A stretch of DNA of 64,000 nt from Thioalkalivibrio thiocyanoxidans ARh2 (GTDB lineage Bacteria; Pseudomonadota; Gammaproteobacteria; Ectothiorhodospirales; Ectothiorhodospiraceae): NCBI RefSeq assembly GCF_000385215.1, contig NZ_ARQK01000057.1, positions 1-64,000 of the forward strand, in the 5' to 3' direction. The notes below the pieces were generated by a model. It was not told the origin of the DNA. It ran no database searches and worked only from the letters and a program-made list of their open reading frames with translations. Of the stretch, positions 1 to 64,000 are shown piece by piece; positions within the stretch are counted from its first letter, which is position 1, and every line of letters begins with the position of its first letter. Position numbers and translations under genes: made by a program.

Positions 1-76
1 CCCGCTGCACGACGCGCCTTGTCTCGGAAAACCTGGGGTGCCAACGCGAGTGTGTACATGGATTAGTGTTTCCTTA
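1..76. repeat. right half of a GGGAAAC-type MITE-like repeat (copy A), cut by window edge
   Basis: Positions 25-76 match the right arm of the large copy at 16575-16875, sharing the CCTGGGGTxCCAACGCGAG core, then GTGTAC, and ending in a degenerate TGTTTCCTTA terminus. The left half lies outside the window. The terminal inverted repeat is slightly decayed compared with the compact copy at 26081-26273. Confidence 0.75.
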
Positions 77-300
77 AAGGCCCGACACACCGGTTCGGTC
101 AGGGCATTAGCGCTCAATGTAGTTCGAATTGGGGGAAATGGGCATAGGACGAAAGGACGAAATTTGTGCAGATTTTTCATCATTGTCCCGCCATCCAGGT
201 TGTGCCTAAGCTCGCAATACCGTGGCTGCCCAGGCGCAAAAGGTACTGACCTGGTGAGACGCCCTGCCACTCAAACCGCTGCACGGAAGAGCCCTCACTC
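77..300. other. non-coding leader region upstream of the nucleotide-sugar dehydrogenase
   Basis: This stretch follows the repeat and is richer in A and T than its surroundings, especially 125-190. No open frame has a convincing start or protein signature. It probably carries the promoter of the gene starting at 301, but I could not pick a -35/-10 pair with confidence. A GGAAGAG ribosome-binding site lies at 285-291. Confidence 0.5.
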
Positions 301-1590
301 ATGCATGCACTCCCCTCATCGGAAGAGATTCGCCTCGGGGTTATCGGACTGGGTTATGTCGGCCTGCCGCTGGCGGTCGAGTTCGGCCGGGTATGGCCGA
401 CCCTGGGATTCGACATCCAGCCCGGCCGCATCCAGGACCTGAAGAACGGCGTCGACCGCACCCGCGAGGTCGAGCCGGAAGATCTCGCTGCCGCGACGCA
501 CCTGGACTACACCACGGAGCTCGAGGCGCTGCGCCCGTGCAATGTCTTCGTGGTGACCGTGCCGACACCGATCGATGCCCACCGCCGACCGGACCTGCGC
601 CCCCTGCTCGGGGCTACCCATACCGTGGGGCAGGTGCTCAAGCGGGGCGACGTGGTGATCTACGAGTCGACGGTCTATCCGGGGGCGACGGAAGAAGACT
701 GCGTCCCGATCCTGGAACGGGAGTCCGGGCTGACCCACAACGAGGATTTCTTCACCGGCTACAGTCCCGAGCGGATCAATCCCGGGGACAAGGCGCACCG
801 GGTCACCTCCATCAAGAAGGTCACCTCGGGTTCGCTGCCGAAGGTGGCGGACTTCGTCGACGCCCTGTATGCGCGCGTCATCACCGCCGGCACGCACAAG
901 GCCGAGAGCATCCGTGTCGCCGAGGCCGCCAAGGTGATCGAGAACACCCAGCGCGACGTGAACATCGCCCTGATCAACGAGCTGGCGCTGCTGTTCGAGC
1001 GCCTGGAACTCGATACCGAGGCGGTCCTGCAGGCCGCCGGGACCAAGTGGAACTTCCTGCCGTTCCGGCCCGGGCTGGTGGGCGGGCACTGCATTGGGGT
1101 GGACCCGTACTACCTGACACACAAGGCCCAGGCCGTCGGGCACCACCCGGAGATGATCCTGGCCGGGCGCCGCGTGAATGACGCAATGGGGGCCCACATC
1201 GCGGATGCGACCATCCGTGCACTGGTGCGCAAGGGGATCAATCCGGTGGGGGCACGCATCCTGCTGATGGGCCTGACCTTCAAGGAGAACTGCCCGGACC
1301 TGCGCAACACGCGCGTGATGGACATCTACCATACGCTGCGCGGATACAACACCGAGGTCGTGGTGTTTGACCCCTGGGTCGACCCGGAAGAGGCCGAACA
1401 CGAATACGGGATTACGCCGATCACCGCGCGCCCCGAGGCGGATTCGTTCGACGCCATCATCGTGGCGGTACCCCACCAGGCGTTCCTGGACATGGGGGTG
1501 GATACGATCCGCGCCCTCGCGCACCCGCAAGCGGTTCTGTTCGACGTGAAATCGGTCTTCCCGCGCGAGGCCAGCGACCTGCGCCTGTGA
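301..1590 (+). CDS. tviB: UDP-glucose/GDP-mannose dehydrogenase family, TviB/WbpO-like
   Basis: A cytoplasmic NAD-dependent enzyme that oxidises the C6 hydroxyl of a UDP-sugar to a uronic acid for capsule, O-antigen or exopolysaccharide synthesis. The 429-residue protein opens with the Rossmann motif GLGYVG (residues 16-21). The catalytic cysteine, Cys264, sits in [12 protein letters not shown], and the C-terminal domain has the usual [14 protein letters not shown] motif. The closest type is UDP-N-acetyl-glucosamine/galactosamine 6-dehydrogenase, but the true substrate cannot be read from sequence. The ATG is preceded by GGAAGAG. The next genes (exported beta-helix protein, VanZ-like protein, methyltransferase) suggest the end of a surface-polysaccharide locus extending left of the window. 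Confidence 0.9.
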
Positions 1591-1621
1591 AGGCCTCCAG
1601 GCGGCTGGCGAGCGATCGCGC

Positions 1622-3037
1622 CTAGCGGCAGGGTTTGCAGTCGAGGGCCGCAGGGCCGACCCCTTCGCGCCGCCCCGGGTTGGACTCGCGATCGCCTGCA
1701 TAGGCCCCGTAGCGGGGGGCGCTGCGATCGCGGTCGTTGTAGTCGCGATCCAGATCGGGAGGAAGCGGACTTTGGAATTCGGGCAGCCCCTCATACGCCA
1801 GCGTCCCTTCCAGCGGAAACAGATCGAGTTCCGCGAGGGCCGCGTGCGGCTGCGCCAGGTAGGCCGAAGCCCGTTCGAAGCCGGCCTCGTGGTTGATTTC
1901 CGTTTGCGCCGTGCGCGCGGCATCGATCGCCGGGTCGGCGAAGACCGCGTTACCGGTAATGAGCTGTTCATAGCGCCGATCGCCCGGTATCAGCCGTATC
2001 CCGAATCCCCGCGCCACCACGGTGTTGTGGACGATCAGGACATCCTTCGGGATGTGGTTGTGTGGCTGCACGACCAGGGCACTGCCGGCGTCGTTGAAGA
2101 ACAGGTTGTTGTACATGGCCAGGCGACCCTCGCCCTGAAAGAGGCGCTGGTGGGGGTTCTGGTAGAAGAGGTTGCCGTAGATCCAGTACCAGTCGTGCTG
2201 CCCGGGACCCTCGGGCGGGAAGTGCCCGACCAGCAGGTTGGGACGCGCACGATGGCCGCTGCTCGCGCGCTCCGCCTTGCTGAACACGTTGTGGCGGATG
2301 ATGGTGGCATGGGGTTCGGTCGGCATCCCCGCGCGCGAGGCTCGCGGACGCTGGTGCTTGATCTGCATGTTGTAGCCCAGGGTACGGCCAATGAAGTTGT
2401 GCTCGATCAGGCCCGCGACAAACGGCCCCGTACCATCCGGCCGACCGAGATACATGCCGGTGCCGGCATCGCGAATATCGTTGTGGCGAATGGTCCAGTT
2501 CCAGGCAGGCGCACGGGTGGTGATGCCGCTGTTGCCCTGCGAACGGTCGTAGCCGCGGATGGTCAGGTGCTCCAGCGTGATGTCGTGGGCGTATTCACTG
2601 TCGTGCTCGACCACGACCCCGGCGATGTTGTGCCCGTCACCCTCCAGGGTCAGGTGCCGGATCACCAGGTGCGCGGCATTGATCAGGCGAATGGTATTGC
2701 TGCCCGCCCGACCACGGAGGATGGCCGGGTCTCCCGAATCCGGGCCGGTGATCACGATTGGCCGCTCGGCCGTCCCGCTAACCCCACGCAGCACCAGCGG
2801 CTCCGGGTATTCGCCCGGGGCGAGCTGAAGATGATCGCCCGGGCGCAGCTGGCGCACGGCACGGTGCAAACCCTCCGGGTCGGTATGCAGGACGCGGGTG
2901 GCCGCAGCGGGTGGCTCCGAGGCCCCGCCTGGCCGCGGCGTGTCGGCACTCGCCGGCAGCACGGCCAGCACCACCAAGCCCGCCAGCGCCCATGCCCGGG
3001 ACGCAAGCGAGTGGACCATTGACCGCCCTGCTGTCAT
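1622..3037 (-). CDS. exported right-handed parallel beta-helix protein
   Basis: A 471-residue protein of unknown substrate. The N-terminus has a signal peptide with a hydrophobic core (LAGLVVLAVLP) ending in an ASA site, so it is exported to the periplasm or surface. The central ~300 residues repeat short strand motifs such as LVIRHLTLEGDG, ITLEHLTIRGY and WTIRHNDI, the pattern of pectate-lyase-like beta-helix (PbH1) proteins, which often bind or cleave polysaccharides. I chose ATG 3037 because GGGGAG lies 7 bases upstream; ATG 3019 in the same frame also keeps the signal peptide. It converges on the nucleotide-sugar dehydrogenase and diverges from the VanZ-like gene. It could be a polysaccharide lyase or an epimerase. 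I see no diagnostic catalytic motif. Confidence 0.75.
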   Translation of the reverse strand: MTAGRSMVHSLASRAWALAGLVVLAVLPASADTPRPGGASEPPAAATRVLHTDPEGLHRAVRQLRPGDHLQLAPGEYPEPLVLRGVSGTAERPIVITGPDSGDPAILRGRAGSNTIRLINAAHLVIRHLTLEGDGHNIAGVVVEHDSEYAHDITLEHLTIRGYDRSQGNSGITTRAPAWNWTIRHNDIRDAGTGMYLGRPDGTGPFVAGLIEHNFIGRTLGYNMQIKHQRPRASRAGMPTEPHATIIRHNVFSKAERASSGHRARPNLLVGHFPPEGPGQHDWYWIYGNLFYQNPHQRLFQGEGRLAMYNNLFFNDAGSALVVQPHNHIPKDVLIVHNTVVARGFGIRLIPGDRRYEQLITGNAVFADPAIDAARTAQTEINHEAGFERASAYLAQPHAALAELDLFPLEGTLAYEGLPEFQSPLPPDLDRDYNDRDRSAPRYGAYAGDRESNPGRREGVGPAALDCKPCR

Positions 3038-3152
3038 CACCGCACTCCCCGCCCGGGCCCTGCGAAAACAGGCCGCCCTGCGGCGCTTGGCGGGGCCATA
3101 CTCCGGTATATGCCCCCTTGTCAGGTTAGACCATGTGCGAGCGCGGCAACCC

Positions 3153-4613
3153 ATGAGACGCATCCGCGAACCACTGGCCTTTCGGACCTGTGTCATCGGG
3201 GCGTGGCTGTCCCTGGGGTTTGCCCTCTATCTGACGTTGCTGCCGTTCGAGTTCGGCGAGATGGGTCTGGAGGAGGCGTGGTCACTCTACCGCGAGATGA
3301 GCCTGCAGGGTCCCGGCACCAGCGGGCGCGCCCAGTTCATGGCCAATGCCATGATGTTCATACCGCTGGGCTTTTTCTGGATGGCCTGGCTCACCTATGG
3401 TCGCGATGGCCTTGTATGGCACCTGGGGGCCCTCGCCCTGGTCGCCCTTCTGGGGCTGGCTACCACGGCAACGGTGGAATTCCTGCAAATCTGGCTGCCC
3501 TATCGCTATCCGGCTGGGGCGGACATCGCGGGCAATTTCCTCGGGGCGGTGGTCGGGGCCCTGATGTGGTGGGGGCTGCGCCGACCGCTGCTCCGCTGGC
3601 GGGGCCAGCTCGCGGGGCCGAACCGTGCGATCGGGCCGGCCGTGCTGATCGCCTATGCGGTCCTGTACGTCGCGATTGGCCTGGCCCCGTTCGATCTGGT
3701 CCTGTCCAGCGCCGAGTGGAGTCAGCGCCTCGACTCCGACACCTGGGGCCTGTGGGTCGCAGCCGGGGCCTGTACGTCCGGTCTTCGCTGTATCTCCGAA
3801 CTGGGCCTGACACTGGTGGCCAGTGTGCCCGTCGGGATCCTGCTCGCGTACGGACTCAGGCGGCGCCCGTCCGCGAACTGGGCCGTGCTGGTAACCCTGG
3901 CCGCCCTCCTGGCCATCCTGCTGGAGGCCCTGAATCTCGCCACGCTCTCGGGAATTGCAGAAGGCCGATCGGCAGTGCTGCGGGGCGCCGGATTTGTCAC
4001 AGGAATGCTCCTGTACGAGTACCTCTCGCCGCCGCAGCTCATGCAGACCCTGCGGCGTGCCGCGATCCCGCTCCTGGTCGTTGCGACGCCACTCTACGGG
4101 GTCGCGCTGCTCGCCCTGAACCACGACCTGGGCCCCTACCAGTGGGACCGGGCGGCCATCTCGGCGCAGTGGGCCCAACTCAATCTCTGGCCGTTCTACT
4201 ACCACTACTTCGTCGGCGAAACCGTGGCCCTGCGCAGTGCGGCGCTGCATGTGGCCATGTATCTGCCGCTGGGCGCGCTGGTATGGCTGGCCCAGGTCCG
4301 GCGCCCGCTGCATCCGCGGCAGTTGCAGTGGCTTGCCGCCCTCGGCGGGCTGCTCGCGGCACTGCTGATGGAAGGCGGCAAGCTGCTGGTCGTGGGGCTG
4401 CGGCCCGACCCGGCCAGCCTGGTCCTGGCCACAGCGGCCGCCTGGGGCATGGCGGCCGCACTGCACTTCCTGACGCGCATCGCCACCGAAACCAGTGCTA
4501 CGAGCCAAGCCCGGGTCCGGCCGCCCGGTTCAGCGCCCGGAACGCCCGGGCGGTCTACAGTCAACAGCGAACGACTCAGGCGGGAACACGAACGTGACGA
4601 ACTCCAGTTTTGA
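3153..4613 (+). CDS. VanZ-like family integral membrane protein
   Basis: A 486-residue polytopic inner-membrane protein. Hydrophobic segments recur throughout. The VanZ signature appears as YLTLLPFEF near the N-terminus, then NAMMFIPLGFF and VEFLQIWLPYRYPAGADIAGNFLGAVVG. A second, weaker copy of the same layout follows (IGLAPFDLVLS ... AMYLPLGALVW), so the protein looks like a tandem duplication and is about three times the length of VanZ of the vancomycin cluster. VanZ-like domains are frequent in exopolysaccharide and exosortase loci, with no agreed biochemical role. Its 3' end overlaps the following methyltransferase by 20 bases, which implies translational coupling. Confidence 0.75.
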   Translation: MRRIREPLAFRTCVIGAWLSLGFALYLTLLPFEFGEMGLEEAWSLYREMSLQGPGTSGRAQFMANAMMFIPLGFFWMAWLTYGRDGLVWHLGALALVALLGLATTATVEFLQIWLPYRYPAGADIAGNFLGAVVGALMWWGLRRPLLRWRGQLAGPNRAIGPAVLIAYAVLYVAIGLAPFDLVLSSAEWSQRLDSDTWGLWVAAGACTSGLRCISELGLTLVASVPVGILLAYGLRRRPSANWAVLVTLAALLAILLEALNLATLSGIAEGRSAVLRGAGFVTGMLLYEYLSPPQLMQTLRRAAIPLLVVATPLYGVALLALNHDLGPYQWDRAAISAQWAQLNLWPFYYHYFVGETVALRSAALHVAMYLPLGALVWLAQVRRPLHPRQLQWLAALGGLLAALLMEGGKLLVVGLRPDPASLVLATAAAWGMAAALHFLTRIATETSATSQARVRPPGSAPGTPGRSTVNSERLRREHERDELQF

Positions 4614-5328
4614 GCAGCGCTGGCGCCAGCGCTTTACCCAGCGCGGCAGCCAGTGCGACGACGATGCGGCGATCGCGGGCTGGACGCCCACCGGGCTGGC
4701 CAGCCGGGTACGCCAGTTCCAGTCGTTCTGGCAACAGAGCCGACCCCCCGGCGCGCAATGGCTGGATATCGGCTGCGGGGCCGGCACTTACACCCGACTG
4801 CTTCAGGCGGAAGGCCGCAGCCCGATCGGGCTGGACTACTCCGCCCCGTCACTGCACAAGGCGCGACGGCGCAGCCCCGCCGCGATCGACTGGCTGGCGG
4901 CGGATGTCCACCGCCTGCCGTTCGCCGATGGCGAGTTCGATGGCGTGCTCTGCTTCGGGGTGATGCAGGCGCTGGCCGACTCGCGCCCGGCTCTTGCGGA
5001 GATGCATCGCGTGCTGCGCCCCGGCGGCGAGATCTGGGTGGATGCGCTGAACGCCAGGACATGGCCCACCGTGCTGCAGGAGCGTCGACGGGTCCGTGCC
5101 GGGAAGGCACCCCATCTGCGCTACGAGACCCCCGACTCGCTGCAGGCGGGGGCGCGCACGGTCGGCCTGCAGCCACTGGCGTGCTACTGGCTGCCCCTGG
5201 TCCCGGGCCGGCTGCGCTGGCTCCAGGGCCCGGCCGAGAGCCGCTGGGCCAGGGCCATTTGGCAGGCATCGCCATGGACCGCGGAGCGGTTGTGTCACTC
5301 GTTCATTCTGCGTGCACGCAAAGGGTGA
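4594..5328 (+). CDS. class I SAM-dependent methyltransferase
   Basis: A 244-residue cytoplasmic methyltransferase. The SAM-binding loop is DIGCGAG (residues 58-64). It is followed by the acidic end of beta-2 (IGLDYSAPSL), then ADVHRLPFADGEFDGVLCFGVMQAL and EMHRVLRPGGEIWVD, the Methyltransf_11 pattern. The substrate is unknown; a sugar, lipid or small molecule is likely given the neighbours. I chose GTG 4594 because AGGCGGGA lies just upstream and the methyltransferase fold begins soon after; it starts inside the end of the VanZ-like gene. The stop codon is immediately followed by the first of two regulatory-looking dyads. Confidence 0.8.
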   Translation: MTNSSFEQRWRQRFTQRGSQCDDDAAIAGWTPTGLASRVRQFQSFWQQSRPPGAQWLDIGCGAGTYTRLLQAEGRSPIGLDYSAPSLHKARRRSPAAIDWLAADVHRLPFADGEFDGVLCFGVMQALADSRPALAEMHRVLRPGGEIWVDALNARTWPTVLQERRRVRAGKAPHLRYETPDSLQAGARTVGLQPLACYWLPLVPGRLRWLQGPAESRWARAIWQASPWTAERLCHSFILRARKG

Positions 5329-5411
5329 GTGTAAAAGGGGGTGACACTCCTGCGTGGCCTTGGGCGTGCCGGCATCGGCGAACGGCTACCAGTGTCAGCG
5401 CCTTTTACACA
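5328..5411. promoter_or_regulatory. pair of 21-bp dyads, putative enhancer/operator sites
   Basis: Two 21-bp sites, 5328-5348 and 5391-5411, each have the form AGTGT-N11-ACAC(T/A). They are also reverse complements of each other: 5329-5348 and 5391-5410 match at 18 of 20 positions with a 42-base gap. Their centres lie about 181 and 119 bases upstream of the start site predicted from the sigma-54-like promoter at 5493-5508, the distance expected for bacterial enhancer-binding protein sites. The binding protein is unknown. An alternative is an RNA hairpin terminating the methyltransferase gene, but there is no U-tract. Confidence 0.5.
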
Positions 5412-5492
5412 TCCTTCGCAGCAACGACCCTGATGGACCCCTTGGTATTAGAAAAAGCCTTCCAAACAGTGGATTACACCGCTGCTGATTTG

Positions 5493-5508
5493 GGGTATAG
5501 ATATTGCT
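5493..5508 (+). promoter_or_regulatory. candidate sigma-54 promoter of the modification cassette
   Basis: GG at 5494-5495 and GC at 5506-5507 are exactly 10 bases apart, and the -12 element reads TTGCT. The -24 element (GGGTAT) is weaker than the TGGCAC consensus. Predicted start near 5519 gives a leader of about 160 bases before the ATG at 5682. The upstream dyads fit sigma-54 control, which needs enhancer sites. Confidence 0.45.
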
Positions 5509-5681
5509 CTGTGTTTTGGTTGTCGTCGCGAATACGTGCGGCTACACAAATTCAGCGACCGAATGCGAAATCCCGGGTGACCCGGACTAGGATCAAGCCA
5601 GGAGGCCTGGACAGCCCGCGTCTCCCTGCACGCGATACCGCTCCAACCAAGGCCCGGTCCCGATCATTCTGGAGGGACACG

Positions 5682-6389
5682 ATGGAACAAAACGACAACC
5701 AGGACTCGAGCCGGCGCCAGGAGGGGCTGGGTACACACGGCCACAATCGACGTCGCCTTAGCCGGGCGATGCTCGGGGCAACCCCCCTGCTGATGACCCT
5801 GCATGCCTCGCCGCTGAAGGCGGCCGGTGCGAACTGCATGCCCTCGGGCTGGGCGTCCGGCAATGTGTCGCGCCACGATGGGCCCCAGGACTGCGGCGGC
5901 CACTCTCCCGACTACTGGAGCGGGGGCTACGACCCGACGCACGCGAGTCTTTCACTCAATGACAGTGGCCAGGGCCGCGGCGGGGGCCAGCTGTTCAACA
6001 GCGCCTCCTTCCACAGCCATCCGGAATGGCGGCTGGCGGTGGAGTCCGGCGTCCTGTTCGATTCGAACTACGGCTTCCCGGGCGTAAGCCGGGGCTTCCA
6101 GGAAGAGGACGGGGACCTCACCATGATCGGGGCCGTCTCCGCTTCGGTGTTCGTACTGGATGTGCAGGGGGCAGCCGAGCGCGAAGTGATCCGTTATGGC
6201 ACCGCCGCATTATTGAATGCCAAGTACACCACCGGGTACCCGCTGTCCGAACGTCTGGTGCGGGACATCGTCACTGACACCCTGGAGCATGGCCACTACG
6301 AGACCGATGGCGGCGACCGCCTGTACCCCGAGCAGGTGTATCGGTTCCTGGAGAACACCATGGGCCTCCCGAGCTGGGGGTCCGCCTGA
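5682..6389 (+). CDS. exported protein with RR leader, probable substrate of the cassette
   Basis: I do not recognise this 235-residue protein as a named family. Its leader is long and polar, then RRR (residues 23-25), a hydrophobic stretch LGATPLLMTL (31-40) and small residues to about 48, so it resembles a Tat-type or modified signal peptide. Directly after it comes a motif with the only two cysteines: CMPSGWASGN (C52 onward) and CGGHSPDYW (C71 onward). The rest is hydrophilic. GGAGG lies 6 bases before the ATG. As the first gene of the cassette with PqqD-like, kinase-like and nucleotidyltransferase genes immediately after, it is the natural candidate for the modified or carried polypeptide. 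That role is inference. Confidence 0.65.
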   Translation: MEQNDNQDSSRRQEGLGTHGHNRRRLSRAMLGATPLLMTLHASPLKAAGANCMPSGWASGNVSRHDGPQDCGGHSPDYWSGGYDPTHASLSLNDSGQGRGGGQLFNSASFHSHPEWRLAVESGVLFDSNYGFPGVSRGFQEEDGDLTMIGAVSASVFVLDVQGAAEREVIRYGTAALLNAKYTTGYPLSERLVRDIVTDTLEHGHYETDGGDRLYPEQVYRFLENTMGLPSWGSA

Positions 6390-6441
6390 GCCATTCATTC
6401 CGTAATGGCCGCCGTAATAGCCGGAATCCAGGGGGAACGAT

Positions 6442-6708
6442 ATGTCGCGCCGCAGGTGGCAACGGACTGACGGGCTGCAACAGCGCACCCTGGGGCAGGA
6501 GTGCGTGGTGTTTCACCCCGGGGCCGGCACAACCCACTTGCTGACACCCGCGGCCGCCGCGCTAATGGACGGCCTGGCCGAGGGCGTGGCGATGGACGAG
6601 GCCGCGCTGGCCCGGCACCTGGGCCTGTCGGAGGAGGACGGGGAGGCCGAACTGAGGCGCTGGCTGTCCAGCCTGCAAAGCGCCGACCTGATCCAGGAAC
6701 GCCCCTGA
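6442..6708 (+). CDS. PqqD-like protein, HPr-rel-A type peptide chaperone
   Basis: An 88-residue protein of PqqD size. PqqD-fold proteins bind leader peptides of ribosomally made substrates and present them to modifying enzymes. The diagnostic stretch is ECVVFHPGAGTTHLLTPAAA (residues 20-39), followed by helices rich in Ala and Leu. The ATG is preceded by AGGGGG. Its stop overlaps the kinase start by one base (TGATG), so the two are translationally coupled. From memory, such proteins beside HprK-like kinases are catalogued as the HPr-rel-A system; that name should be checked against the family models. It likely recognises the leader of the upstream protein. Confidence 0.75.
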   Translation: MSRRRWQRTDGLQQRTLGQECVVFHPGAGTTHLLTPAAAALMDGLAEGVAMDEAALARHLGLSEEDGEAELRRWLSSLQSADLIQERP

Positions 6709-7619
6709 TGCGTATCGCGGATCTGGGACAGACCCGGCTCCAGTGCAGCCTGGCGGGCCGTGGCCTTTATCTGCGCACGGGCCCCTTCACCAGCCGCATC
6801 CAGAGTCCCATTGCCAGCGTGGCCCGAAGCATCGAGTCGCTGTACCGGGACTTCGAGGTAGCCGACAGCCAGGGCTTTTACGACTTTCACTGCGAGCTAC
6901 GTGCACCACGTTCCCACCGTCGCTTCTATCGGCCCCAGGTCCTGTTTCTCTCCGACCGTCGTAGCGTCTTCAAGCCCCTGGCCTACCACCAGGCCTATCC
7001 GATGCTCGAGTGGGGACTGAACTGGTGCATCGCCAACCAGGTGCCGCATCGACTGGTACTGCACGCGGCCGCCCTCGAACGCGACGGGAAGGCCCTGATC
7101 CTGCCCGCCCCGCCGGGCTCCGGGAAAAGCACCCTCTGCGCGGCCCTGGCCCATCACGGATGGCGCCTGCTGACGGATGAATCCGTCCTGGTGGATCTGG
7201 CCACCAGCGAGGTCTCCGGGCCCGCCCGGCCGGTGAGCCTGAAAAACGACTCGATCCGCGTGATCCGCGACGCCTGCCCCTCGGCTGTCCTGAGCACGCC
7301 GATCGCGGACACGCTGAAGGGCGCCGTGGCGCACATGCGCCCGCCGACGGATGCCGTGCGCCGCGGTCACGAGACCGCCCGGCCCGGGTGGATCGTGTTC
7401 CCGCGCTACCAGCCAGGAGCCCCCACCCGGCTGAAACCGCGCACGGCGGGTTCCGGGTTCATGCAGCTGATCGCCAATGCCTTCAATTACGCTGCCCTCG
7501 GGGCACGGGGCTTTCACAGCGCCGGACGACTGGTCGAACAGTCGGCATGCTTCGACTTTTCCTACAGCCGTCTGGACGAGGCCATAGAGCAGTTCGACAG
7601 GCTGGCCGATGGACGCTGA
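6708..7619 (+). CDS. HprK-related kinase A (P-loop protein)
   Basis: A 303-residue cytoplasmic protein whose C-terminal half resembles the catalytic domain of HPr kinase/phosphorylase. The Walker A loop is PGSGKST (136-142), followed by an acidic LLTDESVLVD segment (154-163) and PVSLKN, all placed as in HprK. The N-terminal ~120 residues do not resemble the HprK N-terminal domain. No ptsH-like gene is nearby, so the phosphorylation target is unlikely to be HPr. It overlaps the PqqD-like gene by 1 base and the nucleotidyltransferase by 11, so it is part of one translation unit. A Ser/Thr kinase or nucleotide-dependent modifying activity on the upstream exported protein is inferred. Confidence 0.75.
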   Translation: MRIADLGQTRLQCSLAGRGLYLRTGPFTSRIQSPIASVARSIESLYRDFEVADSQGFYDFHCELRAPRSHRRFYRPQVLFLSDRRSVFKPLAYHQAYPMLEWGLNWCIANQVPHRLVLHAAALERDGKALILPAPPGSGKSTLCAALAHHGWRLLTDESVLVDLATSEVSGPARPVSLKNDSIRVIRDACPSAVLSTPIADTLKGAVAHMRPPTDAVRRGHETARPGWIVFPRYQPGAPTRLKPRTAGSGFMQLIANAFNYAALGARGFHSAGRLVEQSACFDFSYSRLDEAIEQFDRLADGR

Positions 7620-8727
7620 CACCGCACTGCATCTGGCACTGGCACGGCCGGAGAGCATGGCCGAGCGCTCGGCGGCCGAGTGGGCCCCGCTGCTGGCGGC
7701 CGCGCGCGAGAGCGCGCTGCTGGGTACGCTCTGGCACCTCGCGGACGACGCGGGCCTTGCCGAAGACCTGCCGGAACCGGTGGCCAGCCACCTCTGGGGG
7801 GCAGCCCTGATCGCCGAGCATCGGTCACAGGCGCTGGTCTGGGAGCTGCACCGTCTGGCAGAAGGATTGCTCTCACGGATGAGCCCGGGTGTCGCGCTGA
7901 AAGGCGCGGCCTACCTGGCCGCCGGGCTGCCGAATGCGCGTGGGCGGCTGGCCAACGACATCGATCTGCTCTTTCCCCGCAGCGAAGTGGAACGAGCCGA
8001 GAAGCTCCTGTTCTTCGAGGGCTGGTCGGGCACGCATCACAACGTCTACGACCAGCGCTACTACCGCGAGTGGATGCACGAACTGCCGCCACTGGTGCAC
8101 CAGCACCGGGGCACCACGCTGGACCTGCACCACAACATCCTGCCGGAAACGTTTCGCGGGCATCCCGACCCCGCGCGCCTGCGGCAGCAAAGCCAGGCAC
8201 TCCCGGAACCCTTCCGCTTCCGGGTCCTGTGTCCGGCGCACCTGGTACTCCACGCGATCGTGCATCTGTTTTCGGAGACGGAATGGGACCGGGGCCTGCG
8301 CGACCTGTACGACATCCATGTGCTGCTCGACCACTTCGGTGCCCGTGACGGCGATGCCTTCTGGGAGCACTTCGTCGCGGAGGCCGAGGCCCTGAACATT
8401 GCCTGGATGGCGGAACGCGCGCTGTGGACCGCGAACCGACTACTGCTGACCGAGATTCCTCCCGAGCCCGTGAAACGGCTGGCCCGGGCACGCGCGGGCA
8501 TTGCACTGCGGGGACTTGGCCGCTGGTCATTCGTGCACGGGCTGCATACGCGTGCCGGCTCGATCACCCCCCGCCGCGATGCGGTCGCGCGGGGCATGCT
8601 GTTTCTGCGCGGGCACTGGCTCAAGATGCCGGCCGGCCTGCTGGCCCGGCACCTGTTCCACAAGGCCTTCCTCGCCGAAAAACCGGAGACGGCCACGGCC
8701 CAGCCGCAGCCGGATCAGCACGGTTAG
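7609..8727 (+). CDS. nucleotidyltransferase family protein (NTP_transf_5-like)
   Basis: A 372-residue protein with the nucleotidyltransferase signature: VALKGAAYL (residues 95-103), a basic stretch, then NDIDLL (116-121), where D117 and D119 would bind the metal. This is the uncharacterised NTP_transf_5 pattern, known next to polysaccharide genes and PqqD/HprK-like cassettes. It could transfer a nucleotide or nucleotide-activated group to protein or to a small molecule. The start overlaps the kinase by 11 bases. The TAG stop codon lies inside a small repeat (8724-8781) that also supplies the stop of the convergent protease gene. Confidence 0.75.
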   Translation: MDADTALHLALARPESMAERSAAEWAPLLAAARESALLGTLWHLADDAGLAEDLPEPVASHLWGAALIAEHRSQALVWELHRLAEGLLSRMSPGVALKGAAYLAAGLPNARGRLANDIDLLFPRSEVERAEKLLFFEGWSGTHHNVYDQRYYREWMHELPPLVHQHRGTTLDLHHNILPETFRGHPDPARLRQQSQALPEPFRFRVLCPAHLVLHAIVHLFSETEWDRGLRDLYDIHVLLDHFGARDGDAFWEHFVAEAEALNIAWMAERALWTANRLLLTEIPPEPVKRLARARAGIALRGLGRWSFVHGLHTRAGSITPRRDAVARGMLFLRGHWLKMPAGLLARHLFHKAFLAEKPETATAQPQPDQHG

Positions 8728-8781
8728 GGAGTCGCAACGCCGTGCGAATGCGAGCGCGCGATTGAATCAGCCTCTCCCTAA
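8724..8781. repeat. 58-bp mini repeat with TTAGGGAG ends, at convergent gene ends
   Basis: Ends are TTAGGGAG (8724-8731) and CTCCCTAA (8774-8781). The interior contains CGCAACGCCGTGCG and TTGAATCAG, both found in the larger repeat copies, so this is a shrunken relative. The stop codons of both convergent genes (TAG 8725-8727 and, on the other strand, 8780-8778) fall inside its ends. It may act as a bidirectional transcript end. Confidence 0.6.
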
Positions 8782-9623
8782 CCATCCGGCTGCGAGCGGT
8801 ACTGTTCCAGCAGGGGACGAATGCGGTCCGAGGGGATGGCGTAGGTAATGCCACTGGGGTTGCGTACGGCGGCTTCCCTTCCACCCTGGACGTAGACCTG
8901 ATTGATCACCCCGATCACCTCGCCAGTGTCCTTGCGGTACAGGGGGCTGCCGCTGTTGCCCGGATAGGCCGTCGCATCCAGCTGGAAGACCATCGGCGGG
9001 GCGTTGCGCAGGGCCCGTATCCGGCTGTCATCCAGCTCCGAGGAATGCCGGGCCGGGATCGCCATCGGGGTCATCGCCGAGATCCCTGCGCGATGGGTGG
9101 CCGGATACAGCCCCAGGATCATGCCGATCGGGTAGCCGGTGAAGGCAACCTCCTCCCCGACCCTTGCCCGGCTGGAATTGCCAAGCGTCAGCGCGGGAAG
9201 GGAGGGTGGCGCAATGTGCAGCAGGACCAGGTCATCGCTCGCGGCGCGTGCCACGACCTCGGCATGATGGATGGTGTTGTCCCGGCCCTGGCCGCTGACC
9301 ACCACCAGTCGTTCCCGGTTGTCCTGGTCCAGATCCCCCGGCAGGACATGGTCGTTGGTGACCACCAGTCGGCCATCGTCGATCACGAAGCCGGTCCCGA
9401 GATACTGGGCGCGTGGGCTGCGGGTCGGCTGATAGGTCGCGATACTCACCACCGAGGCCTTCACCCGCTCGGCCGTGTCGGGCAGCGGATCGGCGAGCGC
9501 CTGGCCCGGCGCAATCACCAGGGCAAGCAGCACAAGCGGTGTCGCTATCCAGAGCGGGACCCGCTGGCGCTTGCAGTGAACGACCGCTCGAAGGCCCCCA
9601 TGAAGGTGTCCCCATGCCCACAT
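8778..9623 (-). CDS. exported trypsin-like serine protease (S1 family)
   Basis: A 281-residue exported protease. The N-terminus has a basic region and a hydrophobic segment (LWIATPLVLLALVIAPG) ending in QALA, a likely signal-peptidase site. The catalytic triad is visible: His92 in VTNDHV, Asp131 in SDDLVLLH and Ser224 in PGNSGSPL. This matches the HtrA/trypsin protease domain without a PDZ domain, so it is simpler than DegP. GGAGG 7 bases before the ATG supports the start. It converges on the modification cassette, so a joint role is possible, but nothing in the sequence demands it. Its likely job is periplasmic proteolysis or protein quality control. Confidence 0.8.
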   Translation of the reverse strand: MWAWGHLHGGLRAVVHCKRQRVPLWIATPLVLLALVIAPGQALADPLPDTAERVKASVVSIATYQPTRSPRAQYLGTGFVIDDGRLVVTNDHVLPGDLDQDNRERLVVVSGQGRDNTIHHAEVVARAASDDLVLLHIAPPSLPALTLGNSSRARVGEEVAFTGYPIGMILGLYPATHRAGISAMTPMAIPARHSSELDDSRIRALRNAPPMVFQLDATAYPGNSGSPLYRKDTGEVIGVINQVYVQGGREAAVRNPSGITYAIPSDRIRPLLEQYRSQPDG

Positions 9624-9758
9624 GCCGCGTCCTCCACCCCCATTGCCAACCCCTTAAAGAATAGCGCGCAGCAAGCAGCCCGCAGCCCCTTCCGGGCATG
9701 CAATAACTCGCACGGTCGGCGGCAAAAAGGAGGGCCATACTCAGCCCCGGCAAGGCGG

Positions 9759-10613
9759 TCAGTCGAAGACGATGGTCTTGTTGCCGTGGGTGAGAACGCG
9801 GCCCTCGAGGTGATAGCGCAGACCACGGGCGAGGACCCAGCGCTCGACGTCGCGGCCCTTGCGGATCAGGTCCTGCACGCCGTCGTCGTGGCGGATGCGG
9901 GTGACGTCCTGCTCGATGATGGGGCCGGCGTCCAGTTCGTCGGTCACGTAGTGACAGGTCGCTCCGATCAGCTTGACCCCGCGGGCGAAGGCCTGGTGAT
10001 AGGGGCGGGCCCCGACGAACGAGGGCAGGAAGCTGTGATGGATGTTGAGGATACGCTCGGGGTACTCGGCACAAAGCCCCGGCGGGAGGATCTGCATGTA
10101 GCGGGCGAGCACGATGGTCTCCGGTGCCAGTGCGGCCAGGCGTTCCTGGAGCGTGGCGAACGCGGCCTCGCGATGATCCTTCGGCACCGGGATGTGCTCG
10201 AACGGGATGCCGTGGCAGGCCGCCAGCGGCTCCAGGTCGCGGTGGTTGGAGAGGATCGCGGGGATCTCCATCGCCAGCTCGCCTGTGCTCCAGCGGGCCA
10301 GCAGATCGCTGAGGCAGTGCGGCTCGCGCGAGGCCAGGAGCACGACGCGTGGGCGGGTGTCGGCATTGCTGAGCCACCAGTCCATGCGCAGCTCGGGCGC
10401 CAGAGAGGCCAGTCGCTGCTCGAGCAGGGCCTCGCCATCGGCAGGCAGCGAGAACACCCAGCGCATGAAGAACCAGCCCGCCTCTTCGTCGGTGTGCTGG
10501 GCGGCCTCGGTGATCCATCCGTCGGTATCGGCAATGGCGGTCGCGATGCGCGAGACGATCCCGTGCTGGTCCGGGCAGCGAATGCTGAGGCGAAAGCGGG
10601 GGCGTTCAATCAT
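9759..10613 (-). CDS. purU: formyltetrahydrofolate deformylase
   Basis: PurU hydrolyses 10-formyltetrahydrofolate to formate and tetrahydrofolate, which supplies formate for purine synthesis and balances one-carbon pools. The 284-residue protein has an N-terminal ACT domain (RLSIRCPDQHGIVSRIATAIAD) and a formyltransferase-type catalytic domain with NIHHSFLPSF, GATCHYVTDELDAGPII and the conserved Asp. I chose ATG 10613 because the ACT domain starts there; a longer open frame upstream has no family similarity. The ribosome-binding site is weak (GAGAC). The upstream 150 bases to ispH contain no other gene. Confidence 0.9.
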   Translation of the reverse strand: MIERPRFRLSIRCPDQHGIVSRIATAIADTDGWITEAAQHTDEEAGWFFMRWVFSLPADGEALLEQRLASLAPELRMDWWLSNADTRPRVVLLASREPHCLSDLLARWSTGELAMEIPAILSNHRDLEPLAACHGIPFEHIPVPKDHREAAFATLQERLAALAPETIVLARYMQILPPGLCAEYPERILNIHHSFLPSFVGARPYHQAFARGVKLIGATCHYVTDELDAGPIIEQDVTRIRHDDGVQDLIRKGRDVERWVLARGLRYHLEGRVLTHGNKTIVFD

Positions 10614-10764
10614 CTGCGTCTCGGGATCACAAAGGGTAGCGGGGTGCAGCAGTGCCGAGCATAGCCGATCCGGCACTGGGGCCACATGCGGAAATCGCTA
10701 CGGCTCGGCGTGCCTTCGTGGGCTTCGTGGGGCCAATAGCGGCACCGGAAAGAAACGGGGCCGG

Positions 10765-11715
10765 TCAGGCGGATTCGCGGCGCAGGGTGGAAGGAATGGA
10801 GAAGGTGATGGTCTCTTCGCGGCCGGACAGTTCGGAGACGGCCTCAACACCCTGGGCGCGCAGGAAGTCCAGCACCTCGTTGACGAGGATCTCGGGTGCG
10901 GAGGCGCCGGCGGTCACGCCGATGCGCTGTTTGCCCTTCAGCCAGGCCGGATCAACGTCGGCCGCGCCGTCCACCAGGTAGGATTCGACACCCAGGCGGG
11001 CGCCGATCTCGCTCAGGCGATTGGAGTTGGAGCTGTTCTTCGAGCCGACGACCAGCAGCAGGTCGCACTGTTGCGCCAGGTCCTTCACGGCATCCTGCCG
11101 ATTCTGGGTCGCGTAGCAGATGTCCATCTTCCGCGGGCCCTCGATCTTCGGGAAGCGCGCGGTCAGGGCATCGATGATCTCGGCGGTGTCGTCCATCGAC
11201 AGCGTGGTCTGGCTGACGAAGGCCAGGCGGTCGGGGTTGGCGACCTCGAGACCGGCGACATCATTCACGGTCTCGACCAGCATCATGCGCCCGCCCTGGC
11301 TGTCATCGAACTGGCCCAGCGTCCCCTCGACCTCCGGGTGGCCGGCGTGGCCGATCAGCACTACCTCGCGGCCCTCGCGAGCATAGCGCGCGACCTCGAG
11401 GTGGACCTTGGTTACCAGCGGGCAGGTCGCGTCGAACACGGTCAGGCCGCGGTCTTCCGCCTCCTGCTGGACGCGCTTGGGCACGCCATGGGCGGAGAAA
11501 ATCACCACCTGGCCGTCGGGGACCTCGTTCAGCTCCTCGACAAACTTCACGCCCGCCGCTTCCAGGCGCCCGACCACGTGGCGGTTGTGCACGACCTCGT
11601 GGCGGACATAGAGCGGGGCACCGTAGATCTCCAGCGCACGCTCGACGATCTCGATGGCGCGCTCGACCCCGGCGCAGAAACCGCGCGGATTGGCGAGCTG
11701 GACCTGCATACTCAT
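10765..11715 (-). CDS. ispH: 4-hydroxy-3-methylbut-2-enyl diphosphate reductase
   Basis: IspH carries out the last step of the MEP isoprenoid pathway, reducing HMBPP to IPP and DMAPP with an iron-sulfur cluster. The 316-residue length is normal. The three cluster cysteines are C14 (GFCAG), C98 (ATCPLV) and C200 ([10 protein letters not shown]), and the HGVP and [11 protein letters not shown] motifs are present. AGGAG lies 6 bases before the ATG. It is the last gene of the murJ-ribF-ileS-lspA-fkpB-ispH series, all on the minus strand. A palindromic repeat lies between it and fkpB. Confidence 0.95.
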
Positions 11716-11728
11716 GTTGGCTCCTGCC

Positions 11729-11749
11729 AGGGAAACAAGAGGTTTCCCT
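11729..11749. repeat. minimal GGGAAAC palindrome between ispH and fkpB
   Basis: AGGGAAAC (11729-11736) and GTTTCCCT (11742-11749) form a perfect 8-bp stem with a 5-base loop. The arms equal the outer end of the MITE-like repeats, so this is probably two terminal repeats with the interior lost. The TAG stop of fkpB lies in the right arm. Confidence 0.6.
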
Positions 11750-12179
11750 ATGGTTCGCTAACCGATACCACGTCCACCTCGAAAGTGAACGACTGCCCGG
11801 CCAGGGGGTGGTTGAAGTCCACGGTGACGCTCTCGTCGCCGACCTCTTCGATGCGGCCCGGGACCGCATCACCCGACGGGCTGGTGAACTCGTAAATGTA
11901 GTCTTTCTCCAGCGGCATGTCCGCCGGAAACTGTGACCGGGGCATCGTCTGTACCGCCGCGTTGTCCCGCAACGGGAACATGGCCCCGGCCTCGATCGCA
12001 AATTCCCGGTGATCGCCGGGTTCCAGACCCACCAGAAGGTCCTCCAGCCCGGGCAGGATCTCGCCCGCCCCGACCTCGAGGCGGATGGTCTCCTCGTCGG
12101 TGCCATCCACGACAAAGCCGTTGTCCAGGATCAGGCGGTAGTGCATCTCCACCGTCGCGCCCTTGGTTACCGTTGTCAT
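11748..12179 (-). CDS. fkpB: FKBP-type peptidyl-prolyl isomerase, SlpA/FkpB type
   Basis: A cytoplasmic prolyl isomerase and chaperone of the SlyD/SlpA group. The 143-residue protein starts with [13 protein letters not shown] and contains [20 protein letters not shown], the FK506-binding core, with an insert-in-flap domain between and FNHPLAG near the end. There is no His-rich tail as in SlyD, which favours SlpA/FkpB. It sits between lspA and ispH, as in E. coli. Three bases separate it from lspA, so the two are co-transcribed. Its TAG stop lies in the palindromic repeat at 11729-11749. Confidence 0.92.
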
Positions 12180-12182
12180 GCC

Positions 12183-12695
12183 TTACTCCCGCGAATCCGT
12201 TGGTGACCCGTTGCTGCGGTCACCTTCAACAAAGGTGGCCACGATCAGGGTGATCGCGCCGACGACGATGGCCATGTCGGCCACATTGAACGCCGGCCAG
12301 TGATAGCCGGCCCAGTGGAAGTCGAGAAAATCGATCACCCGACCATGAGCGATGCGGTCGATCAGGTTGCCGACCGCGCCGCCCAGCACCAGCCCCAGCG
12401 CAGTAACCGACCAGCGCGCCTGGCGCGGCAGCCGCGCCAGCCACCAGAGGATCAGCAGCCCGATCACCACCGCCACGCCGGACAGGAACCAGCGCCCCCA
12501 GTCCCCGGCGCCGGCCAGGAAGCTGAACGCGGCCCCCGGGTTGTAGACCAGGGAGAGATTGAAGAACGAGGTCACCTCCACCGGCGCGTACAGGGTCAGG
12601 GCATTCTCCGCCCACCACTTGGTGACCTGATCCAGCAGCGCAACCGCGACCGCAATCAGCAGCCCCGGTCGCAGACCCGATTGCGCCAGCCGCAT
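12183..12695 (-). CDS. lspA: lipoprotein signal peptidase (signal peptidase II)
   Basis: LspA cleaves the signal peptide of prolipoproteins after lipid attachment in the inner membrane. The 170-residue protein has four hydrophobic segments and the conserved boxes LDQVTKWW, NPGAAFSF, GGAVGNLIDRI and FNVADMAI; the two catalytic aspartates lie in the last two. ATG 12695 overlaps the ileS stop in an ATGA arrangement. The longer open frame upstream of it is the end of ileS in another frame. The last residues are polar and variable. Confidence 0.95.
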   Translation of the reverse strand: MRLAQSGLRPGLLIAVAVALLDQVTKWWAENALTLYAPVEVTSFFNLSLVYNPGAAFSFLAGAGDWGRWFLSGVAVVIGLLILWWLARLPRQARWSVTALGLVLGGAVGNLIDRIAHGRVIDFLDFHWAGYHWPAFNVADMAIVVGAITLIVATFVEGDRSNGSPTDSRE

Positions 12696-15541
12696 CAGGC
12701 GAAGCGCCGGGTCTCGCCCGGGCCCTCCACGTTGGTTACACAGCGCCCGCACAACTCGGGGTGGGCGTCATGCTGGCCGACGTCCGGCCGGCGGTGCCAG
12801 CAGCGTACGCACTTGGCGTGTTCGCTCTTGTGGACGACCACGCCAATCGCGGTGCCATCCTCCAGCTCGGCGGTATGCGCACCCTCGGGGGCGGCCCCGT
12901 CCACCAGCCGGGCCTCGGAGGTGATCAGCACAAAGCGCAGTTCGTCCTCCAGACGCGCGAGGCGCCCATGGGCGGCGGAACCCGCCGGCAGGTAGACCTC
13001 GATCTCGGCATTCAGCGAGGCCCCGATGCCGTGTTCGTTGCGCGCAATCTCCAGCGCGCGGGCGACATGCGTGCGCACCTCGAGGATGCCGTCCCAGTCC
13101 GCGCTGGAGAACTCGGCACCCTCCGGCAATGGGGCGAGGCCCTCGTACCAGGTGGCGAACAGCACGCTATCCGGACGCTCGCCCGGCAGCAGCTGCCAGA
13201 TCTCCTCGGCGGTAAAGGTGAGGATCGGGGCGACCCAGCGGGTCAGGGCCTCGGCCACGTGGTACAGCGCGGTCTGTGCGGAGCGCCGCGCGCGCGAGTC
13301 CGCCTGCGTGGTGTACTGGCGGTCCTTGATCACGTCCAGATAGAACGAGCCCAGCTCCACCGAGCAGAAGTTGTGCACGCGCTGGTAGATCTGGTGGAAC
13401 AGGTAATCGTCGTAGGCCTTCGTCACCTGCTCCTGCACCTGCAGGGCGCGCGCGACGATCCAGCGATCGAGCGGCAGTAGCTCGTCCAGCTCCAGCGCAT
13501 GCTCGGCCGGATCGAAGCCGTTCAGGTTGCCCAGCAGGAAACGCGTGGTGTTGCGGATGCGGCGGTAGGCGTCGGCCGTGCGGTCGAGGATGCCCTGGGA
13601 GATCGCCATCTCGCCGGAAAAGTCGGTCGCGGCCACCCACAGGCGCAGGATATCCGCGCCCAGGGTAGAGACGACCTCCTGCGGCGCGACCACGTTGCCG
13701 CGCGACTTGGACATCTTCTCGCCCTTCTCGTCCACGGTGAAGCCGTGCGTAAGCACCGCCCGGTACGGGGCTTCGCCGCGCATCGCGACACTGGTCAGCA
13801 GGCTCGACTGGAACCAGCCGCGGTGTTGATCCGAGCCCTCCAGGAACAGGTCCACCGGCAGCCCGCCCAGTTCCGGGCGCTTCTCCACCACCGTGCTGTG
13901 CAGCACACCGGAGTCGAACCAGACATCCAGGGTGTCGTTCAGCTTGATGTAGTCATCGGCCTTGTCACCCAGCAGCTCCTTCGGGTCGAGCTGGAACCAG
14001 GCCTCGATGCCCGCCTGCTCGATGCGCTGCGCCACCAGCTCGGTCAGTTCCGGGGTATGCGGGTGGAGCCGTCCGGTCTCGCGGTGAACGAAAAACGGGA
14101 TCGGCACACCCCAGTTGCGCTGGCGCGAGATGCACCAGTCCGGGCGGTTGACCACCATGCCGTGGATGCGGGCCTCGCCCCAGTTCGGCATCCACCGGGT
14201 ATCGGCGATCGCCTTCAGCGCATCCGCGCGCAGCTCGGCGCGCTCCATGCTGATGAACCACTGCGGGGTGGCGCGAAAGATGATCGGCGTCTTGTGCCGC
14301 CAGCAGTGCGGATAGCTGTGCTCGAACTTCACCGCCACGACCAGTGCGCCGCGCTCCTTCAGCACGTCGATCACATGGCCGTTCGCCTGGTGCACGTTCT
14401 CGCCGGCAAACAGCGGCGTGTCCGGCAGGAAGCGGCCGTCCGGGCCGACCGGGTTGTGCACGGGCAGGCTGTACTTCAGGCCGACCGCGTAGTCCTCCTG
14501 GCCATGCCCGGGAGCGGTGTGCACCGCACCCGTACCCGTCTCGGTGGTCACGTGATCGCCCAGGATCAGCGGCACCTCGCGCTCAAGGAAGGGATGCTGC
14601 AGCGTCAGCCCCTCCAGGGCCTGACCCTTGACCCGCGCGACGACGGCCCCCTCGCCCAGCGAGTAGCGCGCCAGGCAGTCCTCGACCAGGGCCTCGGCCA
14701 GCAACAGGCGCTCGTTGTCCAGCTGCACCAAGGCGTAGTCCAGCTCCGGGTGCAGGGCCACGGCCTGGTTGGCCGGCAGCGTCCAGGGCGTGGTGGTCCA
14801 GATGACCACGCTGATCGGGCCGCGCGAGTCCTTGGCCCCCTCGAAGCGACGCAGGAAGTCGATGTCGTCGACCACGCGGAAGCGCACGTCGATCGCCTGC
14901 GAGATCTTGTCCTCGTACTCCACCTCGGCCTCGGCCAGCGCCGAGCCGCAGTCCACGCACCAGTGCACCGGCTTCTCGCCCATCTGCACATGGCCGCGCT
15001 TGAAGATATGACCCAGCGCGCGGACGGTGTCCGCCTCGACCTGATAGTTCATCGTCAGGTAGGGGTGGTCCCAGTCGCCCAGCACGCCGAGACGCTGGAA
15101 GTCCGCGCTCTGGCCGTCGACCTGCTCCTGCGCGTACTCGCGGCAGGCCTTGCGGAAGGTCGCGGCATCCACGTCGCGGCCGGCCTTGCCCAGGTTCTGC
15201 TCGACCTTCAGCTCGATCGGCAGGCCGTGGCAGTCCCAGCCCGGCACGTAGGGGGCGTCGAAGCCCGACAGGGTACGACTCTTGACGATGATGTCCTTGA
15301 GGACCTTGTTGACCGCGTGCCCGACATGGATCGAACCATTCGCGTAGGGCGGACCATCGGCCAGCACGAAGCGGGGGCGCCCGGCACAGTGCTCGCGCAG
15401 GCGGTGGTAGCGATCCTCCGCCTTCCACGCCTCCAGCCACTCCGGCTCGCGCTGGGCGAGGCCGGCGCGCATCGGAAAGGCCGTCTCGGGCAGGTTCAGG
15501 GTGTCCTTGTAGGGATTCGGCGGTGCCGGTTTGCGTGCCAT
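12695..15541 (-). CDS. ileS: isoleucyl-tRNA synthetase
   Basis: IleS charges tRNA-Ile and edits misactivated valine. The 948-residue length is close to E. coli IleS. Class I motifs are present: [12 protein letters not shown] (HIGH motif) near the N-terminus and [10 protein letters not shown]. The C-terminal zinc-binding module is visible as CVRCWHRR ... CGRC. ATG 15541 is preceded by GGAAAAG, and the family N-terminus [16 protein letters not shown] follows soon after. It lies between ribF (upstream) and lspA (4-base overlap), the standard proteobacterial order. Confidence 0.96.
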
Positions 15542-15573
15542 GTCTTTTCCGGATCGGCCCTCGGGGCCGCGTT

Positions 15574-16536
15574 TCAGCTGAATTCTGCAATTTGCTGGCG
15601 GGCGGTCTCGACGTCGCGCGCGATCTGCGCGCGCAGGGCGTCCAGGCCGTCGAAGCGCTGCTCGCCGCGCACCCGCGCGATCGGCTCGAAGCACACGGCC
15701 TCGCCGTAGAGATCGGGGCTGCCTTCGAGCACATGCGCCTCCAGGCGCTGCTCGGTACCCGCCACCGTGGGCCGCCAGCCGATATTGGCAACCGCCGGCA
15801 GGGCCTCGCCCGAGGCGCGACGCAGCCAGCCGGAGAAGACCCCGCGCAACGCCAGTGGCCAGGGCCCCATGCGCAGATTCGCGGTAGGGAAGCCGATCGT
15901 ACGGCCGCGCTTGTCGCCATGCGCGACCCGCCCGTGCAGCCGGTAGGGCCGCCCCAGCAGCTCGGCCATGCGCGTAAAATCGCCGTCCAGCGCCGCCGCG
16001 CGTACCCGGGTGCTACTGATCCGGCCCTCGGCATCCGCGACCGTCGGGGTGCCCTCGACACTGAAGCCAAGGCGCTCGCCCTCGCGGCGCATGAAGGCCT
16101 GGTCGCCCTCGCGGCCACGGCCAAAGCGAAAGTCGTCCCCGACCAGCACATGCTGCGCGCCGAGACGCTGGTGCAGCACCTCCTCGATGAAGGCGGTCGC
16201 CGACAGGCCCGCCAGTTGCGCATCGAAGCGCAGGATCCAGACGGCCTCGAGCGCGGTATCCCCCAGCGTGATCAGGCGGTCCCGCAGGCGCTGCAGGCGC
16301 CCGGGCGGGTCCGGGGCCTCGGGTCGGCTGCCGAAGTACTCGCGCGGCAGCGGCTCGAAGGTCATCAGGACCGACGGCGCCTGGCGATCCTGCGCCGCCT
16401 CGAGCAGGCGCCCCAGAACAGCCTGATGGCCACGATGCAGACCATCAAAGTTGCCAATGGTCACCACCGCGCCATGCACGGCCGCTGCCGTGGAAGCCCT
16501 GCTGTCGGACGGCCCCAGGCCGCGAATCAGCCGCAT
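15574..16536 (-). CDS. ribF: bifunctional riboflavin kinase/FAD synthetase
   Basis: RibF phosphorylates riboflavin to FMN and adenylylates FMN to FAD. In the 320-residue protein the N-terminal FAD synthetase domain shows [17 protein letters not shown] and the ISSTRVR loop. The C-terminal flavokinase domain shows [20 protein letters not shown] and the conserved [11 protein letters not shown] 16536 starts just before the family N-terminus. It is 32 bases from ileS, so they are probably one transcript. A 300-bp foldback repeat separates it from murJ, its usual upstream partner. Confidence 0.95.
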
Positions 16537-16574
16537 CGCCCCGATCCCGCGCAAAACGGCAAGTATAACCCGTC

Positions 16575-16875
16575 AGGGAAACAATGATTAAGGTACACAC
16601 TCGCGCTCGAGTCGCTTTTGCGTGCGAACAAGGCGCGGTGACTGCCGTGCAGTCATTCTGCACAAGGGAACCGCAACGCCGTGCGCACGCCCGTTTTTGA
16701 TAACAACGGGAGGCCGAGCCCCTTCGGGGTTGGCACCCCAGGTTCCCCGATCCTGCGTTGCGGCCCGAATCCGTCAAAAACGGGCCGGTAGAACCACTAC
16801 CGGCTGCGCACCGCGCCTGGTCTCGGGAAACCTGGGGTACCAACGCGAGTGTGTACCTTAACCATTGTTTCCCTA
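16575..16875. repeat. large foldback MITE-like repeat (copy B) between murJ and ribF
   Basis: About 301 bp with terminal inverted repeats of roughly 30 bp, AGGGAAACAATG ... at the left and its complement at the right, with 1-2 mismatches. Further nested inverted pairs follow inward: AGGCGCGGTG with CACCGCGCCT, CCGCAACG with CGTTGCGG, and GCCCGTTTTTGA (16689-16700) with TCAAAAACGGGC (16774-16785). Most of the element could therefore fold into one long hairpin. GCCGGTAG/CTACCGGC (16784-16804) is a further local hairpin. The left ~100 bases match copy C. No coding sequence is apparent in it. It fills most of the gap between murJ and ribF. Confidence 0.85.
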
Positions 16876-16887
16876 AGCGCCCCGGCA

Positions 16888-18456
16888 TCATTCGCTGGCC
16901 TCCCGCAGCAGGAAGTGCCGGGGCCGGAGCCCTGCGGCCAGCAGTGTCAGGATCAGCGCACCGGCCCCGGCCGTAATCAGGCCGGCCAGCGCGAACAGGC
17001 GCGTGCTGACCGTCCAGTCGGTCCACTGCCCGAACGACGGCGACAGCACGGCCAGCACCAGGACCATCACCCCGAGCGCGACCGGCAGCCCTGCACGCAG
17101 GCGTTTCAGCGCGGGCCCCGGTTGATAGATCCCCTCGCGGATCAGCCCGCGATAGAGCAGACCCGCGTTGATATAGGCGGAGGCCGAGGTGGCCAGCGCC
17201 AGGCCCGCGTGCGCGCCCGGGATGCCGGACAGATACCAGGGCAGCACGAACGCCGCGTTCAGCACGATATTGGCCAGCATCGCGATGATCGCGATCTTCA
17301 CCGGGGTCTTGGTGTCCTGGCGGGCGAAGAACCCCGGGGCGAGCACCTTGATCAGGATGAAGCCCGGCAGGCCCAGTGCGTAGGCGGCCAGCGCCATCGC
17401 GGCCATGTAGGTATCCCACTGGGTGAAGGCCTGGTACTGAATCAGCGTGGCAAGGATCGGGACGGCGAGCACGATCAGGCCGACCATCGAGGGCAGGGCT
17501 ACCAGCATCGCCAGACGCAGCGCCCAGTCCAGCGTGCGCCCGAATGCGGCCGGATCCGCCTGGTTGTACTGCCGCGCGAGGCGCGGAAGGATCACGGTGC
17601 CGATCGCGATCCCGAACAGGGCCAGCGGCAGCTCCACGAAGCGGTCGCCAAAATACAGCCAGGAGATCGACCCGGCCACCAGAAACGAGGCCACCAGGGT
17701 GTCCACCAGCAGGTTGATCTGCACGACCGAGGTCCCGAGGATCGCGGGCAGCATCAGCTTGACGATGCGCCGCACCCCCTCGTGTGCCCGGCGAAACCGC
17801 GGCCGCGGCAGCAGCCCCGCGCGCAACAGGAACGGGATCTGGAAGGCGAGCTGCAAGGCGCCCGCGATGAACACGCCCCAGGCCAGCGCGACGATCGGCT
17901 CCGCGAACATCGGCGCCAGCCACAGCGCCGCGACGATCAATGCCAGGTTCAGGAACACCGGGGTAAAGGCGGGGACGGCAAAGCGCCCGATGCTGTTCAG
18001 GATCCCCGCAGCCATCGCGGTCAGCGAGATGAACAGCAGGTACGGGAAGGTGATGCGCAGCATCTGCGCCGCGAGATCCTGACGCCCCTCCTCCTGCGTG
18101 GCGAGCCCGGGCGCGAACACCCAGATCAGCAGCGGCGCGGCCAGGATCCCGATCAGCGTGACCACCGCGACCACGGCCATCAGCGTGCCGGCGGTGTGGT
18201 CCAGCAGGTCGCGCAGGGCCTCGCGCCCGCGCTTCTCGCGAAACTCCGCGAACACCGGCACGAAGGCCTGGTTGAACGCGCCCTCGGCGAACAGCCGGCG
18301 CAGGAAATTGGGAATGCGGAAGGCGACGAAGAAGGCGTCGGTCGCAGCCCCGGCGCCAAAGGTGACCGCCAGCACCATGTCGCGCAGGTAGCCCATGACC
18401 CGCGAGATCATGGTCATGCCACTGACAACGGCGGTGGAGCGGAACAGGCGGTTCAT
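16888..18456 (-). CDS. murJ: lipid II flippase MurJ
   Basis: MurJ moves lipid II across the inner membrane for peptidoglycan synthesis. The 522-residue protein begins RLFRSTAVVSGMTMISRVMGYLRD, typical of MurJ/MVF, and has about 14 hydrophobic segments with the conserved GAGAATDAFFVAFRIPNFLRR and FAEGAFNQAFVPVF. ATG 18456 is the family start; a longer open frame upstream has no similarity. Its stop lies 13 bases from the edge of repeat copy B, which now separates it from ribF. Confidence 0.95.
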   Translation of the reverse strand: MNRLFRSTAVVSGMTMISRVMGYLRDMVLAVTFGAGAATDAFFVAFRIPNFLRRLFAEGAFNQAFVPVFAEFREKRGREALRDLLDHTAGTLMAVVAVVTLIGILAAPLLIWVFAPGLATQEEGRQDLAAQMLRITFPYLLFISLTAMAAGILNSIGRFAVPAFTPVFLNLALIVAALWLAPMFAEPIVALAWGVFIAGALQLAFQIPFLLRAGLLPRPRFRRAHEGVRRIVKLMLPAILGTSVVQINLLVDTLVASFLVAGSISWLYFGDRFVELPLALFGIAIGTVILPRLARQYNQADPAAFGRTLDWALRLAMLVALPSMVGLIVLAVPILATLIQYQAFTQWDTYMAAMALAAYALGLPGFILIKVLAPGFFARQDTKTPVKIAIIAMLANIVLNAAFVLPWYLSGIPGAHAGLALATSASAYINAGLLYRGLIREGIYQPGPALKRLRAGLPVALGVMVLVLAVLSPSFGQWTDWTVSTRLFALAGLITAGAGALILTLLAAGLRPRHFLLREASE

Positions 18457-18595
18457 CGCGGGCGGCGCGGATCCATGCACAAAGGCCCGCAGTGTACTGC
18501 AATCGAATACGCCCGGCCGTGCACAGCTTCCAGAGGGGCGCGCACAGTCATGTCGGCGCGTCGAAGGGCCGAACCGCTGACAGAAACGCAGACAC

Positions 18596-18622
18596 AAAAA
18601 AGGCCGCCCGGAGGCGACCTTT
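18596..18622 (-). terminator. Rho-independent terminator of the cold-shock gene
   Basis: On the minus strand GGTCGCC (18619-18613) pairs with GGCGGCC (18608-18602) through a 4-base loop, followed by six T residues. It lies 44 bases past the stop codon of the cold-shock gene. Confidence 0.85.
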
Positions 18623-18665
18623 CTCGGACGACCCGCGAGGGGCCGTCAGCCTTGGGAAGCGCGCC

Positions 18666-18869
18666 TTACAGGGCGGTCACTTCACCGGCGGCCAGGCCCT
18701 TGGCGGTTTCCTGGATTTCGAAGGAGACCTTCTGGCCTTCGGCCAGGGTCTTGAAACCCGAACCGGTGATCGCGGAGAAGTGGACGAACACGTCCTTGCC
18801 GCCATCATCCGGGGTGATGAAACCGAAACCCTTGCTCTCGTTGAACCACTTAACAACACCAGTATTCAC
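18666..18869 (-). CDS. cold-shock domain protein, CspA family
   Basis: A 67-residue single OB-fold RNA/DNA chaperone of standard CspA length. RNP1 is KGFGFI (residues 13-18) and RNP2 is VFVHF (27-31). The start is GTG 18869, giving [10 protein letters not shown]; the AAGAGG ribosome-binding site is 9 bases upstream. The mRNA leader is long, about 120 bases from the predicted promoter at 18997-19026, and contains a hairpin (ACTAG/CTAGT). Long structured leaders are usual for cold-induced csp genes. A strong terminator follows. Whether it is cold-induced or constitutive is not decidable here. Confidence 0.93.
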
Positions 18870-18996
18870 AACTTGTAACCTCTTCAATGTAACTAACAAA
18901 TGTGGTCGCGGGATGCTGCCAACAGATCAACGGGAGCACTGGTTCAGAAACTAGAAACTTCCTAGTGTTGCCGTTCATCCGCAGACCACGATCACG

Positions 18997-19026
18997 ACTA
19001 TACGCCTGCATTCCGGCAAAAGCCAA
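18997..19026 (-). promoter_or_regulatory. candidate sigma-70 promoter of the cold-shock gene
   Basis: On the minus strand TTGGCT (19026-19021) and TATAGT (19002-18997) are 18 bases apart. The predicted start near 18990 gives a leader of about 120 bases. Confidence 0.5.
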
Positions 19027-19089
19027 CCGCCTTCCGAGAAACTTTCGTGACAATCAGGGGGTTCGGCTGGAATACCTCCTGCATCGACG

Positions 19090-19812
19090 CTAGTCGAGCT
19101 GCCGGATGTCCACAAAACTCCCCCGCGTCGTCCGACGCAGGCGCGGAAGTACTGCCAGCACAGCCTCGGCGGCCTTCTCCGGCGTCGGCATGGCCTCGGT
19201 TCCCCGTGCGGCCTTTAGCCGCTGCAGCACGGGGAAGGCCTCGCGGTCGGCCTCCTCGCACAAGTAGTCCTGCATCGCGGTATCGATCAGGCCCGGTGCC
19301 AGGGCGTTGATCGCGGTCTCCTCCGGGAACTCGTGGGCATAGAGCTGCATCATCATGTTCAGCGCCGCCTTGGACAGCGAGTAGCCGCTCCAGCCGGCAT
19401 GACCGGATACCGAGGCCCCGGACGAGATCGCGACGATCTGCCCGACGCGCACGTCGCGGCGCAGCAGCGCGTCCAGGATGACCTTGTTGGCGAAGGTGTT
19501 CACATCCATCAGCAGGCGCAGTTCGTCCATCGGCGCGTCCTGCATGCGCTGCATCTGGCCCAGCAGCCCCGCGTTCAGGACCACCAGGTCCAGCTCGTCG
19601 ACTCCATCGAGCAGGCGTTCCATCGCCGCGCCGGTGGCACCGAAGTCGGACAGGTCGACGCGTTCGTCGCCCGCCACACCGGGCTCCGGACAGCCACGCC
19701 GGCTCATCCCGTATACGCGCGAACCCTGCCCCTGCAGCACGCGCGTCAGCCCCAGACCGAAACCGCTGGAATTGCCTGTCACCAGTGCCGCCCGAATGAC
19801 ACCATCGCTCAT
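19090..19812 (-). CDS. short-chain dehydrogenase/reductase
   Basis: A 240-residue cytoplasmic NAD(P)-dependent oxidoreductase of the classical SDR type. The cofactor motif is TGNSSGFGLG (residues 13-22), followed by LNAG, the catalytic serine in ISSGAS and YSLSK with the catalytic Tyr and Lys. The substrate cannot be inferred. GGAGGAG lies upstream of ATG 19812. The gene is divergent from tmcA, with 192 bases between their starts, and lies upstream of the cold-shock gene on the same strand. It is an ordinary SDR in length and composition. Confidence 0.85.
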   Translation of the reverse strand: MSDGVIRAALVTGNSSGFGLGLTRVLQGQGSRVYGMSRRGCPEPGVAGDERVDLSDFGATGAAMERLLDGVDELDLVVLNAGLLGQMQRMQDAPMDELRLLMDVNTFANKVILDALLRRDVRVGQIVAISSGASVSGHAGWSGYSLSKAALNMMMQLYAHEFPEETAINALAPGLIDTAMQDYLCEEADREAFPVLQRLKAARGTEAMPTPEKAAEAVLAVLPRLRRTTRGSFVDIRQLD

Positions 19813-20004
19813 GTAATCTCTCCTCCCGGAATGGGTTCAGCGGCAGGCTAACCGGAACCCATTTCAGTCGCCACACGAGCCGTCGCGGGACCACCGTATT
19901 GTCATGCCGCCCCCGAACCCACCGGGGGCCGTCAAGTGCAGTACCCTCCTGGTCGACGCATGCATGTCGCCCCACCGCAAACCGGGTATCCGACAAGGAC
20001 CAGA

Positions 20005-21963
20005 ATGAGACCAGCGGAGGACAGATCCACCCCAGCCTGGCGGCAATTGCTGGCCCACCCGCAGTCGAAAGCGGCGCGCGAGCGTGCGGCCGCCTGGCTT
20101 GCGCGGATGCCCAGCGGGACACAGCCTCTCTGGGTGGGCCGCGGGGCACCCTCGGATGTGCCGAAGGCAAACCCCGCACAGGTCGCTCACTGGCTTGGGC
20201 GCGAGGCCGACGCGATCGTGTTCGAGGCCCCCTGGCCCCTTCCCGCAGACGCGCTGGCCATCGTTAGCGGCCTGTTGCGGGGGGGCGGGGTGCTCCTCCT
20301 GCTGGTCGGGACGCCCGGCACCGGGGCTTTTGGCAGGCGCTGGACGAAGGCACTGCGGCAGGCGCCTGTTCAATGGGTGGGCGAGGATATTCTGGAGTGG
20401 CCAGCCCCTTCCGCAACCGGGAATGCCACCTGGTCCTGGACGCAGGACCAGCGGCGCGGTCTCCAGGCGCTGAAGCAGCTGGCCCCGGGGGAGTGCGGTG
20501 CGCTGATCGCCGACCGTGGACGCGGAAAGTCGACCCTGCTCGGCGAATGGATCGCCGAACAACGAGATGCCGGTGCAAAGGTCCTCGTTACCGCCCCGAA
20601 TGCAGGCGCCGTTCGTGCGCTCTTCCGCCAGCTGGAGCACCACCCGGGGGCCCCTGTACCTTTCTGCGCCCCCGACCAGCTGAAGACCCTCGCCACCCCA
20701 CCAGACACGCTGGTCATCGACGAGGCGGCCGCACTGCCGGTCGATCGCCTGGTGCGTCTGGCACGCCACGCCCGACGCCTGGTGCTGTCGACGACCACCG
20801 GGGGCTTCGAAGGCAGCGGCCAGGGGTTTCGCCTGCGCGCGCTCCCAGCCCTGCAACGCTCGGGGTTCCGGGTTCGGGATATTGGCCTGGCTCAGCCGGT
20901 ACGCTGGGCAAGCGGCGATCCGCTGGAAGCCTGGCTGGACAGCCTGTTTCTGATGCGTGCCGAGAGTCGCACCCCTGCCCCACAAGCACTGCAATTCGAC
21001 TGGCTTTGTGGCCACGAGCTGGCTTGTGACGAGCGCCGGCTCGAAGACCTGGCCGGCCTGCTTGCCGATGCCCACTATCGCACACGTCCGTCGGATCTCG
21101 CGCGCTGGCTGGAGGACGCTCGCGTACACCTGATGCTGCTCACCGGCACGCGTGACAACACCCTGTTTGGGGTAGCCCTGGCACAGGAAGAGGGTGGTCT
21201 GACGCCCCAGCTCGCGGAAGCGGTGTGGGCCGGCGAGCGCCGCCCCCAGGGGCATTTCCTGCCCTGCACCCTGGCTGCGCGCGGCGAGTTCGAGCTGGCC
21301 AGTCGAACCTGGTGGCGGATCCAGCGTCTCGCCGTACATCCCGCCTGGCAAGGGAGGGGCCTTGGTAGCCGACTGCTGCGAGCAGTCGAGGAGCGCGCTG
21401 CGCATTGCGGCATCCCGCTGGTTGGTACGAGCTTCGGACTGCAATCGGCACTGGTACGGTTCTGGGCGCAGGCGGGCTGGCAGCCCGTTCGGGTCGGGGA
21501 GCGACCCGACCCTGCCAGTGGCGAGGTCTCGGTCATACTGGCGAAAGCGATGGCTCAGGACATCGTCACCGCCGTGGATGCGGCCACGGCGTCCTTCGCC
21601 CGCGACTGGCGCGACACCGGCGCAGAGTACCTGGGCGATCCAACGGGACGTCGACGCCAGGCCCTTGAAGCCATGCTGCCGCCCAATGGCGCTTCGCCAG
21701 CGGCGAATCATGCCCATGACATAGAAGAGATTCGGGCCTTTGCGCAACGGCAACGGCCACTGGAATGGGCGCTGCCGGCCTTGCTGCGGCAGCTGGAGGC
21801 GGCCCCGCCGGTCGATCCGGAAGGCCGCCTGCTGGCAGCGAGCCTGGCGGCGCCCGTCGACTGGACGTGGCTGGCCCGCGAGCTCGGGGTGTCCGGGCGA
21901 CGCGGCGTCACCCGCAGGCTGCGCCGCGCCGCCGGGGCCTGGCTGGAGGCCCGCGGGCTGTAG
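20005..21963 (+). CDS. tmcA: tRNA(Met) cytidine acetyltransferase
   Basis: TmcA makes N4-acetylcytidine at the wobble position of elongator tRNA-Met, using acetyl-CoA and ATP. The 652-residue protein has an N-terminal DUF1726-like part, a helicase-like ATPase with Walker A GRGKST (172-177) and DEAAALP (239-245), and a GNAT domain with VHPAWQGRGLGSRLL. The C-terminal tail is the tRNA-binding part. I chose ATG 20005 because AAGGA lies 5 bases upstream; an earlier in-frame ATG at 19936 lacks a site. E. coli TmcA is 671 residues. The 192-base gap to the divergent SDR gene would hold its promoter. Confidence 0.92.
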   Translation: MRPAEDRSTPAWRQLLAHPQSKAARERAAAWLARMPSGTQPLWVGRGAPSDVPKANPAQVAHWLGREADAIVFEAPWPLPADALAIVSGLLRGGGVLLLLVGTPGTGAFGRRWTKALRQAPVQWVGEDILEWPAPSATGNATWSWTQDQRRGLQALKQLAPGECGALIADRGRGKSTLLGEWIAEQRDAGAKVLVTAPNAGAVRALFRQLEHHPGAPVPFCAPDQLKTLATPPDTLVIDEAAALPVDRLVRLARHARRLVLSTTTGGFEGSGQGFRLRALPALQRSGFRVRDIGLAQPVRWASGDPLEAWLDSLFLMRAESRTPAPQALQFDWLCGHELACDERRLEDLAGLLADAHYRTRPSDLARWLEDARVHLMLLTGTRDNTLFGVALAQEEGGLTPQLAEAVWAGERRPQGHFLPCTLAARGEFELASRTWWRIQRLAVHPAWQGRGLGSRLLRAVEERAAHCGIPLVGTSFGLQSALVRFWAQAGWQPVRVGERPDPASGEVSVILAKAMAQDIVTAVDAATASFARDWRDTGAEYLGDPTGRRRQALEAMLPPNGASPAANHAHDIEEIRAFAQRQRPLEWALPALLRQLEAAPPVDPEGRLLAASLAAPVDWTWLARELGVSGRRGVTRRLRRAAGAWLEARGL

Positions 21964-21972
21964 CGTCCCGTC

Positions 21973-23988
21973 TTACAGGCGGAACTGGGCCAGGGCCTGC
22001 TGGATCTCGCGTTCGACCTGCTTGAGCTCGTCGGACGCGGCACTGACCCGGTCGGCGGTGTTGGCCGACTGGTCGGCCCCGTCGGAGATCTGCACGATGT
22101 TGCGGTTGATGTCCTCGACCACGGTGCTCTGCTGACGCGCGGCGACCGCGATCTGGTCGGTCATCTCCACGATCGTGGTCACCGACTGCTGGATCTGCTG
22201 CAGGGCCCCGTTCACCTCGGCGGTGTGCTCCATGGTGGTCTCGGCCTCGTCCTGACCATGCTGCATGGCCTTCACCGCACTGCCGGTGGCGGTCTGCAGG
22301 CGCGAGATCATGCTTTCGATCTCGTCGGTGGACTCCTGCGTCCGGGTCGCCAGCTTGCGCACCTCGTCGGCGACCACCGCGAACCCGCGGCCATGTTCAC
22401 CGGCCCGGGCGGCCTCGATGGCCGCGTTCAGCGCCAGCAGGTTGGTCTGCTCGGCCACGCCGCGGATGACCTCGAGGATGGTACCGATCTGCTTGGAGTC
22501 CTCGCCCAGCTTGGCCACGGTACCGGCAGCCTGTTCGACCGTGCCCAGCAGGGAGGCCATGGACTCGATGTTCTTCTCCATCACCTCGGCGCCGTTGTTC
22601 ACCGCCCCGCTGGCCTCCTGGCCGGCCTGGGAGGTGGCGTCGGTGTTGCGCGCGATCTCCTCGGCACTGCTTTGCAGCTCGTTGATCGCGGTGGCGACGC
22701 GCTCGGTCTCGTCGCGCTGACCCGAGACGGCCTCGCGGGCCTGGTAGGCCTCCTGGTTCAGGTTCTCGGTCGCACGGTTCAGGGTCTCGGTCCCACTGCG
22801 GGCATTGCCCACGGCCTGCGCGATCTTGTCGGTGAAGCGGTTGAACGCACGCCCCAGCTGGGCGGTCTCCAGCAGGCCGTTCTCGTCCAGCCGACGGCTG
22901 AGGTCGCCATCGCCATCGGCAATCTCCTCCAGCGCCTCGGTCGAGTGAGCCAGTGCACGGCGTACCACCAGGATGATGAACACCGCGGCGGCCACACCCA
23001 GGACCACGCCGATCAGCGCCAGCACGCCCTGAGTCATCTGGGTGTTGCGCATGGTCGCGGTCAGCTCGCCGGCGGAACGCTCGGCCCGGTCGGTGATCCG
23101 CTCGGACAGCTGTTGCAGCTCGGTGCGCGCCTCCAGGATCACCGGGCCGACCTCGGTGCGGATCAGGAAAGCATCCTGCAGGGCTTCCTCGCTGCCGTGG
23201 ATACGTACGATCTCCTGGATCGCACTGTCCAGTGTTTCCAGCTCTCCCTCGAAGTCCTCGACCGCGATCTGCTGCTCGAAATCCAGCTCGTCGTACTGCT
23301 CCATCAGCCGCGCCAGCACGTCATGGGTCTGGCCGAGATAAAGGCGCAGGTTCTGCTCGAAGGAGTCGTCACGAAACGCGATGAAGCCGCGCAGGTTCGA
23401 GGTGATCTGCAGGAGGTTGGTGCGCAGGCTGTAGAAGTCGCCAAGGCGATCGAACGAGCGCTCGAAGCGGGCCCGCGCCATCTCCTCGTCGATCATGGTG
23501 CTGGTCAGCTGGGTCATCTGCATGGTCGCGGGGTTGGCGCGCGAGTTCGCAACACCCTGGGCCGGCATGTTCTCGGCCACATCCTCCGCGATCTCGATCA
23601 GGCGCTCACGGTGATCGGCGAACCCATCGATGTTCGCCCGCACCTGCTCCGCGGAGCCACTCAGCTCGTCCGAGGCCTGCACCACCGGGTCATTGATCAG
23701 TGCATCCATGGCGACATCCAGGTCATCCATGGTGGCCAGCCAGGCGTCGCGGTGCTCGTCCTCTTCGCTCATCAGGTAGAACCCGAGAAAGGCGGCACTC
23801 TCCTGCAGTAACTGCTCCACCTCGTTGACACGCGCCACCGCCGGATAGTCCGACTGCGTGAGTTCGGCCACGCCCTGCCCGCCCACGTTCAGGGCGCGCA
23901 GTGCCAGTAGCGAGTTGATGATCAGGATCGCGACGACCAGCCCGAAGCCGGCGATCAGCAGCCCCCGAATGGAGAGTTTGTCCAGCAT
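21973..23988 (-). CDS. methyl-accepting chemotaxis protein
   Basis: A 671-residue chemoreceptor. One transmembrane helix is near the N-terminus ([21 protein letters not shown]). It is followed by a large, mainly helical periplasmic sensor domain of about 280 residues and a second helix ([22 protein letters not shown]). A HAMP domain and the cytoplasmic signalling domain come next, with the highly conserved tip [38 protein letters not shown] 23988 is preceded by GGAGT. There is no C-terminal pentapeptide tether. The ligand is unknown. No other chemotaxis gene is nearby, so it is an orphan receptor. It runs convergent to tmcA with 9 bases between stops. Confidence 0.9.
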
Positions 23989-24156
23989 GATGTTGACTCC
24001 TTCCTCAGCGCCTTCTGCCGGGCGCATGTCCTCACGCGCAAGCGGGCTCTTCCGCTGCCTGTAGAGACGTTTCATCCCCTGTTACGGCCGCTTGCCCCCA
24101 GAGTTGAGGTTCGGGCCGTTTTGAGAATTACATCACAGCGGATGACGGGGGAAGGG

Positions 24157-26073
24157 TCAGGGTGATTCCAGCGCCTCCCAGCGCTCGAAGGCCACCGCCA
24201 GGTCACGCTCGACCTGTTCGAGCCGGCCCTGCAGCTCGCGCACCCGCTCGCCATCTCGCAGCACCTCCGGGTCCGACAGGGCTTCGGCCAGCGACTGGTG
24301 TTCGGTCTCCAGGGCCTCGATCCGGCCTGGCAGGGCCTTCAGCTCACGGGCCTCCTTGTAGGACAGCTTGCGGGCGCGGGGCGGCGGTGCCGGTTCCGCG
24401 GGCGTGGAATCGGGCCGAACCCGAGCCTCCGGCTCGGCGGGGGGCGGCGTCCCGGTATCCGCTTCGCGGGTCAGCAGGCGTTGCGTGACGCGGGCGGGCA
24501 GATCCGACCAGCCGCCGACGAATTCCTCGACCGTGCCATCGCCAGGCAGCACCAGCGTGCTCGTGGCGACATTGTCGAGGAAGGCGCGATCGTGGCTGAC
24601 CACGATCACCGTACCGGTGTACTCGATCAGCAGTTGTTCCAGCAGCTCCAGGGTCTCGACGTCCAGGTCGTTGGTGGGCTCGTCGAGCACCAGCAGGTTG
24701 GCCGGGCGCAGGAACAGCTTGGCCAGCAGCAGCCGGTTGCGCTCGCCACCGGACAGGGCCGACACCGGCTGGCGCGCGCGCTCCGGCGGGAACAGGAAGT
24801 CCCCCAGATAGCTCAGCACATGCCGGGTCTCGCCGTTCACGGTGACCCGGTCACGGCCCTCGCCGACCGCATCCTGTACGGTCGTCGTCTCGTCGAGGCG
24901 CGCCCGGGCCTGGTCGAAATAGGCGATCTCGAGCTGGGTGCCCAGCTTGACGGTCCCGGACAGTGGCGCCACCTGGCCCAGCAAGCCGCGCAGCAGTGTG
25001 GTCTTGCCGGCGCCATTCGGGCCGACAATGCCCAGGGCATCGCCGCGCTGGAGCAGCAGGTTCACGTCGCGCACCACCGGCGTGTCGTCGTAGCCGAAGT
25101 CCGCATGCTCCGCCTCGATCACCAGGCGCCCGGAACGCTGCTCGGGCGACAGCTGCATGCGTACCTGCCCCCCGCGCTCGCGCCGCTCCGCGCGCTTCCT
25201 GCGCAGAGCCTGCAGGGCGCGCACCCGGCCCTCGTTGCGGGTACGCCGCGCCTTGATGCCCTGGCGAATCCAGGTCTCTTCCTGTGCCAGCTTGCGATCA
25301 AACTCGGCGCGCTGGCGCGCCTCGACCTCCAGGCGCTCGGCCTGGCGCGTGCGGAAGGCCTCGATCGACGGCGGGTGCTCGTACACCTGGCCGCGATTCA
25401 GCTCCAGGATGCGGGTGGCGACCTGCTCCATGAACTGGCGATCATGGCTGATGAACACCACCGTGAGCCCGCTCCCGCGCAGGAACTCCTCCAGCCAGCG
25501 GATCGCGGCCACATCCAGGTGGTTGGTCGGCTCGTCCAGCAGCAACAGCTGCGGTTCGCGCACCAGTTCGCGCGCCAGCCAGACACGTCGCTTGAGGCCG
25601 CCGGAGAGCGCGGCAAAACCGGCCTCGGGATCGAGCTCCAGGCGCGAAAGCGTCGTTTCGACCCGGTTCTGCAGGCTCCAGCCGTCAATTGCGTCCAGCC
25701 GGGCCTGGACCGGCCCCATCTTCTCCAGGGCCTCGGCATCCCCGCTGGCGGCGGCCTGGCTCAGGTGATGGAAACGCTCCAGCAGCTGCCCGGACTCGCC
25801 CAGTCCCTCGGCGACCACATCGAACACCGTGCCCTCGACCCCGGGCGGCAGTTCCTGGGTCAGCCAGGCGGTCGTCAGGCCATCCTGACGGACCACCTCG
25901 CCCGAGTCCGGCTGGATCGCGCCCGCGATCACCTTCAGCAGGGTCGACTTGCCCTCGCCATTGCGCCCGGCCACCGCCACGCGTTCGCCGGGCTCCAGGC
26001 TCAGGTTGAGGCCATCCAGCAGGGGGGCCATGCCATAGGCCAGGTGGATATCGCGCAGGGTCAGAAGAGCCAT
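24157..26073 (-). CDS. uup: ABC-F family ATPase, Uup-like
   Basis: A soluble 638-residue protein with two ABC ATPase domains and no membrane segments. Domain 1 has Walker A GRNGEGKST (36-44) and signature LSGGLKRRVWLAREL; domain 2 has GPNGAGKTT and LSGGERNRLLLAKLF. The linker is rich in charged residues, and the C-terminal ~80 residues form the coiled coil (ETEHQSLAEALSDPE ... LEQVERDLAVAFERWEAL) typical of Uup. Uup relatives act on the ribosome or on branched DNA; the family role is not settled. MITE copy C begins 8 bases upstream of the ATG, so its promoter lies in or beyond the repeat. Confidence 0.88.
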   Translation of the reverse strand: MALLTLRDIHLAYGMAPLLDGLNLSLEPGERVAVAGRNGEGKSTLLKVIAGAIQPDSGEVVRQDGLTTAWLTQELPPGVEGTVFDVVAEGLGESGQLLERFHHLSQAAASGDAEALEKMGPVQARLDAIDGWSLQNRVETTLSRLELDPEAGFAALSGGLKRRVWLARELVREPQLLLLDEPTNHLDVAAIRWLEEFLRGSGLTVVFISHDRQFMEQVATRILELNRGQVYEHPPSIEAFRTRQAERLEVEARQRAEFDRKLAQEETWIRQGIKARRTRNEGRVRALQALRRKRAERRERGGQVRMQLSPEQRSGRLVIEAEHADFGYDDTPVVRDVNLLLQRGDALGIVGPNGAGKTTLLRGLLGQVAPLSGTVKLGTQLEIAYFDQARARLDETTTVQDAVGEGRDRVTVNGETRHVLSYLGDFLFPPERARQPVSALSGGERNRLLLAKLFLRPANLLVLDEPTNDLDVETLELLEQLLIEYTGTVIVVSHDRAFLDNVATSTLVLPGDGTVEEFVGGWSDLPARVTQRLLTREADTGTPPPAEPEARVRPDSTPAEPAPPPRARKLSYKEARELKALPGRIEALETEHQSLAEALSDPEVLRDGERVRELQGRLEQVERDLAVAFERWEALESP

Positions 26074-26080
26074 CGAGATC

Positions 26081-26273
26081 TAGGGAAACACTGATTCATG
26101 TACACGCTCGCGCTCGAGTCGCTGTTGCGTGCGAACAAGGCGCGGCGACTGCCGTGCAGTCATTCTGCACAAGGGAGCCGCAACGCCGTGCGCGCGCAAA
26201 AGCGGCCGAGCCCCAGCATTCAATGGTTTGTGGGGTGCCAACGCGAGTGTGTACATGAATCAGTGTTTCCCTA
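26081..26273. repeat. complete compact MITE-like repeat (copy C)
   Basis: 193 bp, bounded by terminal repeats starting TAGGGAAACACTGATTCATG and ending with its complement; the outer 25 bases match perfectly and about 31 of 32 overall. The interior holds GACTGCCGTGCAGTC and GTGCAG/CTGCAC hairpins and no coding sequence I can recognise. Internal sequence matches the left arm of copy B. I see no clear target-site duplication. It lies immediately upstream of the uup start codon and downstream of the usp gene. Confidence 0.88.
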
Positions 26274-26347
26274 GAGGAATCCAGTTGGGGAACCGGCAAA
26301 CGCCGGTCAGAAAGGGTTCAGGGGGAGTCGTGAACCAGGGGGCGCGG

Positions 26348-27196
26348 CTAGACGCTGAGGTTCTTGACCACCAGCACCGGGCAGTCGGCCCCCCCGATCA
26401 CGCGCTCGGATACCGATCCCATCAGCAGGCGCTTCAGCCCAGTACGCCCGTGGCTGCCCACCACGATCAGGTCGCGGTTGTCACGCCTTGCCACGTCGAT
26501 CAGGCTCACCTCCGCGCGGCCCTCCTCGAAGGTTGCGTCCGCCTGAAGGCCCTGCTCCCGGGCCTCGCCCTGCAGGCGCTGGATCGCGTCGACACCCTCC
26601 TGGCGTCGCTCGTCGCTCTGGCCGGGAACGGCGACCGAGGCGATGGTGATCGGCAACTGGCAATGACCGGCCAGCTCGATGGCCGCCCGCGCCGCCTGAT
26701 CACCCAGTTCGGAGCCATCGGTCCCGACCAGCAGCCCCCGGTGCGGCGCCTGGGCGCCACGCGGGACGACCATGACATTGCATGGCGCCGTTCCCACCAC
26801 CTTGCGCGTGGCATCGCCGACCATCAGGCGCGCAAGATCGCCTCGGTCGCGGCGTCCGATCACGATCAGGCCCGCGTTGTACTCCTCGGCGATCCTGACG
26901 ATCTCCTGGTGGCGATCCACACCGTGGCGCAGGATTGGAGAGGGATCGACTCCCCGCTCCCGTGCCTTTTTCTCGAGCACATCCAGGTCGCCCTGGGCCG
27001 TCACGCTCGCATCATGGCTGCGCCGGGGCGACAACGCGTCGTGCTGGGTATCGGTCGGAATAATACGGGCGAGGATGAGCCGGGCCCCGCAGCGCTGGGC
27101 CAGATCCAGGCCGACGGCCTCGGCGGACTCACTGAACTCGGACCCGTCGGTCGCCAGCACGATGGTCTCGAATCGGCAAAGCGGGGCATCGGACAT
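26348..27196 (-). CDS. tandem universal stress protein
   Basis: A 283-residue protein with two UspA domains in tandem. Domain 1 begins ETIVLATDGSEFSESAEAVGLDL and ends near APCNVMVV. Domain 2 begins GLLVGTDGSELGDQAARAAIEL and ends with GSHGRTGLKRLLMGSVSERVIGGADCPVLVV, the ATP-binding GxxG...GS(T/V) motif. Such proteins are soluble stress-response nucleotide binders. ATG 27196 is preceded by GGGAG. It diverges from the SLC13 permease, and 236 bases lie between their starts. Universal stress genes beside ion transporters are common, so a link to ion or pH stress is plausible but inferred. Confidence 0.88.
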   Translation of the reverse strand: MSDAPLCRFETIVLATDGSEFSESAEAVGLDLAQRCGARLILARIIPTDTQHDALSPRRSHDASVTAQGDLDVLEKKARERGVDPSPILRHGVDRHQEIVRIAEEYNAGLIVIGRRDRGDLARLMVGDATRKVVGTAPCNVMVVPRGAQAPHRGLLVGTDGSELGDQAARAAIELAGHCQLPITIASVAVPGQSDERRQEGVDAIQRLQGEAREQGLQADATFEEGRAEVSLIDVARRDNRDLIVVGSHGRTGLKRLLMGSVSERVIGGADCPVLVVKNLSV

Positions 27197-27286
27197 GGGA
27201 CGTCTCCCTGACGGTTTTTGCCCAGCATAACCGACCGGCCGGCACACGGCAGCCAGCATGGCGCGAAAGGGACAGACGGCCCAGTT

Positions 27287-27315
27287 TTGCGTCCGACTGG
27301 CCGGAATGAAATAAT
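27287..27315 (+). promoter_or_regulatory. candidate sigma-70 promoter of the SLC13-prk unit
   Basis: TTGCGT (27287-27292) and AATAAT (27310-27315) with a 17-base spacer. The predicted start near 27322 gives a leader of about 110 bases before the permease ATG at 27433. Confidence 0.5.
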
Positions 27316-27432
27316 CCCGCGCTTTCAAGGCCGTCTTGCGCTTCCCTGGCCAGCGGCCGGACCTCGCTTGTCAGCCCCCTCGGCCCCGGCCCTGCGCCGT
27401 CTGGCGCGGGCATTCAGGACACGAATCGATAC

Positions 27433-29271
27433 ATGGACAACCTTACGCTGACCACCGAGATGATCGTGGTGCTCGCGCTTCTTGCGTTCACCATCTTCCT
27501 GTTTGTCACGGAGATCATCCGCGTGGATCTGGCCGCCATCTCGGTGATGGTGCTGCTCGGCCTGCTGACGCTGGTGCCCGGGCTCGGCCTGCTGGTCGCG
27601 CAGGACGAGCTGTTCAGCGGTTTTGCCTCGAATGCGGTGATCGCGATCATCGCGGTGATGATCATCGGCGCCGGGCTCGACAAGACCGGCGTGATGCACA
27701 AGGTGGCCGCCTTCATCATGCGCGTGGGCGGCACCACCGAGAAGAGCATCATCCCGACCGTGTCCGGCACCGTCGGCGTGATTTCGAGCTTCATGCAGAA
27801 CATCGGCGCGGCCGCGCTGTTCATGCCGGTGATGAGCCGGATATCCAATCGGCTGGGCATTCCCCTGTCGCGGCTGCTGATGCCGATGGGCTTCGCCGCG
27901 ATCGTCGGCGGCACCATCACCCTGGTCGGGTCCAGCCCGCTGATCCTGCTGAACGACCTGCTGCCGTCGGACATGGAGCCCTTCCAGCTGTTCGACGTGA
28001 CCCCGATCGGCCTGGCACTGCTGGCCACCACCATCGTTTACTTCGTGCTGCTGGGCCGCTTCGTGCTGCCGTCGGTCAAGTCCAAGGCGACGCAGCGCGA
28101 GAGCGCACAGGACTATTTCCAGCGGGTATACGGGCTGTCCTACGAGATCCACGAGGTGTTCGTGCCCGAGAAGGATCCGCTGGTCGGTCGCACCGTGGCC
28201 GAGATCGAACGCGAGACCGGGATCGCGATCGTCGGCACGTACAAGCACGACGAACTGCGCATGGCCCCCTGGACCGGCTACGAGATCCAGCCCAACTCGC
28301 ATCTGGCCGTGCTGGCCAGCCCCGCGCGCATGGAGAAGCTGTGCGCGGACACGCGCAAGCGCCCGACGACCCGCCTGGACGTGTTCGCGAACGCCCTGGA
28401 TACCGGCCGTTCCGGGGTCGCCGAGGTCGCGATCGCGCCCGGCTCCAATCTCGCCGGCAAGACCGTAACCGAACTGGCCATGCGCCAGACCTACGGCCTG
28501 TCGGTGATGCGCATCCAGCGCGGCAGCGAGACCTTCGGCGAGGGCCTGCGCGATATCCCGCTGGAAACCGGCGATATCCTGGTTGTGCACTGCACCTGGG
28601 AGTCGCTGGCGCGCCTTGAGAAGGATCGCGATTTTGTCGTGATCACCTCGGACTACCCGCACGAGGAGCTGCGGCCCTCCAAGGTCCCGCATGCGCTGTT
28701 CTTCCTGGCGCTGACCGTCGGGCTGATCCTGTTCACCGACATCATGCTGTCGGTCGCGCTGCTGACCGGCGCACTGGGCATGATCCTGACCGGGGTCATC
28801 AGTATCGACGACGCCTATCGCTCGGTGAGCTGGAAGACGGTGTTCCTGCTGGCCTCGCTGATACCCCTGGGGATGGCGGTGGAAAACACCGGCACCGCCG
28901 CGTGGATCGCGCAGAACACCCTGGAGATGCTGGGCACGGTCCCGCCCTGGGTATTGCAGGCGACGATCTTCGCGCTGGCCACGTTCTTCACCCTGGTGAT
29001 GTCCAATGTCGGCGCGACCGTGCTGCTCGTGCCGCTGGCGATTAATTTCGCCATCGCCGCTCAGGCGGCGGGCATGGACGCCGACCCGCGCGTATTCGCG
29101 CTGACCGTGGCGATCGCCACCTCGAATTCCTTCCTGATCCCGACCCACCAGGTGAACGCCCTGATCATGGGCCCCGGCGGCTACCGGGTGAAGGACTACA
29201 TGAAGGCCGGCGGTATCATGACGCTGCTGTTCGGTATCGTGGCCATGCTGATGCTCAATCTCATTTTCTGA
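27433..29271 (+). CDS. SLC13-type permease with two TrkA-C domains
   Basis: A 612-residue inner-membrane transporter of the divalent anion:Na+ symporter (SLC13/ArsB-like) superfamily. About five hydrophobic segments lie in residues 10-190, with the motifs NIGAAALFMPVM and GGTITLVGSSPLILL. A soluble middle part carries two TrkA-C (RCK_C) domains (EVFVPEKDPLVGRTVAEIE and VAIAPGSNLAGKTVTELAM). A second membrane half ends with SNVGATVLLVPLAI and TSNSFLIPTHQVNALIMGPGGY. Transported anions in this group include sulfate, and other anions are possible. It is followed 36 bases later by phosphoribulokinase, so the two are likely co-transcribed. A role in sulfur or inorganic-carbon supply is an inference. 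Confidence 0.85.
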   Translation: MDNLTLTTEMIVVLALLAFTIFLFVTEIIRVDLAAISVMVLLGLLTLVPGLGLLVAQDELFSGFASNAVIAIIAVMIIGAGLDKTGVMHKVAAFIMRVGGTTEKSIIPTVSGTVGVISSFMQNIGAAALFMPVMSRISNRLGIPLSRLLMPMGFAAIVGGTITLVGSSPLILLNDLLPSDMEPFQLFDVTPIGLALLATTIVYFVLLGRFVLPSVKSKATQRESAQDYFQRVYGLSYEIHEVFVPEKDPLVGRTVAEIERETGIAIVGTYKHDELRMAPWTGYEIQPNSHLAVLASPARMEKLCADTRKRPTTRLDVFANALDTGRSGVAEVAIAPGSNLAGKTVTELAMRQTYGLSVMRIQRGSETFGEGLRDIPLETGDILVVHCTWESLARLEKDRDFVVITSDYPHEELRPSKVPHALFFLALTVGLILFTDIMLSVALLTGALGMILTGVISIDDAYRSVSWKTVFLLASLIPLGMAVENTGTAAWIAQNTLEMLGTVPPWVLQATIFALATFFTLVMSNVGATVLLVPLAINFAIAAQAAGMDADPRVFALTVAIATSNSFLIPTHQVNALIMGPGGYRVKDYMKAGGIMTLLFGIVAMLMLNLIF

Positions 29272-29307
29272 CAACTTGTCGCAACGTCGTTTGCAAGGAG
29301 AAACCCC

Positions 29308-30198
29308 ATGTCGCAAAAACACCCCGTGATCGCGGTCACCGGCTCCTCGGGGGCCGGCACCTCCACCGTGAAGCGCTCGTTCGAGTCGATCTTCCGCCGC
29401 GAGCAGATCAACCCGGTCGTCATCGAGGGCGACAGCTTCCATCGCTATGACCGCAAGGCGATGAAGGAGGCCATGCAGAAGGCCGCCGACGAAGGCAATC
29501 ACCACTTCTCGCATTTCGGCCCCGAGGCCAACCTGTTCGATCGCATCGAGGACCTGTTCAAGACCTACGGCGAGACGGGCCAAGGCCAGAAGCGCTACTA
29601 CCTGCACTCGGACGAGGAAGCGGCCGATCACAACGAGCGTCTCGGCACCAACCTCGGCCCGGGCGAGTTCACCCCCTGGGAAGAGATTCAGCCGGGCACC
29701 GACCTGATGTTCTACGAAGGCCTGCACGGCCTGGTCGTGAACGGCGACGTGAACGCCGCCCAGCACGTGGACCTGGGTATCGGCGTGGTGCCGATCGTGA
29801 ACCTCGAGTGGATCCAGAAGATCTTCCGCGACAACGCCGAGCGCGGCTATTCCGCCGAGGCCATCGTGGACACGATCCTGCGTCGCATGCCGGATTACGT
29901 GAACTACATCACCCCGCAGTTCGGCTACACCGACATCAACTTCCAGCGCGTGCCGACGGTGGATACCTCCAACCCGTTCATCGCCCGGGACATCCCCACC
30001 CCGGACGAGAGCATGGTGGTGATCCGCTTCAAGGAACCGAAGAAGTTCGACGTGGACTTCCCCTACCTGCTGAACATGCTGCCCGACTCCTTCATGTCCC
30101 GGCCCAACACCATCGTGGTGCCCGGCGGGAAGATGAGCTTCGCGATGGAGGTCATCCTCGCCCCGATCATCCACGACATGCTGAAGCGTCGCGGCTGA
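29308..30198 (+). CDS. prk: phosphoribulokinase
   Basis: PRK phosphorylates ribulose 5-phosphate to ribulose 1,5-bisphosphate, the CO2 acceptor of the Calvin-Benson cycle, and so marks the organism as autotrophic. The 296-residue length is that of the class I bacterial enzyme, which is allosterically controlled by NADH and AMP. The P-loop is GSSGAGTST (12-20), followed by EGDSFHRYDR, GPEANLFDRIEDL and FYEGLHGLVVNGDVN. ATG 29308 has AAGGAG upstream. A rho-independent terminator lies 26 bases past the stop. RuBisCO genes are not in this window. Confidence 0.96.
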   Translation: MSQKHPVIAVTGSSGAGTSTVKRSFESIFRREQINPVVIEGDSFHRYDRKAMKEAMQKAADEGNHHFSHFGPEANLFDRIEDLFKTYGETGQGQKRYYLHSDEEAADHNERLGTNLGPGEFTPWEEIQPGTDLMFYEGLHGLVVNGDVNAAQHVDLGIGVVPIVNLEWIQKIFRDNAERGYSAEAIVDTILRRMPDYVNYITPQFGYTDINFQRVPTVDTSNPFIARDIPTPDESMVVIRFKEPKKFDVDFPYLLNMLPDSFMSRPNTIVVPGGKMSFAMEVILAPIIHDMLKRRG

Positions 30199-30223
30199 TC
30201 GAGCCTCGCAGGAAGTTCCCCTG

Positions 30224-30247
30224 GCCCCGCTCCGGCGGGGCTTTTTT
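30224..30247 (+). terminator. Rho-independent terminator after phosphoribulokinase
   Basis: GCCCCGC (30224-30230) pairs with GCGGGGC (30235-30241) across a TCCG loop, followed by six T residues. Confidence 0.9.
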
Positions 30248-30306
30248 GTGGCTACAGCCGTTTGAGCTAGCATTCCGACGACCCTACCCAGACTCATGGA
30301 GTTGCC

Positions 30307-30765
30307 GTGTTCGGACTGTTCGGGCCGCGCCCCGCGCAACAGATGGAGCGCTTTCGCAGCCGCTATACCGGCCGCTCGCTGATCGTGCACCAGGGCTTCG
30401 AGGGCGACTGGCTGGAGGAACTGCTGAAGCAGCCCGGCGGCGGCGGGCACTTCCGCATCGACAGCCGCCGCCTGCCGGCGCGGCGCCCCACGCCGATCGA
30501 GTGGCTGGTACAGACCCATGTGCTGCCCCTGGCGCTGCCCCAGCCGCTGTATCTGGACATCCGCGAGGATGCGATCCTTGCGCGGCACCTGATGCGGGGC
30601 GAACGCGCGGTCCACCCCTCCGAGATCGCCTGGTTCCTGGAGGAGCTGGACACGCGCCACCATGCCCGCCTGGAGTTCACGGAGAACGACCAGATGACCG
30701 TCCAGCGCGGCATCCCCGAAACCGACAACGAGGCCCTCAGCATGCTGGAACAGCTGGGACTGTGA
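30307..30765 (+). CDS. conserved hypothetical protein
   Basis: I do not recognise this 152-residue protein. It is soluble, with no signal peptide or membrane segment, and rich in Arg, His and Glu in its second half (LARHLMRGERAVHPSEIAWFLEELDTRHHARLEF). The start is GTG 30307, with GGAG 5 bases upstream. It follows the prk terminator, so it is transcribed separately. It precedes the FIST gene by 17 bases if that gene starts at 30783, or overlaps it by 4 if it starts at GTG 30762. The pair is therefore probably one operon. Confidence 0.7.
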   Translation: MFGLFGPRPAQQMERFRSRYTGRSLIVHQGFEGDWLEELLKQPGGGGHFRIDSRRLPARRPTPIEWLVQTHVLPLALPQPLYLDIREDAILARHLMRGERAVHPSEIAWFLEELDTRHHARLEFTENDQMTVQRGIPETDNEALSMLEQLGL

Positions 30766-30782
30766 CCGAACCAAGGATGCCG

Positions 30783-31910
30783 ATGGAACGCTTTGTCAGT
30801 ACCGCTGCCAGCGGCAATGACCCGCGCACCCTCGCCGCGGAACTGATCCAGGGGCTGGGCCCGCTGCCGCCCCGGGGCCCGGAGACCGTGCGCGTGGCGT
30901 TTATCTACGTGTCGGACGCGCTGAGCCGCAATGCCCGCCTGGTCATGGACACGCTGCGCAAGGAACTCGGGATAGACCATTTCGTCGGCGGCATGGGCAT
31001 GGCCGTGATCGGGCCGGACCAGGAATTCTACGAAGACCCGGCGATCACCCTGATGATCGGCGACCTGCCGGCCGGTTCCGCGCGCGTGATTCAGCGTCCG
31101 GTCCACAGCCTCGACGAACTGAAGCAGGCCCTGGACGGCTTTCTCGACCCCGCAACCCCGGGCCGCCTGCTGCTCAATGCCGATCCGCGCATGGAGGGCG
31201 TGGAGGCCGTGCTGACCGAGATCGGCGAACAGACCGCCTGGTTCGCCACCGGCGGCATACACTCCGGCGAGGAGGGGGCGGTGCAGATCGCCGACGGCGT
31301 GGTCGCCTCGGGCATCACCGGGCTCGCGCTGCGCGACGATGTCGCGATCGCTGCACGCCACAGCCAGGGCTGCACCCCGCTGCCCGGCCAGCACGAGCTG
31401 ACCGAGACCTGGCGCAACATCATCGTGCAACTGGACGGCCAGCGGGCGCTTCCAGCATTCAAGGGCATCATCGGCGATGTCCTGTCGCGCGACCTGGAGC
31501 GGGCACTGGGCTACATCCTGGTCGGCTTCCCGATCCCCGGCTCCGACACCGGCGACTACCGCGTCCGCAATATCATCGGCGTGGATCTCGACCAGCAGGT
31601 GCTCGCGGTCGGCGAACTGCTGGAGCCCGGGCAGAAGATCCTGTTCGTGCGCCGCGACGGCCAGGCCGCCCGCGAGGACCTCGAACACATGCTGGAACAG
31701 ATCCGCGCCCAGGCCCCGAACGGCATCCGCGGGGCGATCTACGTCTCCTGCATCGGGCGCGGGCGCCACCAGTTCGGCCAGGAGGGGGCGGAACTGGCGA
31801 TCATCCAGCAGGGTCTGGGAGACGCGCCCCTGGTCGGCTTCTTCGCCAATGGCGAGATCTTCGCCAACCGCCTGTACGGCTACACCGGGGTCCTCACCCT
31901 GTTCACCTGA
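30783..31910 (+). CDS. FIST domain protein
   Basis: A 375-residue soluble protein with an N-terminal FIST_N-type domain (VRVAFIYVSDALSRN ... GGMGMAVIG) and a C-terminal FIST_C part ending NGIRGAIYVSCIGRGRHQFGQEGAELAIIQQGLGDAPLVGFFANGEIFANRLYGYTGVLTLF. FIST domains are thought to bind small ligands, perhaps amino acids, and often act in signalling. ATG 30783 has AAGGA 5 bases upstream. GTG 30762 would overlap the preceding gene as GTGA and is the main alternative. No histidine kinase or cyclase domain is fused to it. Confidence 0.8.
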   Translation: MERFVSTAASGNDPRTLAAELIQGLGPLPPRGPETVRVAFIYVSDALSRNARLVMDTLRKELGIDHFVGGMGMAVIGPDQEFYEDPAITLMIGDLPAGSARVIQRPVHSLDELKQALDGFLDPATPGRLLLNADPRMEGVEAVLTEIGEQTAWFATGGIHSGEEGAVQIADGVVASGITGLALRDDVAIAARHSQGCTPLPGQHELTETWRNIIVQLDGQRALPAFKGIIGDVLSRDLERALGYILVGFPIPGSDTGDYRVRNIIGVDLDQQVLAVGELLEPGQKILFVRRDGQAAREDLEHMLEQIRAQAPNGIRGAIYVSCIGRGRHQFGQEGAELAIIQQGLGDAPLVGFFANGEIFANRLYGYTGVLTLFT

Positions 31911-31927
31911 ACCGCCAAGGGAACCGC

Positions 31928-32962
31928 ATGCAATACCGCAAACTGGGACGTACCGATATCGAGGTCAGCCTGATTGGCCTGGGCACCATGACCTGGGGCG
32001 AGCAGAACACCGAGGCCGAGGCCCACGAACAGCTGGACTACGCGCTCGATCAGGGCGTGAACCTGATTGATGCCGCGGAGATGTACCCGGTGCCGCCGCG
32101 CGAGGAGACCCAGGGGCTGACCGAGACCTACATCGGCAACTGGCTGGCGAAGCGCGGCAACCGTGACCGCGTGGTACTGGCCAGCAAGGTCGCCGGGCCC
32201 GGGATGATCGACTACCTGCGCGGCGGCCCGCAGCTGAACCGCGAACACATCGAGCAGGCCCTGAACGACAGCCTCCGGCGCCTGCAGACCGACTACCTGG
32301 ACCTCTACCAGGTCCACTGGCCGGCGCGGGCCACCAACTTCTTCGGCCAGCTCGGCTACGTCCACAAGCCGGACGCAAGCGCGACCCCGATCGAAGAGAC
32401 CGCGGCCGCGCTGAAGGCGGTGGTCGAAAGCGGCCGCGTGCGCACCATCGGCATCTCCAACGAGACCCCGTGGGGGTTCATGGAGTGGATCCGCGCCCAT
32501 GATCGCGGCCTGTCCGAGCGCATCGTCTCCATCCAGAACCCCTACAACCTGCTCAACCGCAGCTTCGAGGCGGGCCTGGCGGAGATGGCCATCCGCGAGG
32601 AGGCCGGCCTGCTGGCCTATTCGCCGCTGGCCTTCGGCATGCTCTCCGGCAAGTATCTGGACGGGGCGAAGCCCGCGGGGGCGCGCCTGACGCTGTTCGA
32701 GCGCTTCCAGCGCTACAGCAACGAATCCGGCCTGGCCGCGACCGCGGAGTACGCGCGACTGGCGCGCGAACATGGCCTGACCCCGTCGCAGCTGGCGCTG
32801 GCCTTCATCAACCAGCAGCCCTTCGTGACCAGCAATTTGATCGGGGCGACCACGATGGAACAGCTGCGCGAGAACATCGCGACCGTGGACATCACGCTGT
32901 CCGATGCCGTGCTGAAGGCCATCGAGGCCATCCACGCCCGCTATACCTACCCCTGCCCATAG
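31928..32962 (+). CDS. tas: aldo/keto reductase, Tas-like
   Basis: A 344-residue NADPH-dependent oxidoreductase with the aldo/keto reductase barrel. It starts MQYRKLGRTDIEVSLIGLGTMTWGEQNTEAEAHEQLDYALDQGVNLIDAAEMYPVPP, with the catalytic Asp and Tyr in the DAAEMYP stretch, then VLASKV with the Lys, and the LDLYQVHWP and RTIGISNETPWG segments. This is very close to the E. coli Tas family, whose natural substrate is not settled. The gene is 17 bases after the FIST gene and 15 before the tatD-like gene, so it probably belongs to one transcription unit. Confidence 0.88.
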   Translation: MQYRKLGRTDIEVSLIGLGTMTWGEQNTEAEAHEQLDYALDQGVNLIDAAEMYPVPPREETQGLTETYIGNWLAKRGNRDRVVLASKVAGPGMIDYLRGGPQLNREHIEQALNDSLRRLQTDYLDLYQVHWPARATNFFGQLGYVHKPDASATPIEETAAALKAVVESGRVRTIGISNETPWGFMEWIRAHDRGLSERIVSIQNPYNLLNRSFEAGLAEMAIREEAGLLAYSPLAFGMLSGKYLDGAKPAGARLTLFERFQRYSNESGLAATAEYARLAREHGLTPSQLALAFINQQPFVTSNLIGATTMEQLRENIATVDITLSDAVLKAIEAIHARYTYPCP

Positions 32963-32977
32963 ATCCCGGACGGCCCG

Positions 32978-33760
32978 GTGCACCTGATCGACACCCACGT
33001 CCACCTGGACCTGGACGCGTTCGATCCGGATCGCCCGGCGGTGCTGGACCGCGCCCGCGCCGCCGGGGTTCAGGAACTCGTCCTGCCCGGCGTCACCCGC
33101 GCGCGCTGGCCGGACCTGGAGGCCCTGCACCGCCAGCACGCGGGTCTGCATGTCGCCTACGGCCTGCACCCAATCTTCCTGCAGGATCATGCGGACGCGG
33201 ACCTCGACGCCCTGGAGGCCTGGCTGGATACGCACCCGGAGACCATCGCGGTCGGCGAGATCGGGCTCGATGGCTACCAGGACGGGCTGGACTGGGACCG
33301 CCAGTGGCGCTTCTACACGCGGCAGCTGGCCATCGCGCGGGAGCGCGACCTGCCGGTGATCATCCACAGCCGGCGCGCGCTGGACCCGGTGCTGAAGGGC
33401 CTGCGCGAGCAGCCCGGCGTGACCGGCATCCTGCACGCCTTTATCGGATCACCGCAGCAGGCCCGGCAGGCGGCGGATCTCGGCTGCTGCCTGGGCATCG
33501 GCGGGCCGGTGACCTACGAGCGGGCGAAACGACTGCACCGCGTGGTGCGCGAGGCCCCGCTGGAGGCCCTGGTCGTGGAGACCGACGCCCCGGACCAGCC
33601 GCTGGCCGGGCACCAGGGCGAGCGCAACGAACCGATGATGACCGCCGAGGTGAACCGCCACCTGGCACGCCTGCGCGACATCGACCCGGCCGAGATGGCT
33701 ATAATCACGTCACAAAATGCACGCCGGGTCCTCCGGCTCCCGAACGACCCGGATTCATGA
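32978..33760 (+). CDS. TatD family metal-dependent hydrolase
   Basis: A 260-residue TIM-barrel hydrolase. Metal ligands are visible: His7 and His9 in DTHVHLD, Glu94 in AVGEIGLDGY, His in VIIHSRRA and LHAFIG, and Asp in ETDAPDQPL. TatD-type enzymes act as DNA exonucleases or DNases with roles in repair. The start is GTG 32978. The stop TGA overlaps the ATG of tcdA (ATGA), so the two are translationally coupled. E. coli carries three paralogues of this family, and which one this corresponds to is not clear. Confidence 0.85.
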   Translation: MHLIDTHVHLDLDAFDPDRPAVLDRARAAGVQELVLPGVTRARWPDLEALHRQHAGLHVAYGLHPIFLQDHADADLDALEAWLDTHPETIAVGEIGLDGYQDGLDWDRQWRFYTRQLAIARERDLPVIIHSRRALDPVLKGLREQPGVTGILHAFIGSPQQARQAADLGCCLGIGGPVTYERAKRLHRVVREAPLEALVVETDAPDQPLAGHQGERNEPMMTAEVNRHLARLRDIDPAEMAIITSQNARRVLRLPNDPDS

Positions 33761-34488
33761 GCACGCCTCACAACCCCTACAGCGAACGCACCGACCTCTT
33801 GCTGGGTCCCGATGTCACCGCGCGCCTGCGCGACCGCCATGTGTTCATCGCCGGGTTGGGCGGCGTCGGGAGCTATGCCGCCGAGGCCATCGCACGCGCC
33901 GGGGTAGGACGCATGACCCTGGTGGATCACGACGTGGTCGCCGCCTCCAACCTGAACCGCCAGCTGGTCGCCCTGCGTTCCACCCTGGACCAGCCCAAGA
34001 CCGCGGTGATGGAGGCGCGCATCCGCGATATCGACCCGGAGATCGAACTGAACATCCGGCGCGAGTTCCTCCGCCCGGACAGCATCGCCGACCTGGTGCC
34101 GGACGATGCCGATTTCGTGCTGGATGCGATCGACTCCATCGCCTGCAAGGCCGCGCTGGTGGCCGGGGCGCAGCACCGCGGCCAGGCGGTGATCTCCAGC
34201 ATGGGGGCCGGGGGGCGCACCGACCCCACGGCCGTACGGGTCGGCCCGCTGGAGTCCACCCGCGTCTGCCCGCTGGCGCGGCAGATGCGCAAGAACCTGC
34301 GCCGCATGGACGCGCGGCTCGACTACCCCGTGGTGTTCTCGATCGAGCAGCCGCGCAAGGGCACCGAGCACCGGCCGGTCGAGGGCGGCCGGCCGCGCTC
34401 GGTCAACGGCACGATCTCCTACCTGCCCGCGATCTTCGGTCTGACGGCCGCCGGCCGCGTGATCCAGACCCTGATCGCCCGCGCCTGA
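33757..34488 (+). CDS. tcdA: tRNA threonylcarbamoyladenosine dehydratase
   Basis: TcdA (CsdL/YgdL) cyclises t6A at position 37 of tRNA to ct6A, using ATP. The 243-residue E1-like protein has an adenylate-binding Rossmann motif GLGGVGSYAAEAIARAG, then VDHDVVAASNLNRQ, ASN-type loop residues and VLDAIDSIACKAAL. The usual zinc-type cysteines of the family are not obvious. The ATG lies inside the stop of the tatD-like gene. The later QPRKGTEHRPV segment is typical of TcdA rather than MoeB or ThiF. The transcript probably ends near the repeat at 34501. Confidence 0.9.
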   Translation: MSTPHNPYSERTDLLLGPDVTARLRDRHVFIAGLGGVGSYAAEAIARAGVGRMTLVDHDVVAASNLNRQLVALRSTLDQPKTAVMEARIRDIDPEIELNIRREFLRPDSIADLVPDDADFVLDAIDSIACKAALVAGAQHRGQAVISSMGAGGRTDPTAVRVGPLESTRVCPLARQMRKNLRRMDARLDYPVVFSIEQPRKGTEHRPVEGGRPRSVNGTISYLPAIFGLTAAGRVIQTLIARA

Positions 34489-34500
34489 CTCGCCCAGCTC

Positions 34501-34533
34501 CGTCATTGCGAGGCGCAAAGCGCCGCGGCAATC
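34501..34533. repeat. REP-like palindrome CGTCATTGCGAGG...GCAATC
   Basis: An imperfect inverted repeat beginning CGTCATTGCGAGGCGC and ending GCGCCGCGGCAATC with AAA at the centre. Similar CGTCATTGCGAG...GCAATC palindromes are dispersed in many bacterial genomes. It lies between the converging ends of tcdA and the MBL-like gene and may act as a transcript end. Confidence 0.7.
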
Positions 34534-34559
34534 GCCGAGGAGTCCCCCCAGCGGTACTG

Positions 34560-35201
34560 CTATTCGTCAAACACAGCCTCGATGCGGGCCTGGATGTGCT
34601 GGTCGGCGTCCGGGCCGTACTGCGTGCTGGCCGGGTCGAAGCGGTCGCAGAAGGCGTAGGCGAACTTCAGGTCCTTCACGCCCAGGGCGCCGAACAGACG
34701 TGCCTCGAAGGAGTGATCCTCCGCGTTCGCGATCAGCGTGGGCCAGCCATCCGCCCCCGGCGCCAGCGCGGGCCCGAAGAACACGACACCCGGCAGGTTC
34801 TTCAGGCGCAGGGCGCAGGTACCCTCGGTCACCCCGGCCATCGGCAGGAAATCGATGGTGCGCGACAGCCGCTGCTTGCGGTTGAAGGCGATGTCGATCT
34901 CGCCGCCGGCGGCGCGGATCGCCGGGGCCTCGGCCTCGAACGCGAGGGTCTCCAGCCCGGCCGCCCTCCAGGCCCCCAGGTCCCGCACCCCAAGGCGGCT
35001 GGGCAGGAACAGGTAGGCGGGCTTCGTGAGCGCCCGAATCGCCTCCAGCAAGGGCTCGGAGTAGGCGGGGGCATTGACCAGCACGCCCCCCAGCTCGTGG
35101 TCGTCGATCAGCCAGACGGCCGGGTCCGAATCACCCACGCGGTAGATGCTGCGGTCACGCAGCTCGACCAGCGGGGCACTAATCAGCGGTTCACTGCCCA
35201 T
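34560..35201 (-). CDS. MBL-fold-like protein lacking the metal motif
   Basis: A 213-residue protein I cannot name. The layout SIYRVGDSDPAVWLIDDHELGGVLVNAPAYSEPLLEAIRAL ... resembles the start of metallo-beta-lactamase-fold hydrolases. The position where HxHxDH should lie instead reads LPSRLGVRDLGAW, so the metal site is absent. Later blocks (GVTEGTCALRLKNLPGVVFFGPAL) are MBL-like too. It is probably a catalytically dead or repurposed relative. GGAGGAG precedes the ATG. It overlaps plsC by 11 bases, so the two are co-transcribed; the link to phospholipid synthesis is unknown. Confidence 0.6.
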   Translation of the reverse strand: MGSEPLISAPLVELRDRSIYRVGDSDPAVWLIDDHELGGVLVNAPAYSEPLLEAIRALTKPAYLFLPSRLGVRDLGAWRAAGLETLAFEAEAPAIRAAGGEIDIAFNRKQRLSRTIDFLPMAGVTEGTCALRLKNLPGVVFFGPALAPGADGWPTLIANAEDHSFEARLFGALGVKDLKFAYAFCDRFDPASTQYGPDADQHIQARIEAVFDE

Positions 35202-35946
35202 GCGGCTCCTCCGACGGCGATTGCGCGGGACGCGGCTCGATCCCGGCCATGGTGGTCTCGATCCATTCTTCGGCTTCGCTGAGTACCTCGACCGGCTTGC
35301 GCCCGGCGGTCTCGACTGGCGGGCCGACCACCACCTCGATGGTGCCGGGGTAGCGCCGGAGGCCCTTTTTCGGCCAGAAGCTGCCGCTGTTCAGCGCCAC
35401 CGGCAGTACCGGGTAGCCGGTGCGCGCCGCCAGTATCGCGCCGCCCTGGCGGTAGCGCCCGTGCTCGCCCGGGGCCACGCGCGTGCCCTCGGGGAAGACG
35501 ATCACCCAGCGACCCTGGTCCAGGCGCTGCTGACCCTCCGCGACCAGGTTCTCCAGCGCCTGACGCCCCGCCTCGCGGTCGATCGGGACCGGGTCCAGCA
35601 TCGACAGCGTCCAGCCGAACAGGGGGATGCGCATCAGTTCGCGCTTGAGCACCCAGGTCTGCATCGGAAAGATCGCAACATAGGCGACCGTCTCCCACGC
35701 GGACTGGTGCTTGGACAGCACCACATGCGGCCGCGAGGGGTCGATGTGCTCGGCCCCGCGCACCCGGTAGTCCAGCCCGCAGGTGATGCGCAGCCACCAG
35801 ACGTTGAAGCGCCCCCACTGAGTCAGAACGCGATAGCGCGCCGGGCGCGAAAGCGGCCAGATCAGCGGCGGGACCAGCAGGCCGAACACCAGCGTGGAGC
35901 CGATGAACCCCAGCTGGAACAGCAGGCCACGGACCAGGGGGAGCAT
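35191..35946 (-). CDS. plsC: 1-acyl-sn-glycerol-3-phosphate acyltransferase
   Basis: PlsC adds the second acyl chain to lysophosphatidate in phospholipid synthesis. The 251-residue membrane-associated protein has an N-terminal hydrophobic segment (LLFQLGFIGSTLVFGLLVPPLIW), then LSKHQSAWET, the catalytic HX4E form of the usual HX4D motif, and FPEGTRVAPGEHG with the EGTR motif. The ATG is at 35946. It overlaps the MBL-like gene by 11 bases and follows glyS by 9. The plsC-glyS-glyQ order is frequent in gammaproteobacteria. Confidence 0.92.
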   Translation of the reverse strand: MLPLVRGLLFQLGFIGSTLVFGLLVPPLIWPLSRPARYRVLTQWGRFNVWWLRITCGLDYRVRGAEHIDPSRPHVVLSKHQSAWETVAYVAIFPMQTWVLKRELMRIPLFGWTLSMLDPVPIDREAGRQALENLVAEGQQRLDQGRWVIVFPEGTRVAPGEHGRYRQGGAILAARTGYPVLPVALNSGSFWPKKGLRRYPGTIEVVVGPPVETAGRKPVEVLSEAEEWIETTMAGIEPRPAQSPSEEPHGQ

Positions 35947-35955
35947 GTGGCGGCG

Positions 35956-38037
35956 CTATCCCGTGGCCAGGCGGCCGATGTCGGCCACGGTCTCGAAGGC
36001 GCGGCGCAGCTCGCGCAGCAGGGCCAGGCGGTTGCGCCGCTCGGCGGCATCCTCGGCCATCACCATCACCTGGTCGAAGAAGGTATCGACACGATCACGC
36101 AGGCCCGCCAGCTCGCCCAGGGCGTGCAGGTAGTCGCCATCGGCCACGGCCTGCTCGACACCGGGACGCACCGCCTGCAGGCCCTGGTAGAGGCTCCGCT
36201 CCTCGTCCAGCGCCAGGGCCTCGGGATCGAGGTCGGCCTCGGCCTCCTCGCCGGCCTTGCGCAGCAGGTTGTGGATGCGCTTGTTCGCCGCGGCCAGGGC
36301 CTCGGCCTCCGGGCGCTCGCGGAACAGGCTGACCGCGCGCACGCGGCGGACGAAGTCCAGCGGGGTATCGGGCACGACCGCGGCCACCGCCTCGATGGTC
36401 TCGTGCGCCTGGCCCTGCTCCAGCAGGTAGCCGCGCAGGCGCTCCAGGATGTACTCGCGCACCGGTTCCACCGCCTGGTCGGCCTCCGGCACCCGTTCGC
36501 GGATCGGCTCGGCCGCGGCTTGCAGCAGCGGGGTCAGCGCCAGCGGCAGTTCGCGCTCGACCAGGATGCGCACCAGCCCCAGCGCAGCGCGGCGCAGGGC
36601 GAATGGGTCCTTGGTACCGGTGGGCTGCTTGCCGATCGCGAAGATCCCGACCAGCGTATCCAACCGATCCGCGAGCGCCAGTGCCTGGGCCAGCGGGACA
36701 TCCGGCAGCTCGGAGCCGGACTGGCGCGGCCAGTAGTGCTGCTCGATCGCGGCCGCGACCGCTTCGTCCTCGCGGTCGTGCAGGGCGTAGTAGCGGCCCA
36801 TCGTGCCCTGCAGCTCGGTGAACTCGAACACCATCTGGGTGACGAGATCGCACTTGGCCAGGCGCGCGGCGCGCGCGGCGAGACCGGCATCCAGCCCCAT
36901 CAGGCCGGCCAGGCGCTGCATCAGGGCCTCCAGCCGCACGGACTTGTCGCGCAGCGTGCCCAGGCGCTTCTCGAACACCACCGAGTCCAGCGCGTCCAGC
37001 CGCTCCTCCAGGCGCTTCTTGCGGTCCTGCTGCCAGAAGAATTCGGCATCCGCAAAGCGCGGACGCAAGACGCGCTCGTTGCCATCACGCACCGCGTGCG
37101 GGTCGCGCGACTCGATGTTGCTGATCACGACGAAGTGCGGCTGCATGCGCCCGGCCTCGTCGACCACCGGGAAGTATTTCTGGTGGTCCTGCATGGTGGA
37201 GATCAGCGCCTCCTGCGGGACATCCAGGAAACGCGGGTCGAAGCCGCCGGTCAGGGCGACCGGCCACTCCACCAGCGCGGTCACCTCGTCCAGCAGGTCG
37301 GCATCCACCAGCGCGCGCCCGCCCAGGGCCTTGGCCTGTTCATGCACCTGGGCCAGGATGTTCTCGCGCCGCGCCTCGAACGACGGCTCGACAAAGCCGG
37401 GGCTGCGCAACCGCTCGGCATAGTCGCTCCCGCGCTTCAGCTCCAGCGCGCCGGGCTGATGGAAGCGGTGGCCATGCGTGGCCCGCCCGGCGGTCTGTTC
37501 CAGCACCGTCATCTCCAGCACCTCGGTCCCGTGCAGGACGACCAGCCAGTGCGCGGGGCGCACGAATTCGGTGCGGCTGCTGCCCCAGCGCATGCGCTTG
37601 GGCGTGGGCAGGGCCTCCAGCGCGGCCTCCAGCATCTCCGGCAGCAGTTCGCCCAGGGCGAGGCCCGGCTGCATCTGGCGGAAGACCAGGTATTCGCCCT
37701 TGTCGGTGGTCTCGCGCTCCAGGCGCTCGACCTCCACGCCGCAGGAGCGGGCAAAGCCCAGCACCGCCTTCGTCGGCTCGCCGGCGTCGTCGAAGGCGGC
37801 GGCCACGGCCGGGCCGCGGCGCTCCTGGAGCTGGTCGGGCTGGCGCGCGGGCACGTCCGGGAACAGCACCGCCAGCCGCCGCGGGGTGGCGAAGGCCTCG
37901 GGGTCGCCCGGTTCCAGACCGGCCTCGCGCAGCCGGGTGGCCAGGCCCTCGGCCAGGGCGTCACGCAGACGGGGCAGGGCGGTGGGGGGCAGCTCCTCGG
38001 TGCCGAGTTCGATCAGGAGTTCGCGGGCTTCAGCCAT
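35956..38037 (-). CDS. glyS: glycyl-tRNA synthetase beta subunit
   Basis: The beta subunit of the heterotetrameric (alpha2-beta2) bacterial glycyl-tRNA synthetase, 693 residues. It begins EARELLIELGTEELPPTALPRLRDAL, the family's N-terminal tag, and contains the HD-like domain and LVTQMVFEFTELQGTMGRYYALHDRE. The C-terminal anticodon-binding region is present. GlyS and GlyQ form one enzyme. The gap to glyQ is 61 bases, and the two are presumably one transcript starting at the promoter near 39073. Confidence 0.96.
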   Translation of the reverse strand: MAEARELLIELGTEELPPTALPRLRDALAEGLATRLREAGLEPGDPEAFATPRRLAVLFPDVPARQPDQLQERRGPAVAAAFDDAGEPTKAVLGFARSCGVEVERLERETTDKGEYLVFRQMQPGLALGELLPEMLEAALEALPTPKRMRWGSSRTEFVRPAHWLVVLHGTEVLEMTVLEQTAGRATHGHRFHQPGALELKRGSDYAERLRSPGFVEPSFEARRENILAQVHEQAKALGGRALVDADLLDEVTALVEWPVALTGGFDPRFLDVPQEALISTMQDHQKYFPVVDEAGRMQPHFVVISNIESRDPHAVRDGNERVLRPRFADAEFFWQQDRKKRLEERLDALDSVVFEKRLGTLRDKSVRLEALMQRLAGLMGLDAGLAARAARLAKCDLVTQMVFEFTELQGTMGRYYALHDREDEAVAAAIEQHYWPRQSGSELPDVPLAQALALADRLDTLVGIFAIGKQPTGTKDPFALRRAALGLVRILVERELPLALTPLLQAAAEPIRERVPEADQAVEPVREYILERLRGYLLEQGQAHETIEAVAAVVPDTPLDFVRRVRAVSLFRERPEAEALAAANKRIHNLLRKAGEEAEADLDPEALALDEERSLYQGLQAVRPGVEQAVADGDYLHALGELAGLRDRVDTFFDQVMVMAEDAAERRNRLALLRELRRAFETVADIGRLATG

Positions 38038-38098
38038 GTCGGGTCCAGTTCGGGTCCATCACGACCGCGCGGTCGGGCGCACGGTCCGGGAAAAGGTT

Positions 38099-39043
38099 TC
38101 AGGCGGCATCGGGCCGGTTCGTGTCGTCGTCGGCGCACAGCGGGAAGCCCAGGGCCTCGCGCGACTCGTAGTACTTCTGCGCGACGTTTCGCGACAGCTC
38201 GCGCACACGCAGGATGTAGCGCTGGCGCTCGGTGACCGAGATCGCGCCGCGCGCATCCAGCAGGTTGAAGCTGTGCGAGGCGCGCAGCATCTGTTCGTAG
38301 GCCGGCAGTGGCAGGCCCAGCTCGATCATGCGATCGCTCTCGTTTGCGTGCTGGTCGAAGGCGGCGAACAGGGCGTCGCGGTCGGCGTGCTCGAAGTTGT
38401 AGGTGGACTGCTCCACCTCGTTCTGGTGATAGACGTCGCCATAGGTCACCGGGCGGCCGTCGGGCCCGACGGTCCAGACCAGATCGAATACGCTCTCCAC
38501 CCCCTGCAGGTACATCGCCAGGCGTTCCAGCCCGTAGGTGATCTCGCCGGAGACCGGGTGGCAGTCCAGCCCGCCGACCTGCTGGAAGTAGGTGAACTGG
38601 GTGACCTCCATGCCGTTCAGCCAGACCTCCCAGCCCAGGCCCCAGGCGCCGAGGGTCGGCGACTCCCAGTTGTCCTCGACGAAGCGCACATCATGGGTGA
38701 GCGTGTCGAAGCCCAGCGCCTCCAGGGAGCCCAAGTAGAGGTCCTGGATGTCCGGCGGCGACGGCTTCAGCAACACCTGGAACTGGTAGTAGTGCTGCAG
38801 GCGGTTGGGGTTGTCGCCATAGCGCCCGTCAGTGGGACGGCGGCTGGGCTGCACATAGGCCGCGCGCCACGGCTCCGGCCCGATCGAGCGCAGGAAGGTC
38901 GCCGGATGGAAGGTACCGGCCCCCATCTCCATGTCGTAGGGCTGCAGGACCACGCAGCCGTGGTCATTCCAGTAATCCTGCAGACGCCGGATCAGGTCCT
39001 GGAAGGTGGGGCTGCTGCTGGACGGGGTGCGTTCGTGCGCCAT
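38099..39043 (-). CDS. glyQ: glycyl-tRNA synthetase alpha subunit
   Basis: The catalytic subunit of glycyl-tRNA synthetase, class II, 314 residues. The core [77 protein letters not shown] is diagnostic. ATG 39043 gives [11 protein letters not shown] before it; a longer open frame upstream has no support. A minus-strand -10 (TATACT, 39078-39073) lies about 30 bases upstream of the ATG and is a likely promoter, although I found no good -35. A divergent cation efflux gene starts on the other side. Confidence 0.96.
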
Positions 39044-39125
39044 GCGAGATCCCGGGTCAGGGCAAAGCGGACAGTATATCGGCCGGGCTCCGGCTGCGGC
39101 CACCGCCGACGGCAGTGCAAGCGTC

Positions 39126-39153
39126 TTGCATGTGGCGGAAGCACGCCCATACT
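39126..39153 (+). promoter_or_regulatory. weak candidate promoter overlapping the first ATG of the cation efflux gene
   Basis: TTGCAT (39126-39131) and CATACT (39148-39153) with a 16-base spacer. If real, transcription begins near 39160, after ATG 39130, so translation would start further in. Confidence 0.3.
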
Positions 39154-40401
39154 GGGGTCTGGATTCCCTTCGGGAGAGCCGCCCTGAGCGATCCCCACGC
39201 CAGCTCCGAAACCGCAGTCACGCCAGAAAACGGCCGGCGCTACAGGGCCACTCGCCGGGTGACCGTTGTGGGTGCGGTGGTCAACGCCTTCCTCGCCCTG
39301 GCACAGCTGCTTAGCGGATGGCTGCTGAACTCGCAGGCGCTGGTTGCGGACGGCGTCCACACCCTGTCGGACCTGATCACCGACGGGGTGGTGCTGTTTG
39401 CCGCCGGCAAGGCCGCAGCCTCGCCGGATCATGATCACCCCTACGGACATGGCCGGATCGAAACCCTGGCCACGGTGGTGGTGGGCGTATTCCTCGCCCT
39501 GGCCGGCCTCGGGATCGCCTGGGCCGCCGGGCAGCGACTTGTGGACACCGAGGCCGCGATCGGACCGGCCCCTGCCGCCCTTGCCTTCGCCGTGCTGACG
39601 CTGGTGGCCAAGGAGGGGCTTTATCAGTACACCCACCGGGTCGCGAAGCGCACCGGCTCGCGCATGCTGGACGCCAATGCCTGGCACCACCGCACGGATG
39701 CGATCTCGTCGCTGTTCGTGCTGGTCGGGGTCGGAGCCGCGGTCGCAGGCTTCCCATGGGCCGACGCCCTGGCCGCGCTGATCGTCGCCCTGTTCATCCT
39801 GCACATCGCCGGACGGCTGATCGTGCGCAGCGCGGCCGAACTGATCGACACGGCACTGGACCCCGAAGAGGTCGAGCGCATCCATCGCACCATCATGGAG
39901 GTGCCCGGCGTAAAGGATGCGCACATGCTGCGTACACGACGTCACGGCAGCGACGTGGTCGCCGACGTACATGTACAGGTCGCCCCGATGATCTCGGTTT
40001 CCGAGGGGCACCGGATCGCCGATGCCGTTCATCGGACCGTCACCCAGCGACACCAGCGTCTGCGTGATTTCACCGTTCACGTCGACCCGGAGAACGACGA
40101 GGAACAGGCCCGCAGCTCGAATCTGCCCCTGCGCCCGGAGATCGCCGAGGCGGTCCGCGAGGCATGGGCGGACAGTCCGGAGCTGGACCGGCTGGAGCAC
40201 CTGTCCCTGCATTATCTGGGCGGCCGTATCCATCTGACCCTGACACTGCGCCTTGACGGGGCATGCACGCCCGCGGACCTGAACGTGCGCGCCGAGGCCC
40301 TGTCACAGACGCTGCAGGGCCATCCACGACTGAAAGGCCAGCTGGGGGAAGTGAAGATCCTCTATCGCCCATGCACCACGGATGTGCAACAAACACCTTG
40401 A
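39130..40401 (+). CDS. cation diffusion facilitator (Zn/Fe/Mn efflux)
   Basis: An inner-membrane metal/proton antiporter, 423 residues from ATG 39130. Six hydrophobic segments lie in the first ~240 residues. Conserved metal ligands appear as [13 protein letters not shown] and [10 protein letters not shown] cytoplasmic CDF C-terminal domain follows ([51 protein letters not shown]), then an extra ~110 residues. The start is uncertain: no ribosome-binding site precedes GTG 39115 or ATG 39130, whereas GGGAGAG sits 5 bases before an in-frame CTG at 39184 that would give the more compact N-terminus. The metal cannot be assigned. Confidence 0.85.
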
Positions 40402-40440
40402 TGCACTACTGTGGTGCCAAAGCCGCACGGATACCGTGCA
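40402..40440. promoter_or_regulatory. two NtrC binding sites upstream of glnA
   Basis: Site 1 is TGCACT-N5-GGTGCC (40402-40418) and site 2 is CGCACG-N5-CGTGCA (40424-40440). Both fit the 17-bp NtrC consensus TGCACC-N5-GGTGCA. Their centres are 22 bases apart, two helical turns, and lie about 120 and 98 bases upstream of the predicted start near 40530, the classical enhancer arrangement. Confidence 0.8.
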
Positions 40441-40503
40441 GAGGCCGGCGCTGTATTCCCCGTACATGTGCCGGACCACCGTCACGGGGCCATTTGGGCG
40501 AAG

Positions 40504-40519
40504 TGGCATGATGCCTGCA
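40504..40519 (+). promoter_or_regulatory. sigma-54 promoter of glnA
   Basis: TGGCATG (40504-40510) and CTGCA (40515-40519) with GG and GC exactly 10 bases apart, close to TGGCACG-N4-TTGCA. The predicted start near 40530 is about 69 bases before the glnA ATG. Confidence 0.8.
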
Positions 40520-40598
40520 TAGAACCGCATCGACGTCGCCCGGCCCCGATTCGGTGCGGCAAACCCTAAAGACGAAGTGCAAACTTAAGGAGACTCCC

Positions 40599-42008
40599 AT
40601 GTCCGCAGCCGACGTGCTGAAGCAGATCCAGGAAAAGGAGGTCCGTTTCATCGACTTCCGCTTCACCGACTCCAAGGGCAAGGAACAGCATGTAACCGTT
40701 CCAGCCCATGACCTCGACGAAGAGGCCTTTGAAGAAGGCAAGATGTTCGACGGCTCCTCGATCTCCGGCTGGAAGGGCATCAACGAGTCCGACATGATCC
40801 TGATGCCGGATGCGGAGTCCGCGGTCATCGACCCGTTCTTCGAAGACATGACCATGAACATCCGCTGCGACGTGGTCGAGCCGGCCACCATGCAGGGCTA
40901 CGACCGCTGCCCGCGCTCGCTGGCGCGCCGCGCCGAGGCCTACCTGCAGAGCACCGGCATCGCCGATACCGCGCTGTTCGGCCCGGAGAACGAATTCTTC
41001 GTGTTCGACGACGTGAAGTGGGGCGCGGATCTCTCCGGCTCCTACTGCCGCGTGGACTCCTCCGAGGCCTCCTGGAACTCCGAACGCGTCTACGAGGACG
41101 GCAACATCGGCCACCGCCCGGGCGTGAAGGGCGGCTACTTCCCGGTCCCGCCGGTCGACAGCCTGCACGACATCCGCTCCACCATGTGCGAAGTGCTGAC
41201 CGAGATGGGTCTGGTCACCGAGGTGCATCACCATGAGGTGGCCACCGCCGGCCAGTGCGAGATCGGTGTCGGCCCCGCAACGCTGACCCAGAAGGCCGAC
41301 GAGGTCCAGGTACTGAAGTACGTGGTGCAGAACGTGGCCCACATGCACGGCAAGACCGCGACCTTCATGCCCAAGCCGATCGTCGGCGACAACGGCTCCG
41401 GCATGCACGTGCACCAGTCGCTGTCCAAGGACGGCAAGAACCTGTTCTCCGGGGACCTGTACGGCGGTCTGTCCGAGACCGCGCTGTACTACATCGGCGG
41501 TATCATCAAGCACGCCCGCTCGCTGAACGCCTTCACCAACCCGTCCACCAACAGCTACAAGCGTCTGGTGCCGGGCTTCGAGGCGCCGGTGATGCTGGCC
41601 TACTCCGCGCGCAACCGCTCCGCGTCGCTGCGCATCCCGTTCGTGATGAGCCCGAAGGCCCGTCGCATCGAGCTGCGCTTCCCGGACTCCACCGCCAACC
41701 CCTATCTGGCGTTCGCCGCAATGCTGATGGCCGGCCTGGACGGGATCCAGAACAAGATCCACCCGGGCGACGCGATGGACAAGAACCTCTACGATCTGCC
41801 GCCGGAAGAGGAAAAGGGCATCCCGCAGGTCTGCCATTCGCTGGACCAGGCGCTGGAAGCCCTGAACCAGGATCGCGAATACCTGACCCAGGGTGGCGTG
41901 TTCACCGACGACATGATCGATGCCTACATCGACCTGAAGATGGAAGAGGTCACGCGCATGCGCATGACCACCCATCCGGTCGAGTTCGACATGTACTACA
42001 GCCTGTAA
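40599..42008 (+). CDS. glnA: glutamine synthetase, type I
   Basis: GlnA condenses ammonia and glutamate to glutamine with ATP, as a cytoplasmic dodecamer. The 469-residue protein carries [50 protein letters not shown] and NRSASLRIP. It also has the adenylylation site NLYDLPPEE, which marks the beta-type enzyme controlled by GlnE. AAGGAG lies 7 bases before the ATG. Control by nitrogen status through NtrC and sigma-54 is strongly indicated by the upstream sites. No glnL or glnG (ntrBC) genes are in the window. A terminator follows 38 bases after the stop. Confidence 0.98.
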
Positions 42009-42045
42009 GGCATCCGCTTCCGGCCCCTCGGGGCCAGAGGCACTG

Positions 42046-42078
42046 GCCGCCGCGACCTCCGGGTCCGGCGGCTTTTTT
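42046..42078 (+). terminator. Rho-independent terminator of glnA
   Basis: GCCGCCG (42046-42052) pairs with CGGCGGC (42066-42072), extended inside by GACC/GGTC around a TCCG loop, followed by six T residues. Confidence 0.9.
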
Positions 42079-42112
42079 GTGCGCGGGATCCGACCCGACC
42101 GGGTGTCAGCGA

Positions 42113-42144
42113 CCGGGAAACATCGATTTATCGGCGTTTCCCGG
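42113..42144. repeat. GGGAAAC palindrome downstream of glnA
   Basis: CCGGGAAAC (42113-42121) and GTTTCCCGG (42136-42144) form a perfect 9-bp stem around a 14-base loop containing ATCGAT. The arms resemble the ends of the MITE-like repeats and may be a collapsed copy. Confidence 0.5.
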
Positions 42145-42166
42145 CGGCACAGGGACGTGCCGCCGG
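42141..42166. other. strong hairpin overlapping the GGGAAAC palindrome
   Basis: CCGGCGGCAC (42141-42150) and GTGCCGCCGG (42157-42166) are perfect complements with a 6-base loop. There is no T-run after either arm. Its first four bases are shared with the preceding palindrome, so the two stems exclude each other. The rest of 42167-42277 holds no gene I can see. Confidence 0.55.
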
Positions 42167-42277
42167 AATCGACCACCGCAGGTGGAGGATTCCGACACAA
42201 GCTGCAAATCCCTTTGCCCGTGCAAAGGCATACAGAACGTTGCAGCGCCGCGCGCGGCTCCGAAAGCCAGGATGGCT

Positions 42278-43183
42278 TTATTCAGCGCTTCTATAAGGGC
42301 TGGGCTGGCCCTCGGGGGCCGGGTGGAAACGCTTGTAGGCCCAGTTGTACTGCTCCGGGCAGCGCCGGACCAGGGCCTCCACATGGGCGTTGATCGCGGC
42401 GGCCGCTCGGGCGAAGTCGCGGTCCGCGACCTCCGGCCCGGCCTCGATCTCGTGATAGCGAAACCCGCGCCCCTTCGGCAGGCGCTCGGCGAACAGGAAC
42501 ACAACATGGTCGTCGCGCCCGCGCAGCAGGCGCGGCAGCAGGGTCATGGTCAGCGCCGGGTGGCCGAAGAACGGTGCATGCGTACCGGAGGCGCCCTTCG
42601 GGCTCTGATCCGGGAGGATGCCGATGATGTCGCCGCGATCGCGCGCCTGCTGCAGCACGCGCAGCCCGGAGCGGTCGGCCGGGGCCAGGGTCGCGCCGGT
42701 CGAGGCGCGGGCCTCGCGCACCCAGCGGTCGATCTCGGGGGTCTTGAACGGGCTGTACAGGGTGGCCATCGGCCCGTGGCAGGCGGCCTGCAGCCCGGCG
42801 AACTCCCAGGAGCCCAGATGCGGGGCACACAGGAACAGGGCCCGCCCGCCCTCGCGTTCGCGCAGGCGGGCGTAGCGGGGCGGTTCCACCGCCAGTCGCG
42901 CGAGGGTCTGCGGCGAGGCCTGCCAGAGCCAGGGGGACTCGGTCAGCGCCCGCCCCATCGCCATCAGCGATCGACGTCCGACCCGGCGGCGCCAGGCGGC
43001 GTCCTTGTCCGGGAAACAGAGCTCGAGGTTGCGGCCGGTGATCCGGGCGGAGCGCGTCGGCCAGTACCAGGCCAGCGCACCGAGCAGACCGCCCAGCGCA
43101 TGATTCACGCGCAGCGGCAGGCGGGCGAGCAGGCGCAGACCGCCGGCGATCAGCCGGTCACGCAGATGCCGGCGTTCGGCCAT
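42278..43183 (-). CDS. lipid A biosynthesis lauroyl/myristoyl-type acyltransferase
   Basis: A 301-residue inner-membrane-associated acyltransferase of the LpxL/HtrB family, which adds secondary acyl chains to lipid A. An N-terminal hydrophobic segment (LRVNHALGGLLGALAWYW) is followed by the catalytic HLGSWE (HX4E) and the substrate loops TLYSPFKTPEIDRWVREAR and GIGILPDQSPKGASGTHAPFFG. LpxL and LpxM cannot be told apart here. The ATG overlaps the end of ttcA by 26 bases. It has no strong terminator. Confidence 0.88.
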   Translation of the reverse strand: MAERRHLRDRLIAGGLRLLARLPLRVNHALGGLLGALAWYWPTRSARITGRNLELCFPDKDAAWRRRVGRRSLMAMGRALTESPWLWQASPQTLARLAVEPPRYARLREREGGRALFLCAPHLGSWEFAGLQAACHGPMATLYSPFKTPEIDRWVREARASTGATLAPADRSGLRVLQQARDRGDIIGILPDQSPKGASGTHAPFFGHPALTMTLLPRLLRGRDDHVVFLFAERLPKGRGFRYHEIEAGPEVADRDFARAAAAINAHVEALVRRCPEQYNWAYKRFHPAPEGQPSPYRSAE

Positions 43184-43952
43184 GATCGCAAGATTCGGGT
43201 GGGTCGGCCGGGGTCCGTGGCGGAATGCCGCCCTCGGTCATCAGCGGCTTCAGGGTGGTGCGCAGGTTGCGGAACAGCCGCGGGTGCTGGGCCTCCTCCT
43301 GCGCGAGCAGCTGCTTCATGTGTTCGCGCTGGGTGGGCATCGCGAAGCAGGCCGGGCAGTTGTCCAGGATCACCGGCAGCCCGGCGGCCTCGGCGAAATC
43401 CCGGGTCTGGCGCTCGCGCACGTAGACCAGCGGGCGGATCACCCGCAGGTCGCCGGCGTCAATCGCGTAATGGGCCTTCATCGTGCGCAGCTGGCCACCG
43501 TGGAAGGCGCTCATCATGAAGCTCTCGGCCAGGTCATCCAGGTGCTGGCCGAGGGCCAGCACGTTGTAGCCCTGTTCGCGCGCGGTGCGATACATCAGGC
43601 CGCGTTTCATGCGCGAGCAGAAGGAGCAGAACGAGTCGTTGTCCATGTGCTCGCCGGCCAGTTCCGCGATCGGCTCGGAGACGAAGTGATACGGGATGCC
43701 ATACCCGCTGAGATAGTCCATCAACCGCTGCGGCTCGAAGCCCTCGATCTCCGGGTTGATCGTGACCGCGCCGACCTCGAAGCGCACGGGTGCCCGCCGC
43801 GACAGATTGTGCAGCAGCCACAGCAGGGTCAGCGAATCCTTGCCGCCGGACAACCCGACGAGGATGCGGTCACCCTCGCGGATCATGTCGAAGTCCGCGA
43901 TGGCGCGGCCGGCCAGGCGGCGGATGGAGGCGGGGACGGCGGGCGTTTCCAT
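43158..43952 (-). CDS. ttcA: tRNA 2-thiocytidine biosynthesis protein TtcA
   Basis: TtcA thiolates C32 of tRNA with an iron-sulfur cluster and ATP. The 264-residue protein has the PP-loop SGGKDSLTLLW, then the cluster cysteines in SFCSFCSRMKRG, and the later CPACFAMPTQREHMKQLL. It is shorter than E. coli TtcA (311), mainly at the N-terminus. ATG 43952 is chosen because similarity begins soon after; ATG 43964 and longer frames are possible and none has a strong ribosome-binding site. It is upstream of, and overlaps, the lipid A acyltransferase. Confidence 0.9.
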   Translation of the reverse strand: METPAVPASIRRLAGRAIADFDMIREGDRILVGLSGGKDSLTLLWLLHNLSRRAPVRFEVGAVTINPEIEGFEPQRLMDYLSGYGIPYHFVSEPIAELAGEHMDNDSFCSFCSRMKRGLMYRTAREQGYNVLALGQHLDDLAESFMMSAFHGGQLRTMKAHYAIDAGDLRVIRPLVYVRERQTRDFAEAAGLPVILDNCPACFAMPTQREHMKQLLAQEEAQHPRLFRNLRTTLKPLMTEGGIPPRTPADPPESCDHGRTPASA

Positions 43953-44163
43953 GGCCCGCAACATAGGGCGGCGAGGCCTGCTTCGCAAGCGCCGCCATAC
44001 CCACAGCGGTTGCAGGGTGGCGCCCATTGTCGGTGCAGGCGCTCGCCCTTCTGCACCTGGTGGAGGCAACAGATCCCCGCGCATGCCACTCAAGCTGGGA
44101 CCAAGCCCATGGCACCCCGCTTGCATACAAGATGGGCGGACACATCAACGGTGGGGGACCGGT

Positions 44164-44454
44164 ATGCACAATCGCAAAAGCTTGAGCCTGGCTGCCGAGC
44201 TGCGCCGGAACCTCCGCGCGGAGTTCCCGGCGGTGGTACGGCTGTCGGTCACCCACCCGGACTTCATGGAGGCGATTCTTGACTACGCGTCACGCTCGCA
44301 GTCGAGCGCCGCCCGGGCCGCCGCACTCTCGCTGCGCAGCGAGTTGCAGCGTTCGGGGCACCTGGCACCGCCGGAAGCTTCGCCGGACACACCGGAGCGC
44401 CGCGGGGAACCGCAACGACGCCGGGTCTACCGGGGGCAGCTCATCGACGAATAG
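44164..44454 (+). CDS. small hypothetical protein
   Basis: I do not recognise this 96-residue protein. The first 60 residues look helical and the last 30 are polar, basic and Pro-rich (PDTPERRGEPQRRRVYRGQ). There is no signal peptide or membrane segment. GGGGGA precedes the ATG. It lies alone between divergent ttcA and the pip gene, 69 bases before the latter. Length and codon usage look like a real gene, but no function is suggested. Confidence 0.55.
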   Translation: MHNRKSLSLAAELRRNLRAEFPAVVRLSVTHPDFMEAILDYASRSQSSAARAAALSLRSELQRSGHLAPPEASPDTPERRGEPQRRRVYRGQLIDE

Positions 44455-44510
44455 GCGAGCCGCGCACTTTCCCTGCGCGAGCGTTTTGGCGACACTCGGG
44501 GCCCGCAATC

Positions 44511-44526
44511 TAGGAAAACACTGATG
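44511..44526. repeat. remnant of a GGGAAAC-type repeat end at the pip start codon
   Basis: TAGGAAAACACTGATG resembles the outer end of copy C (TAGGGAAACACTGATT). The pip ATG at 44524 lies inside it. No partner end is visible nearby. Confidence 0.4.
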
Positions 44527-45510
44527 GACACCCTGTACCCGGAGATCGAACCGCACAGCACAGGAAGGCTCGCGGTGGGTGACGGCCACGAGCTCTACTT
44601 TGAAGAATGTGGCACACCCGACGGGATCCCGGTCGTATTCCTGCACGGCGGGCCGGGCTCGGGCTGCGAGCCGTGGCATCGGCGCTTCTACGACCCGCAA
44701 CGCTACCGCATCGTGCTGTTCGACCAGCGTGGCTGCGGGCGTTCGACGCCGCACGCGAGTCTGGAGGCCAACACCACCTGGCACGCGGTGGCTGATATCG
44801 AACGCCTGCGCGAGCACCTGGGGATCGAGCGCTGGGCGGTGTTCGGTGGTTCCTGGGGCTCTACGCTGGGGCTGGCCTATGCCCAGACCCACCCGGAGCG
44901 CGTGCTCGGCCTGGTCCTGCGCGGCGTATTCCTGTGCCGGCCGCGGGACATCCAGTGGTTCTACCAGTCGGGGGCCGACCGCCTGTTTCCCGAGGCGTGG
45001 GCGCACTACCTACGGCCGATTCCCGCGGAGGAGCGCGACGACCTGGTCGGGGCCTACTACCGGCGGCTGACCCACACAGATCCCGAAGTCCGCCGAGCGG
45101 CTGCCCGCGCCTGGTCGGGCTGGGAGGGGCACGCCTCCTGCCTGATCCCGAACGACGACGTGATCGCGCACTTTGAAGACCCGGACGTGGCCGTGAGCCT
45201 GGCGCGGCTGGAGTGCCACTACTTCATGCACGACACCTTCCTGGAACCGGAGCAGTTGCTGCGCGACGCGCCGCGCCTGCGCGACATACCGGGCTGGATC
45301 GTGCACGGGCGCTACGACGTGGTGTGCCCGGTGGAGCAGGCGGTGGAGCTGCACCGGGCCTGGCCGCAGGCGCGCATGGCGATCGTCGCGGACGCCGGAC
45401 ACTCCGCGGCCGAACCGGGCATTGTGCGCAAGCTGGTCGCGGCAACCGACACCCTGGCCGACGATCTGGCGGGGCAGGTCGCGGGCGGGACCGGGGGTGC
45501 CTCGGCGTGA
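44524..45510 (+). CDS. pip: proline iminopeptidase
   Basis: An alpha/beta hydrolase of peptidase family S33 that removes N-terminal proline from peptides. The 328-residue protein shows [10 protein letters not shown] (oxyanion loop), the nucleophile Ser110 in GGSWGS, and the acid and base in [10 protein letters not shown] and [11 protein letters not shown] cap domain fills the middle. No clear ribosome-binding site precedes the ATG, which lies in a repeat remnant. The stop overlaps the GTG of dtd (GTGA). This neighbour pairing is also seen in other gammaproteobacteria. Confidence 0.9.
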
Positions 45511-45950
45511 TTGCCCTGATCCAGCGAGTGACCGAGGCCGCGGTGGACAGCGGCGGCGAACGCGTCGGCGCGATCGGGCCAGGACTGCTGGCGCTGGTCG
45601 CGGTGCAGCCACAGGACAACGAATCGGCGGCGAAACGGCTGCTGGAGCGCATGCTCGGCTATCGCGTGTTCGCGGATGACGAGGGGCGCATGAATCGAAG
45701 CCTGCAGGATACCGGTGGCGGTCTGCTGCTGGTGCCGCAGTTCACACTGGCCGCGGATACGCGCAAGGGGATGCGTCCGAGCTTTACCGCCGCCGCCAGC
45801 CCGGAGCACGGCCAGGCCCTGTTCGAATACCTGGTGGCTCAGGCGCGGGGATTACACCCGCGGGTCGCCAGCGGCCACTTCGGTGCGGACATGCAGGTCA
45901 GCCTGGTCAACGACGGCCCGGTGACCTTCTGGCTGGAGACGCGCGGCTGA
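45507..45950 (+). CDS. dtd: D-aminoacyl-tRNA deacylase
   Basis: Dtd hydrolyses D-aminoacyl-tRNA to recycle tRNA and prevent D-amino acid incorporation. The 147-residue length is standard. The motifs [17 protein letters not shown] and [10 protein letters not shown] form the two active-site loops. The start is GTG 45507, overlapping the pip stop by 4 bases. A hairpin terminator lies 28 bases downstream. Confidence 0.95.
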
Positions 45951-45970
45951 GAAGGCCTGACCGAGGCCCC

Positions 45971-46000
45971 AAACAAAAGACCCGGCGCAAAGGCCGGGTC
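45971..46000 (-). terminator. terminator between dtd and the 46028 gene
   Basis: GACCCGGC (45979-45986) pairs with GCCGGGTC (45993-46000). On the minus strand TTTTGTTT follows, so it mainly terminates the gene at 46028-46324; it may also stop the pip-dtd transcript. Confidence 0.8.
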
Positions 46001-46027
46001 TTCGACATCACCAGTCAGGAGACTGGG

Positions 46028-46324
46028 TCAGGCAGCGCGACGCAGGAACGGACGCTGGCCGGACTGCACGGCACGACGGATGAAGTCGGCGCGGCCGGAC
46101 TCACGACCATTCAGGTTGTCGGCGCACTGGGACGGCTCATAGGCGGCCGCGGACAGCATCACCTCGAGCTCGCAGAGGTCGACCTTCGGCTCGGTCAGTT
46201 CCTCGGGGGTCACATTCAGCTTGCGGCCGACGTTCCAGAACATGCGCGGATTCCAGAGCTTGGTCTGGATGCGCGGGGACTGAAACAGGGTAACGCAACG
46301 GTTGTTGAGCTCTTGCTGATCCAT
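46028..46324 (-). CDS. small conserved-looking hypothetical protein
   Basis: I do not recognise this 98-residue protein (starts MDQQELNNRCVTLF). It is soluble and helical-looking, with three cysteines and a basic C-terminus. It has its own promoter (46363-46391) and terminator (45971-46000), so it is a monocistronic gene. GGAG sits 7 bases before the ATG. It lies between the pip-dtd unit and glmS. The strong independent signals imply regulated or substantial expression, but its role is unknown. Confidence 0.65.
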   Translation of the reverse strand: MDQQELNNRCVTLFQSPRIQTKLWNPRMFWNVGRKLNVTPEELTEPKVDLCELEVMLSAAAYEPSQCADNLNGRESGRADFIRRAVQSGQRPFLRRAA

Positions 46325-46362
46325 GGGGTACTCCTGATCGTACGGTTATTCGAGCGCGCCCG

Positions 46363-46391
46363 AATCTAGCCGACCCACCCGGGGAATACAA
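46363..46391 (-). promoter_or_regulatory. sigma-70 promoter of the small gene at 46028
   Basis: On the minus strand TTGTAT (46391-46386) and TAGATT (46368-46363) with a 17-base spacer. The predicted start is about 30 bases before the ATG. Confidence 0.6.
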
Positions 46392-46433
46392 GCGTTTCCT
46401 GATAGAAAGTCTGGTAGTGCCGAGTACGGGGCG

Positions 46434-48284
46434 CTATTCCACCGTCACCGATTTCGCCAGATTGCGCGGCTGGTCGACGTCCGTGCCCTTCAGCACGGCC
46501 GTATGGTAGGCGAGCAACTGCAAGGGCACGGTCAGCAGGACCGGCGCCAGCCAGGGACTGAGGGGCTCGCTCTGCGGCAGGCCGATCCAGATGTCCTCCG
46601 GGGCCAGGGTGCGGGCTGCACTGGACTCGCCAATTACGATCAGCTGGCCTCCCCGGGCGCGCACCTCCTGCAGATTGCTGGAGAGTTTTTCCAGCTGCGC
46701 GTCGTCGGGGGCCACCGCAACCACGGGCATCTCGGTGTCGACCAGCGCCAGTGGGCCGTGCTTCAACTCGCCCGAGGGATAGGCCTCCGCGTGAATATAG
46801 GAGATCTCCTTCAGCTTGAGCGCACCTTCCAGTGCGATCGGGAAGTACGCCCCGCGCCCGAGGAACAGGGCATGGTGACGCTCCAGCAGGTCTTCGGCGA
46901 TACGGGCAATCGGGCCATCCAGGGCGAGGATGCGCGCAACCTGATCCGGGAGACTGCGCAGGGCGGTAACGGCGGTCGCGCGCGCCTCGGCGGTCATACG
47001 GGCGGCCGTGGCGGTCTGCCCGAGGAGCAGCACGAGGGTCGCCAGAGCGGCCAGCTGGGTAGTAAAGGCCTTGGTGGAGGCGACGCCGATCTCGGGGCCG
47101 GCGTGCGTCATGAGCACCAGATCGGCAGCTCGCGCCATGGTGCTTTCCGGGACATTGCAGATGGCGAGGCGCGCCAGGAAGGGCTCCTCCTGGGATTGCC
47201 GGAGCACGGCGAGGGTATCGGCGGTCTCCCCCGACTGGGAGATCACGACCAGTAGCGTGCCCGGGGCCAATACGTGACGCCGGTAGCGGTATTCGCTGGC
47301 CACGTCGACACGGGCGGGCAGGCCCAGGTGCTCCTCGATCCAGTGGGCGGCGACCATGCCGGCGTGGTAGCTGGTGCCGCAGGCAATGATCTGGACGGCA
47401 CCGACGTCAGCCAAGTGCTCGCTCGTGCCGGGCCCGAGGATGTTTTCCAGTACGGTATCCTCGCCCAAGCGACCGGACAGGGTCTCCTCCAGCGCGTGGG
47501 GTTGCTCGTAGATCTCCTTGAGCATGAAGTGGCGGTACTCGCCGCGATCGGCCACGCTCGCCTGGCAGCTGGTCTCGCGCATGCGGCGCTCGACCGGCTG
47601 GCCATGCAGGTCCTGGACCTCCACACCGTCGCGGGTCAGCCGCGCGATATCGCCATCTTCGAGGTCGATGAAACGCTGCGTAACCGGCAAGAGCGCCTGG
47701 ACATCCGACGCCGCGAAGAACTCGCCAATGCCCAGTCCCAGGATCAGCGGGCTGCCGGACCGCGCAACAATCAGCTCGTCGGGAAAGTCGGCAAATACCG
47801 CGGCAATGGCGTACGCGCCCTCCAGCTCGGCACAGGCATGGCGCATGGCCTCGAGGGGGGAGGCACCGTCGAGCAGGCTGCGCTCGATGCGGTGGGCGAT
47901 CACCTCGCTGTCGGTTGCCGACGCACAGGGCCAACCGGCCGCTGCCAGGTCGGTTCGCAGCTTCGCGTGGTTTTCGATGATGCCGTTATGGACGATCGCG
48001 ACCCGCCCATCCCGCGAGCGGTGGGGATGCGCATTCACCTCGGTCGGTGGTCCGTGCGTGGCCCAGCGCGTATGCGCGATCCCGACCGGCCCCTGCAGAC
48101 CCACAGCCTGGATCTGTTCCTCGAGCGCGGACACCTTGCCGACCGCACGGACGTCGCGCAGCGCATGGTCCGCGACGACCGCTACACCCGCAGAGTCATA
48201 CCCGCGGTATTCCAGTCGATGCAGACCCTCGACAAAAATCGGGACCAGATTGCGCTCACCAATACCTGCCAGCAGGCCGCACAT
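46434..48284 (-). CDS. glmS: glucosamine-fructose-6-phosphate aminotransferase
   Basis: GlmS converts fructose 6-phosphate and glutamine to glucosamine 6-phosphate, the first step of UDP-GlcNAc synthesis for peptidoglycan and lipopolysaccharide. The 616-residue protein begins with the catalytic Cys2 after Met1 (MCGLLAGIG), followed by the glutaminase motifs HTRWATHG and NGIIENH. Two SIS isomerase domains make up the C-terminal half (ACGTSYHAGM, SQSGETADTLAVLR, CNVPESTMAR) with the end KSVTVE. It follows glmU by 9 bases in the same operon. No glmS ribozyme leader is expected or visible. Confidence 0.97.
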   Translation of the reverse strand: MCGLLAGIGERNLVPIFVEGLHRLEYRGYDSAGVAVVADHALRDVRAVGKVSALEEQIQAVGLQGPVGIAHTRWATHGPPTEVNAHPHRSRDGRVAIVHNGIIENHAKLRTDLAAAGWPCASATDSEVIAHRIERSLLDGASPLEAMRHACAELEGAYAIAAVFADFPDELIVARSGSPLILGLGIGEFFAASDVQALLPVTQRFIDLEDGDIARLTRDGVEVQDLHGQPVERRMRETSCQASVADRGEYRHFMLKEIYEQPHALEETLSGRLGEDTVLENILGPGTSEHLADVGAVQIIACGTSYHAGMVAAHWIEEHLGLPARVDVASEYRYRRHVLAPGTLLVVISQSGETADTLAVLRQSQEEPFLARLAICNVPESTMARAADLVLMTHAGPEIGVASTKAFTTQLAALATLVLLLGQTATAARMTAEARATAVTALRSLPDQVARILALDGPIARIAEDLLERHHALFLGRGAYFPIALEGALKLKEISYIHAEAYPSGELKHGPLALVDTEMPVVAVAPDDAQLEKLSSNLQEVRARGGQLIVIGESSAARTLAPEDIWIGLPQSEPLSPWLAPVLLTVPLQLLAYHTAVLKGTDVDQPRNLAKSVTVE

Positions 48285-48293
48285 GGAAGCTCC

Positions 48294-49673
48294 TTAGTCA
48301 GATTTCTTTTTCGGGCGCGGCCAGTCCTGGATGATGCGCGGGCGGGCGCGGGTCAACGCCAGCGCGCGTGGCTCCACATCGTCGGACAAGGTCGAACCTG
48401 CACCGACCGTCGCATCATCCCCGATGCGAATGGGCGCCACCAGGGCCGTGTTCGAGCCGATGAACGCACGCTCGCCGATCTCGGTGCGATGCTTGTTCGC
48501 ACCATCATAGTTGCAGGTGATCGTTCCTGCCCCCAGATTGGCGCCAGCCCCGACGCTTGCGTCCCCGACATAGGTCAGGTGGTTGGCCTTCGCGCCGGGG
48601 CCGAGCGTAGCGTTCTTGATCTCGACAAAATTGCCCACGCGGGCGCCGGGGCCCAATTCCGTACCCGGCCGCAAGCGAGCAAACGGTCCAACGTTGGCGG
48701 CTTCGCCGAGCCGCACACCTTCCAGGACACTGTGTGCCGCGATCTGCGTGCCGGATCCGATCTCGCAATCGCGCAGCACGCAGCCGGGGCCAATATAGAC
48801 ATCATCCGCCAGGGTCACCGTGCCCTCGATCACGACGTTCACGTCAATCGTGCAGTCCTGTCCGAATTTCAGGACGCCGCGCACATCCAGGCGGGCGGGG
48901 TCCGCTACGGCGAGGCCTTCCCGCATCATGCGCGAGCACTCCTCCGCCTGGTGCAAGCGCTCCTGCACGGCCAGTTGCTCGCGGTCATTGACACCCAGTA
49001 CGGCCGCGGGGTCGCAGCTGCGCACGACATCGATTATCCGCCCCTGACCTCGCGCCACGGCCACGATATCCGTCAGATACCATTCCCGGGGCCCAGTTGG
49101 TTCCGGTTCGCAGGACGCAAGCCAGCGACGCAGGTCGCCGGCGGGTGCCGCAAGGACACCGGTGTTGATCAGATCGACCGCACGCTCCGCCGCGGTGGCC
49201 TCCTTGTGCTCGACGATGCGCTCGAGCTGGCCAGCGCCGTCGAGGATCAGGCGACCGTAGCCGCTCGGGTCGGAGACCTGAGCGGCCAGAACCGTCACGC
49301 CGGCTCCACGGGCACAGGCCTCCAGGTCTGTGACCGGGATCCGCGGGACATCCCCGTAGGTGACGAGCACCCGCGCGTTGTCCGGGATCTGTTTCAGGGC
49401 CTGATAGACCGCATGTCCGGTCCCCCGCGGCTCGCCCTGGTCGATCCACTCGAGAGGGGGCATGTGATCGGCAAACGCCGTTCGCACGCGTTCCTGTTCG
49501 TGGCTGACCACGACATGAACCGCGGCTGCATCCAGCGGTGCCACGCGCTGCAGGACATGGGCAAGGAGGGGGCGTCCGGCAAGCGATTGCAGGACCTTGG
49601 GGAGGCGCGACCGCATGCGCGTCCCCTTACCCGCCGCCAGGACCGCGATATGAAGGGGTGTCGTTTCAGGCAT
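48294..49673 (-). CDS. glmU: bifunctional GlmU (N-acetyltransferase/uridyltransferase)
   Basis: GlmU acetylates glucosamine 1-phosphate and then joins it to UTP, giving UDP-GlcNAc. The uridyltransferase domain shows LAAGKGTRMRS, GRPLLAHVLQ and TYGDVPRI. The C-terminal left-handed beta-helix repeats are clear (IGPGCVLRDCEIGSGTQIAAHSVLEG, VGDASVGAGANLGAGTITCNYDGANKHRTEIG). I use ATG 49673 (459 residues; E. coli 456). An ATG at 49685 adds four residues and abuts the atp terminator. Neither start has a good ribosome-binding site. It is the first gene of a glmU-glmS unit. Confidence 0.96.
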   Translation of the reverse strand: MPETTPLHIAVLAAGKGTRMRSRLPKVLQSLAGRPLLAHVLQRVAPLDAAAVHVVVSHEQERVRTAFADHMPPLEWIDQGEPRGTGHAVYQALKQIPDNARVLVTYGDVPRIPVTDLEACARGAGVTVLAAQVSDPSGYGRLILDGAGQLERIVEHKEATAAERAVDLINTGVLAAPAGDLRRWLASCEPEPTGPREWYLTDIVAVARGQGRIIDVVRSCDPAAVLGVNDREQLAVQERLHQAEECSRMMREGLAVADPARLDVRGVLKFGQDCTIDVNVVIEGTVTLADDVYIGPGCVLRDCEIGSGTQIAAHSVLEGVRLGEAANVGPFARLRPGTELGPGARVGNFVEIKNATLGPGAKANHLTYVGDASVGAGANLGAGTITCNYDGANKHRTEIGERAFIGSNTALVAPIRIGDDATVGAGSTLSDDVEPRALALTRARPRIIQDWPRPKKKSD

Positions 49674-49684
49674 GGGTGCAATCA

Positions 49685-49711
49685 TAAAGGGCCAACCGAA
49701 TCGGTTGGCCC
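49685..49711 (-). terminator. terminator at the end of the atp operon
   Basis: GGGCCAACC and GGTTGGCCC form a perfect 9-bp stem (49689-49711) with loop GATTC on the minus strand, followed by TTTAT. The T-run is short, so some readthrough into glmU is likely. Confidence 0.7.
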
Positions 49712-49743
49712 TTGGGGTCGGTCATCCGTCGCAGTTTGCCGGA

Positions 49744-50163
49744 TTATTTCCGGCGCAGCTTCTGGATCATTTGCAGGCGGGCGGCAGCCTCCGCGAGTTC
49801 CGCCTGCGCCTTGGCGTAGTCGAAATCGGCCTTGGAATTGGCCAGGGCCTCTTCCGCGCGCTTCTGCGCCTCCAGGGCCTCGGCCTCGTCGAGGTCCTTG
49901 GCCCGTACCGCCGTGTCCGCAAGCACGGTCACGTGATAGGGCTGGACCTCGAGGATCCCGCCCGAGACGAACACCGGCTGCGGGTCGGCACCTTCCTTTT
50001 CCAGGATGCGCAGCTCGCCCGGGTTCAGCCGTGCCAGCATCTGGGTGTGGCCCGCATAGACGCCGACCTCGCCACCCTCGGCCGGGGCCGCGATCATCAG
50101 CGCGGTGCCGGAGTAGATCGACTCCTCGGCGCTGACCACATCCACGTGCATCGTCATGGGCAT
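49744..50163 (-). CDS. atpC: ATP synthase F1 epsilon subunit
   Basis: The epsilon subunit of the central stalk couples rotation to catalysis and inhibits ATP hydrolysis. The 139-residue protein begins [15 protein letters not shown], with [23 protein letters not shown] in the beta-sandwich, and ends with the two-helix C-terminal domain. GGAG is upstream of ATG 50163; ATG 50157 is also possible. It is the last gene of the atpIBEFHAGDC operon, in the standard order. Confidence 0.96.
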
Positions 50164-50175
50164 CTCGATTACTCC

Positions 50176-52471
<2,296 letters not shown>

Positions 52472-52483
52472 TGCGTGCTCCCG

Positions 52484-54025
<1,542 letters not shown>

Positions 54026-54038
54026 GTTAAATATCCTC

Positions 54039-54575
54039 TTAGCGACTCAAATTGGCAGCCAGGCGGTTCAGCTGGCCTCGCACGGAGCCGTCGATTACCA
54101 GGTCGCCGGCGCGGATGATGGCCCCCCCGAGCAGGGAGCTGTCGACCGAACACTCGAGATCGACTTCGCAGCCCAGGCCCTTGACCAAGGCGTCGTGGAT
54201 CTCTTTCTCCTGCGCCTGCGTCAACTTGCGGAAGGCGACGACATCGGCGTGCACACGCTTTTCGGCCTCGGCCTTCATGGCGGAGAACGCATCGAACACG
54301 GCAGGCAGCACCGGCAGGCGACCGTTTTCGGCCAACAGCCGAACCAGGTTGGCCGCTTCGGCGCCGACCTTGTCGCCGGCAACATCGAGCACCAGCTGTG
54401 CGCGATCGGCACGCGGGAGCCGCGGGTTGGAGAGGAGACTGTGCATCTGCGAGTCACGGGCGATCGCCGCCAGCAACTCCAGCTGCTCGGCCCAGCCAGC
54501 GAGATCGTTCTTCTCCTGGGCCCGCTCGAACGCGGCGCGGGCGTAGGGTCGGGCGACCGAAATCAGGTCTGACAT
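54039..54575 (-). CDS. atpH: ATP synthase F1 delta subunit
   Basis: The peripheral-stalk delta subunit, 178 residues. It starts [17 protein letters not shown], the family N-terminus, and ends with [28 protein letters not shown]. It links F1 to the b subunits and is required for assembly. Confidence 0.95.
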
Positions 54576-54584
54576 AACGTCTCC

Positions 54585-55055
54585 TTAGAGCTTGGCCGCG
54601 AGCTTCTTGAGCAGATCGCCGTGGGCCTTGGCATCGATCTCCTTGGCCAGGATCTGCTCGGCACCGGCAACCGCCAGCTGGGAGACCTGCTTGCGCAGGT
54701 CTTCCTTGGCACGGTTGATCTCCTGCTCAATCTCGGAGTGCGCCTGTTCCTTGATGCGCTCGCCTTCCTCGCGCGCGGTGGTCTTGCTTTCTTCGACCAG
54801 CTCCGTGGCGCGCTTCTGCGCGGAGGCCATGATCTCGTTGGCCTGCTGTTTGGCCTCCTTGATCACCTCGGTCGCGCGCTCCTGGGCAAGCTCCTGTTCT
54901 TTGGCGCCGCGCTCGGCGGCAGCCAGACCGTCCGCAATCTTCTTGCGGCGTTCTTCCAGGGCGGCGGACATGGGCGGCCAAACGTAGCGCATCGTGAACC
55001 ACACGAACACGCTAAACGCGAGGAGCTGGCCGATGATGGTCAGATTGATATTCAT
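54585..55055 (-). CDS. atpF: ATP synthase F0 b subunit
   Basis: The 156-residue b subunit has one N-terminal membrane helix ([24 protein letters not shown]) followed by a long, highly charged coiled coil that forms the peripheral stalk. It is typical in length (E. coli 156). The gene is single, so b forms a homodimer rather than a b/b' pair. Confidence 0.96.
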
Positions 55056-55108
55056 CCTGCTACCTCAGGTTGACGAGTGGAGGGGACCTCGGGACTCGCT
55101 CAGCCTTG

Positions 55109-55375
<267 letters not shown>

Positions 55376-55396
55376 TCAGTTTGAAGGTGAAGCGGA

Positions 55397-56657
<1,261 letters not shown>

Positions 56658-56700
56658 TCAGCGGATGGGCACACCCACCCCTCTCCCAAAAAGTGCGCGC

Positions 56701-56729
56701 ATTATAAGAGCACCCTTCTATTAGGTCAA
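56701..56729 (-). promoter_or_regulatory. strong sigma-70 promoter of the atp operon
   Basis: On the minus strand TTGACC (56729-56724) and TATAAT (56706-56701) with a 17-base spacer, near consensus. The predicted start near 56694 lies about 37 bases before the atpI ATG. Confidence 0.88.
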
Positions 56730-56789
56730 ACCGTTATGGGGTGCGGGAGGGCCTGTTGCAAGGGGTTTCGGGAAGCCCCGGCGGGCGCT

Positions 56790-57632
56790 TTACTGGATGT
56801 GTTCGAGGATACCGTCGAGTTCGTCGAGGCTGTTGTACTCGATGACCAGGCGGCCCTTCCCTTGCCGGTTGTAGCGGACCTGAACGGGGGCGCCGAGGCG
56901 GTCGGACAGGCGGCTCTCGAGTTGCCGGACCTCGGGCGAGGGACCGCTGTCCTTGCGCGGCTCGGGCTGGGCGGACAGCACCTTCTTGACCAGTTGTTCG
57001 GTGGCGCGGACGGTCATGTCGCGCTTGACGACCGTCGCGGCCACACCGGGCTGGTCGTCCAGCGGCAGCGCGAGCAGGCAGCGGGCATGGCCCATCTCGA
57101 GGCGGCCCTCGTTCACGTGTTCCTTGACCGCATCGTGCAGCTCCAGCAGACGCAGCAGGTTGGTCACGGACGTACGCGAACGGCCGACCGCATCGGCCGC
57201 GGCCTGGTGGGTCATCTCGAATTCGTCGATCAGACGCCGGATGGCCTGCGCCTCTTCCAGCGGATTGAGGTCCTCGCGCTGGATGTTCTCGATCAGCGAC
57301 ATCGCGGCCGCCGCCTGATCCGGGATATCACGCACGACCGCCGGGACGCTCTCCAGCCCGGCGATCTGGGCGGCACGCCAGCGGCGCTCGCCGGCGATCA
57401 GCTCGAAGCCGCCCTCGACCCGCCGCACGACGACCGGCTGGACAATGCCCTGGGCGCGGATGGACTCCGCCAGTTCGGCGAGCGCGGGCTCGGACATGTG
57501 CACGCGCGGCTGATACTGACCGCGGCGGATCTGTTCGATCGGCAGTTGCGCCAGGGAGTCGCTCTCGTCGCCGCCGCTCTGTGCCCCCGACAGGAGGGCA
57601 TCGAGCCCGCGGCCCAGTCCACGTTTTGCCAT
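56790..57632 (-). CDS. parB: chromosome partitioning protein ParB
   Basis: ParB binds parS sites, spreads, hydrolyses CTP and works with ParA in chromosome segregation. The 280-residue protein has GLGRGLDALLSG at the N-terminus, the ParB/Srx CTP-binding core IRRGQYQPRVHMSEPALAELAESIRAQGIVQPVVVRRVEGGFELIAGERRWRAAQ, the helix-turn-helix TQEAAADAVGRSRTSVTNLLRLLEL-like segment and a C-terminal dimerisation part ending GRLVIEYNSLDELDGILEHI. ATG 57632 starts at the family N-terminus. The gap to parA is 28 bases. Confidence 0.96.
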   Translation of the reverse strand: MAKRGLGRGLDALLSGAQSGGDESDSLAQLPIEQIRRGQYQPRVHMSEPALAELAESIRAQGIVQPVVVRRVEGGFELIAGERRWRAAQIAGLESVPAVVRDIPDQAAAAMSLIENIQREDLNPLEEAQAIRRLIDEFEMTHQAAADAVGRSRTSVTNLLRLLELHDAVKEHVNEGRLEMGHARCLLALPLDDQPGVAATVVKRDMTVRATEQLVKKVLSAQPEPRKDSGPSPEVRQLESRLSDRLGAPVQVRYNRQGKGRLVIEYNSLDELDGILEHIQ

Positions 57633-57660
57633 CGTTTCAGTCCTGCTCGTGTATGCGGGA

Positions 57661-58416
57661 TCAGCGGCGCAGCATCTCGCCAGCCAGCGCGAGGTAGGCC
57701 ACCGCCCCGCGCGAGGAGGCATCATACAACAAGGCCGGCTGACCAAAGCTGGGGGCCTCGGCCAGACGGATGTTGCGCGGGATCACAGTCCGGAACACGC
57801 GTTCGCCGAAGTGGCCGGTGAGCTGGTCGGAGACGTCACCGGACAGGCGGTTGCGCGGGTCGAACATGGTGCGCAACAACCCGGCGATGCGCAGCTGCGG
57901 GTTCGGGCCCTTCTGGATACTCTCGATCGTGCGCATCAGCGCGGTCAGGCCTTCGAGCGCGTAGTACTCGCACTGCATCGGGATCACCACCCCGTCGGCG
58001 GCCACCAGGCCGTTGACCGTCAACAGGTTCAGCGAGGGCGGACAGTCGATCAGGATATGGTCGTAGTCGGCGGCCACCGGGGCCAGTGCCTCGCGCATGC
58101 GGTACTCGCGCCGCTCCTGGTCCATCAGGCGAACCTCGGCCACGGTCAGGTCCCCGTTGGCCGGCACCAGATCGAAGCCTCCCTCGACGCGATGGGCGGC
58201 CTCGGGAACCGTCGCCTGGCCCAGCAGCACCTCGCAGGAGGTCGGGTCGTCGGCATGCTTGTCCACACCGGAACCGGTGGTGGCATTGCCCTGCGGGTCG
58301 AGGTCCACGACCAGCACGCGCTTGCCCAGCCGCGCAAGCGAGGCGGCGAGGTTCACGCAGGTGGTGGTCTTGCCCACCCCGCCCTTCTGATTGGTGATGG
58401 CCAGCGTATCGGTCAC
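57661..58416 (-). CDS. parA: chromosome partitioning ATPase ParA
   Basis: A 251-residue Walker-type ATPase (Soj-like, no N-terminal DNA-binding domain). The deviant Walker A is KGGVGKTT, and the later motifs are VVDLDPQGNAT, DHILIDCPPSLNLLTVN, and the switch PRNIRLAEAPSFGQP. It binds DNA non-specifically and moves ParB-parS complexes. The start is GTG 58416, overlapping the rsmG stop as GTGA. The order rsmG-parA-parB is typical near the origin. Confidence 0.96.
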   Translation of the reverse strand: MTDTLAITNQKGGVGKTTTCVNLAASLARLGKRVLVVDLDPQGNATTGSGVDKHADDPTSCEVLLGQATVPEAAHRVEGGFDLVPANGDLTVAEVRLMDQERREYRMREALAPVAADYDHILIDCPPSLNLLTVNGLVAADGVVIPMQCEYYALEGLTALMRTIESIQKGPNPQLRIAGLLRTMFDPRNRLSGDVSDQLTGHFGERVFRTVIPRNIRLAEAPSFGQPALLYDASSRGAVAYLALAGEMLRR

Positions 58417-59042
58417 GTCTCGGCTCTCTCGATAATGGCGATGTGCCGCTCGGCGGTCTCGCCGGGAATGGTAACCGGGTCCACACTCCGGTACGACCAC
58501 GGGGCGGGCAGCGGCGCGTCCGCCACCGAGCGCTGTCCGAGCATGGCCAGCACGCGACCGCCCGGGGCCACCTGCGGTGCGACGCGCGCGACCATGTCCG
58601 CCGGGGCCTTGAACGCCCGCGCCAGCACCGTGGTGTAGGGCGCGGAGGGCCGGAAGTCCTCGATCCGCGTGTGCACGGCCTCGACCCGGGTCAGCCCGGC
58701 GAGCCCGACCACGTTGCGCAAGAAGCGGATGCGCTTGGCCGCGCTGTCCAGCAGGCAGAAATCGCGCTCGCGCTCGCAGGCGGCCAGCACGAAGCCCGGC
58801 AGGCCGGCGCCCGTCCCGACATCCAGGATGCGGTCCCCGTGAAGATACGGGCGCAGGGTCAGGCTGTCGAGGATGTGGCGGGGGATCCACTGTGCCGGGT
58901 CGCGCACCGCGGTCAGGTTGTGCACCCGGTTCCAGCGCCCGAGGTGCTCCAGATAGACCGCCAGGGCCTCGATAGCGGTTGCGTCCAGCGCCCACTCGTC
59001 GGCCACGGCGGAAAGCGCCGCGCGCCAGTCGTTACTCGCCAC
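58413..59042 (-). CDS. rsmG: 16S rRNA (guanine527-N7)-methyltransferase
   Basis: RsmG (GidB) methylates G527 of 16S rRNA with SAM; loss gives low-level streptomycin resistance. The 209-residue protein has the fold motif [14 protein letters not shown], preceded by [20 protein letters not shown]. The start is GTG 59042, inside the end of mnmG (11-base overlap). Its stop overlaps the parA start. Confidence 0.96.
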
Positions 59043-60906
59043 TGGCGCGCTGTTTCAGGTGTACGGCCAGGGCGGACAGCGCAGCCGGGGTCACGCCCGG
59101 GATGCGCTGGGCCTGACCCAGCGTATGCGGACGGAATTCGGCGAGCTTCTGGCGGATCTCGTTGGACAGGCCGTGCACGCGTGCGTAGTCGAGGTTGTCC
59201 GGCAGTGCCGTCTGGTCGGCCTTCGCCTGGCGTGCGACCTCGGCCTGCTGGCGCTCGATGTACCCGGCGTATTTGGCCTGGATCTCGACCTGCTCGCGCA
59301 CGTCCGGCGTGCAGGCCGCATCCAGTTCGGGGAGCGCACCCATCAGCCCGTCATAGTCGGCCTCCGGCCGGCGCAGCAGGTCGAGCAGCGTGGCATCCGG
59401 CTCCGGGGCCTTGCCGAGGAGCTCGACCAGGGCCGGGCGGAGGCGCTGATCCCGATCTGGTCGCGTCTGTGCAAGCCGGCTCATTTCCGACTCGATCGCG
59501 GCGGCGCGGCACTCGAACTGTGCCCAGCGGGCATCGTCGACCAGGCCGTACTCGCGGCCGATCGGGGTCAGGCGCAGATCCGCGTTGTCCTCGCGCAGCA
59601 GCAGCCGGTATTCCGCGCGCGAGGTGAACATCCGATAGGGCTCCTGCGTGCCGCGGGTGACCAGGTCGTCGATCAGCACGCCGATGTAGGCCTCGGAACG
59701 CTGCGGGATCCAGGGCTCGGCGTCCTCCACAAGGCGGGCGGCATTGAGTCCTGCGACCAGGCCCTGGGCGGCGGCCTCTTCGTATCCGGTGGTGCCGTTG
59801 ATCTGCCCGGCGAAGAACAGATTGGCCACCTCGCGCGTGGCCAGCGACGGGCGCAGGCCGCGCGGGTCGAAGTAGTCGTACTCGATCGCGTAGCCCGGAC
59901 GGGTTATGCGGGCGTGCTCGAAGCCCTCGATGCTCTGCACCAGCGGCACCTGGATCGCATAGGGCAGGGAGGTGGAGATCCCGTTCGGGTAGAGCTCGTG
60001 GGTGGTCAGCCCTTCCGGCTCGACGAAGACCTGGTGGCTGGCCTTGTCGGCAAAGCGCACGACCTTGTCCTCGATCGAGGGGCAGTAACGCGGTCCGGTG
60101 CTGTCGATCTGGCCGGAATACATCGGCGCCTGATCGAGGTTCGCCCGGATCAGTTCATGCGTCTTTTCGCTGGTGCGCGCGATATGACAGGGGCGTTGGG
60201 CCGGGTGATCGTCCATCGAGCCGGTGAACGAGAAGACCGGGCGCGGGTCGTCGCCGGGCTGCACCTCGAGGCGCGCGAAGTCGACGCTGCGCCCGTCGAT
60301 GCGCGGCGGGGTGCCGGTCTTCAGACGCCCGACCGCAAAGGCCATCTCGCGCAGGCGCGCGGCCAGGCGCACGCTCGGCGGATCGCCCGCGCGGCCGCCC
60401 GGCTGCTGGGTCAGCCCGGTATGCATCTGACCATTCAGGAAGGTCCCCACCGTCAGCACGACGGCACGGGCCTGGAACGCAATCCCCGCCTCGGTGACTA
60501 CACCGGTCACGCGGTCACCCTCCATGGTGATGTCGGCCACCGGCTGCTGAAAGATCTCGAGATTCGGCTCGGCCTCCACGAGCTGGCGAATGGCCTGGCG
60601 ATAGAGCTGCCGGTCGGACTGGGCGCGGGTCGCACGCACTGCCGGGCCCTTGCGCCGATTGAGGATGCGGAAGTGGATGCCGGCGGCATCCGCCGCCCGC
60701 GCCATCACGCCCCCCAGGGCATCGATCTCCTTCACAAGGTGGCCCTTGCCGATGCCGCCGATCGCCGGATTGCAGCTCATCTGGCCAATGGTCTCGATGT
60801 TGTGGGTCAGCAGCAGCGTGCGCGCACCCGCGCGCGCCGCGGCCAGTGCGGCCTCGGTGCCGGCGTGTCCGCCGCCAATCACGATGACATCGAATTCTTC
60901 TGCCAT
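59032..60906 (-). CDS. mnmG: tRNA uridine-5-carboxymethylaminomethyl modification enzyme MnmG
   Basis: MnmG (GidA) works with MnmE to make cmnm5U at the wobble position of certain tRNAs. The 624-residue flavoprotein has the FAD motif [17 protein letters not shown] near the N-terminus, [39 protein letters not shown] and the C-terminal [37 protein letters not shown] 60906. Upstream lies a 150-base gap with a repeat remnant, then mnmE. Confidence 0.97.
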
Positions 60907-60983
60907 GACCTCTATAAGCCCGACCCATGGTCGGCCCGAAAACGTAAAATCAGCAGTTTAGCAGGAGTGGCGGCGGCATCGAA

Positions 60984-61052
60984 GCGGCCGCAACGGGATC
61001 GCGGAATCCTGGGGTAACAAGGCGAGCGTATACATGGATCAGGGTTTCCCTA
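60984..61052. repeat. diverged right half of a GGGAAAC-type repeat (copy D)
   Basis: Contains CCTGGGGTAACAAGGCGAGCG and GTATACATGGATCAGGGTTTCCCTA-like sequence, matching the right arms of copies A-C with several changes. No left end is visible, so this is a remnant between mnmG and mnmE. Confidence 0.6.
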
Positions 61053-61057
61053 CGCCA

Positions 61058-62371
61058 TCACTTGCCGATGCAGAAGCCGGCGAAGATCTCGCCGAGCAGG
61101 GCCTCGTGGTCCTGGCGACCCAGCAGGGCATCCAGCGCGGCCTCGGCCAGGCGCAGCTCCTCGGCGATCAGGTCGGGCGCAGCACTGGCCTCGATACGTC
61201 CCAGATGCAGCGCCGCCAGGCGCAGGCCATCTAGATGGCGTGCCCGCACACTGAAGCGCTGCTGTCCGCCCTCGCCGGCACCCAGCCGCTCGACGATCGC
61301 CTGCTTCAGTTCATCAATGCCCGCGCCCGTGCGCGCCGAGATGACGATCCCCTCTGCAGGTCGGGAATCCCCAACGCAGTCCTGCTTGTTCCAGACCGTG
61401 AGCCGCGGGATCTCGGGTGGGGCCTCCAGATCGGGGACGGCCTCCGGCCGGGTCAGATCCCGCAGCTCCAGGATCAGGTCGGCCCCGGTCGCCGCCTCGC
61501 GGGCGCGCTGCATGCCGATCCGCTCTACCGGATCGTCGCTGGCATGCAAGCCGGCGGTATCGATCAGCTCGACCGGGATGCCGTGAATGGCGATGGGTGA
61601 GCGCAGGACGTCGCGGGTGGTCCCGGGGCGATCGGTGACGATCGCCACCTCGCTCTCGGCCAGGCGATTCATCAGGCTGGACTTGCCGACATTCGGGGCA
61701 CCCACCAGGGCCAGACGCAGGCCCTGGGCGAAGTAGCGGGCCGGGCGCAAACGCTCGAGGAGCGCAAGGATAGTCGTGTGCAGGTTCTCCGCCCGCCGGG
61801 CGATATCCGGGGCGGCCTCGGATTCGAGGTCGGTCTCGCCGAAGTCGATCTCGGCCTCGATGATCACGCGCATGTCGCGGATGGCCCGGGAGACCGGCTC
61901 CAGCTCCGCGGCCAGCGCGCCATCGAGGCTGGAGCGGGCCAGGCGCGCGGCCTGGGCCGTCTGGGCATGGATCAGGTCCGCGACGGCCTCCGCCTGCGCG
62001 AGGTCGAGGCGGCCATTGAGAAAGGCCTGTTCGGTGAATTCGCCCGGCCGTGCGCGGCGCGCACCAAGGCCGACCGCTGCCGCGACCATCCCCTCCAGCA
62101 GCACCGGGCTGCCGTGGCCCTGCAGCTCGATCACGTCCTCGCCGGTGTAGGAATGGGGGGCGGGGAAATAGAGGATCAGGCCATCGTCGATCGCCTCGCC
62201 GCTGGCCGGATCGAGGAGGCGGCCGTAGTGGGCATGGCGCGGTCGCAGGCGGTCGCGCCCGGTCAGGCGCCGCGCGATCGCCAGTGCCTCGGGGCCCGAC
62301 AGGCGGACCACGCCGATGCCGCCGACCCCCGGCGGGGTGGCGACCGCGACGATGGTATCCGCCACGGTCAC
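61058..62371 (-). CDS. mnmE: tRNA modification GTPase MnmE
   Basis: MnmE (TrmE) is the GTPase partner of MnmG. The 437-residue protein begins [22 protein letters not shown], has the G domain inserted in a helical domain ([33 protein letters not shown]) and ends in the C-terminal FCIGK, with the catalytically important Cys. The start is GTG 62371. It lies 7 bases from the yidC stop, the standard order. Confidence 0.97.
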
Positions 62372-62378
62372 GGCCCGG

Positions 62379-64000
62379 TCAGCTCTTCTGCTTGTCCGGG
62401 TCCTCGCCGCCCTCGATCTTGCGCGTGATGTACCACTGCTGGGCGATGGAGAACAGGTTGTTGGTGAACCAGTACAGCACCAGGCCCGCCGGGAAGAAGG
62501 CGAAGAAGATCGTGAACACGAATGGCAGTGCCATGAAGATCTTCTGCTGCACCGGGTCCATCGGCGGCGGGTTCAGCTTGTACTGCACGAACATGGACAC
62601 GCCCATCAGGATCGGCAGGATGAAGTACGGATCACGCGAGGACAGATCCTGAATCCACAGCCACCACGGCGCCTGGCGCAGTTCCACACTCTCCAGCAGC
62701 ACCCAGTACAGGGCAATGAACACCGGGATCTGGACCAGGATCGGAAGACAGCCACCCAGCGGGTTGATCTTCTCCTTCTTGTACAGGTCCATCAGCGCCT
62801 GGTTCATGCGCTGCTTGTCGTCCTTGTAACGCTCCTTCAGTGCCTGCAGCTTGGGCGCGACCTTGCGCATGCGCGCCATCGAGCGGTAGCTGGTCGCGGA
62901 CAGCTTGAAGAACGCGATCTTGATCAGGATGGTCAGCAGCACGATCGACCAGCCCCAGTTGCCGACCACGCTGTGGATCAGGTCCAGCAGCCAGAACAGC
63001 GGCTTGGCCAGGAAGGTGAACATCCCGTAGTCGACGGTCAGTTCCAGCCCCTGGGCAATCTCGGAGAGTTCGTCCTGCAGCTTCGGCCCGACCCACAGGC
63101 GCGTCTGCAGCTGCCCGCTTTCGCCCGGGCGCACCGTCAGGGGCTCGGCCGAGTGCAGGCCGATCAGGTATTCCTCGCCGACCTCGCCGGGCACGGCGCG
63201 CGCGTACAGGGCGTTCACCTCGTCACCGCCCGGGACCCAGGCCGAGACGAAATAGTGCTGGATCATCGCGACCCAGCCGCCATGCAGACGCTGCTGGATC
63301 GGGTCATCGGCGAGCGACTCGAAACGTTCGCGCTGGTAGCTGCCGTCGTAGTAGGCGGCCCCGGTAAAGGTATACAGCCACCAGGCCTCCCGGTCGGGTG
63401 TCGGGCCGTGGCGCAGCTGTCGATACTGGCGACCGGTCCAGGAGGAATCGCCCTGGTTGCGAATTTCGTAGTCCACCTCGATCAGGTGGGTTCCTCGGGT
63501 AAAGGTGTAGGTCTTGATGACCTCGATCTCGCCATCGTCCGAAGTCCAGCGCATCGGGACCTGGAGCGTGTCATCGTCCTCCGCCATCTCGAAGTGATCG
63601 CCGTCGACTTCGAAATTGGCGTGGTGCGAGGGCGCTCGGCCCTCCAACGCCCGGTCGTTGACGCGGTCGTGGGTCAGGCCACTCTGGGCGACGTAACCAC
63701 GCACGCGATGGTCGAACAGGCGCACGGGCACCAGCGGGTCGTCCTGCAGGTCCCGTGGGTACTGGAGGAGATCGGCGCGCAGGATAGTACCGCCACGGGT
63801 GTCAATCAGTAGTTCGTGCTTGTCGGTACGGACCGTGAACTGGCGGCGATCCGGTTCCTGGATCGGGCTGATCTCGGGCTCGTCCTCGGCCGCGGCGCGG
63901 GGATCATCCTCGTCCTCGAACTGCGGCGCATCGGGCACGTCCTCGGGGCGCGCCTCGGGATCCTCGACTTCCTGCTCGGCGGTCTCGGGCTCCGCGGGGG
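62379..64000 (-). CDS. yidC: membrane protein insertase YidC, 5' end beyond the window
   Basis: YidC (Oxa1 family) inserts and folds inner-membrane proteins, alone or with SecYEG. About 540 residues are visible. The open frame continues through position 64000, so the start and the first membrane helix lie outside. The visible part begins with an acidic linker (...AEQEVEDPEARPEDVPDAPQFEDEDD), then the large periplasmic domain, and the five C-terminal helices with GGCLPILVQIPVFIALYWVL. The acidic linker is unusually long and negative, in line with a salt- or alkali-adapted organism, although this is inference. Confidence 0.95.
   Translation of the reverse strand, partial: PAEPETAEQEVEDPEARPEDVPDAPQFEDEDDPRAAAEDEPEISPIQEPDRRQFTVRTDKHELLIDTRGGTILRADLLQYPRDLQDDPLVPVRLFDHRVRGYVAQSGLTHDRVNDRALEGRAPSHHANFEVDGDHFEMAEDDDTLQVPMRWTSDDGEIEVIKTYTFTRGTHLIEVDYEIRNQGDSSWTGRQYRQLRHGPTPDREAWWLYTFTGAAYYDGSYQRERFESLADDPIQQRLHGGWVAMIQHYFVSAWVPGGDEVNALYARAVPGEVGEEYLIGLHSAEPLTVRPGESGQLQTRLWVGPKLQDELSEIAQGLELTVDYGMFTFLAKPLFWLLDLIHSVVGNWGWSIVLLTILIKIAFFKLSATSYRSMARMRKVAPKLQALKERYKDDKQRMNQALMDLYKKEKINPLGGCLPILVQIPVFIALYWVLLESVELRQAPWWLWIQDLSSRDPYFILPILMGVSMFVQYKLNPPPMDPVQQKIFMALPFVFTIFFAFFPAGLVLYWFTNNLFSIAQQWYITRKIEGGEDPDKQKS

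Follow-up and report, generated by a model that had tools for sequence, protein, structure and literature searches.

A family of twin-arginine leader proteins as candidate substrates of the HPr-rel-A enzymes

Introduction

For the enzymes of the HPr-rel-A system, the models and papers searched name no substrate, and the locus described here raises the question of what they act on. We analyzed positions 1-64,000 of contig NZ_ARQK01000057.1 of Thioalkalivibrio thiocyanoxidans ARh2; this whole stretch of 64,000 nucleotides is called the window. It carries a four-gene cassette in which three enzyme genes follow the gene for an exported protein, termed X, whose family supplies a likely target with named residues.

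Gene organization of the cassette

The four genes of the cassette are real (Table 1). The original prediction had placed the three enzyme genes at the coordinates retained here, and it correctly located a TGATG junction (6706-6710) between the PqqD-like and HprK-like genes and an 11-base overlap (7609-7619) between the HprK-like and nucleotidyltransferase genes. Its description of one overlapping unit starting at base 5328 stands for these last three genes only, since 52 bases lie between the exported-protein gene and the PqqD gene, and base 5328 is the final base of an upstream methyltransferase gene. The ATG of the X gene is preceded by GGAGG, and a simple sigma-70 scan of the region upstream of the cassette found no consensus promoter.

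Table 1 Features of the cassette and its surroundings in the window
Feature	Coordinates	Strand	Remarks
TviB-type UDP-GlcNAc C-6 dehydrogenase, outside the cassette	301..1590	+	610.6 bits, cut-off 592; polysaccharide-synthesis context
Region without an assigned gene, 353 bases	5329..5681	+	Upstream of the cassette; promoter expected here
Partner X (P0002), exported RR-leader protein, 235 aa, candidate substrate	5682..6389	+	No family match; conserved upstream of the enzymes
Leader of X, residues ~1-48	5682..5825	+	R23 and R24 invariant in aligned partners
C52-x2-S55-G56-x2-S59-G60-N61-x-S63 of X	5835..5870	+	Candidate modification site; conservation behind the leader peaks here
SPDYW of X, residues 75-79	5904..5918	+	The window's version of the PGYW motif; W79 nearly invariant
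PqqD_rel_X (TIGR04353), presumed leader-binding protein	6442..6708	+	59.5 bits, cut-off 35
HprK_rel_A (TIGR04352), HprK-related kinase A (P0003)	6708..7619	+	415.6 bits, cut-off 200
NTP_transf_5 (PF14907), nucleotidyltransferase-fold enzyme (P0004)	7609..8727	+	180.9 bits, cut-off 31.2
Trypsin_2 serine protease, optional fifth neighbour	8778..9623	-	Hydrophobic N-terminal stretch (by eye); relatives near other loci

Identity of the three enzymes

All three enzymes exceed the curated cut-offs of their profile models, and different genera keep the same order of the four genes, so the cassette is more than a chance arrangement. The name HPr-rel-A, given in the original prediction, is right, as TIGR04353 bears the title 'HPr-rel-A system PqqD family peptide chaperone'. 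The enzyme part of the cassette is indeed that system: TIGR04352 and TIGR04353 both score well above cut-off, the PqqD_rel_X gene adjoins the kinase gene through the TGATG junction, and the NTP_transf_5 gene is adjacent too, with relatives in 80/80 named loci (the best 80 of 547). In the literature searched, no paper came up for 'HPr-rel-A', for 'PF14907' or for the combination of an HPr kinase, PqqD and a twin-arginine leader, and among the further papers listed none describes this pairing, as judged by title and the start of the abstract. What is new relative to the catalogued system is the RR-leader partner family, together with its cargo types.

The catalytic residues are conserved in both larger enzymes. 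In HprK_rel_A, H119, K140, D157, and E158 are invariant (n=13 aligned). This protein shares with HPr(Ser) kinase/phosphatase a P-loop, the H-K-D pattern, and a weak sequence match to a solved HprK (1jb1, E 0.043), but it fails both PF07475 (11.3 bits, cut-off 33.3) and TIGR00679 (14.6 against 240 bits). In the NTP_transf_5 enzyme, D117, D119, and D172 are invariant (n=24 aligned) and presumably include metal-binding Asp; the D-x-D plus third D and the fold are shared with the MNT/ANT nucleotidyltransferases (ANT(2'')-Ia, LnuA, JHP933, and the MenT family). Its model is nucleotidyltransferase-like (pLDDT 90.5). Foldseek matched it to JHP933, LnuA, and ANT(2'')-Ia with a probability of 1.00 at E 0.004-0.06, no match reaching E <= 0.001, and VIA aligned it to MenT1 with Z 12.5 over 176 residues at 2.8 A. 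Identity among the structural matches with Z 8 or more was 8-17%, and a PDB sequence search with this enzyme gave nothing credible. FKRP, a polyol-phosphate transferase, is also among the structural matches (Z 5.4), so the donor is not readable from the fold.

HPr as a target of the kinase

HprK_rel_A might be a second HPr kinase/phosphatase, its neighbours being mere passengers. This would fit its distant kinship to HprK and the presence of HPr in the genome, but it is highly improbable: HPr already has a genuine HprK (PF07475, 192.6 bits) on contig C47, where the two genes lie 1.4 kb apart and ORFs named by eye as RapZ-like and EIIA-like stand between or beside them, the cassette kinase scores below the PF07475 cut-off, and PTS genes are absent among the nine neighbours scanned. 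That absence had been put forward in the original prediction; it says little alone, since the genome encodes HPr. The claim drawn from it, that the kinase is unlikely to act on HPr, is nevertheless upheld by the dedicated HPr kinase elsewhere in the genome, and HPr was set aside as a target.

The partner protein X

The family of X is unnamed: neither X nor the other RR-leader partners tried fit any Pfam or NCBIfam model. Judged by its sequence, the leader is of the twin-arginine type, with a polar extension, R23-R24, a hydrophobic TL stretch, and an AxA-type end (cleavage site placed by eye). The two arginines are invariant in 36/36 and 42/42 aligned partners, and RR is present in 78/78 partners from the best 80 of 547 relatives. 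X is predicted to be exported, as the twin arginine is followed by a hydrophobic stretch (by eye), and tatC is present in the genome.

Behind the leader, all 42 aligned partners keep S55 and S59, and S[GA]xxS occurs anywhere in 77/78 partners versus 125/623 other ORFs of 180-290 aa. No C-terminal residue is conserved across the 78 partners, Ser being last in 9. Foldseek found no PDB match to X with E <= 0.001 (best E 1.4), which is not proof of a new fold; the best VIA-align match had only Z 2.9 over 62 residues and identified no relative, and a PDB sequence search with alignment A2 gave nothing credible. Two other properties were considered and rejected. X is unlikely to be a lipoprotein, as Cys stands at no fixed place after AxA in A2. 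GYW does not mark the system: 16/78 partners fall outside a GYW-like pattern (several of them retain YW), and matches to only the part behind the leader occur in two genomes without an over-cut-off kinase, G330 (GYW seen) and G388.

Pairing of the leader proteins with the kinase

The original prediction was staked on other genomes pairing the RR-leader protein with the three enzymes, and this pairing recurs in many genera. X lies directly upstream in 24/24 over-cut-off loci of the bacterial family (ORF lists read). The 80 named loci, chosen as the best 80 of 547 confirmed relatives and therefore leaning to the window's type, contain X in 78/80, PqqD in 77/80, and the nucleotidyltransferase in 80/80; one locus (L100) has neither X nor PqqD, and another (L094) is interrupted by a contig end. 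Of the 78 named partners detected by the X profile, 51 had served to train it, which makes that count circular. Two independent checks are clustering without a profile and a held-out leader model. Clustering of the same 80 loci recovered HprK in 80, the nucleotidyltransferase in 80, X in 74, and PqqD in 71; the other clusters among the 25 largest were antisense ORFs of cassette genes or covered at most 30 loci.

Among 398 Pseudomonadota genomes, 27/36 X-profile matches adjoin HprK_rel_A. Six proteins from these genomes, one of them X of the window, belong to alignment A2, which underlies the profile; with the six removed the figure is 21/30. One of the 27 (G219) adjoins a kinase fragment, the kinase being apparently split across two contigs. 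The leader model, trained on the named loci and applied at E<0.1, found a leader upstream in 41/61 phylum loci and elsewhere in 2/61, both of the latter being leader proteins that adjoin the kinase. Closeness to the training loci is 93% for the window's own locus and at most 63% for the remaining phylum loci. By any criterion, partly by eye, a leader protein is nearby in 54/61 loci. The other seven comprise one cut by a contig end, three with a leader protein elsewhere in the genome (G171, G127, and G115), and three in which none was found (G068, G314, and G260). Leader proteins are tightly paired with the kinase, and gene order is conserved.

One leader on different cargo types

The cargo types are unrelated and have only the leader in common, with no acceptor site that all of them share. 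S55 and S59 are specific to type 1 cargo. A C-terminal Ser was rejected as a universal acceptor, since type 1 does not conserve it. Type 3 cargo has CWxSF near the C-terminus in 23 proteins, a circular observation as these were selected by that motif. The X family has members in gamma- and beta-type proteobacteria and in Malonomonas, the one delta-type case, and other cargo with the same kind of leader takes its place in two further groups.

A proposed modification of X and its alternatives

We think it probable, with moderate confidence, that the locus is a substrate-and-modification cassette in which X is tagged by the enzymes before Tat export. The leader would be read twice. The PqqD-like protein may bind the leader, or the polar stretch ahead of it, and present X to HprK_rel_A, which would phosphorylate a serine behind the leader, the likeliest place being S55-G-x-x-S59. 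The NTP_transf_5 enzyme would then extend the phosphate with a nucleotide or sugar, or transfer such a group directly, and the folded, modified X would be exported through Tat and its leader taken off.

Lasso B1 proteins are PqqD-like, and lasso tailoring (PsmK/PsmN, PadeK, and ThcoK) shares with the cassette an HprK-like kinase and an annotated nucleotidyltransferase that serve one ribosomal substrate. According to two reviews, PsmK phosphorylates Ser and PsmN then puts a hexose on the phosphate in pseudomycoidin, and PadeK, ThcoK, and SyanK are precedent kinases acting on a C-terminal Ser (PMC9266682, PMC8498205). The scheme proposed here resembles pseudomycoidin tailoring, but its target is an exported protein of 235 aa that bears a twin-arginine leader and whose family does not conserve a C-terminal Ser. 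The cassette also differs in that no lasso cyclase C or B2 protease is encoded among the eight flanking window proteins, and HprK_rel_A carries D-E where the lasso kinases carry D-D. If the scheme is true, kinase/nucleotidyltransferase tailoring of lasso peptides extends to exported proteins, and the leader could steer phosphorylation onto chosen proteins ahead of Tat export. Several observations count against the tagging of X: the precedent kinases use a C-terminal Ser and X conserves no C-terminal residue, HprK_rel_A has D-E in place of D-D, the cargo types share no acceptor site, and some kinase loci have no leader protein nearby.

The variation of cargo among clades would also fit a leader that holds all the information, with X a bystander partner in export or maturation and the kinase and nucleotidyltransferase modifying a sugar or polysaccharide precursor of nearby exopolysaccharide systems. 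EPS-type genes do lie near some loci, and exosortase is present in every sampled type-1 (11/11) and type-2 (9/9) genome. We nonetheless consider this unlikely, as among solved structures the kinase comes closest, weakly, to protein-serine kinases of the HprK kind, and two of the three genomes with a leader protein elsewhere keep a PqqD-like protein beside it, with no kinase in that stretch. A client role of the leader protein would predict such joint retention away from the kinase.

A true RiPP, for which X would be the precursor of a small modified peptide, with the adjacent trypsin-like protease perhaps making the cut, would agree with the RRE-like nature of PqqD. Relatives of the protease lie near 25/80 named loci (the best 80 of 547) and 8/40 fetched loci, but none was found in the other 55/80 named stretches. 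Furthermore, residues 161-230 of X are modelled at pLDDT 82-95 and contain the nearly invariant A176, L178, and N179, unlike a disposable tail. We regard this alternative as quite improbable. Under the preferred reading, in which X itself is tagged and exported, the Trypsin_2 protein could possibly act as a maturation protease.

Exosortase was found in 32/61 cassette genomes versus 50/337 others, in counts uncorrected for ancestry and with many genomes incomplete. One speculative extension, which we hold to be rather a long shot, is that HPr-rel-A equips a surface protein exported by Tat with a serine-phosphodiester link, priming or anchoring an exosortase-type exopolysaccharide or matrix, with the transferable leader marking proteins for the link. 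If true, this would add a new type to the protein-glycan linkages of bacteria.

The HPr-rel-A cassette and its candidate partner

The cassette is already known as a named system, HPr-rel-A. The name was given correctly in the original prediction, as TIGR04353 bears the title 'HPr-rel-A system PqqD family peptide chaperone' in NCBIfam, and the three enzyme genes named there all scored above the cut-offs of their models. What is new here is the partner family, its shared leader, and pairs encoded in trans. For the partner X (P0002, 235 aa), which carries a twin-arginine (RR) leader, searches of Pfam and NCBIfam gave no match at E ≤ 1. Likewise, no match at E ≤ 0.01 was obtained for ten further RR-leader proteins against NCBIfam, or for nine leader proteins and one leaderless GYW-domain protein against Pfam. 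Genes for a methyltransferase, a VanZ-domain protein, and a TviB-type dehydrogenase lie on the 5' side of the cassette, and genes for a trypsin-like protease and housekeeping functions lie on the opposite strand on the 3' side.

Cassette genes and the adjoining protease in the window
Feature	Coordinates	Strand	Remarks
X	5682-6389	+	candidate partner, RR leader
PqqD-like gene	6442-6708	+	TIGR04353, 59.5 bits, cut-off 35
HprK-like gene	6708-7619	+	TIGR04352 (HprK_rel_A), 415.6 bits, cut-off 200
Nucleotidyltransferase-like gene	7609-8727	+	PF14907, 180.9 bits, cut-off 31.2
Trypsin_2 protease	8778-9623	-	signal-like N-terminus (by eye)

Pairing of the partner with the enzymes

The named loci, the best 80 of 547 confirmed relatives, include Thioalkalivibrio, Halorhodospira, Thiobacillus, Sulfuricella, Massilia, Duganella, Noviherbaspirillum, Gallionella, Nitrotoga, Rhodocyclus, and Malonomonas. 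When the proteins of these loci were clustered all against all without a profile, the kinase and the nucleotidyltransferase were each recovered in all 80, and X and PqqD in 74 and 71, respectively; the remaining clusters among the 25 largest were antisense ORFs across the cassette genes or covered 30 loci at most. Profile searches gave X in 78, PqqD in 77, and the nucleotidyltransferase in 80. In these searches both X and PqqD were absent from L100 and no PqqD match was found in L097, while L094 is cut by a contig end.

Within the bacterial family, 24 of 47 genomes (the window's own genome included in the 47) encode HprK_rel_A above cut-off, and reading the ORFs upstream of each kinase gave an RR-leader protein in 24 of 24. 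The leader protein of one of these loci, L018, has lost the GYW motif. Relatives of P0002 were found in 12 of the 47 genomes, each within about 0.9 kb of an HprK_rel_A match.

Across 398 Pseudomonadota genomes, 61 encode HprK_rel_A above cut-off. A profile built from aligned X-family proteins (A2) gave 36 matches in 35 genomes. Most of these (27/36, or 21/30 without the six proteins contained in A2) adjoin HprK_rel_A, including that of G219, which adjoins a kinase fragment at a contig end. One match (G190) adjoins a below-cut-off kinase, and eight are placed elsewhere (G388, G330, G129, G171, G127, G115, G283, and the second match of G155), of which the first six were read. The match is confined to the part behind the leader in G388 and G330 and resembles an ordinary transporter protein in G129. 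In G171, G127, and G115, the leader protein is encoded elsewhere in the genome and the kinase locus has none of its own; PqqD adjoins the leader protein in G171 and G115 (61.8 and 49.0 bits with a PqqD profile made in this work), with no HprK match in the surrounding 8.0 and 6.0 kb, respectively.

With a leader model trained on the named loci alone, 41 of the 61 loci gave a leader on the upstream side of the kinase and two gave one elsewhere (E < 0.1); both of the latter are leader proteins that adjoin the kinase, one on the other strand. This test was held out because the 61 kinases, except the one in the window (93%), are at most 63% identical to those of the named loci. By any criterion, partly by eye, a leader protein is found near the kinase in 54 of 61 loci. 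The other seven are G235, which is cut by a contig end, the three genomes with the leader protein elsewhere, and G068, G314, and G260, in whose loci no leader protein was found.

The loci L208 (L234) and L231 encode a leader protein with its own PqqD and have no HprK match in the stretch covered; the kinase is elsewhere in the genome. L232 (G190) holds an RR-leader Cys-rich peptide beside a radical-SAM-looking gene and an HprK-like kinase.

One leader, three cargo types

Three cargo types share the RR leader. In type 1 (X), the start Met, R23, R24, S55, and S59 are invariant among 42 aligned proteins, and the GYW region is less conserved. When sought over the whole protein, S[GA]xxS occurs in 77 of 78 partners; among 623 further ORFs of 180-290 aa, it occurs in 125. 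Type 2 (eight loci of one family) is a short protein that carries C[FY]ASLQ close to its end and type 3 (23 loci) ends in CWxSF-like letters; it should be noted that both types were selected by these motifs, which are therefore no evidence in themselves.

Enzymes and proposed order of modification

The kinase residues H119, K140, D157, and E158 are invariant (13 sequences). We assigned them to the catalytic set by comparison with the H-K-D-D motif reported for lasso-peptide kinases and with HprK itself. D117, D119, and D172 of the nucleotidyltransferase are also invariant (24 sequences), and both enzymes look active. The nucleotidyltransferase model (pLDDT 90.5) resembles JHP933, LnuA, and ANT(2'')-Ia (Foldseek E 0.004-0.06, probability 1.00; no Foldseek match at E ≤ 0.001) and the MenT family (VIA Z 12.5, 176 residues, 2.8 Å). 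For the model of X (mean pLDDT 72.8; 82-95 at residues 161-230), PDB structure comparison gave no relative.

The HprK_rel_A kinase is unlikely to be an HPr kinase, in line with the original prediction: on a contig other than the window's, HPr (113.1 bits) and a genuine HprK (192.6 bits) are encoded 1.4 kb apart, in a region with a RapZ-looking ORF (by eye).

The nearest tested chemistry is lasso-peptide tailoring. According to PMC9266682 and PMC8498205, PadeK and its relatives transfer phosphate onto the C-terminal Ser of lasso peptides and PsmN adds a hexose to that phosphate; the review also allows that PsmN may transfer a nucleotidyl group, with a host glycosyltransferase acting afterwards. 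By analogy, we infer the same order on a Tat-exported protein: the leader of X would be bound by the PqqD-like protein, a Ser of X would be phosphorylated, the phosphate would be capped or extended, and Tat export would come last. The Tat pathway carries folded proteins, which would fit modification ahead of export, and TatC is encoded in the genome.

Exosortase and possible surface context

Exosortase (PF09721, E ≤ 0.001) was detected in 32 of 61 kinase-positive versus 50 of 337 other genomes (Fisher p about 1e-9, ancestry ignored). By cargo type, as assigned by us and with 18 genomes left unassigned, it is present in 11/11 type-1, 9/9 type-2 (the eight loci and G287), and 5/23 type-3 genomes. 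Both genes share a contig in 19 genomes, seven of which have them within 60 kb of each other. Some loci are flanked by genes for exosortase acyltransferase, XrtA export protein, or PEP-CTERM proteins; six such neighbors from five loci picked by eye (L066, L082, L093, L110 twice, and L116) were scanned, and included one lytic transglycosylase-like protein and one TviB-like dehydrogenase. The co-occurrence and the flanking genes together suggest that the cassette may act at the surface or in the matrix. The co-occurrence was noted at G000:C59:32665-33420 and across the 398-genome sample.

The Trypsin_2 protease has relatives close to 25 of the 80 named loci and to 8 of the 40 loci that were fetched (L046-L125, L155-L179), on either side and either strand. 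A below-cut-off HprK-like cassette (95.6 bits) of the same genus (L191, L025; G015) has nucleotidyltransferase-like and PqqD-like genes (PqqD 13.0 bits) and two RR-leader proteins whose leader holds LPEKW and PAHA. A 69-aa RR-leader peptide (L189:3407-3616) ends 7 bases before a distant HprK-like kinase ORF (65.3 bits).
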